The notes under the pieces: model-generated
What the model saw: only the letters and a program-made list of their open reading frames with translations
The model's database searches: none
Told to the model about the DNA's origin: nothing
Position numbers and translations under genes: made by a program
Shown: positions 1 through 54,432 of the stretch, one piece after another
Position numbering within the stretch: the stretch's first letter is position 1
How the letters are laid out: the number at the start of each line of letters is the position of its first letter
Assembly: GCA_016871495.1 (NCBI GenBank)
Contig: VHDF01000028.1
Location: 1-54,432 of the forward strand
DNA: 54,432 nt
Reading direction: 5' to 3'
Source: Verrucomicrobiota bacterium
GTDB lineage: Bacteria; Verrucomicrobiota; Verrucomicrobiia; Limisphaerales; VHDF01

Positions 1-94
1 TGCAGACGGCGTTAAGCAACGCGGCGTTGCGACGTCACGGGTTTTGGATGCCATCCGACCTTGCGGCCACCGTGTGAAGGGCCGCTGCGTTCAA

Positions 95-126
95 CCGCCG
101 GATGCGGAAAACCGCACGTCCGGTGG
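95..126 (+). other. Group II intron domain V hairpin
   Basis: The 32-nt hairpin has an 8-bp lower helix (95-102 with 119-126), a two-nucleotide CG bulge at 117-118, a 5-bp upper helix (103-107 with 112-116) and an AAAA tetraloop at 108-111. Positions 2-4 read C96-G97-C98, the CGC form of the catalytic triad, and G97 pairs with T124 as a G-U wobble, as in functional domain V. This geometry is diagnostic of group II introns. Confidence 0.78.
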
Positions 127-133
127 TGTGGGA

Positions 134-161
134 GGGTGCCGGGGCGCAATCCCCGGCACCC
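134..161 (+). other. Group II intron domain VI-like hairpin
   Basis: An 11-bp perfect stem (134-144 with 151-161) closes a 6-nt loop a few bases after domain V. No bulged branch-point adenosine is visible on the 3' side. IIC introns can splice by hydrolysis, so this may be functional, or the intron may be degenerate. Confidence 0.6.
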
Positions 162-169
162 GACCCGAT

Positions 170-217
170 CAGCAGACAGGGCTGTCTGCGTTACCAAGAC
201 AACCTCTGGAGGCACGG
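170..217 (-). repeat. End fragment of MITE-like repeat R1, interrupted by the intron
   Basis: Read on the minus strand this matches the left part of the R1 copy at 34.1 kb. It starts with a TIR-like GTGCCTCC end, then GGTAACGCAGAC and the hairpin CAGACAGGGCTGTCTG (172-187 on plus). The repeat stops at 170, where the group II intron begins. The rest of this copy is predicted to lie beyond the intron, outside the window. Confidence 0.6.
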
Positions 218-300
218 GGCACCGCGAGGGATGGCGGTTGAGGATTCTTTTTTTCGAAAGAAATGGCGTGGTGCGCGAGGGGTCAGTAGGGTTCAAGCCA

Positions 301-1095
301 GTGAAGATTGCATTTGTTGGGGACATTGTGGGGGAACCGGGGCGCCGGGCGGTGCAGCGGCTCTTGCCGCGGCTGCGACAAGCGCACGGGATTGTGTGTG
401 TGGTCGCCAATGGGGAAAACGCGGCGGGCGGTTCGGGAATCACACAGGAAACAGCGGCCGAGATTTTTTCAGGAGGCGTGGATGTCATCACCACGGGCGA
501 TCATGTCTGGGATCAGAAAGAGACGGCCCATTTCATCCAGCAAGAATCGCGGCTCTTGCGTCCTTGTAATTATCCCGCGGGCACCCCGGGGAACGGCAGC
601 TTCATCCATCGCATGGAGGATGGCAGTGCGATTGGCGTGGTGAATGTGCAGGGACTGACGTTCATGCCTGATTTGCGGGATCCATTTGAAGCTGTGGAGG
701 AAGAATGGCGCCGTCTGCGGGCCGACACGCGGGTGGTGATCGTGGATTTTCACGCGGAGGCCACTTCGGAGAAAGTGGCTTTGGGACGGTTTATGGACGG
801 GAAGGTCAGCGCGGTCCTGGGCACGCACACGCATGTGCAGACGGCGGACGAACGGGTGTTTCCAGGCGGGACGGCGTTTCTATGTGACGCGGGGTTTACC
901 GGGCCTCATGAGAGTGTCATTGGACGAGAAATCGAGCCGGTCATCCGCCGTTTTCGCACGCGCATGCCGCAACGCTTCGGCGTGGCAAGGGGAGACGTGC
1001 GGATGCAGGGGGTCATCCTCGAAGTCGATCCTGAATCGGGGCGATCCCGATCCATCGAGCGGTTCTCGATTCCTTTGGAAGAGGGCACCGCCTAG
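301..1095 (+). CDS. ymdB: YmdB-family metallophosphoesterase (TIGR00282)
   Basis: The product is 264 aa, the usual family length. B. subtilis YmdB is a binuclear-metal 2',3'-cyclic nucleotide phosphodiesterase that affects biofilm gene expression. Metal-ligand motifs are present: FVGD (D8), NGENAAGG (E39, N40), GDHVWD (D67, H68), VDFHAE and GTHTHVQTAD. At position 67 the family normally has Asn; here it is Asp. The frame is open back to position 61, but GTG at 301 was chosen because it gives the family N-terminus (KIAFVGDIVG) and excludes the intron and repeat DNA upstream. No strong ribosome site is seen. The gene lies 30 nt upstream of xseA and is probably cotranscribed with it. The cytoplasmic phosphodiesterase role is inferred from family. 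Confidence 0.88.
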   Translation: MKIAFVGDIVGEPGRRAVQRLLPRLRQAHGIVCVVANGENAAGGSGITQETAAEIFSGGVDVITTGDHVWDQKETAHFIQQESRLLRPCNYPAGTPGNGSFIHRMEDGSAIGVVNVQGLTFMPDLRDPFEAVEEEWRRLRADTRVVIVDFHAEATSEKVALGRFMDGKVSAVLGTHTHVQTADERVFPGGTAFLCDAGFTGPHESVIGREIEPVIRRFRTRMPQRFGVARGDVRMQGVILEVDPESGRSRSIERFSIPLEEGTA

Positions 1096-1125
1096 GTTTT
1101 AGTCCGGCAACCTTCGATTCCGAGT

Positions 1126-2544
1126 ATGGCGGGACTTCAACAGACCGGTTGGGACTTCGATGCTCCGCCCCCTGAACGAGGATCTTCGTCACGGGCGGAG
1201 TCCTCCAATCGGACCTGGTCCGTGAGTGAATTGACGTCGCGCCTCAAGGGTTTGATCGAAACTCAATTTCGATCCGTCTCGGTCCGGGGTGAGATTTCCA
1301 ACTTGCGCATCCAGAGTTCCGGGCACGCGTATTTTGGGTTGAAGGACGAGGGCGCGCAGCTTTCCTGTGTGATGTTCAAGTCGGCTGGGGCCGAGTCTCG
1401 CCGGTTGCTGGCGGATGGGTTGAGTGTGGTGGCGACGGGGGAGATGAGCGTCTATGAGCCGCGGGGCCAGTATCAACTGGTTGTTCGTCAAGTGGCCTTG
1501 GAGGGGCAGGGGGCGTTGCAACTGGCGTTCGAGCGCTTGAAGCAGAAGCTGCGCGAGGAGGGGTTGTTCGACCCTGGAAAAAAGAGGCCCATCCCCAGGC
1601 ATCCCCAGCGTGCCGGGGTGGTGACTTCTCCCACGGGTGCGGCGCTGCGCGACGTGTGCCATGTGCTGGCGAGGCGCGACCCGGGTTTGCGGCTTTTGCT
1701 GGCACCCTGCCGGGTGCAAGGCTTGGACGCGGCGCGGGAGATTTGCGCCGCCCTTGAAGCGCTCAACCAGTGGAGCCGTGTTCAGCCCCCGGGCCAGAAG
1801 CTCGACGTCATTCTGATGACGCGTGGTGGCGGCAGCCTGGAAGATTTGTGGTGTTTCAACGAAGAATCGGTGGCGCGGGCCATCCGAGCTTCCGTCATTC
1901 CGGTCATTTCCGCGGTGGGCCACGAGATTGATTTTACCATTGCGGACTTCGCCGCGGATTTGCGCGCGGCGACTCCAAGCGCGGCGGCGGAGATCTTGAG
2001 TGAAGGTGCGATGCAGGCTCGCGACTTCGTGGAGGAAGTGGGACAGTCACTTTTCAGATCTGCGCGGCGCGGGTTCGATGCGGCCTGCGATGGCTTGGAC
2101 GGAGCGCGGGGTCGATTGGCACGGGCGCATCCGCGGCGCCAGTGGGAGGATCGTGTGCAGCGGGTGGACGAGGTGGTGGATCGTTGGCAGAAGTCTTGGG
2201 TTGCGGCGCTGGCGTTGAAGAAGCAGGAGGCCCGGGCGTTGGGGGCGCGGGTGGCCTTGCGGCTCTTGAGGCCGCGTTTGGACGCGGCGAGGATGGGTGT
2301 CCAGCAGTGGCGCACCCGGTTGGAGAGTGCCGCGCGGCACGGGCTGAATCAGAAAAGCTCCGGCTGGGAATCGGCTCGGTCGCGATTGCGGGCCCTCTCA
2401 CCTGACGCTGTCTTGGAGCGCGGTTATTCGATCACCCGCCGGGAGAGGGATGGTGTGATCGTGCGCCGGGCGGGGGATGTCGAGGATGGCGAGGTGTTGC
2501 TGACGAGGGTTTCTGCCGGGGAACTGCGCAGCCGGTTGATCTGA
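1126..2544 (+). CDS. xseA: Exodeoxyribonuclease VII large subunit
   Basis: The product is 472 aa. XseA with the small subunit XseB degrades single-stranded DNA from both ends and acts in mismatch and recombinational repair. The order is as expected: a short variable N-terminus, an OB-fold nucleic-acid-binding domain (about 30-130, starting WSVSELTSRLKGLIE), and the catalytic domain with TSPTGAALRDV and TRGGGSLEDLWCFNEE. An Arg/Ala-rich coiled-coil region and the C-terminal VLERGYSI motif follow. The start is the ATG at 1126. No xseB is seen next to it; the gene converges with accD. The N-terminal 30 residues are less conserved, so a start slightly downstream is possible. Confidence 0.95.
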   Translation: MAGLQQTGWDFDAPPPERGSSSRAESSNRTWSVSELTSRLKGLIETQFRSVSVRGEISNLRIQSSGHAYFGLKDEGAQLSCVMFKSAGAESRRLLADGLSVVATGEMSVYEPRGQYQLVVRQVALEGQGALQLAFERLKQKLREEGLFDPGKKRPIPRHPQRAGVVTSPTGAALRDVCHVLARRDPGLRLLLAPCRVQGLDAAREICAALEALNQWSRVQPPGQKLDVILMTRGGGSLEDLWCFNEESVARAIRASVIPVISAVGHEIDFTIADFAADLRAATPSAAAEILSEGAMQARDFVEEVGQSLFRSARRGFDAACDGLDGARGRLARAHPRRQWEDRVQRVDEVVDRWQKSWVAALALKKQEARALGARVALRLLRPRLDAARMGVQQWRTRLESAARHGLNQKSSGWESARSRLRALSPDAVLERGYSITRRERDGVIVRRAGDVEDGEVLLTRVSAGELRSRLI

Positions 2545-2569
2545 CACGGAGAGAGCAGGGCGCTCCGTG
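2545..2569. terminator. Stem-loop between convergent xseA and accD
   Basis: CACGGAG (2545-2551) pairs with CTCCGTG (2563-2569), a 7-bp stem with an 11-nt loop, immediately after the xseA stop and facing the accD stop. There is no T-run, so it is only a possible bidirectional transcription end. Confidence 0.35.
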
Positions 2570-2600
2570 GCAGCGAATCGGAATGCGGATCAAGGCTGCG

Positions 2601-3554
2601 TCAGTGTGCCATGGCCTGCGCGCGGCGCCGGCCTTCGGTCAAATAATCCAGGCAGTTTGCCAGGCGTTCCTTGAGTTCCTTGCGATGGATGATCGCGTCG
2701 ATCAGCCCGTGGTCGCGCAGGAATTCGGCGGTTTGGAAGCCGGGAGGCAACTCCGCTTGGGTGGTATCTTTGATGACGCGCGGCCCTGCGAAACCGATCA
2801 TGGCGCCGGGTTCGGCGAGGATCAGATCTCCGACGCTGGCAAAACTGGCCATGACACCGGCGGTGGTGGGGTGGGTGAGCACGCTGATGAAAGGGAGGTT
2901 TTGTTTGGCGTGGTAGGCCAAGGCTCCGCAGGTTTTGGCCATTTGCATCAGGCTGAACATGCCTTCGTACATGCGCGCGCCGCCGCTGGTGGCGATCAGG
3001 ATGACGGGCAGATGCCGGTCCGTGCAGGTTTCCACCAAACGGGTGATTTTTTCTCCAACCACGGAACCCATGGATCCTCCCAGAAATCCGAAATCCATCA
3101 CGCCGAGCCCTGTCCGATGGGAGCCGATTTGAGCCAAGCCCGTCAGCACGGCATCCTTGAGCCCGGTCGATTTCATGTAACTCCGCAGTTTGTCCGCGTA
3201 GGAAGCGGCACCGGTGAATTTCAGGATATCCACACTGGTCAGTTCCGAGTCCATTTCCTCGAACGAACAGAGTTCGACCAGGGCATGAATGCGTTCTCGC
3301 GCCGAAATCGGGAAGTGGTGTTCGCAGCGATTGCAGACTTTGAGGTTGGCGTCGAGTTCCTTGTCATGGAGCAAATGGGAGCACTTGGGGCATTTGGTCC
3401 AAAGACCTTCCGGGATCTCCCGTTTCCGCGATTTGCCCGCCCCGATTTTCCCCTTCTTTACAAAGCTTGTTTCGCCTTTCAGTTCGGGCGGGGTGACGGC
3501 AGGTTCCACCGTTTCAAGTCCGAGCGTGCGCTTCGTAAAGGTGCTGGTTCCCAT
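2601..3554 (-). CDS. accD: Acetyl-CoA carboxylase carboxyltransferase subunit beta
   Basis: The product is 317 aa. With AccA it forms the carboxyltransferase half of acetyl-CoA carboxylase, which makes malonyl-CoA for fatty-acid synthesis. The N-terminal zinc ribbon is visible (C55-x2-C58 and C74-x2-C77, in CPKC and CNRC), followed by the crotonase-like carboxyltransferase domain with ATSGGARMYEG and the C-terminal DAIIHRKELK region. The N-terminus is about 20 residues longer than in E. coli AccD. The start is the ATG at 3554. It is the last gene of a minus-strand set after the CPBP protease and comF, 21 nt from comF. No accA is in the window. Confidence 0.96.
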   Translation of the reverse strand: MGTSTFTKRTLGLETVEPAVTPPELKGETSFVKKGKIGAGKSRKREIPEGLWTKCPKCSHLLHDKELDANLKVCNRCEHHFPISARERIHALVELCSFEEMDSELTSVDILKFTGAASYADKLRSYMKSTGLKDAVLTGLAQIGSHRTGLGVMDFGFLGGSMGSVVGEKITRLVETCTDRHLPVILIATSGGARMYEGMFSLMQMAKTCGALAYHAKQNLPFISVLTHPTTAGVMASFASVGDLILAEPGAMIGFAGPRVIKDTTQAELPPGFQTAEFLRDHGLIDAIIHRKELKERLANCLDYLTEGRRRAQAMAH

Positions 3555-3575
3555 GTGCGGTGGTCACTCTAGTCT

Positions 3576-4424
3576 TCAAATCCCCAGGCTGTCGATTCGC
3601 GATTCGAGCCGTCCTAAGTTGAGGGCGGCCTGGCCCACCAAGCCTCGAGCGAGGGTCCAAACCGCCACTTCCTCCGCCCCGGCCTTGAGGAGTGACCTTG
3701 CACAGGCATCGGTGGTCGCCCCCGTGGTCAACACATCATCCACCACCACGATTCGCGCGGCTCTAACCATTTCTAAGTTATTGACTGTAAATGCTTTGTT
3801 GACGTTTCGACGGCGGTCTTCGCGTCCCAAAGCGGTTTGGGTTGACGTATTTTGGACACGGCTGAGGCAGCGAACGTTCAGTGGAATTCCGGTGGCGGAG
3901 CTTAGTTCTCGGGACAAACACTCGGCCTGGTTGAATTCTCTTTCGCGACGCCGGACAGGGTGCAGTGGAACCGGCACGATCCAGGTCCAGCTACCTGATT
4001 GAAGTGAGGGGGCCGCTCTGGCGACGAAGAGGGAGGTCAAAAAGGGCTCGAAGTATTTATGGCCGTTGTATTTGTACCGATGAATGATCTGGGAAAAGGT
4101 GGGTGTCACGATGAGACAGGAACGAGCATGACTGAAGGCCAAATCCATGTCCTCGCAGTTGGCGCAGCGGAAGTTCGAATCCATACTCCCTGCGTAGGGG
4201 AGCGCGCATTTCTCACAGAAGGGCGGTTGGAGCCATTGCAAGCCATTTTGGCACGCGGCACAGACAAACCCGGATTCGCACGAGGCGCGTTTCAGTCGGC
4301 AGATTTGGCACCAAGGCGGGAAGACCAAGTCCAGTGCAGTCTTGAGCCAGAGATGTGAGTTGGAGGCCAGTTTCTGCAGTAAACCTGGATCAATGGACGG
4401 CGCTTCGCTTGGTGAGTGGCTCAT
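3576..4424 (-). CDS. comF: ComF-family amidophosphoribosyltransferase-like protein
   Basis: The product is 282 aa. ComF proteins are phosphoribosyltransferase-fold proteins needed for internalising single-stranded DNA in competent bacteria. The N-terminal part carries several Cys pairs (WCQIC, CAAC, CEKC, CANC), the expected double zinc finger. The C-terminal half has the PRPP-binding loop VVVDDVLTTGAT and the family motif VPVPLHPVRRREREFNQAE. The 3' end of the CPBP gene overlaps its 5' end by 35 nt, which suggests translational coupling. The nearby pilT genes at 23-26 kb fit a DNA-uptake role, but this is only circumstantial. Confidence 0.92.
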   Translation of the reverse strand: MSHSPSEAPSIDPGLLQKLASNSHLWLKTALDLVFPPWCQICRLKRASCESGFVCAACQNGLQWLQPPFCEKCALPYAGSMDSNFRCANCEDMDLAFSHARSCLIVTPTFSQIIHRYKYNGHKYFEPFLTSLFVARAAPSLQSGSWTWIVPVPLHPVRRREREFNQAECLSRELSSATGIPLNVRCLSRVQNTSTQTALGREDRRRNVNKAFTVNNLEMVRAARIVVVDDVLTTGATTDACARSLLKAGAEEVAVWTLARGLVGQAALNLGRLESRIDSLGI

Positions 4425-5298
4425 GGGAGGTGCTCCTTCGCGCTATGAAGATATAAACCACGAGCAACACGGGCAAGGCAATCCAGCCGTCAATGAGGCG
4501 TTCGCTACCCCAGACGCGTGGGGAGGCGCTCGAGACTGGATCGGTAAGGAAACCGTACATTTTTAGCCAGAAGACCCAGCCGGCGTGGAGCGCTGCGGGT
4601 CCCCAAAGGGATCCAGACTTGAGGTGCCATCGACCCAGGATGAGGCCTGCCACGAGCAGGTTGAGGAATGCGGGAAACAAGGAAGGCAGATCGACGAAGC
4701 CGGCGGTCATTTGCGCGAGCACGGAGAATCCCGAATCCCATTTGATATCTCCCTCATGCTGAACTCGGCGGAAAAAATGGGTGATGGCATAGACGGAACT
4801 GCTGAACCAGAGTGCGGCTTTTGGACCCCAAGCTGGTCGTGTTCCCCCCAGCAGCATGCCCCTGAAAAGGGATTCTTCGATGAGGGCAACTGCCACGGCA
4901 GAAAGGGCGGCTTTTCCGACTGATTTCAGGGTTGAAGGCAAGGTCAGAGAGGTCTGGAGTTCGTGCGCACCGGCAAGCCAGGCGAGAATCCCCAGGGAGA
5001 TCCAACCGACGAGAAATCCGTGGGCGAGTTCGCGTCCGGGAGCCGGTTGGGGGGTCCATCCCAAGCCGGTGATCCCGCGAAGATTTAAAAAACGGCCCAG
5101 CGGCCAGAGTCCTGCGATGGCGATCAATAACAGGCAGCGATTGACGTAGCGATGGAACGGCGCCGAAGCGAGACCTTGCCAGGCTGGGTGATGCTCAGCC
5201 AGGAATTGGACCAAGGCATGGAGCCAGGGGGCGAGGATCGCCGCTCCGAGGAACACTGCGGTGAAGTATCCGAGAAGCGCCAAACCGGTGCGTTTCAT
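4390..5298 (-). CDS. CPBP-family intramembrane glutamic endopeptidase
   Basis: The product is 302 aa from the ATG at 5298 (MKRTGLALLGYF). The frame stays open for 60 more codons upstream, but these are Arg/Pro-rich and lack a membrane segment, so they were left out. The protein is polytopic. It has the CPBP/Abi motif EESLFRG (E141, E142, R146), the second-motif histidine in ITHFF (H174) and LHAGW near the C-terminus. Family members are Rce1-like proteases that cleave prenylated or other membrane substrates, or take part in bacteriocin self-immunity. The substrate here is unknown. It is the first gene of the set with comF and accD. Confidence 0.85.
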   Translation of the reverse strand: MKRTGLALLGYFTAVFLGAAILAPWLHALVQFLAEHHPAWQGLASAPFHRYVNRCLLLIAIAGLWPLGRFLNLRGITGLGWTPQPAPGRELAHGFLVGWISLGILAWLAGAHELQTSLTLPSTLKSVGKAALSAVAVALIEESLFRGMLLGGTRPAWGPKAALWFSSSVYAITHFFRRVQHEGDIKWDSGFSVLAQMTAGFVDLPSLFPAFLNLLVAGLILGRWHLKSGSLWGPAALHAGWVFWLKMYGFLTDPVSSASPRVWGSERLIDGWIALPVLLVVYIFIARRSTSHEPLTKRSAVH

Positions 5299-5504
5299 GC
5301 GTGGTCTCCACGCGAAACCGCGTTCTCTGAGAGTTTCCTGTGGGGCAGGAGACTGACAAGTGGGGTGGTTCCAAGCCGATGGACCCCTGACAAAACGGGA
5401 AAAATCCACCAAAAATTGGCTGGAGCGGCTGGGGGGGCGGGACGCGGGTCTGGATTCATGCAAGGTTCTGCGTTGCAAAAACCTTTGGCACGGGAACCGC
5501 TGCC

Positions 5505-6398
5505 ATGATAGACGATTCGCCGCGCCGGGTGCGGTTCATTTGGGGAAACATGTTTGGATTGAGCAGACAGACAGCGGTCACGCAGGGGCCATTCGGCCCT
5601 TTCCAGCTCCATGAGTTGATCAATTCGGGGGGCATGGCGGAGATTTGGCTGGCGACGAACGCGAGGAACGAGCACCTCGCTCTGCGATTGATGCAGGAGA
5701 CATCGGGTTTCGATTTTCTGAGCAAGAAGCGTTTTCTCAGGGGTTCGGAAGTGCTTTCGACCATGTCGCCGCACGATTCGGTGATTCGCTATTTGGGACA
5801 TGGCAAAATCAACGGTATTCTCTATCAAGCCACGGAGTACGTTGAAGGCGCCAATTTGAAGCAATGCATGGCGCGCAATGACGAGAATCTTGCGGAGTTC
5901 GTCGGAAACATCATCCTTGATGCCGCCTCGGCTCTGGAGCACGTGCATGACTCAGGATACATGCACCTCGATTTCAAGCCTGAGAATATCATGGTGACGG
6001 CCAATGGAGGTTCCCGCCTGATTGACTTCGACCTGGCTCAGCCGATTCCGGACAAACCCAAGAAATTGACGGGGAACCCCGGCACTCCTGCTTACATGGC
6101 GCCCGAGCAACTGATGCGGCGTCCGATTGACCGGCGGACGGACATTTTTTCCTTCGGGGTGACGGCGTACGAGGTGCTGACCTTTCACAAGCCCTTTCCC
6201 GGTGAAACGCCAAAAGAGGTCCTGCTCAAGCAAATCGCGGATCGCCAGAATGGATTCGTTCCCCCGCGCGAGCTCAATCCGGCCATTCCGGCTGGAGTGG
6301 AGAAGGCCATTTTGAAATGCATCGAAGCGGATCCGGAACGGCGTTACCCCTACATGAGCGTGCTCGTGCGTGACCTCAAGTCCGCGCTTTACGTCTAG
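5505..6398 (+). CDS. Serine/threonine protein kinase with an altered VAIK lysine
   Basis: The product is 297 aa, a single Hanks-type kinase domain with no membrane segment or sensor domain. Seen in order: a degenerate glycine loop (LINSGGMAEIW, about 39-48), beta-3 LALRLM with Arg61 where the ATP-anchoring Lys is expected, the helix-C Glu in RGSEVL, and the catalytic loop HLDFKPEN (D156, K158, N161). The metal-binding DFD (D174) replaces DFG, and the APE motif is in YMAPEQL. All catalytic residues except the beta-3 lysine are present, so it may be a weak kinase or a pseudokinase. The start is the ATG at 5505; it is divergent from the CPBP gene across 206 nt. The substrate is unknown. Confidence 0.88.
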   Translation: MIDDSPRRVRFIWGNMFGLSRQTAVTQGPFGPFQLHELINSGGMAEIWLATNARNEHLALRLMQETSGFDFLSKKRFLRGSEVLSTMSPHDSVIRYLGHGKINGILYQATEYVEGANLKQCMARNDENLAEFVGNIILDAASALEHVHDSGYMHLDFKPENIMVTANGGSRLIDFDLAQPIPDKPKKLTGNPGTPAYMAPEQLMRRPIDRRTDIFSFGVTAYEVLTFHKPFPGETPKEVLLKQIADRQNGFVPPRELNPAIPAGVEKAILKCIEADPERRYPYMSVLVRDLKSALYV

Positions 6399-6468
6399 TG
6401 ATCTGTTCAGGCCCCCGCACCTTGGACTGGGCATTCCGAGTCAGCGGTGGGCCCGCCGGAAGGAGCCA

Positions 6469-7803
6469 TCAAGCGAATTTGGTGATGCCGGGCAGCGCGA
6501 GAGGCGGAGGGGTGAACTTCATGTTCCAATCGATGGGATCCGGCACCAAATGATCGTTCGATTGGAGGGCCTGTTCCCACGTGACTTCGAGGCCGGTGTA
6601 GGCGGCCATGCGACCCATGATGGACAGCAGGGTGCTGGTGCACATGCGGTCCCCATCGTTGATGGGATTTCCCGAACGAATCGAGGCGAAGAGTTCATCG
6701 TGCTCGGTTTGATACATGTTGTTGTTTTCGCCTTGGTAGCGCCACGCTTTGGGGCCCTGAATTTCAGGAGTGGAACGCACCCCAATGGTGCCGGTGCCCT
6801 GGGTGCCCAGCACATAATCGGCGTTCTGATTGTAGCACCCCGTTTGCTGCCGGCAGCCGAGGAACGCGCGCACTCCTTTGGCGTATTCGTAATTGATGTG
6901 GAAGTGGTCGTAAATGTTGCCCCCATGCGCGGGTATCTGTCGGCCCCCGACCGCCACGGCTTTGAGGGGCGGCACATCGCCCATCGCCCAGGCAATCTTG
7001 TCGATGCTATGCACCGCTTGCTCCACGAGCCCATCCCCGCAGAGCCAGACGAAATTGTACCAGTTGCGGATCTGCCACTCGATATCGGTCATGCCGGGAC
7101 GCCTTCGATCCGCAGGCGGCATGGGCTTCACCGGTCCCGTATAATAAGTGCTGTAGAGCGCTCGAATCTCGCCGAGATCCCCTCCCAGCACGCGCTTGTA
7201 AAACTCCCGGCGCGCAAAATCGTAGCGCCAGCAGAATCCGGCGACGACCGCCAGTTTCTTCTTTTTGGCCACTTGCGCCGCCTCCATCACCATGCGGACG
7301 CCGGGTGAATCAGTTGCCATCGGTTTCTCACAAAAGACGTGCTTGTTGGCCTCAATCGCGGCCTTGAAATGAACCGGACGAAAACCCGGCGGCGTGGCCA
7401 GCAACACCACGTCGATCCCGCTCTCCAGCACTCGCTGGTAGCCGTCCAACCCGGTGAAACATCGCTCCGGGTCCACTTTGATTTTGTCCGGCGCTTCCCG
7501 GCGAAGGGCGGCGAGGCTGTTCTGCATTTGATCCTCAAACGTGTCCGCCATGGCGTGCAAGACCACGTTCTTGTCCGCCGCCAGAGCCTGGCTGGCGGCG
7601 CCCGTGCCACGTCCTCCGCAACCGATCAATCCGACTTTGAGCGTGTCGCTGCCGGCGGCATGCACGCCGCCGCCGAGGTGTAGATCTGCGGCAAGCACGC
7701 TTCCAAAAGTGAGGGTCGAAGCTCTCAGGAAGTCGCGCCGATTGGATGAAGCGGCAGGGGTTGCACTGACAGCATGTGTGGGTGTGGATGCGGATTCGTT
7801 CAT
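6469..7803 (-). CDS. Tat-exported Gfo/Idh/MocA-family oxidoreductase
   Basis: The product is 444 aa from the ATG at 7803. A twin-arginine signal is visible (SNRRDFLRAS, about 20-29) before a hydrophobic stretch, so periplasmic export is predicted. An NAD(P)-binding Rossmann fold follows (KVGLIGCGGRGTG), with the family motif CEKPMA and the C-terminal GFO_IDH_MocA domain. Exported members of this family are abundant in Planctomycetes and Verrucomicrobia and are usually linked to sugar or polysaccharide catabolism. The substrate cannot be told. It follows the ankyrin gene by 55 nt and may be the last gene of that operon. An upstream in-frame extension of 33 codons lacks signal features and was excluded. 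Confidence 0.88.
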   Translation of the reverse strand: MNESASTPTHAVSATPAASSNRRDFLRASTLTFGSVLAADLHLGGGVHAAGSDTLKVGLIGCGGRGTGAASQALAADKNVVLHAMADTFEDQMQNSLAALRREAPDKIKVDPERCFTGLDGYQRVLESGIDVVLLATPPGFRPVHFKAAIEANKHVFCEKPMATDSPGVRMVMEAAQVAKKKKLAVVAGFCWRYDFARREFYKRVLGGDLGEIRALYSTYYTGPVKPMPPADRRRPGMTDIEWQIRNWYNFVWLCGDGLVEQAVHSIDKIAWAMGDVPPLKAVAVGGRQIPAHGGNIYDHFHINYEYAKGVRAFLGCRQQTGCYNQNADYVLGTQGTGTIGVRSTPEIQGPKAWRYQGENNNMYQTEHDELFASIRSGNPINDGDRMCTSTLLSIMGRMAAYTGLEVTWEQALQSNDHLVPDPIDWNMKFTPPPLALPGITKFA

Positions 7804-7858
7804 ACGTTGAGACGGTGTTGATTCTACTCTGCAGATTGCCTGCGGGTGGTGTGCTGCG

Positions 7859-9418
7859 TCAAGGCTTCGCGTCCTTCGAGACTTGGTCCTGACGGGAAGC
7901 ACGAGGGGGTGGGGGTGGAGGCGCGTAGTCTTCCCCCAGCTTCATGCCTGCCGGCGGTCCGGGCGGCGGGGGGGGGTGTCCGGCGGCGATCAAAAGTTGA
8001 TGCAGCGCTTGGACGGTATCCGGAGAGGGTTTGTAATTTCCCACCCGGTAACCTTCGGCAATTTTGACCGGGGTCCAGCCGTGCCGGTTGGTTTGGTGCC
8101 AGGAGGTTGCTTTGGCGCCGTGATCGGCGAGCAAACGGACGGCGAGCGGCAAATTCTTGTAAGCCGCTCCATGCATTGCGGTATCACCGTTCCGGTCTTG
8201 CGCGTTCACATCGGCCCCGAGCGCGAGCAGATACTTGAGCATCTCAAGAACTTCGGGTCCGGTGCCCGCTTCCTCGGTCGGCGCCATGGTGCCTAGGCCG
8301 GCGGCGGCCATAAGGGGTGTGCTCCCATCCGCGTTAGGAATCCCGGGGTTGGCACCCAACTCCACGAGGAGCTTGGCCATGGGCAGATCGGCGGTGGCGC
8401 AGGCGAGCAGGAATGGGGTGGCACCTTTTCGATGCAGCACAGCCTTTCCGCCCCGGCCCGAGCTGAGTTGGAGGTTCGGGTTGGCACCTCTGCGGACGAT
8501 TTCCCGGATGAACTTCAAACTGCCCACCTGACCCGAACCGAGTGGAGGCGGATCGCCGTCCTCGCCATCGCCGCGGTTGGGTTTGCGCACCCACGTCAGA
8601 GCGTGCAGCGGTGAGAATCCCGAACGTTGATCGTTGGGATCAGCTCCGGCTTCCACCAACTGCAATGCGAGTTCGAAGTGCCCGCTTTCCACCGCTAGCA
8701 GGAGTGGGCTCATGCCTCGGCGGGGTCCCTTGGACACTTGCTTCCGTGGCTCAATCGTCGCTTGCACATCGGCTCCAAGACGGAGCAGAGCGGCGACGGC
8801 TTCCGAACGGCCATCGCGTGCCGCCAAATGGATGGGGCCGAACCCCGAGTCGAGCGTGATTTTCAGATGGGCCCCGTTTCGGACCAGGGCTTCGATGATG
8901 CTCGCGTGTCCTTCGGAAGCGGCCCAATGGAGGGCGGCCTGTCCTTTCGAGTCGGTGGCGTTGGGGTCTGATCCCTTCGACAAGAGGATTTGGACGGCTT
9001 CGAGATTGCCGGAGCGGGCCGCGATGGCGAGCGGCCGTTCTCCTCCTGGGGAGGTTTGCGCGGGATCCGCCCCGGCGTTGACCAGCAGGCGCGCGACGTG
9101 ACCGTGGGGTGAGGCGCAGGCCAGCGCCAGGGGGGTGATGCCGAATCGATTCGTGGCATCGGGCTTGGCTCCGGCGCGGAGCAGCCAACGCGTCGAGTCG
9201 GGGTGGCCGTGAAAGGCAGCCCAGTGCAGGGCGGATGCGCCGTCTGCTTGAGCCGCGTTCGGATCGGCTCGTCGAACCAGTTGACGTTTGACTTCGGAGA
9301 AGTCCTGTCGCTCGGCTGCGTCGGCCACCGTGGAATCGGATGGCGACGGGGTTGGATTTCCGGCGTACGCGGACCAGAGCACCGCGAAGAGGCCGAAAAC
9401 GGAAGCGCGTGCGCGCAT
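7859..9418 (-). CDS. Exported ankyrin-repeat protein
   Basis: The product is 519 aa. A short N-terminal hydrophobic signal (about 5-20) is followed by about ten ankyrin repeats with the G-x-TPL-x-A-A and LL-x-x-GA-x-x-N signatures, for example GASALHWAAFHGH and LLVNAGADP. The C-terminus is Pro-rich (PPPPPGPPAG and PPPPPPRAS). Ankyrin repeats bind proteins; no enzymatic domain is seen. The gene begins 5 nt after the DUF1552 stop and is very probably cotranscribed with the DUF1592 and DUF1552 genes, suggesting it binds or scaffolds that extracytoplasmic pair. The function is inferred from context only. Confidence 0.88.
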   Translation of the reverse strand: MRARASVFGLFAVLWSAYAGNPTPSPSDSTVADAAERQDFSEVKRQLVRRADPNAAQADGASALHWAAFHGHPDSTRWLLRAGAKPDATNRFGITPLALACASPHGHVARLLVNAGADPAQTSPGGERPLAIAARSGNLEAVQILLSKGSDPNATDSKGQAALHWAASEGHASIIEALVRNGAHLKITLDSGFGPIHLAARDGRSEAVAALLRLGADVQATIEPRKQVSKGPRRGMSPLLLAVESGHFELALQLVEAGADPNDQRSGFSPLHALTWVRKPNRGDGEDGDPPPLGSGQVGSLKFIREIVRRGANPNLQLSSGRGGKAVLHRKGATPFLLACATADLPMAKLLVELGANPGIPNADGSTPLMAAAGLGTMAPTEEAGTGPEVLEMLKYLLALGADVNAQDRNGDTAMHGAAYKNLPLAVRLLADHGAKATSWHQTNRHGWTPVKIAEGYRVGNYKPSPDTVQALHQLLIAAGHPPPPPGPPAGMKLGEDYAPPPPPPRASRQDQVSKDAKP

Positions 9419-9423
9419 GCAGG

Positions 9424-10767
9424 TCAGAGGGAAACCGATCCGCCGAGCTCGTCGATCTTGCCGCTGCTGTCCGCAAACTGGTCGAGTCTGACGCCGGCTT
9501 GATCGAGGAGGGTGAGGTGCAGATTAGCCAGAGGGGTGGTTTTTTCAAAACGAATGTGGCGTCCGCCACGAACTCCCGCGGTGGCTCCGCCCGCCAGGAT
9601 GACGGGCAGATGGGTGTGGTCATGGACGTTGGGATTTCCCATGCCGCTTCCGTAGAGATAAAGAGAATGGTCGAGCATTGAACCGCCGCCTTCGGGGGTG
9701 TCCTTCAATTTCAGAACGAATTCGGCGAAGAGCGAAACGTGGAACTGATTGATCTTGGCCATGCGAGCGATCTTGTCCGGATCGTTGCCATGGTGGGTGA
9801 GCGGGTGATGAGCGTCGGGCACGCCCACTTCGGGGTAGGTGCGATTGCTGGTTTCGCGAGCGAGTTGGAACGTGATGACGCGCGTGATGTCTCCAAGGAG
9901 GGCGATGCGCTGCAGCTCGAACATGACTCGTGCGTGTTCGGCATAGGAAGGTGGGACCCCGGCGGGCCGGTCCATGTCCGGCAGCGCCCCTTCCTGGGAG
10001 GCGGTTTCGGCGAGTTGGATGCGTCTTTCAACTTCGCGGATCGTATCGAGGTAATTCTCGACGCGTGCTCGGTCGGCGGGCCCGAGTTCGCGATTGAGGC
10101 GGGCGAGGTCCTGTCGGAATCCATCGAGCAGACTGGCTTTGCGCCGGAGAGCGGCGCGTCGTTCGGCCTTGGATCCGCCGCCGCCGAACAATGTTTCAAA
10201 GACCAGGCGCGGGTGGGCTTCGGCGGGGAGGGGTGTGGTGGGAGAGGACCAGGAAAGGTTGTTTTGATAGACGCAGGCGTAGCCGTTGTCGCATTGGCCG
10301 GTGGTTTGGAGGAGGTCCATGGCGATTTCGAGCGACGGCAGTTGCGTCGTTTTCCCGATCTGGCGGGCGGCGATTTGATCCACCGTGGTGCCGAGATAGT
10401 AATCGGAACTCTCCGTGAGTTTGGCGCGGGCGGCGCTGAGGAAGGCGGAATTGGAGGTGGCGTGCGTGCCAGGATAGGCGTTCTTGAGTTCGAATCCGGA
10501 GAATACGTTGACGTGGTTCCGGATCGGTTCGAGCGGGGAGAGAATGGGGGAGAGCTGATCGAGAGAATGCTCGCTCCGAGGAGTCCAGCGTGTGAGATCA
10601 CAGCCCATGGGCATATAGACGAACCCCAGGCGGCGCACGGGTTGGGCGGCGGTCTTAGAGAGTGCGGTGGCGGCGGGAACCATGGCGTCGAGGAGGGGAA
10701 GGGCCAGTGTCGCGCCCATGCCGCGCAGGAAAGCACGGCGAGGAAGGTGTTTGCGGGTCAAGATCAT
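9424..10767 (-). CDS. Tat-exported DUF1552 protein
   Basis: The product is 447 aa. The N-terminus has a twin-arginine motif (LPRRAFLRG) and a hydrophobic segment. The remainder matches the DUF1552 (PF07586) type: RRLGFVYMPMG near the start, YLDTIREVERRIQ in the middle and a His-rich stretch DAHHPLTHHGND. The family is largely confined to Planctomycetes, Verrucomicrobia and some other soil and marine bacteria. Its biochemistry is unknown, and it is nearly always paired with a DUF1592/DUF1588 protein, as here. Its start codon overlaps the stop of that partner in an ATGA overlap (10764-10767), and the ankyrin gene follows 5 nt later. Confidence 0.92.
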   Translation of the reverse strand: MILTRKHLPRRAFLRGMGATLALPLLDAMVPAATALSKTAAQPVRRLGFVYMPMGCDLTRWTPRSEHSLDQLSPILSPLEPIRNHVNVFSGFELKNAYPGTHATSNSAFLSAARAKLTESSDYYLGTTVDQIAARQIGKTTQLPSLEIAMDLLQTTGQCDNGYACVYQNNLSWSSPTTPLPAEAHPRLVFETLFGGGGSKAERRAALRRKASLLDGFRQDLARLNRELGPADRARVENYLDTIREVERRIQLAETASQEGALPDMDRPAGVPPSYAEHARVMFELQRIALLGDITRVITFQLARETSNRTYPEVGVPDAHHPLTHHGNDPDKIARMAKINQFHVSLFAEFVLKLKDTPEGGGSMLDHSLYLYGSGMGNPNVHDHTHLPVILAGGATAGVRGGRHIRFEKTTPLANLHLTLLDQAGVRLDQFADSSGKIDELGGSVSL

Positions 10768-13163
10768 GGTTTGGACCTCATGTTAAACGGTGTGCTCTGA
10801 ACAACGCCGAGAATCAAGTCTGAAACGCGGTAGCCGGACTTGGCCGCCTCGCGCACAATTTTCCTCACGGCCGGGCTGTCGGAAGGTTCCACACCACGTC
10901 CGAGCGCAAACGTCAGGAGTTTTTCGGTGAGGGTGGCGGCAAAGATGTCCGGACGCATTTGCAACCGCTGTTCGAGTCCGGCGACTCCTGCAATGACACT
11001 GCCATCGGGGAGCCCGCCGCTCACGTCGATGGGCTGGCCGTCCTCGGTGGTGCGCCATCGGCCGACGGCATCGAATTGGCCGAGGGCAAATCCCGGTGGG
11101 TCCATGAGGTTGTGGCAGCCGGAGCAAGCGGGATTGGCGCGGTGTTGAGCGAGGCGTTCGCGCATGGGGAGGCTCTCGAGGGTAGTCTTTTCGTCCAGGG
11201 AAGGAACGTTCTCCGGCGGTGGCGGCGCGGGGGTTCCCAGAATGTTTTCGAGCACCCACTGTCCTCGCAGGACGGGGGAGGTGCGAGTGGCGTAGGAGGT
11301 GACGGTCAGGACGCTGCCGTGGCGGAGCAGACCGCCTCGCTGGCGGTCGGGTCCGAGTTGAACCCGGCGGAAATGGCTGCCTTGGACGTGAGCGATGCCG
11401 TAGTGGCGAGCGAGGCGCTCGTTGAGGTAGGTGTAATCGGCGGTGAGAAGGTCGATGGCGCCGCGGTTCTCTCGAAGCACCGATTCGAAAAAGAGCCGGG
11501 TTTCCGTTTTCAACGCCTGGCGAAGATTGTCGTCGAAATCGGGAAAGAGGCGTTGATCGGGCGACACTGAATCGAGGTTGGGAAGTTGGAGCCATTGGCC
11601 GGCGAAGTTTGCGGAAAGCCGGGAAACTTTCGCATCGGCGAGCATGCGCCGCACCTGCTGGCGCAGGATGGCAGGTTGTTGAAGTTGATTGTTTCGGGCG
11701 AGTTCGAGCAGCGTATCGTCCGGTAGGCTGCTCCAAAGAAAAAAGGACAACCGGCTGGCGAGTTCGAGGGAAGTGATGCGGTAGGGCTGGCCGGAGGGGA
11801 GGTCCGTTGGATCGCGCTCGACGCGGAACAGAAAGTTGGGGTTGGCGAGAATCGAGGCGAGAGCGTGTTCGATACCGGACTCGAATCCACCCAAAGCTCG
11901 TCCGGACTCGAAATGGGCGAGCGAGCGGGAGAGGTCCACAGCATCGGGCGGGCGCCGGTAGGCTCGGAGCATGAGTTGGGAGAGGATGCGAGCGGCTTCG
12001 TTCGTGCCTGGATTCGTAGCCCGGTTGAGGTCGCCGAAGAGGATCCGGCGGCTGGGGGTCATGGAGGGGGGCGAGGGATGGAAGGGGCCTTGGATGGTGA
12101 TCTCGTAGATGGCTGGGGTGAGGCGCGGGTGGCGATGCATGTTGAATCGCGCCTCCCAAGGCTGGCGCCGGGTTTGGGCGAGCTGGGGCGTGTTTTGGAG
12201 GAACGTGACTCCGATCTGTTGTGCTCCGGCGGGCAAGTTGACCTTGAAATGGAGGTGGGCATCGACCTTGGAGAAATCTCGGCGTCCGGGCGGTGGCGAA
12301 ACGGTGGCCTGGCCGATCGTTTTTTTGTCGAGGAGCAACAGCAGTTGGTGGGGCTCATAAAGCCCCTCGACCTCCTCGTTGCGATCACGCGCGAGGCGGA
12401 CTTGGATTTCGTAGGTGCCCGATTGCGGCGCGTGATGGGAAAGTCGAACCCCTCCGCGCGTGCCCCAGGGCATGCCCTCGACATGGCCTTCCTGGGTAAG
12501 ATCAGGGCGGATGCGATAGATTTCGGCTTCGATCGAGGGCGATGGGGCTCCGACGGCGAGACGGCTTATCTTCTCGGCGGCGGCAAAGTAACGGTTGAGC
12601 AAGGTGGGAGAAAGGTTGGCGACCGTGACATTGTCGAATCCGCGGCTGGAATCCTCCTTGGGCAGCAGGGATGACGCGTCGATTTCCAGGGCGAGCAGGT
12701 CTTGGATGGCGTGTTGATATTCGGTGCGAGTGAGCCGGCGGAATGTTTCCGTGCGGCCGGGTTCCGGGTGGAGCGCGGCGTGCCGGTCGAGCTTAGACTC
12801 GATCGAGGTCAGGGCCTTCCGGTATTCTGCTTCCGAGGGGCGGCCTTTGCCTGGAGGCGGCATTTGCCGGGTGTTCAGTTTGCGAACGACTTTCTCCCAA
12901 GCGGTCGTGTATTCGGAAATCGGTTGATGGATCCACGATTCGAGATTGAGTCCCCCTTTCTTCGCGTCTGCATCGTGACAATCCAGACAATAGTTTTGGA
13001 TGAACGCGCCTGGAGCGGCCTTGGAAGTCCTGGCCAGGGCCGCCTGTGCGGAAGCATCAGCGAACCCGAGGAGAAAGCCGGCCACAAGCCACGGAAGGCC
13101 CAGCGAGACCGCCCGACACGAGTCCAGCCTTAAGGGAAAGGCATGGGCCAGGAAGGTACTCAT
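10764..13163 (-). CDS. Planctomycete-type cytochrome c protein, DUF1587/1592/1588/1585
   Basis: The product is 799 aa from the ATG at 13163, followed by a signal-like hydrophobic segment. An N-terminal haem motif CLDCH (C59, C62, H63) marks the planctomycete cytochrome c domain. Then come DUF1587 (RRLTRTEYQHAIQDLL), a carbohydrate-binding-like middle region (about 200-360), DUF1595/DUF1592 (RAYRRPPDAVDL; LASRLSFFLWSSLPD) and DUF1588 with a second haem-like motif CSGCH. The DUF1585 C-terminus ends the protein. It is probably an extracytoplasmic redox protein; its partner is unknown. The frame is open 54 codons upstream, but that part is the translation of a dispersed intergenic repeat. It starts the operon with the DUF1552 and ankyrin genes. 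Confidence 0.9.
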   Translation of the reverse strand: MSTFLAHAFPLRLDSCRAVSLGLPWLVAGFLLGFADASAQAALARTSKAAPGAFIQNYCLDCHDADAKKGGLNLESWIHQPISEYTTAWEKVVRKLNTRQMPPPGKGRPSEAEYRKALTSIESKLDRHAALHPEPGRTETFRRLTRTEYQHAIQDLLALEIDASSLLPKEDSSRGFDNVTVANLSPTLLNRYFAAAEKISRLAVGAPSPSIEAEIYRIRPDLTQEGHVEGMPWGTRGGVRLSHHAPQSGTYEIQVRLARDRNEEVEGLYEPHQLLLLLDKKTIGQATVSPPPGRRDFSKVDAHLHFKVNLPAGAQQIGVTFLQNTPQLAQTRRQPWEARFNMHRHPRLTPAIYEITIQGPFHPSPPSMTPSRRILFGDLNRATNPGTNEAARILSQLMLRAYRRPPDAVDLSRSLAHFESGRALGGFESGIEHALASILANPNFLFRVERDPTDLPSGQPYRITSLELASRLSFFLWSSLPDDTLLELARNNQLQQPAILRQQVRRMLADAKVSRLSANFAGQWLQLPNLDSVSPDQRLFPDFDDNLRQALKTETRLFFESVLRENRGAIDLLTADYTYLNERLARHYGIAHVQGSHFRRVQLGPDRQRGGLLRHGSVLTVTSYATRTSPVLRGQWVLENILGTPAPPPPENVPSLDEKTTLESLPMRERLAQHRANPACSGCHNLMDPPGFALGQFDAVGRWRTTEDGQPIDVSGGLPDGSVIAGVAGLEQRLQMRPDIFAATLTEKLLTFALGRGVEPSDSPAVRKIVREAAKSGYRVSDLILGVVQSTPFNMRSKP

Positions 13164-13563
13164 GGTATCGCGTGGATATTGAACCACAACCCGGTGACAG
13201 AACCAAAGCTTGAAATGAGCGACGAAACGCAACTCAAACTCGTCCAGCCAGGAATCCCTTTGGGATTGAAGGCGGGATTCCGTCGCCGTGGGCATCGCCC
13301 ATTCCGTGGTCATTGAGAAAAACACGACGAAGAACGAGGCCTATCCTTGATGGATCTGGTGAGTGATTCGGAAAGGCTTTATCGCCTGGACCTTGCGAAG
13401 TTTCTTGAAGGCAATTGCCATTGTAAACAAGTAAACTCCGCCGGGCCGAGGTGCGGAGTGGCGACTAACTTCAGTATCAAGTGAGTTGGGAGGATCATGC
13501 AAACTGGTGCCGGCGCCGGGTGGGTTGGGCACGGATGCAGACCGGCTGACCGGAGGGACCGGA
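13164..13563. other. 400-bp intergenic region carrying repeat R2
   Basis: No convincing gene is seen. The stretch separates two minus-strand genes and is mostly filled by copy A of the composite repeat described at 13220-13499. The promoter of the DUF1592-DUF1552-ankyrin operon must lie here, but no clear -35/-10 pair could be assigned. Confidence 0.7.
13220..13499 (+). repeat. Composite intergenic repeat R2, copy A
   Basis: The segment from CATTGAGAAA at 13311 to about 13499 is nearly identical to 48906-49094 (copy B) over about 190 bp. Shared blocks include AACGAGGCCTATCCTTGATG, TGGATCTGGTGAGTGAT and AAACTCCGCCGGGCC. Upstream, both copies share CGACGAAACGCAACTCAAAC and the hairpin AATCCCTTTGGGATT (here 13253-13267). 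A shorter, more diverged copy lies at 27.54 kb. No transposase is nearby. Confidence 0.85.
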
Positions 13564-15858
13564 TCAGATCCGAGTCGGACGGCGGGAAACGCCGCGTTGG
13601 CCGACCCACAATAGGCAGAGGATCAACGCGAGGAACGGGAGCAGAGAAAGGGCGTCGGCCCGGCCCTCATTCCAATTCTCAGCCGAGAAGAAGGGATTGT
13701 GGGAGGAAGACCACCGAGTAACTCTGGCGCTGAAGTCAGTGAAAATGCCCTCGCTAAATGCGATGACGATGCCGGCGATGGCCCCGCCCGCGATGTAACC
13801 TGAGGCCAGCATGACTCCCGAGCTTTTGTCACTTTCGGCAGCCAGCTCCTCCTCGGTGGTCTTGTGTTGTTCCAATTCTCGCCGTTGCCGACGATCGATC
13901 CACGCTCGGATCACCCCTCCCATGAAGAGGGGCATGGAGGACGAGATCGGCAGATAAACGCCGACGGCAAAGGCCAGTGAAGGGACACCGCAGAGTTCGA
14001 GGACGACGGCAATGAGCACTCCGAGGAGCACCAGGGCCCAAGGCAGTTTCTGATCGAGAATGCCTTTGATGATGTAGGACATGAGCAAGGCTTTGGGAGC
14101 GTCGAATTTTCGCACCTCGGTTCCATCCTCGCGTTTGCTGTGCGATCCGTTGATCCCGGGATCCACCAGCCAGAGCGCCTTGCCATCGGGCGCGACGAGA
14201 TACTTGCCCGCGGGAGCGATGGCGGCATCCGTGTTGTGCCAGACTTTGAGCGGCTCACCGACCTCGGATTTGTCAGGATCGCGCTTCTTCTCGGTGCGGG
14301 TGAGTTTCGAAGCGTCGGTGGTCAGCCCCGGTTTGATTTGAGCGATAGGGACATAAACGGTGGCCGTTTCATTCAAGGTCAAGAGAATGGGGCCGAGGAC
14401 GAGCGCAGAGGCGAGAGCGCCCACGAGGATGGCGGCTTGCTGCAGCCGGGGCGTCCCGCCCACTAGGAAACCGGTTTTGAGATCCTGGGCGGTGGTTCCG
14501 CCATTGGAGGAAGCGATGCATACGATGCCGCCGATGGAGAGCGCGGTCAGGTAGTACCGGCTTTCCCTCCAATCCAACAGGAAGAAGATGAGGCAGGTGA
14601 AGAGCAACGTGGCGACGGTCATGCCGGAGATAGGATTGGACGAGCTGCCAATTTCCCCGGTGAGCCTCGATGAAACCGTGACGAAGATGAATCCGAAGAT
14701 CACGATCAGCAGAGCTCCGACCAGGTTCACTTGCAAGGGGGGCGCCATCCAGATGGCGGCCAGGAGGACGACGAGTCCGCCCACGACGACCTTCATGGAA
14801 ATATCCTGGTTGGTGCGGGTGATGCGGGGGGTGCCCGTGCTTTTCCAGCCGAGATCCTGAAGCCCACCCTGGATGCCGTGCCAAATCGTCGGGATGGAGC
14901 GGAAGAGGCTGATGAGTCCGCCCGCGGCCACCGCGCCAGCCCCGATGTAGAGGACGTACGCGCCGCGAATATCGCCAGGGCTCATTTGCGAGATGGGGGA
15001 GGAGCCGGGTTCGAGCGCGCTCGAGCCCAGGGAACCGAAGAACTTGATCATCGGTATCAGGACCAGATGCGAAAGGATCCCGCCGGCGACAGTCACGGCG
15101 GCGATGCGGGGTCCGATGATGTATCCGACCCCGAGCAGTTCGGGTGAGATTTCGCATCCCACGGATCCGGACGGAAGAACCTTCGAGAAGACTTTTTCGG
15201 GGACATCGCGCCAGCCTTTGAACGCGACCATGGCCGTCTTGTAGAGCAGTCCAATGCCGAATCCCGTGAAAATCGTGGCGGCGGCGAGGTTGTTTCCAGC
15301 GCCGGCCTTGGCGCTCCGTTCCCATTCGGCGCGGGCGGAAGCCGAAGCGGAGGCGCGGGATTCGGCGGAGGCGCCGGCCTTAAGGACATGGGCGCAAGCG
15401 GTGCCTTCCGGGAAGCGAAGAGTTCCGTGTTCGCGGACGATGAGGGCGCGGCGGAGGGGGACCATCATCAAGATGCCGAGAAGACCTCCGAGCACGGCGA
15501 CGAGGGCGACGCGGGAAAGTTCGAGGTCGAAGCCGAGGATGAGGATGGCCGGCATGGTGACACCCAAGCCGAAGGCGATGGATTCCCCGGCTGAGCCGGC
15601 GGTCTGAATGATGTTGTTTTCCAGAATGGTCGAGTCTCGGAAACCGAATCGGGCGAGCATTCGAAACCAGGCGATGGAGATGACCGCAACCGGGATGGAA
15701 GCGCTGACGGTCAATCCCACCTTGAGCACGAGGTAAAGCGAAGAGGCGCCGAAAATCATGCCGAGGAACGTACCGGTGAGGAGCGCCCGGGCCGTGAACT
15801 CTGGCAGCGAAGTTTGGTCGGGAATGAACGGTTCAGGGGCCGTGGATGAGGCGCTCAT
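13564..15858 (-). CDS. OPT-family oligopeptide/metal-chelate transporter
   Basis: The product is 764 aa from the ATG at 15858 (MSASSTAPEPF). It is a polytopic inner-membrane protein with many hydrophobic segments. The N-terminal part LPEFTARALLTGTFLGMIFGASSLYLVLKVG and a GSAGESIAFG segment are typical of the OPT superfamily (TIGR00733-like). These transporters import oligopeptides or metal-siderophore/amino-acid chelates, probably by proton symport. A soluble loop of about 100 residues (TATVYVPIAQ onward) interrupts the membrane segments near residues 500-600. The upstream in-frame 51 codons are Arg-rich and overlap dxr, so they were excluded. The start lies 17 nt after the dxr stop. The substrate is unknown. 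Confidence 0.9.
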   Translation of the reverse strand: MSASSTAPEPFIPDQTSLPEFTARALLTGTFLGMIFGASSLYLVLKVGLTVSASIPVAVISIAWFRMLARFGFRDSTILENNIIQTAGSAGESIAFGLGVTMPAILILGFDLELSRVALVAVLGGLLGILMMVPLRRALIVREHGTLRFPEGTACAHVLKAGASAESRASASASARAEWERSAKAGAGNNLAAATIFTGFGIGLLYKTAMVAFKGWRDVPEKVFSKVLPSGSVGCEISPELLGVGYIIGPRIAAVTVAGGILSHLVLIPMIKFFGSLGSSALEPGSSPISQMSPGDIRGAYVLYIGAGAVAAGGLISLFRSIPTIWHGIQGGLQDLGWKSTGTPRITRTNQDISMKVVVGGLVVLLAAIWMAPPLQVNLVGALLIVIFGFIFVTVSSRLTGEIGSSSNPISGMTVATLLFTCLIFFLLDWRESRYYLTALSIGGIVCIASSNGGTTAQDLKTGFLVGGTPRLQQAAILVGALASALVLGPILLTLNETATVYVPIAQIKPGLTTDASKLTRTEKKRDPDKSEVGEPLKVWHNTDAAIAPAGKYLVAPDGKALWLVDPGINGSHSKREDGTEVRKFDAPKALLMSYIIKGILDQKLPWALVLLGVLIAVVLELCGVPSLAFAVGVYLPISSSMPLFMGGVIRAWIDRRQRRELEQHKTTEEELAAESDKSSGVMLASGYIAGGAIAGIVIAFSEGIFTDFSARVTRWSSSHNPFFSAENWNEGRADALSLLPFLALILCLLWVGQRGVSRRPTRI

Positions 15859-15875
15859 GCAAAAAGAAACGGGGG

Positions 15876-17009
15876 TCAGCCTGCGAAGGATCGAGCCCAG
15901 GCATCGGCGGCGAGAAGTTGATCGAGCGTGGGATGGGAGATGACCTTGTGGGCGTTCATGGCCCGTTCGACCCACTGCGAGATGCCCGGGAAATCGAGCT
16001 TGCCGGCGCAAAAGGCTTCAACGGCGACCTCATTGGCCGCATTGAGCACGGCGGGAAGAGTGCCGCCGGTTTCTCCCGCCCGCCGGGCCAAATTCAACGA
16101 GGGAAAGCGGCGCGTGTCCGGTTCCTCGAACGTGAGCGATCGATACGCGGGGAGGCTGGTCTGGACCCGCTGGCTGGCCGCTCTCTCGGGATGCAACAGC
16201 GCATGTTGGATGGGAAGGCACATATCCGGGGCGGAGAGTTGAGCGAGGATGGAGCCGTCGACAAATTCCACCATGGAATGGATGACACTTTGGGGATGGA
16301 CCACGACATGAACGCGGTCCATCCCGATATCGAAGAGCCAGCGGGCTTCGATCATTTCGAGGCCTTTATTGAACAGCGTGGCGGAATCGATGGTGATCTT
16401 CCGGCCCATGACCCAGGAGGGGTGCTTGAGCGCGCGTTCAACCGTAATCGCAGGGAACTCGGCAGCCGGGGTTTCCCGGAAGGGACCTCCTGAAGCGGTG
16501 AGCAGGAGACGGCGGACGGAATCGGACGGCTTGCCATCGAGGCATTGGAAAATGGCGGAATGTTCGCTGTCCACGGGGAGCACGCGCACACCGTGGCGTC
16601 GTGCTTCGGCCATGACGATTTCGCCGCCGAGGACGAGGATTTCCTTGGAGGCAACGGCGATGTCTTTACCCGCTCGAATGGCCGCCAGGGCGGGGAGAAG
16701 CCCGGCCGTGCCCACGATGGCGATGAGCACGATATCCGCTTCGGGCAGGGTGGCGAGTTGGATCAGGCCGTCGGGGCCATGATACACCGGGCACCGGGAA
16801 CCGACGCGGGAGGCGAGGTCGGGAACGCGTCCGGAGTCGGAGATGGACACGGCGAGGGGTTGGTGGCGGAGGGCTTGTTCGGCCAGGAGGTTCGCGTTGG
16901 AACCGGCGGCGAGCCCGATGAGCCGGATACGTTCCGGGAGGTCTTCGGCGACCTTGAGCGTGCTGGTGCCGATGGAACCTGTGGATCCGAGCAGGACGAC
17001 ATTCTTCAT
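15876..17009 (-). CDS. dxr: 1-deoxy-D-xylulose 5-phosphate reductoisomerase
   Basis: The product is 377 aa from the ATG at 17009. Dxr makes 2-C-methyl-D-erythritol 4-phosphate with NADPH, the first committed step of the MEP isoprenoid pathway. Visible motifs are the nucleotide-binding GSTGSIGTST at the N-terminus, VDSEHSAIFQ with the metal-binding Asp/Glu, TASGGPFR, and HPSWVMGRKITIDSATL with NKGLEMIEA. The conserved LANKE segment reads VASKE here, with the Lys and Glu kept. The C-terminal helical domain is complete. An upstream extension of 39 codons is Pro/His-rich and not conserved in the family. It is followed closely by the OPT transporter. Confidence 0.96.
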   Translation of the reverse strand: MKNVVLLGSTGSIGTSTLKVAEDLPERIRLIGLAAGSNANLLAEQALRHQPLAVSISDSGRVPDLASRVGSRCPVYHGPDGLIQLATLPEADIVLIAIVGTAGLLPALAAIRAGKDIAVASKEILVLGGEIVMAEARRHGVRVLPVDSEHSAIFQCLDGKPSDSVRRLLLTASGGPFRETPAAEFPAITVERALKHPSWVMGRKITIDSATLFNKGLEMIEARWLFDIGMDRVHVVVHPQSVIHSMVEFVDGSILAQLSAPDMCLPIQHALLHPERAASQRVQTSLPAYRSLTFEEPDTRRFPSLNLARRAGETGGTLPAVLNAANEVAVEAFCAGKLDFPGISQWVERAMNAHKVISHPTLDQLLAADAWARSFAG

Positions 17010-17122
17010 GAAGGTGTGGGTGGAATTCTTTCGAAGGACGGGCTCGTTGGAAATACAGAAATGGAGGTGATGGCCGGGGGGGGGAAGCGCTGAGGAAGGG
17101 GGATGGCGCCGAAGCGGGGGAT

Positions 17123-20100
17123 TCATCGTTCTACCGTGAAATCAATTGGGTTGTGCCGGGAGCCCAAAGTGGGGGCATGGTTGGTGGAGAGGGAAGTGTT
17201 TTTGGAGGTTTGATGAAGGAAGACTCGGAAGCCGGAACCTTGGGCCAGAGGCTCGAAGATCAGGGGCAATTTTTGGAAGGGGTCGAGGCGGAGTTCAGGT
17301 CGGCTGGGAGGAGGGAGCGCGTCGAGGGTTGTTGGAAGCCGGCCGTGCTTGAGGCGAAACTCCTCGATTTCCAAACCGACGCGGGCACATCGAAGCCGGC
17401 CAGCCAGGGTCCCATGCAAGATCAGTTCACCTTCGGAGATCGTGCCCAAGTAATCAGCTCCTGGGAGCCAGTGAGAGCCCGTGGCCGGTTCGAGTTTGAC
17501 CAAAGCCTCGCGGGCTGCTGGCCAATCAAGAAGGGACAACTCCTTGAGGCGAATTACGCGATGGAGGCAAGAGGAAAGATCCCGATCGGAGAGGCCGGTG
17601 AAGTTTCCGACATTCCACCGGAAGGCGTCGATGTTCGAGGTCATGGGGAGGACCGGCACGCCCCTGCGCAACATTCCCGGACCATTTTCTCGAACCAAGA
17701 TGGCGTAAGTTCCCATACTGTCGGCTAAGTTGCCCAGGAAACCCGGAGTTGCGTAGTCGGGTAGAGCTGCCCTCAAGCGTTGAAGCGTCATGGCGGGAAG
17801 CCGGTGCTGACTCAAGAGCCGCTCCATCAAATTGAGAGCCTGGCTCTGCCATCCTCGGTGCAGGTAGATTCCGGGCCAGTCCGGGGAGTTCGCGAACATG
17901 TCTCCGATCCGCAACTGGGCGGCAATCAGGTCCACCGCCTCTTCCAGTCGACCCTGGTCCATGCGAACGGCGGCCGCGAGGAGCAGGGGTTCCTGGAGTT
18001 TGAAAAAGTGGACTGAGGGATTGTCCACAAGGGAGTACTCGGACTTGGGGAATTCAATGCCGGTGAGAGCTGCGGCGTCGCGAAAGAGTTCCAGGCAGCG
18101 CGCGTTCTGGTCGATCTCGGGGCCAAGCTGAGCGAGACGCGCGGATGAGAAAGGTTTGTGCCGGAAGGGAACCTCGTCGTTTTGGTAGCGTGCGGTGGAC
18201 CATTTTCGCAGGGGCGTGAGTTGAGTTGCCGCTTGATCAAGCAGGGGCCGGGCGTTGGCCTCGGCCGGAACACGGAGTTTCGTGTGAGCCAAGTCCTTGA
18301 AGTGGCGGGGCATGCTCAACGAGCGCATTCTTGCGAAAGGCTCTCCCAGCGCATGTTTCCACCAGGCTCGGTGGATGAGGAGCGCGGCGACCGATAAAGC
18401 GGCCAAGCCGAAGGGGATGGAATAAAGTTTGGGCCATCGCCAGAAGCGGAAGGTGAAGGCGGCCAGGGTTGTCTTTCGGTCAGGCCTGACGAGTGCGGAC
18501 TTTCGGAAACCCTCCGAGGCAATCAGCCGAAATTGGGAAAGCAACTTCCGCTTGGCAGAGAGGCCAAAGCCAAGCGACCATGGGAGGCTGATCACGAGCA
18601 ACAAGAAAGGAATGTAAGGGAACCAAGGGGGGGTCCGGGAGAGCAAGACTGCCATGCTCGTGGCCGCGGCGGAAAGGACAGCCGTGAGGACCAACGGTGC
18701 CACCAAAACGCTCACGATGGTCTGATTGACGGCGATTTGGGAGGTTTTCCGAGTGAGAGCATTCCAAAGGGCCACCCAGCGCACAGCCCAGGCATCGACC
18801 ACGACCAGGACCAGCCGGGCGGCCAATCCGCCCAAGGCCACATTCCGCTCGGTTTCGTTCGTCACGGTACGCCAGACGACCGTGGTGGTGAGCAGGATAT
18901 CCGCGGCCGCCAGGCACAGCACGGGTTTGAGAAATATGGTCTGCAGAGCCAGACGATGTCCGTGAACGAATTCCCGAACTTCGACTGGAGTGGTGAGAAG
19001 CAATTCCAGGGCTCCGGTGCGGCGATCCTCGCCCAGCCGAAGGCAGGCCTCGGTGCCCCACCAGATTTTCAAGACCCCGTAGAGCAACCAGAAGAGGAAG
19101 TAGAGAAAGCCCCACGCCATCATGAGCGAAGTATGGGCTGCCAGCAGTGGGCACCAAATCGCTGCCATGCTGAGGACGAACCACCAAGCGTATTGAGTCT
19201 TGCGTTGATGACGCCCGGCCAGCCAGAGGAAAGGATTCTGGTCGAGGAGGGTGGGGCGCCGTTGCCGCCGTGAGTTCCCTTCGCCATAACTCCAGCGGTC
19301 GGCGAATTGCTGCCACTTCATTCGGCGCGGGCTGGGAGGCGTTCCCCGGGCGGCCAAGGGCAAGACACGCGAGGCGAACCACAGCAGGGTCCAGCCCGTG
19401 GCATGTCCAAAGGCCAAATTGGACAGAAACCTCGGTTCCAAAAAAGTTGCGATTGTCATCCCGCCTTGCGCCGTTTCGATGGCGATGATGAGGGAGGCAA
19501 TCGGGCTGAGATCTACGATTCCGCTGGACCAAAACCCGAGAAACAGGTTGTTGGGGGAGGCCAGGAGAAACGCGGCGAGAAGGGGGCCGAACAGGACCAG
19601 CAACACCAAGCCCAGGGCCGAAAGGGTGGCGCGGCGGCCGTCCACGCTCAAGGCGGACGCCAGCGCGGCGCATGCGAGGGAGAGAAACAGCGCATTGGCC
19701 CAGACCAGGCCCATGCGGAACACGTCCGAAAGCCGGATTCCTCCCAGCAGGAGCGCGATGGCGAGAACGGGGAGCAGACTGAGGATGGCGTAGAGCGCCC
19801 CCAGAGCACGGGCGGCGATCTTGCCGAGCACGATATCATGTCCTCGAAGGCTGGTGAGAAAAAGCAGTCCGAGAGTTCCTTCCCGCTTTTCCAAGCTCAG
19901 GTTGTCGGCAAATGCGAGACCGATGGTGGTGCAGAGAATGAATGCCCCCACGGCCAGCATCGAGAAGAGCATGCGGGCTTGGGAGGCAGGCCCCGAGGCG
20001 GAGCCCTCGAAGAAAAGGACGACCACCAGGACGGCCATGCCCCAGAGCGCACCGATCGAACGGTTGTGGTAAACTCGCGGTTCTCGAGCCGCGGCCGCCA

Positions 20101-20131
20101 GTTCCCGGGACACAATGGGGAGCGCCGTCAT
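17123..20131 (-). CDS. ABC-2-type permease fused to a large soluble C-terminal domain
   Basis: The product is 1002 aa from the ATG at 20131 (a GTG 12 nt upstream is also possible). The first 600 or so residues hold two permease-like halves with many hydrophobic segments. The opening TALPIVSRELAAAAREPRVY and FADNLSLEKREGTLGLL resemble the coupling region of ABC-2 permeases; a second such element is EDRRTGALELLLTTPV near 370. The last 400 residues are soluble and helical, and resemble secreted proteins that follow such permeases in PVC genomes (EIEEFRLKHGRLPTTLDAL, a motif also seen in pseudopilin-like proteins). No ATPase gene is adjacent. The substrate is unknown. It lies between the LacI regulator and dxr, about 112 nt from each. 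Confidence 0.78.
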   Translation of the reverse strand: MTALPIVSRELAAAAREPRVYHNRSIGALWGMAVLVVVLFFEGSASGPASQARMLFSMLAVGAFILCTTIGLAFADNLSLEKREGTLGLLFLTSLRGHDIVLGKIAARALGALYAILSLLPVLAIALLLGGIRLSDVFRMGLVWANALFLSLACAALASALSVDGRRATLSALGLVLLVLFGPLLAAFLLASPNNLFLGFWSSGIVDLSPIASLIIAIETAQGGMTIATFLEPRFLSNLAFGHATGWTLLWFASRVLPLAARGTPPSPRRMKWQQFADRWSYGEGNSRRQRRPTLLDQNPFLWLAGRHQRKTQYAWWFVLSMAAIWCPLLAAHTSLMMAWGFLYFLFWLLYGVLKIWWGTEACLRLGEDRRTGALELLLTTPVEVREFVHGHRLALQTIFLKPVLCLAAADILLTTTVVWRTVTNETERNVALGGLAARLVLVVVDAWAVRWVALWNALTRKTSQIAVNQTIVSVLVAPLVLTAVLSAAATSMAVLLSRTPPWFPYIPFLLLVISLPWSLGFGLSAKRKLLSQFRLIASEGFRKSALVRPDRKTTLAAFTFRFWRWPKLYSIPFGLAALSVAALLIHRAWWKHALGEPFARMRSLSMPRHFKDLAHTKLRVPAEANARPLLDQAATQLTPLRKWSTARYQNDEVPFRHKPFSSARLAQLGPEIDQNARCLELFRDAAALTGIEFPKSEYSLVDNPSVHFFKLQEPLLLAAAVRMDQGRLEEAVDLIAAQLRIGDMFANSPDWPGIYLHRGWQSQALNLMERLLSQHRLPAMTLQRLRAALPDYATPGFLGNLADSMGTYAILVRENGPGMLRRGVPVLPMTSNIDAFRWNVGNFTGLSDRDLSSCLHRVIRLKELSLLDWPAAREALVKLEPATGSHWLPGADYLGTISEGELILHGTLAGRLRCARVGLEIEEFRLKHGRLPTTLDALPPPSRPELRLDPFQKLPLIFEPLAQGSGFRVFLHQTSKNTSLSTNHAPTLGSRHNPIDFTVER

Positions 20132-20242
20132 CCGGGGGACCACCCGAAGTCGGGACTGACGCGGCGTTCACTTTGGGAGGAAGAAGGCATGGGTGGAGGA
20201 GGAAAACCACAATGGACACCTTCGTCCCCGGTGTTCGGTTGT

Positions 20243-21298
20243 TTAGGGAGGTGGGGCGGTGCTGGCGCGGGCGATGAGCTCACAAGGCAATCGTTTGGAT
20301 TCCACTCGGTGACCTTCCAATTGTTTGAGCAGTAAATCGACCGCGGCGGTGCCGAGGCTGAATTTCGGCAGGTGCATGGTGGTGAGGGGCGAGGGTAGTT
20401 TATCGCTGAAATGAAAATTGCCGGCGCCGACGACGGAGACCTGGCGGGGGACGGAAATGCCTTGTTGGGTCAGCACCGACATGACTCCGGCGGCAACCAT
20501 ATCGTTGATGGCCACGATGGCGGTGGCCGCACAGCGTTCATGCAGAAATTGCAGGGCGGCGGCTTCGCCCTCCTCCATCGACGTGCCCGCATTGTAGAGG
20601 CATTTGTCGTCCTGGGTGAGCCCGGCTTCCCGCAGAGCCCGGCGATAGCCTTCGTAGCGTTCCTGCGATTGCGGGGACACGACGGGTCCTGCGAAGAAGG
20701 CGATGTGTCGGTGGCCCAATTCGAGCAAGTGTCGGGTGGCGCGTTCGCCGGCCTGAAGGTCGCCACACTCGACATTCGGAAAGTCGGCGCAGAAAAGGGC
20801 TCGCTGGCCGAGGACGACAGCGGGTGTGCCCTGGGCGGCGAGGAATTGGTAGACGGGCGCCTGGGCAGCGAGGCGGTACACGGGCGCCACCAGGAATCCA
20901 TCCGCGTTGCGCGCAAAGAATCCGCGAAGGACTTGCTCTTCTCGTTCCGCCCTCTGCAGGGTTTGACCCACCAACAGGTGATAGCCCCGGGCGTGGGCCT
21001 CCTCCTCGATGCCGGAAAGGACACGAATCCAATAGGGATGGGAGAGCGAGGGCAGGACGACGCCGAGCAAACGAGTGCGGGTATTGCGCAAGCTCGCGGC
21101 GGCGGAGTTGGGCACGTAACCCATTTGCTGGGCGAGCAATTTGATTTTGGATTTCGTGGCGCTTGAAATATCAGGCTCGTCTCGCATGGCTTTCGAGACG
21201 GTCATGATGGAAACCTTGGCGCGCGAGGCGATGTCCAGCAGCCGCACGCGGGCCAGGTTTCGCCGGGGACGGGGTGGAGTGGGGGACGCCTCAGACAT
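20243..21298 (-). CDS. LacI-family transcriptional regulator
   Basis: The product is 351 aa from the ATG at 21298. An N-terminal helix-turn-helix ([21 protein letters not shown]) with the LacI hinge region ([20 protein letters not shown]) is followed by a periplasmic-binding-protein-like sensor domain ([20 protein letters not shown]...[15 protein letters not shown]). Such proteins repress or activate sugar-use operons in response to a small ligand; neither the ligand nor an operator can be named from the sequence. Its start overlaps the end of nadK by 8 nt, which suggests coupled translation even though a link between nadK and a sugar regulator is not obvious. Confidence 0.93.
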
Positions 21299-22175
21299 GG
21301 CCGCCGCTCCAATGGAGTTTGCGCCGGAGGGTTTCGAAGAAGGAAGTTCCGGAGGGGTAGAGCAGGCGCAGCCGGCGCCGGCTGCGGCGAACGTGGACAC
21401 GGTCGTCGTGGCCCAGGTTGAGACTGACCTGACCGTCGGCCGTCAGAATGGCGGAAGGGCGGGTGGAGTGAACCGTCACGGTCAGCACCTTATCCAGACC
21501 GATGACCACCGACCGATTGGAGAGCGTGTGGGGGCAGATCGGGGTGATCATGAAGACGGGCGCATCGGGTGCGACGATGGCGCCACCGGCCGAAAGCGAG
21601 TAGGCGGTGGAGCCTGTGGGGGAGCTGATGATCAGCCCGTCACACCGGTAGCGGGTGAGCGGCTGATGATCAACCGCGACATCGAGTTCGACCATGCGCG
21701 AAGCGCCAGACCGGTTGATGACCAGGTCGTTGAGGGCGCGAAAGACGGGGCTTCGGTTTCCGGCCTCGATGCGACCCGTGATGAGGGGGCGCGAATCCAT
21801 CAGGAACTCGCCCTGCCAGACCTGCCGCAGGATGCGCGGAAGATCACTGGCCACCACGGCGGTGAGAAAGCCGAGATTGCCGATATTGATTCCGAGGACC
21901 GGGGTGTCGAGTCCATCGAGTTCTCGAGCGACCCGGAGCATGGTGCCATCGCCGCCCATGACGAGCAGAAGGTCGCACGCGGCCGCGAGGCTCCGGGTAT
22001 CGGGATGGGTGGGAAGGTTCAGCCGGGCGAGGGCCGCGGTGGCGGCATCGGCCAAAGGCTCGCGCCCGGCGCTAGCGACGAGCTTGCAAGCCTGCCGCGC
22101 TACTCTCGGGGCGTCCGATTTCTCGGCGTTGGCGATGAGCCCCACCTTCAGGATTGTGTCAGCCAGTTTTCTCAA
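21291..22175 (-). CDS. nadK: NAD kinase
   Basis: The product is about 294 aa if the TTG at 22175 is used; a GTG at 22145 would also serve, and no ATG is available. NadK phosphorylates NAD to NADP. Motifs seen are the GGDGTMLR nucleotide site, [20 protein letters not shown], and [18 protein letters not shown] with the following [12 protein letters not shown]. The gene overlaps the end of tlyA by about 17 nt with the chosen start and overlaps the LacI gene by 8 nt, giving a tightly packed tlyA-nadK-lacI run. The length is normal for bacterial NAD kinases. Confidence 0.93.
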
Positions 22176-22950
22176 GCCAGACCAGGAATTCTTTATTGCC
22201 GGCAGGGCCGAGTATTGGGGATTCGACCACCCCACGCCAGCTCAACCGCGCGTCTTGAACCGTCCAGCTTTGGAGTTCTCTCAAGATACGGTCGTGAATG
22301 GCGGCATCACGAATCACGCCGGCGCCTTTGCTGGCCTCGGCGCGTCCGGCCTCGAATTGAGGTTTGACGAGGGCCACCACTTTCGCGGCGTTGTCGAGCA
22401 GAGGGATGAGCGGGGGCAAAATGAGTTTAAGAGAGATGAACGAGCAATCCGCGACGGCCCACCTGAAAGGTTGAAAAGGCTGGGGAAAGGAATGGGGGCT
22501 GAGATTCCGGGCGTTGGTCTTTTCCATGACCACGACCCGGGGATCCTGCCGGAGCTTCCAGGCCAGCTGGCCATGGCCCACGTCGACGGCGTAGACGCGG
22601 GCGGCACCGTGCTGGAGCAGGCAATCGGTGAAGCCGCCCGTCGAAGCCCCAAGATCCAGCGCGGAAGCCTCAGCGGGCGACAATTGGAAATGACGAAGCG
22701 CGTGTTCGAGTTTGAGTCCGCCCCGGCTGACATAGCGTTCCGGGCTCTCCAATTCGATCGCGTCGGAGAGGTGCACCCAGTCGCTTGGCTTTTGGGCGCG
22801 GCGCCCTTTCACACGGACCTGTCCGGCCAGGATGGCGATTTGGGCTTTCTCGCGGCTGGGGAGAAGCGCCAGGGCGACGAGCGCCTGGTCGAGACGGAGT
22901 CGCGAGGACCGGTTGGAGGCGGGAGGCTTGGGGCTTGGAGTCGGGTTCAC
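22159..22950 (-). CDS. tlyA: TlyA-family rRNA 2'-O-methyltransferase
   Basis: The product is 263 aa. TlyA methylates ribose 2'-OH groups of 16S and 23S rRNA, affecting capreomycin sensitivity in mycobacteria; it was formerly annotated as hemolysin A. The N-terminal S4 RNA-binding domain ([21 protein letters not shown], about 17-80) is followed by an FtsJ/RrmJ-type SAM methyltransferase with [24 protein letters not shown] and [11 protein letters not shown]. The start is the ATG at 22950. It heads the tlyA-nadK-lacI run, with repeat R1 in the 312 nt upstream. Confidence 0.94.
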
Positions 22951-23080
22951 GTGGCGCCCGCGATGGATTCCTCACGCCCTGGCCCGGAAATTTCATACCC
23001 CTTCTGCTGCGACTTGCTGCGAGCCCGACTGGCGTTGTTGGCCTCGCTTTCCTCACCGGTCAGTATGTTCTCATACATCC

Positions 23081-23244
23081 CTGTCTGCTGTAGCGCAGGC
23101 TGCCCAGCCTGCGGGGCGACGAAGGAAACCAAGCGTGTGGAGAGCATGGAAGGGCCTGGTTCTTCACCCGCCGGGCCGCCGGGCAGTCGGCGATACGGCA
23201 GGCTGGGCAGCCTGCGCCACACGACAAACAACTTCGGGATGCAC
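23081..23244 (+). repeat. MITE-like repeat R1, copy 1 (truncated left end)
   Basis: This sits in the 312-bp gap 22951-23262, which otherwise holds no gene. The segment is nearly identical to 34141-34307, with one 3-nt length difference. It starts at the CTGTCTGCTGTAGCGCAGGC block and contains inverted repeats CAGGCTGCCCAGCCTG (23096-23111) and CAGGCTGGGCAGCCTG (23199-23214). It ends CTTCGGGATGCAC. A shortened left end (TACATCC) directly precedes it. Stop-free frames across it produce spurious Ala/Arg-rich ORFs. Confidence 0.85.
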
Positions 23245-23262
23245 GGTGGTGTTCCCCAAGAC

Positions 23263-23727
23263 CTATTTGGGAGCATTCAACTGGCGCAGCGTATCGTAAT
23301 ACGTGCTCAGAAAAATGGAGTTGTCGGCGATGGCTTTCTGCACGACGCCGCTCAGATTGAGCAGATCGGTGGGGTGGATCACGGCGTGAACGCTTTGCTG
23401 GAAGCCCTGCATGGGGTTCATGGTCTGAAAGTCGCTTCCGATGAGGAGGACGGTCGCGTGCCGTCTCAGATTCATGGGCATGGTCTGGAGCGTGCGCAGG
23501 GAGATGTTTTCCTCGGGACTGCTGCACTGGAAGCACTCCTCCAGGACGACCAGCTGATACTGAATCTGCGCGAAGCGCATGATGAAGTCTTCGTGGGTCA
23601 GCGGCGTGTGGATCTTGTATTCCAGTTCGTTCAACACCGTTTGGGCGATGGAGAGGTAATCCGGAGTCGTCAGGGCCAGCAGCGCCGGCTTGTCTTCAGG
23701 ACGGATGAATTCGAATTCGAGGGACAT
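23263..23727 (-). CDS. Small conserved-looking protein of the pilT cluster, unknown function
   Basis: The product is 154 aa from the ATG at 23727. I do not recognise the family. It is acidic and soluble, begins MSLEFEFIRPEDKPALLAL, has one CFQC pair near residue 65, and has no signal or membrane segment. It begins 23 nt after the stop of the second pilT-like gene and reads in normal codons, so it is probably the third gene of that operon and may act with the pilus retraction ATPases. The upstream open frame runs into pilT1 only because no stop happens to occur; see the rejected list. Confidence 0.75.
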   Translation of the reverse strand: MSLEFEFIRPEDKPALLALTTPDYLSIAQTVLNELEYKIHTPLTHEDFIMRFAQIQYQLVVLEECFQCSSPEENISLRTLQTMPMNLRRHATVLLIGSDFQTMNPMQGFQQSVHAVIHPTDLLNLSGVVQKAIADNSIFLSTYYDTLRQLNAPK

Positions 23728-23750
23728 GGCGGGGGCGGGGTGGGGAACGG

Positions 23751-24986
23751 CTAGAGTTTGAGTTTGAGCGCGCCGGGAATGGCGGGAGCAGGACCCTTCT
23801 TGGCGGCTTCTTCCTTGGCTCTGGCCTTCTCCTCTTCCTCGGTTTTCATTTTGAGATTGCTGAGCGAGGAAGTTTGTTCCCCGCGTCGCTTCTTGATGTT
23901 GTCGATGCCGCGGGTGGTCGGGCCGCGTTTTGAGCAATACAGCAAGGCGGTTTCCTCCGTGATGGCGCCTTGTTCGTAAGCGTCCATGCAGGCTTGGTCG
24001 AACGTGCGCCAGCCGAACGTATAAGCGGCCTCGACGATTTCGTAGAAGCTTTTGCCCTCGCTCTCGCCCTGGACGATGCTGTCCTTGATCCGGATGTTGG
24101 AGCCCATGATTTCGAGGAGCGCCTGGCGTCCTCCTCCGATTTTGGGTGCCAGTCGCTGGCTGACCACCCAGCGGAGTGTGTCCGCCAGGCGGAGGCGGAT
24201 TTGCTCCTGTTCGTCGGTTTCGAACATGCCCAGAATACGGTTGATCGTCTGCCTGGCGTCGATGGTGTGCAACGTGCTCATGACGAGGTGGCCGGTTTCG
24301 GCGGCGCTCAGTCCGAGTTCGACGGTTTCGCGGTCGCGCATTTCGCCGACCAGAATGATCTTGGGCGCCTGGCGAAGCGCGGCACGCAGGCCGCTGGAAA
24401 ACTTGTCGAAGTCCGTGCCCATTTCGCGCTGATTGAACGTGGCCTTTTTCTGCGGGTGAACGAATTCCACGGGGTCTTCGAGGGTGACGATGTGGATGGA
24501 CTTGGTTTCGTTGATCTCGTTGAGGAGGGCGGCCAGGGTCGTGGATTTGCCGGATCCGGTGGCCCCGGTCACGAGGATGAGGCCGGTCTTCTCCTTCGCC
24601 ATGTTGTGGAAGGTGTCCGGGAGCTTGAGGTCGCCGAGGGTTGGGATCTTGGTGTTGAGTTTGCGGAGCACGATCGAGTAGTGGCCGCGTTGGGAGAAGA
24701 TGTTGACGCGGAAACGGGCCTTGCCGGTCAGCGAGTAGGAGGCGTCGCAGGAGCCGGTGCGCAGGAGATCTTCCGTCAACCATCGTGATCCATTGACCAG
24801 ATTGAAGGCGATGGTCTCGGTTTGAAACGGGGTTAGTTTTTCCACCGGAGGGACGATCGGCACGGGGACCAATTGAACGGAGCTCTCCACCTGCAGCGGC
24901 TTGTCGACGGTGATGTTGAGGTCGGAGACATCCTTGTTGGAATCCAGCATCGTGCCGAGCACGTAATCGAGTTCGTTGCGGCGCAT
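23751..24986 (-). CDS. PilT/PilU-type twitching motility ATPase, second copy
   Basis: The product is 411 aa. It belongs to the PilT/GspE hexameric ATPases that depolymerise type IV pili from the cytoplasmic side. The N-terminal PAS-like domain (about 1-110) precedes Walker A GATGSGKSTT, the Asp box (VTLEDPVEFVH), Walker B KIILVGEMRD with the AIRNLIRE-like C-terminal region, and the His box ETGHLVMSTLHT. The last 60 residues are a charged Lys/Glu-rich tail (EEEEKARAKEEAAKK), unusual for PilT. It starts 50 nt downstream of the corrected pilT1 stop. PilU identity is possible but cannot be settled by eye. Confidence 0.9.
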   Translation of the reverse strand: MRRNELDYVLGTMLDSNKDVSDLNITVDKPLQVESSVQLVPVPIVPPVEKLTPFQTETIAFNLVNGSRWLTEDLLRTGSCDASYSLTGKARFRVNIFSQRGHYSIVLRKLNTKIPTLGDLKLPDTFHNMAKEKTGLILVTGATGSGKSTTLAALLNEINETKSIHIVTLEDPVEFVHPQKKATFNQREMGTDFDKFSSGLRAALRQAPKIILVGEMRDRETVELGLSAAETGHLVMSTLHTIDARQTINRILGMFETDEQEQIRLRLADTLRWVVSQRLAPKIGGGRQALLEIMGSNIRIKDSIVQGESEGKSFYEIVEAAYTFGWRTFDQACMDAYEQGAITEETALLYCSKRGPTTRGIDNIKKRRGEQTSSLSNLKMKTEEEEKARAKEEAAKKGPAPAIPGALKLKL

Positions 24987-25036
24987 GGCGGAGGGTGGAG
25001 TTCGGAGTGAGGCTTTGGAGTCTTGGGGTTGGCGGT

Positions 25037-26148
25037 TTACTCAACTTCGCCATTGGCTTTGGCTTCCTCTTGTTCCTGGGGGTGAGGAAGGGGAAAAACT
25101 TCTTTTTGTCCAGGGACTTGTCGAAAGCGTCGTGAGGAGCCACCCGTTTCATTTTGACGTGTTCCATGATGGCGTCGTCCAGGGGCTGGTTGCCGAGACG
25201 CTTGCCGACCTGGATCATGCCGGCAATCTGGTGCGTCTTGGCTTCGCGGATGAGGTTGCCGATGGCGGCGGTGACCACGAGGATTTCCAGGGCGGCGACG
25301 CGTCCCTTCTTGTCGATTCGTTTGAAGAGGTTTTGGGCGACCACACCGCGCAAGGCTTCGGACAAGCTGGCTCGGACCTTGTTTTGCTGTTCGGCCGGGA
25401 AGACGTCGATGATACGGTCGATCGTCTTGGCGGCGCTTTGGGTGTGAAGCGTTCCGAACACCAAGTGACCGGTGCTGGCGGCGGTGAGCGCCAGTTCGAT
25501 CGTCTCGAGATCGCGCATTTCGCCGACGAGGATGATGTCGGGGTCCTCGCGCAAGGCGCCTTTGAGGGCGGAGGCGAACGAGCGCGTGTGGAGGCCGACT
25601 TCGCGATGGTTGATGAGCGAGGCTTTGCTTTCGTGGACGAATTCGATCGGGTCCTCGACGGTGAGGATGTGGTCTTTCCGGTTCTTGTTCGCGTAATCCA
25701 CCATGGCGGCCAGGGTGGTGGACTTGCCGGAGCCGGTGGGGCCGGTCACCAGGACCAGGCCTTTGTGGAGCATGGAGAACTTCTTGAGTACCGGCGGCAG
25801 CGGGGCGTCGAACTTCTCGAAATCCTCGAAGGACAGCACCTTGCTGGGGATTTGGCGAAAGACCGCGGCGACGCCGTATTTCTGATTGAAAAAATTGGCG
25901 CGAAAGCGGGAAACGCCTGGAATCTCGTAGCCGAAATCGACATCGCCCGATTCTTCGTAAACCTTGATCTTATATTCCGGCGTGATTTCGTAAAGCATCG
26001 CCTTGAGAGCGTCGCTCTCGAGAGGCGGGTACTCGACGCGGAGCAATTCGCCGTTGATGCGGAGAATGGGCGGGTTGCCGGAGGAAAGATGGAGGTCCGA
26101 GGCTTTTTGCTCCATCATGAGGTTGAAGAAAGCGTCAATCTTGGCCAT
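25037..26148 (-). CDS. pilT: Twitching motility ATPase PilT, with an apparent C-terminal frameshift
   Basis: The start is the ATG at 26148 (MAKIDAFFNLMMEQKASDLHL). The complete PilT core is present: Walker A GPTGSGKSTT, Asp box LTVEDPIEFVHES, Walker B DIILVGEMRD, His box TGHLVFGTLHT and a C-terminal REAKTHQI segment. After residue 357 (..FFPFLTP) the frame as given runs on without a stop, through the whole next gene. If the G5 run at 25078-25082 had one more G, the frame would read QEQEEAKANGEVE and stop at TAA 25037-25039, giving 370 aa and a sensible acidic tail. I therefore infer a one-base indel, either an assembly error or a real mutation. It powers type IV pilus retraction. Confidence 0.85.
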
Positions 26149-26192
26149 AAGTCATTACGACTTGGTGTTGCTTCCATATCCAAGTCGGGTGT

Positions 26193-27362
26193 TTGCTGCA
26201 ATCCTTGAATGCCTTGGGTGAAATTCTGTCCAGCCGCATCCGGGAGGGTGGGGCGATGCGATTTGACGCCTGGATGCACGCCGCCTTGTATGAACCGGAG
26301 CTGGGTTACTACGCGCGTCCGGGCCGGACGTTGGGGCGGCAGGGGGATTTTTACACGAGCGCCTCGGTGGGGCCGGTCTTCGGATGGTTGCTGGCCGCCC
26401 GGATTGGCTGGTGGATGGAGAAGCTGGCGGCGGAAGCGCCGGGCTCGGATTTAATGCTGGTGGAGGCCGGTGGGCATGAGGGGCCATTGGCGGCGGAGGT
26501 AGGATTGGCTTGGGTCAAGGAACGGCCTGATTGGATCTCCCGCCTGCGCTATCTTTCCATCGAGCCCATGGAATTCCTCTGGAATCTGCAGAGGGAAAGG
26601 TGGAAAGAGACCGGTCTCCCGGCCGTACGCGCGAGGGATTTGCAGGAAGCCATGGCGATGATGCCGGACCAGGGCGGCGTGGGAGTGTTTTTTGCGAACG
26701 AACTTCTCGATGCGTTTCCGATCCGCCGTTTCCGGTGGAACGTCGCGTTGAAGGACTGGTGTGAGGCTTATGTCGGGTGGGAAGGCTCGCGGTTTGTGTG
26801 GGAGTGGAGGAACTTGAGGAGGGGGACGGACTTTCCGATCATCCCGGAGGACACTTCGGGTTCCACCTCGAAACCCGAATTGCCGGAGGAACTCGCTGAC
26901 GTTTTGCCGGACGGTTTTGTTTGGGAGGCGAGCCCGGCGGCACTGGAGTGGTGGGGACGGGTGAGCCGGTTGTTTCAGCGGGGCGTGTGGTTGACCTTTG
27001 ACTATGGGCACGACGCATCGTCGCGATGGGATCCGCGGAGGGTGGGCGGCAGCCTGAGGGGGTATCGCGGGCATCGTCCGGTGGAAGATGTTTTGGACAG
27101 TCCGGGCGAGCAGGACCTCACGGCGCATGTTGATTGGCAGGCCGTTTGCCAGCGAGGAGAGCGTGAGGGCTTGAGGACGGTTTCGTTGGAAGCCCAGGAG
27201 CGTTTTCTGGTGCAAGTTGCGAACGAGGCAGGCTGGATGCAGGAGGGCTCGGTGTTGAGCGACGCCCAACAAAGGCGGCAGTTCATGGAACTCACGCATC
27301 CGGGCCGGCTCGGGCGTTCGTTTCAGGCGCTGGTGCAGGAACGAGTTGGGATGACGCGCTGA
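26193..27362 (+). CDS. MidA-type SAM-dependent methyltransferase (PF02636)
   Basis: The product is about 389 aa with a TTG start at 26193; no ATG is available near the 5' end, so the start is uncertain by about ten codons. Family features are RFDAWMHAALYEPELGYYA near the N-terminus, GDFYTSASVGPVFG, a SAM-binding region LMLVEAGGHEGPLA (the family usually has EhGAGxG, here altered), FANELLDAFPIRRF and LTFDYGH. The mitochondrial homologue NDUFAF7 methylates an arginine of a complex I subunit; the bacterial substrate is not settled. It is divergent from pilT across 44 nt. Confidence 0.86.
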   Translation: MLQSLNALGEILSSRIREGGAMRFDAWMHAALYEPELGYYARPGRTLGRQGDFYTSASVGPVFGWLLAARIGWWMEKLAAEAPGSDLMLVEAGGHEGPLAAEVGLAWVKERPDWISRLRYLSIEPMEFLWNLQRERWKETGLPAVRARDLQEAMAMMPDQGGVGVFFANELLDAFPIRRFRWNVALKDWCEAYVGWEGSRFVWEWRNLRRGTDFPIIPEDTSGSTSKPELPEELADVLPDGFVWEASPAALEWWGRVSRLFQRGVWLTFDYGHDASSRWDPRRVGGSLRGYRGHRPVEDVLDSPGEQDLTAHVDWQAVCQRGEREGLRTVSLEAQERFLVQVANEAGWMQEGSVLSDAQQRRQFMELTHPGRLGRSFQALVQERVGMTR

Positions 27363-27460
27363 TCCGCCGAAGAAAGCGGCGGGATTTGATCGACTCCCCA
27401 TGTCGGCACTCCGGATGGACAGGAAATCCGCCAACCTATTCGAGGTTTTTCAGGGGCAGG

Positions 27461-27535
27461 GGAGGGGATCGCCGCGGCCGATGGGCGCAAGCGGAAGCGC
27501 CGTGATCGGCGTGCCCTGACAGCCTGCGGATGCAC
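27461..27535 (+). repeat. Repeat R3, copy 1
   Basis: About 75 bp shared with 41829-41903. Common blocks are GATCGCCGCGGCC, GCAAGCGGAAGCGCCGTGA (with one or two changes) and GCGGAT. The GCGCCGTGAAC/GTTCACGGCGC core also occurs twice, inverted, at 52.30 and 52.50 kb. Confidence 0.6.
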
Positions 27536-27540
27536 CGTCT

Positions 27541-27608
27541 CTGGATCTGGTGAGTGATTCGGAATGGCCCTATCGCCAAGACCTTGCGAGGATATTTGGA
27601 AGGCCACG
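27541..27608 (+). repeat. Repeat R2, diverged partial copy C
   Basis: The segment matches the middle of copies A and B (TGGATCTGGTGAGTGATTCGG, then CTATCGCC...ACCTTGCGA) with scattered substitutions, and ends before the CCGCCGGGCC block. It is an older or truncated copy. Confidence 0.65.
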
Positions 27609-27710
27609 GCCGTTTACAGATTGAAGGAGTGACTCCCGTTGGGGAGTTGTGAATTGGGTTCGGTCGCTCTGTGTCCTGATGTCTCCGCGAGAGCAGGTTC
27701 GACTGGTGAG

Positions 27711-29153
27711 TTAGGCGAGTAGATGCGGCAGCACTTCTCCGTGGATGTCCGTCAGTCGGAAATCGCGTCCCTGAAAGCGGTAGGTGAGGCGTGTATGTTC
27801 CAGGCCCAGCAAATGGAGAAGTGTCGCGTGCAGGTCATGCACGTGCGCGCGGTCCTCGACCGGGGAAAAACCGAGTTCGTCGGTTTGACCCACTTCCGCT
27901 CCCGCTTTCATGCCGCCGCCGGCGAACCACATCGTGAAGGCGTCGATGTGATGGTTGCGGCCCGTGGTGTCGCGATTTTCGCCCATCGGCGTGCGCCCGA
28001 ATTCGCCACCCCAGATGACCAGGGTATCGTCGAGCAAGCCGCGGTGTTTCAAATCGAGCACCAGAGCCGCCTGGGCTTGGTCCACCTCCCGACAGACTTG
28101 GGGCAGGTCTTTTTCCAATGTTTCACCCGGACCGCCGTGGCTGTCCCAGTTGGTGTGGTAAAGTTGAACAAAGCGGACATCGCGTTCGATGAGCCTTCGG
28201 GCGAGCAAGCAATTGCGCGCAAAGGAAGGTTGTTCGCGGCTGGCGCCGTAGAGTTTCAGCGTTTCGTCCGTTTCGCCTGAGAGGTCGGTGAGCTCGGGGG
28301 CGCTGCTCTGCATTCTGAACGCCATTTCGTAGGAGGCGACGCGCGTCTCGATTTCGGGATCGGCGGTGAAGCGCGCCCGCAGCGCATTCAAGTCCCGCAG
28401 CGCGTCCAGGGTGCGGCGTTGGTCCTCCGAGGTGACGCCAGGGGGATTGGCTTGATTGAGAATCGGCTCGCGTCCCGGACGAAAAGGAACGCCCTGAAAA
28501 GTCGTGGGCAGGAATCCGCTGCCCCAATTGACGGCGCCCCCGCGCGGACCTCGAGGTCCGCTTTGGAGCACCACGAAACCAGGAAGATTCTGCGATTCGC
28601 TGCCGAGTCCGTACGCGATCCAGGAGCCCATGCTGGGGCGTCCGAATTGGCCGGAGCCCGTGTTCATGAAGAGTTTGGCGGGCGCATGATTGAACAAGTC
28701 CGTGGCGCAGGAACGGACCATGGTGAGGTGATCCACGATGCGGGCTGTGTGAGGGAAAAGATCTGACACCCACATGCCACTCTGGCCATGGCGGCGGAAA
28801 GCGCGTCGAGTTCCCAGCAGCTTGGTGCCGTGGCTCGTGTTCATGAACGCGAACCGTTTGCCGGCGATGAGCGAATCCGGAACGGGTTGGCCGTTCAATG
28901 CGACGAGTCTTGGCTTATAATCGAACAACTCGAGCTGGGAAGGCCCTCCGGCCATGAACAGATAGATGACCCGCTTGGCACGTCCGAAGTACATGGATTG
29001 TTTCGGCGCCATGGGAGAGGAGGCATTTGCCCCCGGGAAGCGGGAAAGCGCCATCCAACCCAATCCGATGCTGCATCGCTGCAGGAACCATCGGCGGCTG
29101 CCAGCCAGATCGGGATGGCGGGAGGGAAAATTATTCACGAGTGACGGTTTCAT
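27711..29153 (-). CDS. Tat-exported DUF1501 protein, copy 1
   Basis: The product is 480 aa. The N-terminus has a twin-arginine-like motif (GSRRWFLQRC) and a short hydrophobic segment. DUF1501 (PF07394) features follow: AKRVIYLFMAGGPSQLELFDYKP, FMNTGSGQFGRPSMGSW, LYHTNWDSHG, WGGEFGRTPM and a His-rich C-terminal HVHDLHATLLHLLG. The fold is related to alkaline phosphatase/sulfatase enzymes, but the activity is unknown. The start overlaps the end of the upstream DUF1549/1553 gene by 23 nt, so the two are a coupled pair, as is usual in PVC bacteria. Confidence 0.92.
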   Translation of the reverse strand: MKPSLVNNFPSRHPDLAGSRRWFLQRCSIGLGWMALSRFPGANASSPMAPKQSMYFGRAKRVIYLFMAGGPSQLELFDYKPRLVALNGQPVPDSLIAGKRFAFMNTSHGTKLLGTRRAFRRHGQSGMWVSDLFPHTARIVDHLTMVRSCATDLFNHAPAKLFMNTGSGQFGRPSMGSWIAYGLGSESQNLPGFVVLQSGPRGPRGGAVNWGSGFLPTTFQGVPFRPGREPILNQANPPGVTSEDQRRTLDALRDLNALRARFTADPEIETRVASYEMAFRMQSSAPELTDLSGETDETLKLYGASREQPSFARNCLLARRLIERDVRFVQLYHTNWDSHGGPGETLEKDLPQVCREVDQAQAALVLDLKHRGLLDDTLVIWGGEFGRTPMGENRDTTGRNHHIDAFTMWFAGGGMKAGAEVGQTDELGFSPVEDRAHVHDLHATLLHLLGLEHTRLTYRFQGRDFRLTDIHGEVLPHLLA

Positions 29154-31548
29154 CGAGATTAAGCAGCACTCGAGCCACCGCTACCCAGCCGCGGTGGGAT
29201 TCGTCCGGAGCGGAAGCTGGAGTGGGATAGGCCGACAAGAGCGCTTCGAGCCGGGACAATTCCTCGGGGGTGGGAGGCCGTCCGAGACAGGCAAGAAAGG
29301 CATGACGAAGCGTTGACGCGGGGCCTTCGCTGGATCGGGACCATGTCTTTGCCAATTCCAAAGCCATTTCATGGAACTGGGTTTCGTTCAGCAGGGTGAG
29401 CGCTTGCAGAGGCGTGTTGGATTGAGTGCGGCGAGAGCAGGCGCTGAAGGCATCCGGCGCGTCGAACACCGCAAGCGCGGGGTGGGGAGTGGCTCGCCAA
29501 TAAAAGGTGTAAAGCCCGCGCCGGAATCGGTCTGCCCCCGAGCTGGTTTTCCATTCGCGACGCGACTGGCCAAGGACCATGACGCCGTCCGGTTGCGGCG
29601 GATGCACGCTGGGTCCTCCGACGCGAGGCACGAGAAGTCCGCTGCTGGCGAGCGCGGTGTCGCGAATGATTTCAGCCTCGAGGCGCATCCGATTCTGTCG
29701 CGCCCACCAACGATTTTGGGGGTCGCGGGATGCCAGGTCGGAACGAAGATGGGAACTCTGCCGGTAAGTGGAGGAGGTGACGAGGAGCCGGAGGAGACCT
29801 TTCAAATCCCAACCCGTTGTCATGAACTCGGACGCCAGCCAATCCAGCAGTTCCGGGTGAGTGGGGGGGGCGCCCTGAACGCCGAAATCGTTCTCAGTTT
29901 CGACAAGGCCGCGGCCGAACAGATGCATCCAGACTTGATTCACGGCTACCCGGCTGGTGAGCGGATGATCAGGACGAGCGAGCCAGCGCGCCAAATCAAG
30001 CCGGTTGGCCTGTTTAGACTCGGGGGTTAATGGGGGCAACGAGGCGGGAACGCCCGGATCGACAACCTCGGCCGGGCGGGTGAAGTCTCCCTTGATCAAG
30101 CGGTGGGTGACGCGGGGATCTTTGCGCTCGCTCATCACGAGCGCGGTGGTGACTTCGGGCCTCGCCTTGCGCAACTGCTCGACGACCGCCATTTGCCGCC
30201 GATACGCGGGGTCGTCCGCCCGGCGGGCTTGGCGGATAAGATTCCAATCGGAATCGCCCCGCAGGGCGGCGGGAATCGGGAGGGCCTTCCTCACTTCGGG
30301 TTTGAGTTGATCCCGGACAGCGGCTTCGAGGCGGCGTTCCCACGCTTCGGTCGATTCATCCAACCGAATGGACAGTGTGTTGAGCTCCGCTTCAGCCGCG
30401 TTGAGTTTTTCGGCGTGGCGATTTCGAGCCGCGGCTTCGGCCGGCGTGGGGGCCTCGAGGGAGGGTTCATCCACGTTATTGAACAGGGCGAAGAGGCGGA
30501 AATAGTCGGTTTGGGTGAAAGGATCGAATTTGTGGTCGTGGCACTGGGCGCAGGACAAGGTCAGTCCCATGAAGACCGTGGAGGTTGTGGCCACGCGGTC
30601 GAAGATGGATTCGATGCGGAACTGTTCCAGATCGATGCCGCCTTCCTGGTTGATCTGGGTGTTGCGATGAAACCCGGTGGCGATCTGCTGGGCGGTGGCG
30701 GCGTTCGGGAGGAGGTCTCCCGCGAGTTGTTCGGCCATGAACCGGTCGAAAGGAAGGTTGGCATTGAACGCATCGAGCACCCAATCGCGATAGCGCCACA
30801 TCGACCGCGGGGCGTCGACCGAGTAACCGTTGGAATCGGCGTAACGAGCTCGATCCAGCCAATGGCGCCCCCATCGCTCGCCGAAGTGCGGCGAACCGAG
30901 CAATCGATCCACTTCTTCCCGGCATGCTTGCTCGACCGGCAAGGCCATGAACCGCGTGATCGCGTCGGCTGTGGGAGGCAATCCGGTGAGATCCAGCCAG
31001 AGCCGGCGCAGCAGGGCAAGGGGCTCGGTGGGTTGGGAGGGGGTGATGTTTTCGGATTCTAATCGATGAAGGATGAATCGGTCGATGGGGTTGGAACTCC
31101 AGGAGGAATCCCGGACCGGGGGCAGCGGCGGACGTCGCACGGAAAGGAAAGCCCAGTGGGCGGCGGATCCGCTGGGTTCGTCGGCGGGCGCAGCCGCGCC
31201 CGAATCGATCCAATTCCGAATGCGCTCCAAGTCAGAACCCGAAAGCCGAGGTTTCTTGTAGGGCATGGGCGGAATCTCCGCATGCCTTCCTTCCGCCGCT
31301 TGGACAAGCAAGCTCTGCCGGGCGTCGCGAGGATGGATGGCGGGTCCGCTGCGTCCGCCTTTCCGCATGGCCTGGGCCGTGTCGAGCCGGAGGCCGCCCT
31401 TGGCCTGAACCGATCCGTGGCAGGACACGCAGTGGGTGGTGAAGAGGGGTTTGACTTCGAGAAGGTAATCCGGTCCGCTGGCGCCGAGTACAAGGCCTTG
31501 GAGGGCCCCGAGGCCCGCCACAACAGCCCATTGAATGCTCAGGCCCAT
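29131..31548 (-). CDS. PSD1-type cytochrome c protein with DUF1549/DUF1553
   Basis: The product is 805 aa from the ATG at 31548, which gives a clear signal peptide; a TTG at 31599 would add 17 residues. A planctomycete cytochrome c domain with CVSCH (about residue 40) comes first, then DUF1549 (DRFILHRLESENI, RRLWLDLTGLPPT, FGERWGRHWLD, CAQCHDHKFDP) and DUF1553 (HPLTSRVAVNQVWMHLFGRGLV, CSRRTQSNTPLQAL). CVSCH and CAQCH are both CxxCH haem-type motifs. It is probably an extracytoplasmic electron carrier or dehydrogenase partner for the DUF1501 protein encoded next; the substrate is unknown. Confidence 0.91.
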   Translation of the reverse strand: MGLSIQWAVVAGLGALQGLVLGASGPDYLLEVKPLFTTHCVSCHGSVQAKGGLRLDTAQAMRKGGRSGPAIHPRDARQSLLVQAAEGRHAEIPPMPYKKPRLSGSDLERIRNWIDSGAAAPADEPSGSAAHWAFLSVRRPPLPPVRDSSWSSNPIDRFILHRLESENITPSQPTEPLALLRRLWLDLTGLPPTADAITRFMALPVEQACREEVDRLLGSPHFGERWGRHWLDRARYADSNGYSVDAPRSMWRYRDWVLDAFNANLPFDRFMAEQLAGDLLPNAATAQQIATGFHRNTQINQEGGIDLEQFRIESIFDRVATTSTVFMGLTLSCAQCHDHKFDPFTQTDYFRLFALFNNVDEPSLEAPTPAEAAARNRHAEKLNAAEAELNTLSIRLDESTEAWERRLEAAVRDQLKPEVRKALPIPAALRGDSDWNLIRQARRADDPAYRRQMAVVEQLRKARPEVTTALVMSERKDPRVTHRLIKGDFTRPAEVVDPGVPASLPPLTPESKQANRLDLARWLARPDHPLTSRVAVNQVWMHLFGRGLVETENDFGVQGAPPTHPELLDWLASEFMTTGWDLKGLLRLLVTSSTYRQSSHLRSDLASRDPQNRWWARQNRMRLEAEIIRDTALASSGLLVPRVGGPSVHPPQPDGVMVLGQSRREWKTSSGADRFRRGLYTFYWRATPHPALAVFDAPDAFSACSRRTQSNTPLQALTLLNETQFHEMALELAKTWSRSSEGPASTLRHAFLACLGRPPTPEELSRLEALLSAYPTPASAPDESHRGWVAVARVLLNLDETVTRE

Positions 31549-31733
31549 GCGTCCAGAAAGATTGATAGGAATGGAATCACGCTCCTGAAGCTTTCGCAAT
31601 GAGGTTTGGATTCAGAATTCGCGCGCTTCCAGGAACAGGCGGAATTTGTCCTCGCGACACCCACCCACCGGGGAACAGATCAGTCTGCAGGTCGGCGTCC
31701 ATGCGGGAGGGCAGGATCGCGATTTCCTCCTGA

Positions 31734-32672
31734 TCATGCGATCATCGCCGCGATGGTGCCGAGCGCGTTGCCTTCCAGTCGGTTGTTCACGAAGATAAAG
31801 GTTTTTCTTGCCGGATCGGTTTGCCCCTCACGAATCAGCGCGCGGCCGGCCGCTCGAACTTCGGGATTGATCTCGCGCACCTGATCGTAAGGTTGAAACG
31901 CCTTGACCGCGTCCGCATATTTTCGCCCGGGTTTGAGCAGGAATCGGGCGGCGAGACGTGAAGGGCAAGTTCGGCTTTCGGGCAGCGCCATTTGTTCCGA
32001 GACGGAGGGCATGACCTCCCAGGAGTTGAAGACGTGGGTCACCTCGTGACGCGCGAGACGTTCGAAGTATTCCGGCTGCAACCAGCCTTCGTTTCGCAAT
32101 TCGATTCCCAGAGGCCAGCCCTTCGGAACCTGTTCGAGAAACCGGTCTAGGTCTGTCACGAAGGCGCGACCCTGGCTGTAGTCCGAGGGCCAAAAGCGGG
32201 AGAACTCCAGGATGAGAAGCCCGATTTGAGACCGAATCGTATCACAGGGCGCCAGGAAGTGATCCGCAAAAAGGCGGGGATTGAGGAATTCAGGGTTGAG
32301 TTGTCCTGCCCGGGCCCCGAAGCGGTCGAGGTTGGGAAACTTTTTGACCGTGATGGCATCGGTGACCTTGAGAGCAAATTGAAAATCGGCGGGCACTTGG
32401 GAGGCGAGCCCCTCCAGGTAGGAAGCACGCGGAAAGTCGTAGTAGGCGGCATCCACACACACGGTTTTGAATACCGCGGCGTATTCCTCCAGGCATGACC
32501 GCTCGAAACGGGTCTGCGCGAATCGCCCTCGATACTCGTACTTTGAGGCGCTATAGAGTGTTCCCACCCACCCCTCGTATTTCCACGACGAGGTGCCGAC
32601 GAAGACGCCGTGGCGGGAAAGGCCTTGCAGGCTTTCCCGCGCGGATTTGAGCTGGAACCCCGGTTCGCTCAT
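31734..32672 (-). CDS. DUF72 family protein
   Basis: The product is 312 aa from the ATG at 32672. DUF72 (PF01904) is a TIM-barrel family of unknown function, typified by E. coli YecE. Seen here are VFVGTSSWKYEGWVG near the N-terminus, CVDAAYYDFPR, FQFALKVTDAIT and the middle segment LGIELRNEGWL, all typical. The start codon overlaps the stop of the HAD hydrolase gene (ATGA at 32669-32672), so the two are translated together. The 185 nt between its stop and the next gene show no feature. Confidence 0.88.
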   Translation of the reverse strand: MSEPGFQLKSARESLQGLSRHGVFVGTSSWKYEGWVGTLYSASKYEYRGRFAQTRFERSCLEEYAAVFKTVCVDAAYYDFPRASYLEGLASQVPADFQFALKVTDAITVKKFPNLDRFGARAGQLNPEFLNPRLFADHFLAPCDTIRSQIGLLILEFSRFWPSDYSQGRAFVTDLDRFLEQVPKGWPLGIELRNEGWLQPEYFERLARHEVTHVFNSWEVMPSVSEQMALPESRTCPSRLAARFLLKPGRKYADAVKAFQPYDQVREINPEVRAAGRALIREGQTDPARKTFIFVNNRLEGNALGTIAAMIA

Positions 32673-33274
32673 TTCCCCAGGAATTGTTGGATAAATTCGA
32701 TGGAGGCCGGGGGATCCTGATGAATCAGGGCATGCCACCCCCTCTGCCAGGCCGCCTCGATGTTTTCCGGGCGGTCGTCGAGATAAACGAAGCGCCCGCC
32801 GGTGTGTCCGGTCAACTTTTCCAAGGTCTCATACATGCCGGGAGCGGGCTTCAAGGCCCGGCATTCGTAGGAGAGGATGTGTCCGGTGAAGTTCTGGAAG
32901 AAGGCATAATGCGCGCGGATGAACTCGACCGCCAGTTCGTTGGTGTTGGAGAAAATGTAGGTGGCGTGCCCCGCTTCCTGACAGCGGCGTTGCAGTTCGA
33001 TCATCGGGGCGATGGGCGAGAAAATATCGGCGAAGTCTGCCCGGAATTGATTCAGGGTTCTTTGGTAACCGGTCCGTTCGGAAAACGCCCGGTGGAATTC
33101 GGTCGTGGACACCTGCCCTTCCTCGTAGGCCAGCAGGAGAGGAGTGTAGCCCAGGATGGCTTGGAGGGGTGCGGGATCGAGTCCGTCGCGTTCGGCAATG
33201 CGGCGGAGGGCGATTGCATAATCGAAATCGAGCAGCACTTTCCCGAGATCGAAAACCATGATGTGTTCAGGCAT
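32669..33274 (-). CDS. HAD-superfamily hydrolase
   Basis: The product is 201 aa from the ATG at 33274. The HAD motifs are I, VFDLGKVLLDFD (with DLG in place of DxD, as in several subfamily IA members), II around YIFSNTN, III with the Lys of CRALKPAPGMY, and IV VYLDDRPENIEAA. A helical cap insert follows motif I. The form resembles epoxide-hydrolase-like or haloacid-dehalogenase-like phosphatases of subfamily IA. The substrate is unknown. The upstream in-frame 47 codons lack conservation and were left out. Confidence 0.88.
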   Translation of the reverse strand: MPEHIMVFDLGKVLLDFDYAIALRRIAERDGLDPAPLQAILGYTPLLLAYEEGQVSTTEFHRAFSERTGYQRTLNQFRADFADIFSPIAPMIELQRRCQEAGHATYIFSNTNELAVEFIRAHYAFFQNFTGHILSYECRALKPAPGMYETLEKLTGHTGGRFVYLDDRPENIEAAWQRGWHALIHQDPPASIEFIQQFLGK

Positions 33275-33603
33275 AGGTGTCGTGCGCGGATCGTGAAGGA
33301 ATTGGAGAGGCAAGATTGTAAAGATGGATGGAAGAATTCTGCTCAGTGCGGGGAATTCCACACATTCCTGAATTCGAGCCTTTAGCTTGGTTGAAGCCCA
33401 TCTCTCTCTCAACACTCTGTTGAAAGTGATGCCCCCCCCGGACCCGGCTAAAAGGCATCGCTTCGTGCATGCAGGGCGCAGTCTCCTTGGCGCTGAAATC
33501 CCGGTCGCGCAAGAATGTTGAGATCTCCGGTCCAGCCAGGCGGATCAACGGACCGTCGGCGGGAAGGTCGGCAGCAGCGAGAGGGTCGATGAAACGGCGG
33601 CAG
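33275..33603. other. 329-bp intergenic region, nothing recognised
   Basis: No gene is supported. A minus-strand open frame crosses it but overlaps the VOC gene out of frame and shows no recognisable domain. One C8 run (33432-33439) lies near a GATGCC...GGCATC potential stem. The promoter of the HAD-DUF72 pair should be here but is not obvious. Confidence 0.5.
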
Positions 33604-33996
33604 CTATTTCGCAAACTCCCACAAACCGAAGGCGGCGCCCTGCGGGTCCGCGACGATGGCGAAGCGTCCCATGGGCAATTGGGTGATTCCCTTGCAAACG
33701 TGGGCGCCCAGCGACTGTGCCCGGGCCAGGGATTCTTCAAAGCTGGCGACCGTGACATAACACATCCAGGCCGTCGGCGCGTTGGGAGCCTGCGGCGGCA
33801 ATTGCACGATGCCTCCGGCGGGGGATCCCTGGTTCTTGAGGAAAATGTAATCCATTCCGGGCCCCATGCTCATCTTTTCGGTCGTCCAACCAAAGAGCTG
33901 GGAATAGAACTGAGCGCTCGCTGAGGCATCGCGTGTGACCAACTCGTTTCAACTAACGATGCCTGGCGTGGTGTCGGGTTGCTGATTTTGACTCAT
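33604..33996 (-). pseudogene. VOC (glyoxalase-like) protein gene interrupted by in-frame TGA
   Basis: The uninterrupted frame from an ATG at 33996 would encode 130 aa. Codon 16 is TGA (33949-33951) where the VOC pattern W-x-E-L-V-T-R-D calls for Trp (TGG); the next residues are NELVTRDASASAQFYSQLFGW. A single G-to-A change explains it. The remainder is intact: a betaalphabetabetabeta fold with MGPGMDYIFLKN, PNAPTAWMCYVTV and PMGRFAIVADPQGAAFGLWE. VOC proteins of this type are metal-dependent lyases or isomerases, or metal-free binding proteins. A shorter product from a later start would lack the first strand. It is probably recently inactivated, or a sequencing error. Confidence 0.75.
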
Positions 33997-34802
33997 AAGG
34001 CCAATCGGATTTGCAATTCGTTCAGTGGACACCCTGTTCCAGGAGGCATGGTGCAGGCAAGCGAACATTCTTTGACGGCCGGTTCCACGGTGCATCCAGG
34101 AGTTGTCGGTGACCGGGTTGTTGTGGTAACGCAGACAGCCCTGTCTGCTGTAGCGCAGGCTGCCCAGCCTGCGGGGCGACGAAGGAATCCAGGCGCGTGG
34201 AGAGCATGGAAGGGCCTCGTTCTTCACCCGCCGGGCCGACGGGCCGTCGGGGATACGGCAGGCTGGGCAGCCTGCGCCACACTGCAGAGAACGGCTTCGG
34301 GATGCACAGCCGGTTCCGGAGTGATGATTGGGCCGGGGAGGCGACAAACCGAAAGACTGTCACTCCGTGCCCATGGGACTTCTCCCTGCGGAGTGCTCGG
34401 CGGCGGACCTGATCTCGGGCATTGCGGTTCCGCTTTGCCGGTTGATGATCACGCAGGTTCCCATTGCGCCCCGGCGCGGGTTGGGGGTGTGAGGCCTTTT
34501 GCTTTTCCTCGCGCAGAGGCCGCGAAGGACGCAGAGAGAACGTCGAGGGGCGAGTTCCCTGGGGACACCGATCTCAGTCAATGGGGTCAAGACGTGACTT
34601 ATGACACAATGATGGAGGACGAGCGATGCGGGCTGGAGCATACCCGCGCTCGCACGACCCCAACCCAGGCACTGGCCTCCCAACACTGCGTAGAACATGG
34701 ATTTTTTCTTAGATCTGAAGGAAAGGAATCATTCTGGCAACAAGCGCGCGGTTCCCTTCGCCGGGAGATTCCCCGTCATGGAACCCGGATGAAATGTCCG
34801 GG
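33997..34802. other. 806-bp intergenic region with R1 insertion
   Basis: No gene is supported; long open frames across it are translations of repeat R1. It contains the best R1 copy with direct repeats (34078-34317). At about 34511-34536 there is a purine-rich GCAGAGG...GAAGGACGCAGAGAG tract of a kind common between genes in PVC metagenome sequences. The rest, 34540-34800, shows nothing recognisable. Confidence 0.6.
34087..34308 (+). mobile_element. MITE-like element R1, copy 2, with 9-bp direct repeats
   Basis: The 222-bp non-coding element is flanked by identical 9-bp copies of GCCGGTTCC (34078-34086 and 34309-34317), which look like a target-site duplication. Its ends are inversely related (GTGCATCC at left, GGATGCAC at right). 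Inside are the hairpin CAGACAGCCCTGTCTG and a long inverted pair, CAGGCTGCCCAGCCTG and CAGGCTGGGCAGCCTG. It encodes no transposase, so it would need one supplied in trans. Confidence 0.75.
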
Positions 34803-35402
34803 CTAGATCGGCCGCCGGCCAGCCAGCGCGCGTTCGAGCGTCACCTCATCGGTGTAATCGAGGCCGCTTCCCACGGGCAAGCCTTGGGCCAAACGGGTTA
34901 CTTTCAGCGGTTTTGAACTCAGCCGGCGCGCGAGATAATTCGCCGTCGCGTCCCCCTCGACATCGCTTCCCAGGGCGAGGATGATCTCGGAGACGGCATC
35001 GCGATCAACGCGGTGTTCGAGCGCCGCGATGCGCAGATCCTCGGGTTCGACACCGTTGAGGGGAGACAATTTTCCACCCAGGACATGGTAGCGTCCGCGG
35101 AAGGCCCCGGACTTTTCAAGCGTGATCAGGTCGGTTGGACGTTCCACCACGCACACGCAAGACGCGTCGCGCCGGGGATCCTGGCAGAGCGGACAAGGCT
35201 GGGATTCGGTGAATCCACCGCAGTCGCGGCAAAAGGAAACTTTTTCACGGACGGCGGTGAGGGCTGCCGCGAGTTGCCGGACGTGGGCAGGGTCCGTTTG
35301 GACGATATGCAAGGCCAGGCGGTCGGCGGAGCGTGGACCAATGCCTGGCAATTGAGCGAGGCAGGCGGAAAGGTGCTGAACCGGCTCGGGCAGGAGGGGC
35401 AT
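34803..35402 (-). CDS. recR: Recombination protein RecR
   Basis: The product is 199 aa from the ATG at 35402, the normal family length; a TTG five codons upstream was rejected. RecR with RecF and RecO loads RecA on gapped DNA. Features are the helix-hairpin-helix (LAQLPGIGPRSADRLALHI), the zinc finger FCRDCGGFTESQPCPLC, the Toprim domain (VVERPTDLITLEKSG, YHVLGGKLSPLNGV) and the C-terminal Walker-like segment ending RLAQGLPVGSGLDYTDE. It sits 25 nt after ybaB in the dnaX-ybaB-recR order conserved in many bacteria. Confidence 0.97.
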   Translation of the reverse strand: MPLLPEPVQHLSACLAQLPGIGPRSADRLALHIVQTDPAHVRQLAAALTAVREKVSFCRDCGGFTESQPCPLCQDPRRDASCVCVVERPTDLITLEKSGAFRGRYHVLGGKLSPLNGVEPEDLRIAALEHRVDRDAVSEIILALGSDVEGDATANYLARRLSSKPLKVTRLAQGLPVGSGLDYTDEVTLERALAGRRPI

Positions 35403-35427
35403 GGGGGAGCGGTTCAACCCGGCGGGG

Positions 35428-35739
35428 TCAAACCAAGCCGGGCATGTTGAATCCGGCGGTGACCTTCCCCATTTCCTCGTTGGAGATTTCCTTGGCTTTG
35501 GCCAGGGCGTTGTTGGCGGCGGTGAGGATCATTTCCTCGACCAATTGCGCGTCGCCCGGGTTGAGCGCTTGCGGATCAATCTTGATGGAAGCCAGAAGCC
35601 CGTCGCAGCGCGAGACCACTTTCACGGCGCCGCCGCCGCTGGTGGATTCGACGGTGCGTTGAGCGAGTTCGGCCTGGACTTGTTCCATTTGCCGTTGAAT
35701 GCGGGAGGCCTGTTTAATGAGTTTGCCTATGCTGGACAT
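35428..35739 (-). CDS. ybaB: YbaB/EbfC nucleoid-associated protein
   Basis: The product is 103 aa. YbaB/EbfC forms a tweezer-like dimer that binds DNA and the nucleoid. The N-terminal coiled coil (GKLIKQASRIQRQMEQVQAEL) and the core VESTSGGGAVKVVSRCDG...IKIDPQAL...LVEEMILTAANNALAKAKE are diagnostic. The start is the ATG at 35739, 41 nt after dnaX. It is almost always found between dnaX and recR, as here. Confidence 0.96.
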   Translation of the reverse strand: MSSIGKLIKQASRIQRQMEQVQAELAQRTVESTSGGGAVKVVSRCDGLLASIKIDPQALNPGDAQLVEEMILTAANNALAKAKEISNEEMGKVTAGFNMPGLV

Positions 35740-35780
35740 AATTCAGTGCAGAAAAGGATTTGCCGACAAGCGGTGGAAGA

Positions 35781-37601
35781 TCAACCGCGAACTTCGACGA
35801 TCTGGCCCTTGAAGATTTCCAGGGCTTGTTTGATCAAAGGATCATTCTTGAATTCCTCCACCGAGACTCCTTTGGGGGGTGCTGCGGGCTTGGGCCCAGT
35901 CGGGGTGGCCGGTGCCGGAGCGGATCGTGACGCCGAAATCTCCGCTTTCTCGGCTTGTGGGGTTGGGGGAGGGGGCGGCGGGGGAACGAAAACCGCAGCT
36001 CCCTCGGGGCGGTCGGCTTGAACGAACCGGACCTGGCAGTCGCGATGGCCGGCTTCAGCCAGCTTGGTCTGGAGCAGGGTCCGGTTCTTGGAATTATCCA
36101 CGAGCCCGAGGTGATCGGAGAATTCCTTGTCGAAGCCGATGGTGAGGACCTGTCGTTCGAAGGAGACGGGATGCGCTTCGATCAGATAGGTGCGGGTAAA
36201 CGGGCTGACGCGCCCGACCGCTTCGATGAGTTGGGCCCAAAGCGTGGCCAGGTCGGAGATTCGGGGAGGTGACCCCGCGGCTTCGGGCATGCTGGATGTC
36301 GAATCCGGGGTTGGGGTGACCGTGGTGTTCAACGGCGTGGCGGCTCGAAGGGGTGGGGAAGTGGACGGTTCGGCACGGCGTGGCGCGGGGGTTGGAGACG
36401 ACTCGGCAGGAGCGGGTGGAGAAACCGGTTCAGCGTGGACGGAAGGAGAAGCTGAGCCGAACTGGCCGCGCAGCGCCTGGAGTTGAGTCAGGATTTGGTC
36501 GATGGGGACGATGTGCGCGGCTTGGGCGGCTTTGAGCAAACCGACTTCGATCATGATTCGGCGGGAGCCGGCGTCGCGCATGCGGCTCTCGGTCGAGGCC
36601 AGAACATCCAGGGTGCGGGAGAGCGCTTCCGGTGTGCTGGATTGAGCGAGGGATTGAAGGTCCGCCGCTTCCATTTCGGAGATATCGAGGAGATCGAGCC
36701 TGCCTCCCGAGGCTTTGAAGACCAGGACATTGCGGACGTGGGAAAGCAGGTCGGAGAGCAGGCGGTGCAGGTCCTTGCCTTGGCGCGCCAGGGCGTCGAG
36801 CTCCGTGAGCAGCCGTGGTGAGTCCTGGCGGAGCAGGGCGGCGGTTAACTGCTGGATTTTGCTTTGGGCGGTCAGGCCGTACATGGAGAGCGCGTCGGGC
36901 TCTTTGATGTTGGTGCCGCAAAAACTGATCAATTGATCGAGGGAAGACTCCGCGTCGCGCATGCCGCCATCGGCTCCGCGGGCCACCGCGAGCAGGGTGG
37001 CTTCATCGACTTGGATGCCTTCCTGGGCGGCAATGCTTCGCAGATGGTTCACGATCAGAGCCGTCGGAATGCGTCGCAGGTCGAAACGCTGGCATCGGGA
37101 AAGAATCGTGGGCAAGACCTTCTCGGGTTCGGTGGTGGCGAACATGAACTTCACGTGCGCCGGGGGCTCCTCGAGGGTTTTGAGGAGGGCGTTGAACGCA
37201 TCCTTGGAAAGCATGTGGACCTCGTCGATGATGTAGATTTTGAACTTCGAGGCCGCAGGGGCGAACTTAACGGTGTCGCGGAGTTCCCGGATGTCTTCAA
37301 TGCCGCGATTGCTGGCGCCGTCGATTTCGATGACATCGAGGGACCGGCCCTCGGCGATTTCACGGGCTCTGGGGTCGTCCTCCGGAAAATCAGGTTTGGG
37401 ACCGCCGGTGCAATTCAGGCACTTGGCAAAAATACGGGCGATGGTGGTTTTACCGGTGCCTCGAGGGCCGCAAAAGAGATAGGCATGGGCGATGCGATTC
37501 TGGGCGATGGCGTTGGCGAGCGTTTGCGTCACGTGCTCTTGTCCCACGACTTCACAGAAACGTTGCGGCCGGTATTTTCGGGCGATGACTTGGTAGGACA
37601 T
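35781..37601 (-). CDS. dnaX: DNA polymerase III subunits gamma/tau
   Basis: The product is 606 aa. It is the clamp-loader ATPase that opens the beta clamp and organises the replisome. The AAA+ module is clear: MSYQVIARKYRPQRF, Walker A GPRGTGKTT, Walker B IIDEVHML, sensor 1 FMFATTEPEKVLPTILSRCQRFDL. In the zinc-module region only one Cys pair (KCLNC) is visible, so zinc binding may be lost. A Pro/Ala/Ser-rich linker (about 390-450) separates the clamp-loader core from a tau-like C-terminal domain. Whether a shorter gamma form is made by frameshifting could not be seen. It lies about 140 nt downstream of ffs. Confidence 0.97.
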   Translation of the reverse strand: MSYQVIARKYRPQRFCEVVGQEHVTQTLANAIAQNRIAHAYLFCGPRGTGKTTIARIFAKCLNCTGGPKPDFPEDDPRAREIAEGRSLDVIEIDGASNRGIEDIRELRDTVKFAPAASKFKIYIIDEVHMLSKDAFNALLKTLEEPPAHVKFMFATTEPEKVLPTILSRCQRFDLRRIPTALIVNHLRSIAAQEGIQVDEATLLAVARGADGGMRDAESSLDQLISFCGTNIKEPDALSMYGLTAQSKIQQLTAALLRQDSPRLLTELDALARQGKDLHRLLSDLLSHVRNVLVFKASGGRLDLLDISEMEAADLQSLAQSSTPEALSRTLDVLASTESRMRDAGSRRIMIEVGLLKAAQAAHIVPIDQILTQLQALRGQFGSASPSVHAEPVSPPAPAESSPTPAPRRAEPSTSPPLRAATPLNTTVTPTPDSTSSMPEAAGSPPRISDLATLWAQLIEAVGRVSPFTRTYLIEAHPVSFERQVLTIGFDKEFSDHLGLVDNSKNRTLLQTKLAEAGHRDCQVRFVQADRPEGAAVFVPPPPPPPTPQAEKAEISASRSAPAPATPTGPKPAAPPKGVSVEEFKNDPLIKQALEIFKGQIVEVRG

Positions 37602-37740
37602 AACTTAAGGGAGCACAGCGCGGGCGAAATTAGAGCCCAGGACCGGACATTTCATAGAGGTTCCGTCAACGAGAGATTCCCACGGACCCGAGGAAACAGG
37701 ATTCCGCTCAGGATCCGCCGGGGGCAAGGGAAGAAAAAAT

Positions 37741-37832
37741 GCCAGGGTGACCACGACATATGCCGAGCAAACTACCGTTGCTGCATTCCTGCCCTGGCGG
37801 GGTTCGTAAGTCCGCATCTCATGGGCCCTGGC
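37741..37832 (-). ncRNA. ffs: Signal recognition particle RNA (4.5S type)
   Basis: On the minus strand the 92-nt segment has closing arms GCCAGGG and CCCTGGC and the SRP domain IV hairpin CGCCAGGGCAGGAATGCAGC followed by AACGGTAG. This matches the GGCAGGAA...GCAGCA core that binds Ffh. Immediately after the 3' arm comes CATTTTTTC, so the terminal helix plus T-run may act as a terminator. The gene lies upstream of dnaX, a widespread arrangement. The family call is firm; exact ends come from the closing helix. Confidence 0.92.
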
Positions 37833-37960
37833 AAATTCAAAAATCGTGCGGCGATCTAATCGACGGGAGCGCGCGTGATCAAGCCTTAACCGATTTCTTG
37901 AGGGTTGGCTCGAAGAAAATCGAGCTTTGCGGGTGTCGCGGGCAAAGTTGAAGGCTTAGA

Positions 37961-39376
37961 TCACGCCAGAATGCCGTGAGCGACATGCCCGAAGACGTCG
38001 GTGAGCCGGTGATCGCGTCCTCCGTGCCTGAACGTCAACTGTTCATGATCGAAGCCCAACAAGTGGAGGATGGTGGCGTGCAAATCGTGCAGATGAACCC
38101 CGTTCTCCACCACGCGATATCCGTAGTCATCTGTCGTTCCGTAGGTGAGTCCCGGTCGCACCCCTCCGCCAGCCATCCAGGCACAGAAACTTTCGGGCTG
38201 ATGTTCGCGCCCGTGCTTTTCCAAGGGTTGCGTTCCACTGAGGTCCTGGCTCCAGGGCGTTCGCCCGAACTCGCCGCTCCACACGACCAGGGTATCCTGC
38301 AATAACCCGCGGCCTTTCAGGTCCTTCACCAGAGCGGTCACAGGCTGGTCGGTCTGGGCGCACATGCGGGGCAGACCGTCGCGGATTTGGCCATGATGAT
38401 CCCAGCCGTCCATGGTGACTTGAATGAAGCGCACGCCGGCCTCCGCGAACCGCCGCGCAAGCAGGCACGCGCGCGCGTTGCGATCTGTGGGCTCTTTGCC
38501 CACGCCGTAGAGGTCCAGAGTTGTTTGGGATTCACCCGCAAGATCGATCCATCGGGGCGTTTCCGTCTGCATGCGAAAGGCCAGTTCGAACGATTGGATG
38601 ACGCCCTCCATCTGGATGTCGGGGCCCGATCGTCCAACAAGCCCCGCATTCATGGAGCGCAACAGTTCCAGGCGCCGGCGCTGGGTGGCGGCCGGTGCGG
38701 AGGCGTCGCTGAGGTATTGAATGGGAAGGTCGGTCGGTCCGCTTGGCTTGGCATTGACCTTGGTTCCTTGGTGAATGGCGGGGAGGAAGGCGGAGCCGTA
38801 ATTGCGGGAATCGCCTTGCGGATTGAGGGTGATGAAGCTGGGGAGATTCTGATTTTCGGTTCCCAAACCGTAACTGACCCAGGCGCCCAACGAGGGCCTC
38901 AGTGACAGGAAAGCGCCGGTGTGCAGTTGCAGGGTCGCCTGGTCATGAGAACGATTGTCCGCGGACATGGAGCGTACCAGGCAAAGATCATCGGCGACGG
39001 TGGCCAGATGCGGCAGCAGGTCGGACATCACGATGCCCGCTTGTCCGCGCGGGGCGAAGGGAGACATGGGGCCGAGGGACATGGAATTCTCGAGTCCGAC
39101 GGTCGCTTCCTTTCCGAGAAACGGGATGTAGGGTTTATTGCCTTCTTCAGCTTTGAGGCGGGGTTTGTTGTCGAATAAATCGTGCTGGGAAGGCCCGCCG
39201 GCCATGAAAAGAAAGATGACGCGTTTGGCCCGGGGGCCAAAGTGAGGGGCGCGTGGAACCAGGGGATTGGCGTCGGCCATGGCCCGTTCTGTGAGCAGGG
39301 CATTCAACGCCAGGGAACCGAACCCGCAGGCCGTGGTCTGGAGAAAGCGGCGTCGGGATGCAAGTGAAGCCTTCAT
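37961..39376 (-). CDS. Tat-exported DUF1501 protein, copy 2
   Basis: The product is 471 aa from the ATG at 39376, preceded by GAGGAC as a likely ribosome site; a TTG one codon upstream also fits. The twin-arginine motif is SRRRFLQTT. DUF1501 features are AKRVIFLFMAGGPSQHDLFDNKP, SLRPSLGAWVSYGLG, TMDGWDHHG, WSGEFGRTPW and LHDLHATILHLLGFDHEQ. Activity is unknown, in an alkaline-phosphatase-like fold. It starts 15 nt after its DUF1549/1553 partner. It is clearly diverged from copies 1 and 3, so these are not recent duplicates. Confidence 0.92.
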   Translation of the reverse strand: MKASLASRRRFLQTTACGFGSLALNALLTERAMADANPLVPRAPHFGPRAKRVIFLFMAGGPSQHDLFDNKPRLKAEEGNKPYIPFLGKEATVGLENSMSLGPMSPFAPRGQAGIVMSDLLPHLATVADDLCLVRSMSADNRSHDQATLQLHTGAFLSLRPSLGAWVSYGLGTENQNLPSFITLNPQGDSRNYGSAFLPAIHQGTKVNAKPSGPTDLPIQYLSDASAPAATQRRRLELLRSMNAGLVGRSGPDIQMEGVIQSFELAFRMQTETPRWIDLAGESQTTLDLYGVGKEPTDRNARACLLARRFAEAGVRFIQVTMDGWDHHGQIRDGLPRMCAQTDQPVTALVKDLKGRGLLQDTLVVWSGEFGRTPWSQDLSGTQPLEKHGREHQPESFCAWMAGGGVRPGLTYGTTDDYGYRVVENGVHLHDLHATILHLLGFDHEQLTFRHGGRDHRLTDVFGHVAHGILA

Positions 39377-39391
39377 CAATGTCCTCGGGGT

Positions 39392-41608
39392 TTACAGTTT
39401 GAACAAGAATTCGTTGGAGCAAAGCAGCGCATGACAAAGCTCGGTCCAGGCGGCCCGTTGTGGGTGAGTGGCCTCCGGGGGAGGCTCGGCCAGAAATCGC
39501 TCGGCCCGATGGATTTCGTCCTGCTCGGGCGCGCGTTGGAGGACCCTTTGATAGAGGCGCGTCATGCGTTCGCGGTCAGGAAGGCCTTCCGGTCCGAGCG
39601 CCCATTCGGCGAGATGACCGGCATGGGTTTTCATGAACCCACTGTTGAGCAGGAACAGCGCCTGGGTGGCGACGCTGGTGGAGGGACGCTGGCCCGTCAT
39701 TTCGGTCGGAGGGACGAAATCGAAGAAATTTCTCAACTCGGCGGGGCCGGGCTGTGCCCGGGAGCGGACGACCGGGAGATAGATCGTGCGCAGGCGATGC
39801 TGTTGCTCGGGGAAAATGCTGGTGCGAAAGCTGATCGGATTCGGGTCTTTGGGGTCGAGCCCGCCAACGTTCTCCAGAAGATGAAGGGCGAGGGCGGGGC
39901 CGCCCGGAGCAGGTAGAAGCCGGCCGGTGACGGCGAGAATGGCGTCGCGCAGCGATTCGGCGTCCAGCCGGCGTGAAGGCATGCGGGACCACAACCGGTT
40001 GTCCGGATCAGCCTGATGTTTGCCGGGATCGTGGGAACTGGCCTGAGCGTAGGTGCGGGAAAGAGCGATTTCTCGAAGGATCCTTTTTTGAGACCAGTTC
40101 CCGTGGATCAACGATTGCGCGAGGTAATCGAGCAACCCGGGGTGGACCGGAGGATCCCCGCGGGTGCCGAAATAATCGACTGACCGGACGAGCCCTTCTC
40201 CCATCATTTGTTTCCAAAGTCGATTGGCGAGGACGCGGGAAGTGAGCGGATGGCGCGGTTGGGTGAGCCATTGAGCAAGTTCCAGCCTTCCGCTCGCGTG
40301 CGGAGGGATGGCGGGTGGAGGATCGGTTTGAACGACACGGATGAATCCGCGAGGCACCACGCGACCCGGTGTTCGCGGGTTGCCTCGTTGATGGATCGGG
40401 CCGTCGGCCGGCTCCGACGATTCCCGAACTGCGTAAGCGACGGAGGCTTTGGGAGCGATAAACGCCAGATGATGCAGGCGCGTTTGCAACTGACCCAACT
40501 GCTTCTCCAACTCGGCCTGTCTGGGTTTCCCATTCTTTTCCGCGCTGGTCGAGGCAGTCGGGGCGTTGGTGGATGCCTGGGACAGGGCGGTTTTTACCCG
40601 GGAGAGCTCGGCGGAGAGCGCGGCGCGTTCGGATCGAATCTTCTCCACCTGGGCCAGGTGCCGCGCCAGGGATTCCTCACGCCGAAGCCGATCCTCGGGA
40701 GGCTCGGGCAGCTCGGAAACCAGGATCGAGCTCCAGACCCCCCGGTCTGTCATGAACGAGGATTCGGTGCTGTTGAAGATACCTGCCATGCCGTAGTAGT
40801 CCTCGAGGCGGATCGGATCGAACTTGTGGTCGTGGCAGCGAACACAACCGAGAGACTGGCCGAGGAACGAGGCGCCGATTTTCTGAATTTGATGATCGAC
40901 GATGTCCGCTTTCAACTGGGCTTTGTCTCCCGTGACGATGTGGATTTCCCCGAGCAGGAGGAATCCGGTGGCAATGATGGCCTCCTGGCGTTCCCGGGCA
41001 TCCCGCAAAGGCATCAAGTCCCCCGCGATCTGTTCGTGGACGAAGCGGTCGAAGGGTTTGTCTGAATTCAGCGCTTGGACCACGTAGTCACGGTAACGCC
41101 AGGCGTACGGGGCGGGCACGTCGTTGACGGTGCCGAGTTGGTCGGCGTAACCCACGAGATCCAGCCAATGCCGCGCCCAGCGTTCGCCAAACGCGGGTGA
41201 AGTCAGGAGCTTGTCCACCACCTTTTCCCGGGCTTCCGTCGAAGGGTTGGACAGAAAGCGGGCTGCTTCGCCTTCATCGGGCGGCAAGCCGGTGAGATCG
41301 AAAGTCACCCGGCGCAACCAATTCTGAGGCGCGGCATCGGGGGCGGGGCGCAACCCCGACGCTTCCATTCGGGCCAGCAGAAATCGGTCGATGGTGTTCC
41401 GCGGCCAGTCGGCCTGGAGTACGGACGGAGGAACGGGGGAAAGGATGGGCTGAAAAGCCCAATGCGCCGGCGGAGGCTCGGCCAGTTGCGCGTCACCGGG
41501 AAGCAAGAGAAGCACGGAGGCCAGCCCGAACCATCCGAAAATGCCGCGCTCGCCGACGCTAATGATGCGTCGGAGGCGGGAAGCGGGGAGTCTTGGTTTC
41601 CCGAACAT
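39392..41608 (-). CDS. DUF1549/DUF1553 protein without the N-terminal cytochrome domain
   Basis: The product is 738 aa. After a signal-type N-terminus (ISVGERGIFGWFGLASVLLLL) the protein goes directly into DUF1549 (AHWAFQPI, NTIDRFLLARMEASGL, RRVTFDLTGLPPDEGEA, FGERWARHWLDLVGYAD, CVRCHDHKFDPI) and then DUF1553 (HPLTSRVLANRLWKQMMGEGLV, TSVATQALFLLNSGF). The N-terminal CxxCH cytochrome domain found in the 29-31 kb homologue is absent here, leaving only CVRCH. A predicted coiled coil lies about 310-375. It is paired with DUF1501 copy 2. Confidence 0.9.
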   Translation of the reverse strand: MFGKPRLPASRLRRIISVGERGIFGWFGLASVLLLLPGDAQLAEPPPAHWAFQPILSPVPPSVLQADWPRNTIDRFLLARMEASGLRPAPDAAPQNWLRRVTFDLTGLPPDEGEAARFLSNPSTEAREKVVDKLLTSPAFGERWARHWLDLVGYADQLGTVNDVPAPYAWRYRDYVVQALNSDKPFDRFVHEQIAGDLMPLRDARERQEAIIATGFLLLGEIHIVTGDKAQLKADIVDHQIQKIGASFLGQSLGCVRCHDHKFDPIRLEDYYGMAGIFNSTESSFMTDRGVWSSILVSELPEPPEDRLRREESLARHLAQVEKIRSERAALSAELSRVKTALSQASTNAPTASTSAEKNGKPRQAELEKQLGQLQTRLHHLAFIAPKASVAYAVRESSEPADGPIHQRGNPRTPGRVVPRGFIRVVQTDPPPAIPPHASGRLELAQWLTQPRHPLTSRVLANRLWKQMMGEGLVRSVDYFGTRGDPPVHPGLLDYLAQSLIHGNWSQKRILREIALSRTYAQASSHDPGKHQADPDNRLWSRMPSRRLDAESLRDAILAVTGRLLPAPGGPALALHLLENVGGLDPKDPNPISFRTSIFPEQQHRLRTIYLPVVRSRAQPGPAELRNFFDFVPPTEMTGQRPSTSVATQALFLLNSGFMKTHAGHLAEWALGPEGLPDRERMTRLYQRVLQRAPEQDEIHRAERFLAEPPPEATHPQRAAWTELCHALLCSNEFLFKL

Positions 41609-41969
41609 GAGTCATCGAGAAACCTAACTCAAACGACCATTGAAGCCAAGCAATCTTCGAAGGAGATTCGGGGCGGCCGTGTATCCCGATGTTGTCGGTG
41701 ATGCGCGAGGCAGCTTTACGGAGCGGCCTTCACTCCGCTTCAAGGTGTGTCTTCAATGGGGGTTGGCAGCTTCAACGGGCAAGGGTGCTGACAGGGCGAA
41801 AGCATTCACCCAGGGCGGGCCATGGAGCGGGAGGAGATCGCCGCGGCCCATTGGCGCGAGCGGAAGCGCCGTGAACAGCGCGCCCCGACAACGTGCGGAT
41901 CCGCCGGAGAGAGTGGACGGGACTTTTGATGTTTGAAGTTCGGGGCGGGTTGGGTTTGGATTTCATTCC
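41609..41969. other. 361-bp divergent intergenic region with repeat ends
   Basis: The stretch separates the divergent DUF1549/1553 and DUF1501 (copy 3) genes. It contains a solo R1-type end, CCGTGTATCCCGATGTTGTC, at 41677-41696, with a CGGAGCGGCCTTCACTCCG stem just after it, and repeat R3 copy 2 at 41829-41903. Promoters for both genes should lie here; none could be assigned with confidence. Confidence 0.6.
41829..41903 (+). repeat. Repeat R3, copy 2
   Basis: Matches 27461-27535 over about 75 bp with scattered changes (shared GATCGCCGCGGCC and GCGGAAGCGCCGTGA). Non-coding. Confidence 0.6.
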
Positions 41970-43415
41970 ATGAAACACACGGAAGAAGGAGGAGCCATCC
42001 TGGGCCGGACGCGGCGTCATTTCCTCTCCCGCTCGGCCGCAGGCTTGGGCGCCATGGCCTTGGGCTCCCTGCTTGAGCCCGGTTTGGTGCGCGGGGCCGA
42101 ACGTCTCGCACGTGGCGAATCTTGGCGCGGGGTCCTGGGGGCTCTGCCTTTTCGAGCCAAGGCCAAGCGCATTATTTACCTCTATCAGGCCGGCGGCCCC
42201 TCCCACCTGGAAACCTTCGATCCCAAGCCCAAGTTGAAGGAACTGGACGGGAAGGCGATGCCGGAGTCGATGACCAAGGGGCAGCAGATTGCCCAACTGC
42301 AAGGGCGTGAGTTGAAATGTCTGGCCCCGCAAACGGAATTCAAACGGTATGGCCAGGCCGGCATCGAGATCTCGGAACTGTTCCCCCGCACGGGCGCGGT
42401 CATGGACGAAATCTGCTTGATCCGGTCCCTGCACACCGAACAGATCAATCATGACCCCGCCCACATGTTCATGAACACCGGCTCGATCATTGCCGGACGT
42501 CCCAGCATGGGCTCATGGCTGTTGTACGGGCTGGGTTCCGAGGCCGAGGATCTGCCGGGCTACGTCGTGCTGCAATCGGCAGGCAAGGGAGGTCAAATGC
42601 AGCCCATCGCGGCGAGACAATGGCACAGCGGTTTCCTGCCCAGCCGTTTCCAGGGAGTGCGGCTTCAATCCAAAGGCGAGCCCGTCCTTTATTTGGATCG
42701 CCCGCCCGGGGTCGACCAGGAAAGCCAGAAGCGCTTGGTGGAGTCGGTGCGAGAGTTGAACGTCGCCAGACACGAGGACTGGCAGGATCCCGAGATCTTG
42801 ACGCGAATCGCCCAATACGAAATGGCCTTCAAGATGCAGGCGAGCGTCCCGAGCTTGGTGGACTTTTCGGGCGAGCCTCAACATGTGTTGGACCTTTACG
42901 GTGCCAAGCCGGGGGATGGCAGCTTCGCTTCGAACTGCCTGCTCGCGCGGAGGTTGGCCGAGCGCGGGGTGCGATTCATTCAGCTCTACCACCGCGATTG
43001 GGACCATCACGACGACGTCAAGAAAGACGTGCCACTCAAGGCGGAGGAAGTGGACCGCGCCTCAGCCGCCCTGCTGCTGGATCTCAAGCAGCGGGGCATG
43101 TTGGACGAGACCCTGGTGGTCTGGGGTGGCGAATTCGGGCGCACTCCGATGGCTCAAGGAAAGGGGCGCGATCACCACATCAAAGGTTTTTCGATGTGGC
43201 TGGCCGGAGGCGGCATTCGCGGGGGGATGGCGTATGGAGGAACCGACGAACTGGGCTACGCGGCGGTGGAAAATCCGGTCAGCGTTCATGACCTTCACGC
43301 GACCATGCTGCGGCTCCTCGGCATCGAACACACACGGCTGACCTTCCGCTACCAGGGACGTGACTTCCGCCTCACCGATGTTTCCGGAAATGTGCTGAAG
43401 GATATCCTGGCGTAA
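41970..43415 (+). CDS. Tat-exported DUF1501 protein, copy 3 (unpaired)
   Basis: The product is 481 aa from the ATG at 41970. The twin-arginine motif is RTRRHFLSRS followed by a hydrophobic segment. DUF1501 features are AKRIIYLYQAGGPSHLETFDPKP, FMNTGSIIAGRPSMGSW, LYHRDWDHHDD, WGGEFGRTPM and VHDLHATMLRLLGIEHTRL. It is closer to copy 1 than to copy 2 by eye. Unlike the other two copies it has no DUF1549/1553 gene on the same strand next to it; the adjacent one is divergent and already has its own partner. The function is unknown. Confidence 0.92.
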   Translation: MKHTEEGGAILGRTRRHFLSRSAAGLGAMALGSLLEPGLVRGAERLARGESWRGVLGALPFRAKAKRIIYLYQAGGPSHLETFDPKPKLKELDGKAMPESMTKGQQIAQLQGRELKCLAPQTEFKRYGQAGIEISELFPRTGAVMDEICLIRSLHTEQINHDPAHMFMNTGSIIAGRPSMGSWLLYGLGSEAEDLPGYVVLQSAGKGGQMQPIAARQWHSGFLPSRFQGVRLQSKGEPVLYLDRPPGVDQESQKRLVESVRELNVARHEDWQDPEILTRIAQYEMAFKMQASVPSLVDFSGEPQHVLDLYGAKPGDGSFASNCLLARRLAERGVRFIQLYHRDWDHHDDVKKDVPLKAEEVDRASAALLLDLKQRGMLDETLVVWGGEFGRTPMAQGKGRDHHIKGFSMWLAGGGIRGGMAYGGTDELGYAAVENPVSVHDLHATMLRLLGIEHTRLTFRYQGRDFRLTDVSGNVLKDILA

Positions 43416-43536
43416 GGTGGAGTCGGCATGGGCGGACGACGGACTTGGGAAGCGTGCACGAAGGGGAATCATCGTTTCCTCGAGCCGACCCCAGTGTGGT
43501 CTTGCCACGGCGGACTTGGTTCGTAGGCTTTCGCGC

Positions 43537-44502
43537 ATGCGGATTCTTTCGGGCATTCAACCCTCGGGTGCGCTGCATTTGGGGAATTACTTCGGCATGA
43601 TGCGTCCCGCCATCGATCTGGTGGAGCAGGGGGAAGCGTATTACTTCATCGCGAATTATCACTCGATGACCTCGCTGTTCGATCCCGCCGAACGGCGGCG
43701 CCACACCCTGGACGTGGCCCTGGATTTTTTAGCCTGCGGACTCGATCCGAAGCGGGCGGTGTTTTTTCGGCAGAGCGATGTTCCGGAAGTGACGGAATTG
43801 ACCTGGCTCCTCACCACCCTCACGCCCATGGGATTGCTGGAGCGGTGCCACAGCTACAAGGACAAGCTGGCGAAGGGGATCTCCCCCAATCACGGCCTTT
43901 TTGCGTATCCCGTGCTGATGGCCGCGGACATCCTGCTTTACGATTCGAATGTGGTGCCGGTGGGCCGGGATCAGAAACAACACGTGGAAGTCACGCGCGA
44001 TATCGCCATCAAATTCAACGAACTCTACGGCCCGACTTTTGTCCTCCCCGAACCCCGCATTCGGGAGGAAGTGGCGGTGGTGCCCGGCACCGACGGTCAA
44101 AAAATGAGCAAGAGCTATGGCAACACCATTGAACTCTTCGGGGAGGAAAAGACCTTGCGGAAGAAAATCATGAGTTTGGTGATGGACAGTCGCTCTCCCG
44201 CGGAACCCAAGCCCGACGCCGGCAAGAACATTGCCATCCAGTTGCTCAAACTCGTGGCACCCCCCGAGGTTTCGCGGGAGGTCGAGGACCGCTTGCGGAC
44301 GGGCGGGTTGGGCTATGGCGATTTGAAGAAGACGTTGTTCGAGCATTGCTGGAACGTATTCGCGTCTGCCCGGGCCAAACGCGCGGAACTCGCGGCGGAT
44401 CCCGCTTTCGTGGAATCTGTGCTGCGGGACGGAGCGCAGCGGGCTCGCGGGATCGCCCGTAACGTGCTCGCCCGGGCTCGTCTCGCCTGCGGCATCGACT
44501 GA
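43537..44502 (+). CDS. trpS: Tryptophanyl-tRNA synthetase
   Basis: The product is 321 aa from the ATG at 43537 (MRILSGIQPSGALHLGNYFG), which is the conserved N-terminus; the open frame extends 40 codons upstream but is not conserved. TrpRS charges tRNA-Trp. The class I motifs are present: HIGH as LHLGN, KMSKS in TDGQKMSKSYGN, and the Trp-pocket and dimer segment MGLLERCHSYKDK, with YPVLMAADILLY and VPVGRDQKQHVE. The stop is 5 nt before the next gene, and the run to lolD is probably one transcription unit. Confidence 0.97.
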   Translation: MRILSGIQPSGALHLGNYFGMMRPAIDLVEQGEAYYFIANYHSMTSLFDPAERRRHTLDVALDFLACGLDPKRAVFFRQSDVPEVTELTWLLTTLTPMGLLERCHSYKDKLAKGISPNHGLFAYPVLMAADILLYDSNVVPVGRDQKQHVEVTRDIAIKFNELYGPTFVLPEPRIREEVAVVPGTDGQKMSKSYGNTIELFGEEKTLRKKIMSLVMDSRSPAEPKPDAGKNIAIQLLKLVAPPEVSREVEDRLRTGGLGYGDLKKTLFEHCWNVFASARAKRAELAADPAFVESVLRDGAQRARGIARNVLARARLACGID

Positions 44503-44507
44503 ACCCT

Positions 44508-45695
44508 GTGACTACGACCCCTTCGGCTCCAGCCCCCGCCACCGCGAAACTGCGCGTGGAATCCGCCGATTTCCTTCGTGGCGCCGTGATGATCATCATG
44601 GCGCTGGATCACGTGCGTGGATTTCTGAGCAACGCGGGAGTCGATCCGGTGGATGTTTCGCGGACCTGGCCGGCGCTGTTTTTCACGAGATGGATCACGC
44701 ATTTTTGCGCTCCGGTGTTCATCTTTCTCGCCGGAACCAGCGCCTGGTTTGCGGGCACTCGCCGCACCAAGGCGGAACTTTGCCAGTTCCTCTGGACGCG
44801 CGGCCTGTGGCTGGTGTTCCTGGAACTCACGCTCGTGCGATTCGGATGGCGATGGGAGTTTCGCTTTCACGAATTCAACGCGGGCGCCGTCATCTGGGCG
44901 ATTGGCTGGTCCATGGTTTTCCTGAGTTGCTTGATTTTTTTACCCACCCGGGTTGTCGGGGGATTCGGGCTGGCCATGATCGTGCTCCATCACACGCTGG
45001 ATGGCGTGAAATCGGATGCTTGGGGCTCCGCCGGATGGTTGTGGAAAGTCCTGCATGAGGGCGGTTTGTTCGACACCCCCTGGGGTGGAAAGTTCGCGGC
45101 GAGTTACCCGCTCATCCCCTGGATCGGGGTCATGGCGGCCGGGTATGCGTTCGGTTCGATTTTCGCCTGGGATTCCCCGCGTCGAAGGCAGTTCTTGTTC
45201 CGGGGCGGTGCGGCCATCCTCCTGGGCTTCGTGATCTTGCGCGCCTGGAATGTCTATGGCGATCCTTCCCGCTGGAGTTCACAAAGGGACGCGATGACGA
45301 CCCTGATGTCCTTCTTGAACTGCAGCAAGTATCCACCCTCCTTGCTCTATCTCGCCATGACGCTCGGACCGGCCTGGCTCTTGATGGGATGCATCGATCG
45401 TCCGCTCGGCGCTTGGGCCAAGCCTGTGCTGGTTTTCGGAAGAGTGCCGCTGTTCTACTATCTCCTCCATTTGCCTCTCATCCACTTGATCGCGATCGGT
45501 GCGGCGATGCTTCACGGGCAGGAATCCGCGCTAAAGTCGCTGCTGGGGGCGGGTGGTGAACGGCCGGGATTCGGGTTTCCCCTTCCTTGGGTTTACCTGA
45601 TTTGGATTGCGGTGATGCTGCTCTTGTATCCGGTGTGCGCTTGGTACGCCCGGGTCAAGGCGAAATCGAAATCGGCTTGGTTCAGCTATCTATGA
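44508..45695 (+). CDS. DUF1624 / HGSNAT-like membrane protein
   Basis: The product is 395 aa with a GTG start at 44508. It is a polytopic inner-membrane protein with around ten hydrophobic segments. The N-terminus ESADFLRGAVMIIMALDHVRGF and HFCAPVFIFLAGTSAW are typical of the heparan-alpha-glucosaminide N-acetyltransferase catalytic domain family (DUF1624, PF07786), in which a His near the first segment transfers acetyl groups across the membrane. The bacterial substrate is unknown, probably a cell-surface or imported sugar. It begins 5 nt after trpS and ends in an ATGA overlap with the next gene (45692-45695). Confidence 0.85.
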   Translation: MTTTPSAPAPATAKLRVESADFLRGAVMIIMALDHVRGFLSNAGVDPVDVSRTWPALFFTRWITHFCAPVFIFLAGTSAWFAGTRRTKAELCQFLWTRGLWLVFLELTLVRFGWRWEFRFHEFNAGAVIWAIGWSMVFLSCLIFLPTRVVGGFGLAMIVLHHTLDGVKSDAWGSAGWLWKVLHEGGLFDTPWGGKFAASYPLIPWIGVMAAGYAFGSIFAWDSPRRRQFLFRGGAAILLGFVILRAWNVYGDPSRWSSQRDAMTTLMSFLNCSKYPPSLLYLAMTLGPAWLLMGCIDRPLGAWAKPVLVFGRVPLFYYLLHLPLIHLIAIGAAMLHGQESALKSLLGAGGERPGFGFPLPWVYLIWIAVMLLLYPVCAWYARVKAKSKSAWFSYL

Positions 45696-46564
45696 AACTG
45701 CATGTCATCCATGACGCGCGCTGCGCCGGTTACCACTTCCGAGGGCATCCGGAACGCCCCGCGCGGGTTTCGCGCACGGTCGAAAAGTTGAAAGCCCAAA
45801 GCGACATCCCCATCGTGTGGGAAAGCCCCGCGTCCGTGGTGGAATCGAGCCTTCTGCGAGCGCACAGCGAAGGGCATTTGAAGGTGATCCGGCATGCAGC
45901 GGGAGATTTCGATGGGGACACCCCGGCGTCGCCGGATATCGGCGAGCACGCGGAACGTTCGGTGGGGGCGGCTTTGAAAGCTCTGGAACTTGCCCGCCGG
46001 GGCGAAGCCTCGTTCAGCTTGATGCGCCCCCCCGGCCACCACGCCCTGCGAGACCGGGCCATGGGGTTCTGCTACTACAATGCCGTGGCGGTGACGGCCT
46101 TGGAGGCTCTCGCCAAGGGAATGGATCGAGTGGCCGTCTTCGATTTTGACGTTCATCACGGCAACGGCACGGAGGCCATTCTCCTGGATCATCCCGGCGC
46201 GCGCTTTTTCTCCGTCCACCAGCATCCGTGCTATCCCGGAACCGGCACGGAACATCGCGGCAAGAATTGCTTTAATTTCCCCGTCGCGCCCCGCACGCCG
46301 GCGCCGAAATATCGCGAGGTGCTGCGGCGAGCCCTCGACGCAATGATGGCCGGCCAACCGCAGTTGATCTGCGTTTCGGCGGGGTTCGACGCGTTCGCCC
46401 GGGATCCCCTGGCGCAAGAGACTCTGGAGGCAGAGGATTTTCAGTGGATGGGCGAACAGCTTCGCCGCGGGGGCGTTCCTTTTCTGAGCCTCCTGGAGGG
46501 TGGTTACAGTGTTGAACTACCGGAGTTGATTCTGGCCTATCTCAAGGGCGTGACGGGTCAATAG
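45692..46564 (+). CDS. Histone deacetylase-like zinc amidohydrolase
   Basis: The product is 290 aa from the ATG at 45692, which overlaps the upstream stop; the frame extends upstream but only through that gene. The class II HDAC/acetoin-utilisation family motifs are clear: PPGHHALRDRAMGFCYYNAVAV (the HH dyad and the CYYN segment), VFDFDVHHGNGT with the zinc ligands Asp and His, VSAGFDAFARDPL with the third ligand, and LLEGGYSVELPEL with the catalytic-site Tyr. Bacterial members deacetylate polyamines, acetyl-CoA synthetase or other acetyl-amide substrates. Adjacency to a predicted acetyltransferase-type membrane protein is suggestive but unproven. Confidence 0.93.
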   Translation: MKLHVIHDARCAGYHFRGHPERPARVSRTVEKLKAQSDIPIVWESPASVVESSLLRAHSEGHLKVIRHAAGDFDGDTPASPDIGEHAERSVGAALKALELARRGEASFSLMRPPGHHALRDRAMGFCYYNAVAVTALEALAKGMDRVAVFDFDVHHGNGTEAILLDHPGARFFSVHQHPCYPGTGTEHRGKNCFNFPVAPRTPAPKYREVLRRALDAMMAGQPQLICVSAGFDAFARDPLAQETLEAEDFQWMGEQLRRGGVPFLSLLEGGYSVELPELILAYLKGVTGQ

Positions 46565-46580
46565 CGGCCGCCCCGATCCC

Positions 46581-47852
46581 ATGTCGCGCCTCCCTTTTGA
46601 GCTCTTTCTGGCCTTTCGCTATCTGCGGCCGAAGCGGACTTTCGTCTCGGTGATCACCCTACTTTCCGTCATTGGCGTGACCCTGGGCGTGGCCGTGCTC
46701 ATCATCGTCATCAGTGTGATGAGCGGATTCGATCGTGAGATGAAGGACAAGATTTTGGGGTTCAATTCTCACCTCAAAGTGATGTCCTCCCAGGGCACCT
46801 TGAAAACTCCGCGGCAGGTCGCGGAGAAGGTATCCGCCCACCCCAGCGTCACGGGCGTTTCTCCGTTCGTGATGGGGCAGGTGTTCCTGGAGGCCCATTC
46901 CGGCGATGGAACCTCGCGGGTCCTGGCTCCCGTCGTGCGGGGAGTGGATCCGGTGTCCGAACGACGCGTCAGTCGAATCCCCGATTCGATGGTGGCGGGT
47001 CAATTCGACGTGCGCGGCAATGGTGTCGTCCTCGGCGTGGAATTGGCGCGCAAATTGCACCTGCAGGTCGGCGATTCGATTTCCATTTATTCGATTCGGA
47101 ATTTGAAGGCGATGAAGGATGGCGCGCAGCGGGGCATGGAGGAGGTGGTGTTGCCGGACGATTTTGAAGTGCGCGGGATTTTCGACATCGGCCATTTCGA
47201 GTATAATGAGCTGTACGTGGCCACTTCAATGGGGAGCGCGCAGGACTTGTACGGCCTGGGCGCGGACGCGCACGGTCTACTCGTCAACGTCAAGGAACCG
47301 GAACAGGTCGAACGGGTGCGACAGGAATTGGAGCAAACGTTGGGATCGGCCTTCGAGATCGTCACTTGGATGGACGAGAACGGCCATCTGCTGGACGCGC
47401 TGGTCGTCGAAAAGAACGTCATGTTCTACATCCTGTTTTTCATCATGATTGTGGCGGCGTTTGGAATCACGAGCGTGCTGATCACGTTCGTGGTGCAAAA
47501 GACGCGTGAGATCGGCGTTCTGAAGGCGCTGGGGGCCACGCGGTGGCAGGTCTTGTGGCTTTTCTTGAGCCAGAGCGTGCTCGTGGGAACCCTGGGCGTG
47601 GTGGCGGGCTTGGGCTTGGGCTGGCTGGGGGTGCAGTATCGGAACGAGTTTCTCGTGTTCATGCGTCAAGTCACAGGCTTCGAACTTTTTCCGGCCCGCA
47701 TTTATAGCTTTTCGAAACTGCCGGCCCTTTTCGTGCCATCGGACATCGCGGCCATCTGCCTGGGATCGCTCATCATCTGCGTGTTGGCGGGTTTGCTGCC
47801 GGCGTGGAACGCGTCGCGGCTTCATCCCGTGGAGGCCTTGCGCCATGAATGA
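46581..47852 (+). CDS. lolC: Lipoprotein-releasing ABC permease LolC/LolE
   Basis: The product is 423 aa. LolCDE extracts outer-membrane lipoproteins from the inner membrane and passes them to LolA. The layout is normal: one N-terminal membrane segment (RTFVSVITLLSVIGVTLGVAVLIIVISVMSGF), a large periplasmic MacB-like domain (about 55-270), and three C-terminal segments with KTREIGVLKALGATRWQV and NASRLHPVEALRHE, the FtsX-type coupling region. Only one permease gene is present beside lolD, so it may work as a homodimer (LolF-like), as in bacteria with a single gene. Its stop overlaps the lolD start by 8 nt. Confidence 0.92.
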   Translation: MSRLPFELFLAFRYLRPKRTFVSVITLLSVIGVTLGVAVLIIVISVMSGFDREMKDKILGFNSHLKVMSSQGTLKTPRQVAEKVSAHPSVTGVSPFVMGQVFLEAHSGDGTSRVLAPVVRGVDPVSERRVSRIPDSMVAGQFDVRGNGVVLGVELARKLHLQVGDSISIYSIRNLKAMKDGAQRGMEEVVLPDDFEVRGIFDIGHFEYNELYVATSMGSAQDLYGLGADAHGLLVNVKEPEQVERVRQELEQTLGSAFEIVTWMDENGHLLDALVVEKNVMFYILFFIMIVAAFGITSVLITFVVQKTREIGVLKALGATRWQVLWLFLSQSVLVGTLGVVAGLGLGWLGVQYRNEFLVFMRQVTGFELFPARIYSFSKLPALFVPSDIAAICLGSLIICVLAGLLPAWNASRLHPVEALRHE

Positions 47853-48543
47853 GGAAGCGAAGACCACGCCGAGGGAGAAGTCGGTTGAGGTCGTTTCAGT
47901 GACGAAATCCTACCGGCTCGGAGCGAGGGTGGTGCCCGTGCTGCGCGGGATCGACCTCGTCATTGCCGCGGGTGAGTTTGTGGCGCTCCGGGGAGCCAGT
48001 GGCGCGGGAAAAAGCACGCTTCTGCATCTCATGGGAGGACTGGATCGGGCCGATTCCGGCCGCATTTTTGTGGAGGGCGCCGAGCTTTCCACCCTGTCAG
48101 GCGGGGCACTTTCCGCCTTCCGCAACGCGCGAGTCGGTTTTGTGTTTCAAGCCTACTGTTTGCTGCCGGAGCTCGACGCTCTGGAAAACGTCTGCCTGCC
48201 CGCTCGGCTGGCACGAGTGGACGCCTCGGAGGCATCGACCCGCGCGGTCTCCTTGCTGGACAAAGTAGGATTGCGCGGAAGGTTGGACCATCGTCCTTTG
48301 GAGTTGTCCGGCGGCGAGCAGCAGCGGGTGGCGATCGCGCGTGCCCTCATCAACCGTCCGAAGCTCCTGCTCGCGGATGAACCGACCGGGAATCTGGATT
48401 CCAGGACGGGGGCGGAGATTATCGAGCTCCTGATACAATTGCAGCGTGAGGAAGGCGGAACGTTGGTGATTGCGACCCATGACGAGCGGGTGGCCTCGCG
48501 AGCCCCCCGGCAAATCGAACTGGGGGACGGCGTCGTGGTTTGA
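47845..48543 (+). CDS. lolD: Lipoprotein-releasing ABC transporter ATPase LolD
   Basis: The product is 232 aa. It is the cytoplasmic ATPase of the Lol system. Motifs are Walker A GASGAGKST, Q-loop FVFQAYCLLPELDALENV (LolD/MacB type), signature LSGGEQQRVAIARAL, Walker B LLLADEPTGNLD and H-loop VIATHDERVA. The 8-nt overlap with lolC supports coupled translation. It ends the trpS-to-lolD run; the 546 nt downstream are repeats. Confidence 0.95.
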   Translation: MNEEAKTTPREKSVEVVSVTKSYRLGARVVPVLRGIDLVIAAGEFVALRGASGAGKSTLLHLMGGLDRADSGRIFVEGAELSTLSGGALSAFRNARVGFVFQAYCLLPELDALENVCLPARLARVDASEASTRAVSLLDKVGLRGRLDHRPLELSGGEQQRVAIARALINRPKLLLADEPTGNLDSRTGAEIIELLIQLQREEGGTLVIATHDERVASRAPRQIELGDGVVV

Positions 48544-49089
48544 TGATCGAACGAAGGATCGCGGCGTTGAGGCTGCTTTAGAGATTGATCAGGAAGCAGC
48601 ACTTCGGGAGTTCATCCCGTCCCAATCGACGAAACGCAACTCAAACGCGTCCCGCTAGGAATCCCAACGGGATTCCGTCTCGAAGCCCAAGGTTGCGAGG
48701 GACGAGCTACCTTGGGTCACAGTCCGCCAATGGAAACCAACCCCAACGGGGTTGTGACGAAATCCTATTTCCGTTTGGCGTGGTAAAGCCACAACCGCGT
48801 TGCGGTTGAATTGAATTCCAAACGGCAACCCAAGGTAGCTCGTTCCTCGCAACCTCGGGCTGGAGGACACAATCCCTTTGGGATTGAAGGCGGGATTCCG
48901 TGGCCCATTGAGAAAACACGACAAAGAACGAGGCCTATCCTTGATGGATCTGGTGAGTGATCCGGAAAGGCTTTATCGTCTGGACCTTGCGAAGTTTCAT
49001 GAAGGGCAATTGCCGTTGTAAGCAAATAAACTCCGCCGGGCCGGGGTGTGGAATGGTGAGTAACTTCAGCATCAAGTTAGTCGGAAGGA
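48544..49089. other. 546-bp intergenic region made of palindromic and composite repeats
   Basis: It separates the convergent lolD and threonine aldolase genes. It holds repeat R2 copy B (48627-49094) and, inside it, an insert at about 48660-48885 with four short hairpins and a long inverted pair. No gene is supported. Confidence 0.75.
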
Positions 49090-49094
49090 TCAAA
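48627..49094 (+). repeat. Composite intergenic repeat R2, copy B, with extra insert
   Basis: The left block CGACGAAACGCAACTCAAAC (48627-48646) and the right block 48871-49094 match copy A at 13220-13499. The middle about 210 bp is absent from copy A. That insert is bounded by an inverted pair, CCCAAGGTTGCGAGGGACGA (48686-48705) and TCGTTCCTCGCAACCTCGGG (48840-48859). It carries the hairpins listed separately. Confidence 0.85.
48660..48885. repeat. Cluster of four hairpins with changed but complementary arms
   Basis: AATCCC-AAC-GGGATT at 48660-48674, CAACCCC-AAC-GGGGTTG at 48738-48754, CAACCGC-GTT-GCGGTTG at 48792-48808 and AATCCC-TTT-GGGATT at 48871-48885. The arms differ in sequence but each stays fully complementary, as expected for REP-like structured units. 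The last one also occurs in copy A (13253-13267). Confidence 0.75.
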
Positions 49095-50223
49095 GTTTGC
49101 GATGGTTCACGGAGGTCATCGGCACAATGGGCGGCGCCTCTTTCATGAATCGGTTCACGTCCGCGGCGAAGGCTTCGACATCCGCTTCCAAGGTATCCCA
49201 AGCGCACATGAGCCGGCATCCGCCCGGGCCGATAAAGGTGTAGAATTTCCACCCCTGCTGCCGCAACGCGTGGATAACGTTCGGGGGCAGTTCCGCGAAT
49301 ACCGCATTGGCCTGGACTGGGAAGAGGAGTTTGACTCCGGGAATGGCGGACAATTTGTCTTTCAACAGCGTGGCCATCGCGTTTGCGCGGGCGGCGTGTT
49401 TCAACCAAGCTCCATCCCGAAGCAATCCCACCCAAGGGGCCGACAAGAATCGCATTTTGGAGCACAATTGCCCCGCCTGCTTGCATCGATAATCGAATTC
49501 CCGGGCCAGGTCTCGATTGAAAAACACCACGGCCTCACCAACCTGCGTTCCGTTCTTCGTGCCGCCGAAACACAAGACGTCAATTCCCGCCTGCCAGGTG
49601 ATTTCCTTGGGCTTCACTGCCAGCGAGGCCACCGCGTTGGCAAAGCGCGCGCCGTCCATGTGAAAACCGAGTCCGAATCCCTTCGCTTTCGACCAAATGG
49701 CTTTCAATTCGTCAGGCGTGTACACGGTCCCCAGCTCCGTGGCCTGGGTGACACTGACCACCCGGGGTTTCGGATAGTGAATATCGCTTCGCTTCAACAC
49801 CATCCGTTCAACCCCGGCCGGATCGATCTTTCCCGCCGGACCCGGCACTTGGAGAATCTTGGTGCCGTTGGAAAAGAACTCGGGGGCGCCGCATTCGTCG
49901 GTTTCCACGTGCGCGGTTTCATGGCATAGAATGCTGTGATAAGACTGGCACATGGAAGCCATGGACAGTGAATTAGCTGCCGTTCCATTGAAGACGAAGA
50001 ACACTTCGCATTGAGTTTCGAACGTGTCCCGGATGAGGTCCGCGGCTTGCTGGGTCCAGGGGTCGTCGCCGTAACTCACGGCGTGGCCCGCATTTGCCTC
50101 CTGCATCGCTTCCCAGGCTTCGGGGCACACGCCCGCGTAATTGTCGCTGGCAAAGTGACGTTTTCGTTCAGGCCTGCTGTCGCGCGTGATCTCGCTCACC
50201 CGCGCATCATGAAGTTTCGACAA
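49090..50223 (-). CDS. ltaE: Low-specificity L-threonine aldolase
   Basis: The product is about 377 aa with a TTG at 50223; a GTG at 50199 is equally plausible and no ATG is present at the 5' end. It is a fold-type I PLP enzyme that cleaves L-threonine or allo-threonine to glycine and acetaldehyde. Visible features are RHFASDNYAGVCPEAWEAM, VFNGTAANSLSM, CHETAHVETDECGAPEFF, VVSVTQATELGTVYTPDELKAI, the HMDGARFANAV segment with the PLP-pyridine Asp, and the PLP-lysine motif CFGGTKNGTQVGEAVVFF. The closest relatives are the beta-eliminating-lyase group. It is divergent from the sulfatase across 225 nt that carry an R1-type element. Confidence 0.92.
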   Translation of the reverse strand: MSKLHDARVSEITRDSRPERKRHFASDNYAGVCPEAWEAMQEANAGHAVSYGDDPWTQQAADLIRDTFETQCEVFFVFNGTAANSLSMASMCQSYHSILCHETAHVETDECGAPEFFSNGTKILQVPGPAGKIDPAGVERMVLKRSDIHYPKPRVVSVTQATELGTVYTPDELKAIWSKAKGFGLGFHMDGARFANAVASLAVKPKEITWQAGIDVLCFGGTKNGTQVGEAVVFFNRDLAREFDYRCKQAGQLCSKMRFLSAPWVGLLRDGAWLKHAARANAMATLLKDKLSAIPGVKLLFPVQANAVFAELPPNVIHALRQQGWKFYTFIGPGGCRLMCAWDTLEADVEAFAADVNRFMKEAPPIVPMTSVNHRKL

Positions 50224-50250
50224 TCTCCAAGTCCAGTCGCGGATGGCTGG

Positions 50251-50382
50251 CCGTGTATGCCGAGGTTGTTGGTAGGGCGGGCCTGTCCCAGCCCGCCGCC
50301 CACTGGATGCAAAACATCATGCTCCGGCGGCGCGCCGGGACGGACGCGCCCTACCTGCATCGCCGGCAACATCGGGATGCAC
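50251..50382 (+). mobile_element. MITE-like element of the R1 end type, with direct repeats
   Basis: The 132-bp element has ends related to R1 (CCGTGTATGCCGAGG at left, CAACATCGGGATGCAC at right; TIR-like over about 20 bp with mismatches). It is flanked by CGGATGGCTGG (50240-50250) and CGGATGGTTGG (50383-50393), a direct repeat with one mismatch. Its interior (GTAGGGCGGGCCTGTCCCAG...GGACGCGCCCTAC) differs from R1. Non-coding; in front of the sulfatase gene. Confidence 0.68.
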
Positions 50383-50448
50383 CGGATGGTTGGGGGCATG
50401 ATCGAACTTCATGGTGACACTTCCCGGGTACTGATTGAGAATGCTCCC

Positions 50449-51798
50449 ATGACTCGAGGTTCCCGGCACCTTGCTGTTCTGGTCCAATGGGGTTGGATTT
50501 GCCTTGCCAGCGCCTGGCTCGAATCCGCCGCGGCGGATGCGCGCCCGAACGTGGTGTTGATTATTTCCGATGACCAGGCATGGACGGACTACGGATTTAT
50601 GGGCCACCCCGCTGTGCGTACGCCGCACCTGGACCGGCTTGCCGGCCGGAGCCGGGTGTTCCGCCGGGGTTATGTGCCGTCCAGCCTTTGTTGCCCGAGC
50701 CTGGCCTCGATTCTGACAGGACGTTATCCCCACCAACATGGCATCGTGAGCAATGATCCACCTCTGCCTCCGGGACTCGCCGGTGCCCAGCGTTGGAAGT
50801 CCCCGGAATTCGTTCAAGGTCGAAAGTGGATGAACAACGCCTTGGAATCGCAACCCACGCTGCCCAAACAATTGGTGGCCGCGGGTTATCGCAGCTTCCA
50901 GGCCGGAAAATGGTGGCAAGGCCACTTCAGCCGGGGCGGTTTTACTCATGGGATGACCCGGGGAGATGAGTTCCAAGGCGGACGCCACGGCGATGAAGGA
51001 TTGAAAATTGGCCGCCATACTATGGTTCCTGTGTTCGAGTTCATTACCGAGTCCAAGAAGGAAGGGGCACCGTTCTTCCTTTGGTATGCTCCCATGCTTC
51101 CGCATGATCCGCACACGCCTCCGGATCGTCTGCTCGCGCGGTATTTGCCTTTAACGCCATCCCCTCACGTGGCGCGTTATTGGGCCATGATCGAATGGTT
51201 CGATGAAACCGTGGGACAACTTCTCGCCCATCTGGATCGTGAACGACTCACGCAGGACACACTGGTGGTTTACATGACCGACAATGGCTGGATCCAGCAC
51301 CCGGACCGACCGCGCTTCGCTCCCCGGTCGAAACAATCGCCCTACGACGGGGGACTGCGCACCCCGATACTCCTGAGCTGGCCGGGACGGATCGAGCCGT
51401 CGCGTTGGGATGTTCCGGTGAGTTCGGTGGACATTGCCCCGACGGTGATGGCGGCATGCGGCCTGCCAGTGCATTCAGGGGTGGCGGGGATCGACTTGCG
51501 TGACGCGCGCGCGTTGGGCGGGCGCAATGCTGCCTTTGGCGCTTGCTTCACTCATGATGCCGTCGTTCTTGAATCGCCTGTGTCGAGTCTGCGCTGGCGT
51601 TGGGGGGTGGTGGGGGAATGGAAGATCATTGTTCCCCATGCGGCGCGCGAACCGGGCGATTCGGTGCAGCTTTATCATGTGACGAAGGATCCGCATGAGC
51701 TGGTGAATCTTGCTCCGGTAGAGCCTCGCCGCCTTGATCGCCTCCTTCGAGCCGTCGATGCGTGGTGGGATCCCTCACGGCAACGAACTGCACCGTGA
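50449..51798 (+). CDS. Exported sulfatase-family protein with altered active-site signature
   Basis: The product is 449 aa from the ATG at 50449, which gives a signal peptide (HLAVLVQWGWICLASAWLE). The frame is open 146 codons upstream, but that covers an R1-type repeat and the opposite gene. The alkaline-phosphatase fold signatures are RPNVVLIISDDQAWTDYG with the metal Asp pair and the nucleophile region SSLCCPSLASILTGRYPHQHGI. Also seen are FQAGKWWQGHF, YMTDNGW and PYDGGLRTPILLSWPG. The sulfatase maturation motif C-x-P-x-R reads C-C-P-S-L, with Arg replaced by Leu, so formylglycine formation is uncertain. It could be an active sulfatase of a variant subgroup or another hydrolase. Confidence 0.88.
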   Translation: MTRGSRHLAVLVQWGWICLASAWLESAAADARPNVVLIISDDQAWTDYGFMGHPAVRTPHLDRLAGRSRVFRRGYVPSSLCCPSLASILTGRYPHQHGIVSNDPPLPPGLAGAQRWKSPEFVQGRKWMNNALESQPTLPKQLVAAGYRSFQAGKWWQGHFSRGGFTHGMTRGDEFQGGRHGDEGLKIGRHTMVPVFEFITESKKEGAPFFLWYAPMLPHDPHTPPDRLLARYLPLTPSPHVARYWAMIEWFDETVGQLLAHLDRERLTQDTLVVYMTDNGWIQHPDRPRFAPRSKQSPYDGGLRTPILLSWPGRIEPSRWDVPVSSVDIAPTVMAACGLPVHSGVAGIDLRDARALGGRNAAFGACFTHDAVVLESPVSSLRWRWGVVGEWKIIVPHAAREPGDSVQLYHVTKDPHELVNLAPVEPRRLDRLLRAVDAWWDPSRQRTAP

Positions 51799-51997
51799 CT
51801 TCCCCGTCTTGGTGGTGGGGGCACGTGAGGATCTCCGCACGGTTCACAAGGAGGTTTCCGGCCGCCTGATCTTCCCCTCCGTGTCGTGGGGGTGAGATTT
51901 CATGTGGAAATCACTTGAGATTGGGTTTGGAGTCTTGAATATTTCCTTCGTTGCGCGTGGTCTTCCAGGTGAAAGAGAAGGGCCAGGCAACAGGGTT

Positions 51998-52073
51998 GGG
52001 GTCGTAGCTCAGTTGGTAGAGCGTCTCGTTCGCAATGAGAAGGTCGCAGGTTCGAATCCTGTCGGCTCCACCA
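51998..52073 (+). tRNA. tRNA-Ala (anticodon CGC)
   Basis: The sequence folds as a full cloverleaf: 7-bp acceptor stem 51998-52004 with 52063-52069, D stem GCTC/GAGC, anticodon stem TCTCG/TGAGA with loop TTCGCAA, T arm GCAGG TTCGAAT CCTGT. The G3-U70 pair, the main alanine identity element, is present. The CCA end (52071-52073) is encoded. It reads GCG codons. Confidence 0.96.
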
Positions 52074-52569
52074 GTCCGAGAAATGGTTTCCGGAGGTCGT
52101 CGCCATTCAGCAGCCGGTGCGTGGCGAACGAATGCTGCAAGCTGTGTGGCGTGGCCGGTCTGGGAAGCCGGGCGGTTCGAACGGATTCCTTCCATCATCC
52201 GCAATTCAGTGCCGTGGACAAGGCGCAGCGGTAGCGCGAATCCTCCGTGACCACATTCAGCACCCGGATTTGTTCCCTTTGTCGCCTTGGATGGACTTCG
52301 GACCGCGCCGTTCACGGCGCCTCAACGTGGACAACCCATCCGCGTGAATTCCCAACCCGTCTCGAATGACGCTCCAGGCTTCCCCCGTAACGCAGACAGC
52401 CCTGTCTGCTGTGCCGCAGGCTGCCCAGCCTGCGAGGCGGTGCCAGGCCTATCGCCCCGCAATTCCCCCAGGCGTGCAACCGCAATCCCCGGACCGCGCC
52501 GTTCACGGCGCTTCATCGTGGACAGCATCACGACATGATTTGACCGATGAGACTGGAACAAAAATCGAA
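52074..52569. other. 496-bp region between tRNA-Ala and intI, repeat-rich
   Basis: No gene is supported. It contains two direct copies of GGACCGCGCCGTTCACGGCG (52301-52320 and 52494-52513), each a GCGCCGTTCACGGCGC hairpin, and a partial R1 copy at 52367-52446. The remainder shows nothing recognisable. Confidence 0.65.
52367..52446 (+). repeat. Partial R1 copy
   Basis: Shares GTAACGCAGACAGCCCTGTC and GCAGGCTGCCCAGCCTGCG with the full copies at 34.1 and 23.1 kb, with a few changes, then breaks off after GCGAGGCGGTGCC. The right end with GGATGCAC is missing. Confidence 0.7.
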
Positions 52570-53580
52570 TTACCCGGCATCCAGCGGACTTTTGACCCCC
52601 AATCCTGGCTTTGTCATCACATGGGTGTAAATCTGTGTCGTCGAGACATCCTTGTGCCCAAGCAATTCCTGCACCGTCCGAATATCGTATCCAGCTTCCA
52701 GGAGATGCGTGGCAAACGAATGTCTCAGGCTGTGGCACGAGGCTGGCTGATGGATCTGAGCCGCACGAACCGCCTCCTTCACCGCTCGTTGAAGCGCCGT
52801 CTCATGCACATGATGGCGCCGAATCTGATTGCTCCGTGGATCTCGGCTGGGATGCGAGGCGGGAAACACATATTGCCACCCCCATTGTCTCGCCGCATTC
52901 GGATACTTCCTGGCCAGCGCGTAGGGCAGTTCGACCTCACCTTGACCGGAGGCCAACTCCTGCTCGTGCAGCGTTCGCACTCGTCGCAGATGGTTCTCCA
53001 AATCCGTTTTTGTCGAAAGCGGTAGCATTGTGACCCTGTCCTTGAATCCTTTGCCGTCACGTACAAGGATTTGATTCTGCTCAAGGAGGATGTCCTTGAC
53101 CCGCAACCGCGTACATTCCATCAGCCGCAAGCCTGCGCCGTAGAGCAGCCGAGTCATCAGATGCAATGTTCCTGGCTTCATCGCGGCAAGCAGTCTTCGA
53201 ACCTCTTCCACTGTTAAAACTACGGGCAGCCTTTTCGGCCTGTTCGCGCGGGCTGCGTCGATGGGACCCGGCTCTTGGTGCAGAACCTGTTGATAAAGAA
53301 ACAACAACGCACTGAACGCCTGGTTCTGAGTGGAAGCTGCGACTTTGCCCCGAACGGCGAGATCCGTAAGAAACGCTTCGATTTCCAGAGCCCCCATTTC
53401 ACGGGGATGCCGTTTGCCGTGGAAAAAGATGAATCGCTTAATCCATTGAACATAAGTCTCCTCCGTGCGGAATGAGTAGTGCTTCAGGCGGGCGACCTCG
53501 CGCACCTGATCCAGAAGCCTGGATTTGGGGTTGGGAATGAATCGTCCCAACCGCTCCGTTGCAGCCTTTGTATCTTGCAT
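52570..53580 (-). CDS. intI: Integron integrase IntI
   Basis: The product is 336 aa from the ATG at 53580, which is preceded by AGGAGG nine bases upstream; the 15 codons further upstream were excluded for this reason. It is a tyrosine recombinase with the full catalytic set R152, H283, R286, H309 and nucleophile Y318 ([21 protein letters not shown]). The IntI-specific insert is present as [21 protein letters not shown] (about 221-241) before the C-terminal box, which separates integron integrases from XerC/D and phage integrases. IntI recombines attI with cassette attC sites. It reads away from the plus-strand gene at 53715, with attI between them, as in all integrons. Function is inferred from family; the frame is intact. 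Confidence 0.94.
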
Positions 53581-53692
53581 ACAGAACCACCTCCTGAACG
53601 CAAGTTTCTCCTGGACAAGCAGCAAGGCAAGAATATTCTACGAGTATGCTGTCTTTAAAGACAGCTATTAGGCAGTCCAGTTATAGTTAGGC
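53581..53692. other. Putative attI region with cassette boundary GTTAGGC
   Basis: The 112 bp between the intI start and the first plus-strand gene hold the palindrome at 53648-53665 and a GTTAGGC heptamer at 53686-53692, an exact match to the integron core site GTTRRRY. Recombination in integrons occurs between G and TT, so cassette DNA would begin at 53687. The attI sequence of a new integron cannot be verified by eye beyond the core and its position. Confidence 0.7.
53648..53665. promoter_or_regulatory. 18-bp perfect palindrome, possible LexA (SOS) operator of intI
   Basis: GCTGTCTTTAAAGACAGC is a perfect palindrome and contains CTG-N10-CAG, the proteobacterial LexA-box form. It lies 68-85 bp upstream of the intI start codon, in the promoter region. 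SOS control of intI by LexA is established for class 1 and Vibrio integrons. Whether the LexA of this host binds this sequence is unknown, since LexA motifs differ between phyla. Confidence 0.6.
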
Positions 53693-53714
53693 CACATCGT
53701 GCGTCGTGCCAGCT

Positions 53715-54416
53715 ATGAGCACTAAACCAGTCCACGGACCAGACGAACTGCGGCATTTGGAACTCTTGAGAGAAGCTCAGCAACTTCTCGCCGACGCCCT
53801 AAACTCGTTGGGTGGTAAAACGCCGGCAACCGCCGAAGCAGCGTATCTGGGATGGGCGGCGGTCCATGTGAATCGCGCTGCTGAGGGATACCTGTGGCTT
53901 CGAGATTCATGCCGAGTTGCCGCCTCGAAGCTCTTAGTTCGCCCAGCACTCGAAGCGACCTTTGCAGGGATAGCTGTGATAAAGAATCCAAGCCTCCTGT
54001 TTCGCAAGGCCTATTCTGAGTGGGAGGAGGATAAGAAGATGTTTGCGACGGATGACATCGGCAGGAACCAGGCCGACAAGGCCTTGGAAGAACTGAAGCG
54101 TACGTTCCAGACGAATTGCCCCAACTGTCTCGTCGACTGCAAGCGACTCACTGTTCGCGACGCGGCTGACGCCGCTGGATTCGTCGAAAACTATGAGAGT
54201 GCGTATCGCACTTACTGCCAGTTCACGCACGGCGCAATGCGAGCAGTTCTCGGGCATCTCGATGATGCCACGGACGAAATTGACACGCCGATTGTTACTT
54301 GGTGCGTGCTTCAGATGCTCGACCATTTGCAAACAGACACACCAGCCCAGATTCCAGATCTCGTCCCGTTCCGGAAGAGGCTGCTTTACCCAGAAGCCAC
54401 AATCCATGCCGCCTAA
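53715..54416 (+). CDS. First cassette gene, unknown function
   Basis: The product is 233 aa from the ATG at 53715 (MSTKPVHGPDELRHL); a GTG at 53706 is an alternative. I do not recognise it with confidence. It is soluble and helical, with a Cys pair (CPNC) near residue 136 and a segment SAYRTYCQFTHGAMRAVLGH that recalls DUF5677/DUF6988-type proteins of unknown function. No ribosome site is evident, and the gene starts 28 bp after the core site, as cassette genes do. GC content is lower than in neighbours, consistent with acquired DNA. The stop codon lies within GCCTAAT, the predicted 5' core of attC. It may encode an accessory or defence-type function, but nothing in the sequence shows this. 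Confidence 0.82.
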   Translation: MSTKPVHGPDELRHLELLREAQQLLADALNSLGGKTPATAEAAYLGWAAVHVNRAAEGYLWLRDSCRVAASKLLVRPALEATFAGIAVIKNPSLLFRKAYSEWEEDKKMFATDDIGRNQADKALEELKRTFQTNCPNCLVDCKRLTVRDAADAAGFVENYESAYRTYCQFTHGAMRAVLGHLDDATDEIDTPIVTWCVLQMLDHLQTDTPAQIPDLVPFRKRLLYPEATIHAA

Positions 54417-54432
54417 TCCATTTAGCCGGATC
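54411..54432 (+). other. Start of a putative attC site, cut by the window end
   Basis: GCCTAAT (54411-54417) matches the attC 5' core RYYYAAC at six of seven positions and is complementary to the GTTAGGC core at the cassette start, apart from one base. It overlaps the cassette gene's TAA stop, as is usual. The rest of attC, with the hairpin and the GTTRRRY end, would lie beyond the window. Confidence 0.55.

Follow-up and report, generated by a model that had tools for sequence, protein, structure and literature searches.

The window, by which we mean the whole stretch of DNA analysed (54,432 nucleotides), is the entire contig C28 of genome G000, which comprises 5.06 Mb in 201 contigs and is 97% complete. 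Toward its right end it carries an intact integrase gene of the IntI family, an attI core, and a cassette gene that lies between matching cores (Table 1), and complete attC sites are present at sister platforms of the same genome. The contig stops at position 54432, 16 b past the stop codon of the cassette gene, with 22 b representing attC. From the sequence we infer the activity of IntI, the promoter Pc, the remainder of attC, and any cassettes past the contig end.

Table 1. Features at the right end of the window, and related sites on other contigs of the same genome
Feature	Position	Strand	Basis and remarks
tRNA-Ala (CGC)	51998..52073	+	ARAGORN; Rfam tRNA, 69.3 bits; left neighbour of the platform
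Decayed C-terminal remnant of a second intI	52087..52215	-	E 1.9e-5; residues 276-317; one internal stop
intI, integron integrase, 336 aa	52570..53580	-	TIGR02249, 2a3v and tree
Candidate cassette promoter Pc, TGGACA-16-TATTCT	53612..53639	+	Consensus match, weak
18-bp perfect palindrome GCTGTCTTTAAAGACAGC	53648..53665	.	Ends 20 b before the attI core
Presumed attI L box GGCAGTC	53671..53677	+	Place relative to the core
attI core GTTAGGC	53686..53692	+	Sequence; 105 b beyond the intI start, on the cassette side
First gene cassette, truncated where the contig stops	53687..54432	+	Geometry
Cassette ORF, 236 aa if read from GTG (further ATG at 53715)	53706..54416	+	Weak DUF5677 match
attC, first 22 b: R'' box GCCTAAT (54411-54417) and start of L''	54411..54432	+	Sequence
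Sister platform	C45:6249-7520		intI match to residue 197; attC 75.9 bits (model seed)
Sister platform	C64:26380-27860		intI match to residue 104; attC 35.5 bits (non-seed)
Sister platform	C24:260-1007		intI match to residue 71; attC 47.6 bits (non-seed)
Three-attC cluster	C169:1263-2308		30.3, 27.1 and a weak 18.1 bits; the 27.1-bit site is a non-seed

The open frame of intI extends from 53625 to 52570 on the minus strand and would encode 351 aa if read from the TTG at 53625, or 336 aa from the ATG at 53580; the latter, with AGGAGG just upstream, is the likelier start. The description of this integrase as intact, made in an earlier sequence-only reading of the same DNA, is borne out by a full-length frame free of stops, by a match to the integron integrase family TIGR02249 (455.2 bits; family cut-off 265) that assigns the protein to the integron subfamily, and by an alignment of the solved integron integrase 2a3v to residues 21-334 of 336 (E 8.9e-87). 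A Xer-type or phage-type tyrosine recombinase, accompanied by chance occurrences of the words GTTAGGC and GCCTAAT, would be an alternative to this assignment, and the XerC and XerD models do match the protein (142 and 146 bits), while both words are short. These scores, however, are far from the respective cut-offs of 335 and 330, in contrast to the TIGR02249 score, and in a tree the window integrase falls among the integron integrases, apart from three other tyrosine recombinases that this genome encodes. The tree, which was calculated by a quick method from 65 hand-chosen rows and has long outgroup branches, separates 60 IntI from five Xer or other tyrosine recombinases with an SH-aLRT value of 98; phylogeny had been proposed as a check on whether the protein belongs with XerC, and it groups with the integron integrases rather than with Xer. 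As for the words, GTTAGGC occurs twice in the 54 kb, both strands counted, and GCCTAAT once on the plus strand, with one copy of each where an integron requires it. We thus regard the alternative as having a negligible probability.

Within the tree no well-supported small group forms around the window integrase, and the rows nearest by path are L019, L020 and L018, three metagenome-assembled genomes (MAGs) labelled Verrucomicrobia, which also hold its best full-length relatives (71-73% identical). This agrees with the earlier suggestion that the host is a probable member of the Verrucomicrobiota; in addition, a genome of the same order (G007) shares an identical stretch of 8000 b with a contig from a Verrucomicrobiota-labelled MAG (L168 within L068), and Verrucomicrobiota is therefore the likely host phylum. 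Integrase matches of at least 245 bits are found in 18 of the 57 other genomes searched in the order, while all 58 match something in the integrase search, many of them through Xer-like proteins. Several long integrase frames were encountered in this order (570 aa in L102/L172, 524 aa in L106, 495 aa in L113, and 470 aa in L108); these frames, measured from stop to stop and far exceeding 336 aa, possibly carry N-terminal extensions.

On the other side of attI, the GCCTAAT core described earlier as overlapping the stop of the cassette gene is indeed present and contains its TAA stop. Six of the seven positions of the core at the start of the cassette pair with this R'' box, as expected for an integrated cassette; the last base of the R'' box departs from the usual RYYYAAC. 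The cassette protein matches Pfam DUF5677 (PF18928) with 32.3 bits, the cut-off being 27.1, and has no PADLOC or NCBIfam family; among 387 genomes of the phylum it was encountered solely in its own, it is absent from plasmid records, and it was unmatched in a pattern search of IMG/VR with a reach limited to close relatives. The cassette gene had been described as lower in GC, which holds with respect to the window (0.557, compared to a mean of 0.609, with 4.1% of 711-b windows equally low) but does not distinguish the cassette, since intI has the same value of 0.557. A covariance model of attC yields no match anywhere in the window, where 22 b of the site are present, not even with an E threshold of 10; these last 22 b occur a single time in the genome when up to 3 mismatches are allowed, and have no copy in IMG/VR; in stretches of 15 or more, the last bases of the contig match none of six contig ends compared.

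The succession of intI, attI, cassette and attC put forward by the sequence-only reading thus stands, with the integrase, the GTTAGGC core between it and the cassette gene, the cassette gene itself and the start of attC all correctly placed, and complete attC sites at sister platforms. We are highly confident that the right end of the contig is part of a genuine chromosomal integron. In such a platform IntI would recombine the attC of circular cassettes, folded as single-stranded DNA, with the attI core (53686-53692), where crossover presumably takes place between 53686 and 53687 (G/TTAGGC). Incoming cassettes would insert beside intI and be transcribed away from it, probably from a Pc located between the intI start and attI, and the gene at 53706-54416 would represent the latest captured cassette that is still in place. 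Insertion at this position and transcription from Pc are proposed because the protein family and the geometry are those of known integrons.

A search for attC with the strict pattern GCCTAAC-N(40-70)-GTTAGGC gave no match in the genome (reversed control: 5 on each strand), and a covariance model was therefore constructed on 34 attC taken from loci whose IntI are related. These seeds were chosen by eye among 82 matches of a palindrome scan, on the strand suggested by intI, and the others were dropped; the search of the genome itself scored 150 of 4630 first-look candidates, so that some attC may have escaped detection. At least three further platforms were recognized, on C45, C64 and C24, each composed of a shortened intI, an attI core, one cassette and an attC. 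Pairing between the start core and the R'' box extends over all 7 positions in C45 (GTTAGGC) and C64 (GTTCGCC) and over 6 of 7 in C24 (GTTCGGT), and hence the four platforms of this genome, which use three different cores, display 6 or 7 paired positions throughout. The intI-attI stretches of C45 and C64 are closely similar. Their cassettes encode a protein without Pfam family that appears lipoprotein-like by reading (C45) and an Mrr-type restriction enzyme (C64), while the cassette protein of C24 has neither a Pfam nor a PADLOC family. C169 holds a cluster of attC, two of whose three sites were detected only when this contig was searched alone, and carries a HicA-like toxin gene, next to a gene that is HicB-like by reading and has no family match. 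The boundary for counting a site is not clean: matches on C8 (26.8 bits), C5 (20.8), C113 (19.2), C29 (18.2) and C86 (14.6) were left uncounted, although the C8 match, the one of the five around which part of the contig was read, scores about as high as a counted C169 site. An identical stretch of 127 b ends both C64 and C169, and the two contigs may be adjacent, although this stretch includes a repeat found elsewhere in the genome.

Arrays of greater length occur at loci with a related full-length IntI, with 9 attC in L173 and 6 in L165, both of the same order, and 7 in L093, a MAG labelled Proteobacteria; L093 and loci under L173 (L109) supplied seeds for the model that gave these counts. 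Shortened integrase genes are also present in relatives: among 20 partial, mostly N-terminal intI loci, hand-picked from the relatives' matches and including no seed locus, 10 have an attC (E at most 2.2e-4), which without exception lies on the attI side and on the opposite strand. The other 10 show no attC; in at least three of them (L142, L155, L161) the contig edge on the attI side is no more than about 120 b away. Pseudogenes were described as making up nearly a third of intI genes, and 20% of bacteria as having more than one intI (PMC2426708).

Single-cassette platforms with a broken intI indicate that integrons decay in this genome, which evokes the question of whether the window platform, its IntI sequence still intact, is likewise a locus that has ceased to capture. 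Such a fate would be in line with the three truncated sisters, which retain an N-terminal part of intI, the attI core, one cassette and attC, and with the intI remnant found within the window itself. The window intI, however, is of full length, has no stops, and aligns with 2a3v nearly end to end, and we consider decay of this platform unlikely, although it deserves more weight than a Xer-type recombinase. An intact integrase of this kind could also serve the stub platforms on C45, C24 and C64.

The region between the intI start and the attI core carries a palindrome whose significance was evaluated by comparing 27 loci, consisting of the window, C45, C24 and 24 others (C64 was omitted as a near-copy of C45), in each of which the core was picked by eye. 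An 18-bp palindrome with 6 or 7 of its 7 outer pairs, its end located precisely 20 b ahead of the core, is present in 6 of the 27, namely the window, L019, L020, L080, L083 and L105, compared to at most 2 loci for the best count of any palindrome geometry among 300 mononucleotide shuffles. L019, L020 and L105 are Verrucomicrobiota, labelled or placed, and L080 and L083 are Planctomycetota. The arms differ between related loci (window GCTGTCTTTAAAGACAGC, L020 GACGTATTATAATACGTC) while the position remains constant; in L083 the 18-bp palindrome forms the centre of a longer one. L018 has 5 of the 7 pairs; C24, L116 and L118 fail the fixed-geometry test, although their sequences resemble the others by eye. 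When loci are treated singly, 10 of 28 have a palindrome significant at p 0.05 relative to shuffles of the same locus; the median p is 0.355, and the palindromes of C24, L018, C45 and C64 are no better than their own shuffles; only the fixed-geometry test, and not the single-locus test, is convincing.

On the textbook reading, the palindrome could be taken for a LexA operator that brings intI into the SOS response, an arrangement known from many integrons of Proteobacteria, since it fits CTGT-N8-ACAG exactly. This box is that of most beta- and gamma-Proteobacteria (PMC3108266). The lexA gene of this genome has no good copy of the box within 250 b upstream, the best agreeing in 6 of 8 letters; related loci preserve the position of the palindrome while its arms vary; and CTGT-N8-ACAG is found near the intI start in 5 of 80 related loci, all five belonging to Pseudomonadota, some of the 80 having less than 300 b of upstream sequence. 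LexA control therefore appears improbable, more so than decay of the platform. Comparative attI data are suggestive of accessory IntI sites as a reasonable alternative.

Two other elements of this region were examined in the same 27 loci. The L box agrees with an upstream inverted copy in 4.81 of 7 positions within loci and in 4.25 of 7 between loci (permutation p 0.0006); a control stretch further away also gives p 0.0024, and for this reason the mirroring of the L box by an inverted upstream copy is suggestive only. Direct copies yield p values of 0.04 to 0.19. With regard to the promoter, a consensus scan of 53200-54432 detects 2 promoter-like sites, with 0.5 expected, and 10 of the 27 loci carry a T[TG]GACA hexamer at a distance of 67-86 b ahead of the core, where 0.93 would be expected; this hexamer is a candidate for the -35 box of Pc. 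These elements may be combined into a tentative proposal, which we hold to be doubtful and about as uncertain as the decay of the platform: the attI of Verrucomicrobiota would be composite, its L box mirrored upstream by inverted and sometimes direct copies bound by IntI, so that IntI would recombine at this site and also repress the intI gene and Pc; in this genome, the single intact IntI would moreover serve, in trans, three or more scattered stub platforms.

The locus resembles several known systems. Environmental chromosomal integrons, such as those of Rhodocyclales, Gallionellaceae and Methylococcales, have the divergent intI, the GTTRRRY core and the attC ends, with IntI 57-67% identical; they differ in host lineage, and at the present locus the first cassette is the only one visible, its gene being without close relative in the collections searched. 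Other integrons of Verrucomicrobiota (L018, L019, L020 and genomes of the same order) possess the nearest integrases and a similar attI, several having attC arrays beside intI, but their cassettes differ from that of the window. Loci formed by an intI stub and one cassette are found both in this genome and in relatives. The class 1 integron (intI1/attI1) has the same layout, the aligned portion of IntI being 48-52% identical, and differs in being mobile and plasmid-borne. Its attI1 also carries an inverted repeat beside the core (GGGC-AGTC-GCCC), comparable to the palindrome of the window, and class 1 attI has direct repeats of its own.

The integrase, attI and cassette had been announced as probably new, which holds for the sequences but not for the phenomenon, since Verrucomicrobiota are already listed among integron-bearing phyla (PMC8618304). 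Models of attC have been constructed for 11 taxa, including Planctomycetes, in a study whose text gave no match to the word Verrucomicrobia (PMC8352920). No paper devoted to integrons of Verrucomicrobiota was found in the literature searched, most subscription journals lying outside it. What is new is the copy of the locus, the captured gene and the decayed sister copies; the kind of system, and the existence of broken and multiple intI, were known. The analysis confirms an integron in an uncultured, probably verrucomicrobial lineage and adds a cassette gene without close relative in the collections searched, and the co-existence of one intact and several decayed platforms in a single genome renders testable the question of whether one integrase keeps several attI in use.

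Elements of IS91 type that carry a tyrosine recombinase and share the terminus GAACTAARCCGCTNCGCGG were observed at C169:2302-4412 (L016), L080:602-2774, L028:1009-3119, and L179-L206. In C169 and L080 a tyrosine recombinase and a transposase of IS91 type (Y2_Tnp, Zn_Tnp_IS91) come after the terminus, and L028 has two frames of these kinds, as judged by sequence; at many other copies the contig stops before element genes would appear. The terminus occurs in 12 of the 387 genomes of the phylum, including that studied here (reversed control: 1 genome), and in two Planctomycetota loci. In 6 of 28 loci (L183, L187, L192, L194, L198 and L199) an attC recognized by the model, at 16.6 to 27.3 bits and hence in some cases weak, ends exactly at the GAAC of GAACTAARCCGCTNCGCGG, its R'' box coinciding with the junction, and in L080 the junction lies, by eye, at the attI core; most copies, such as those of G376, have no visible attC. 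The 70 b that precede the junction fold better than stretches further upstream (mean z of -1.34 for 30 sites, compared to -0.17 for 136 stretches, p 7e-5), with many single sites no better than the controls and some sites lying in the same genome as others. The family possibly targets attC or other hairpins, that is, folded DNA. No report of IS91-type elements at attC was found in the literature searched, and one published study reportedly concerns target choice by IS1111/IS110.

Other observations concern the flanks of the window and repeated sequences. The remnant of the second intI directly adjoins the tRNA-Ala gene. A palindrome-bearing repeat (GGACCGCGCCGTTCACGGCGC...) is present at about 52296-52340 and 52490-52530; it recurs across the genome and is also located at the ends of contigs C64 and C169. 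Near the left contig end, positions 93-169 match a group II intron domain (RF00029; Rfam 45.3 bits, gathering threshold 40).
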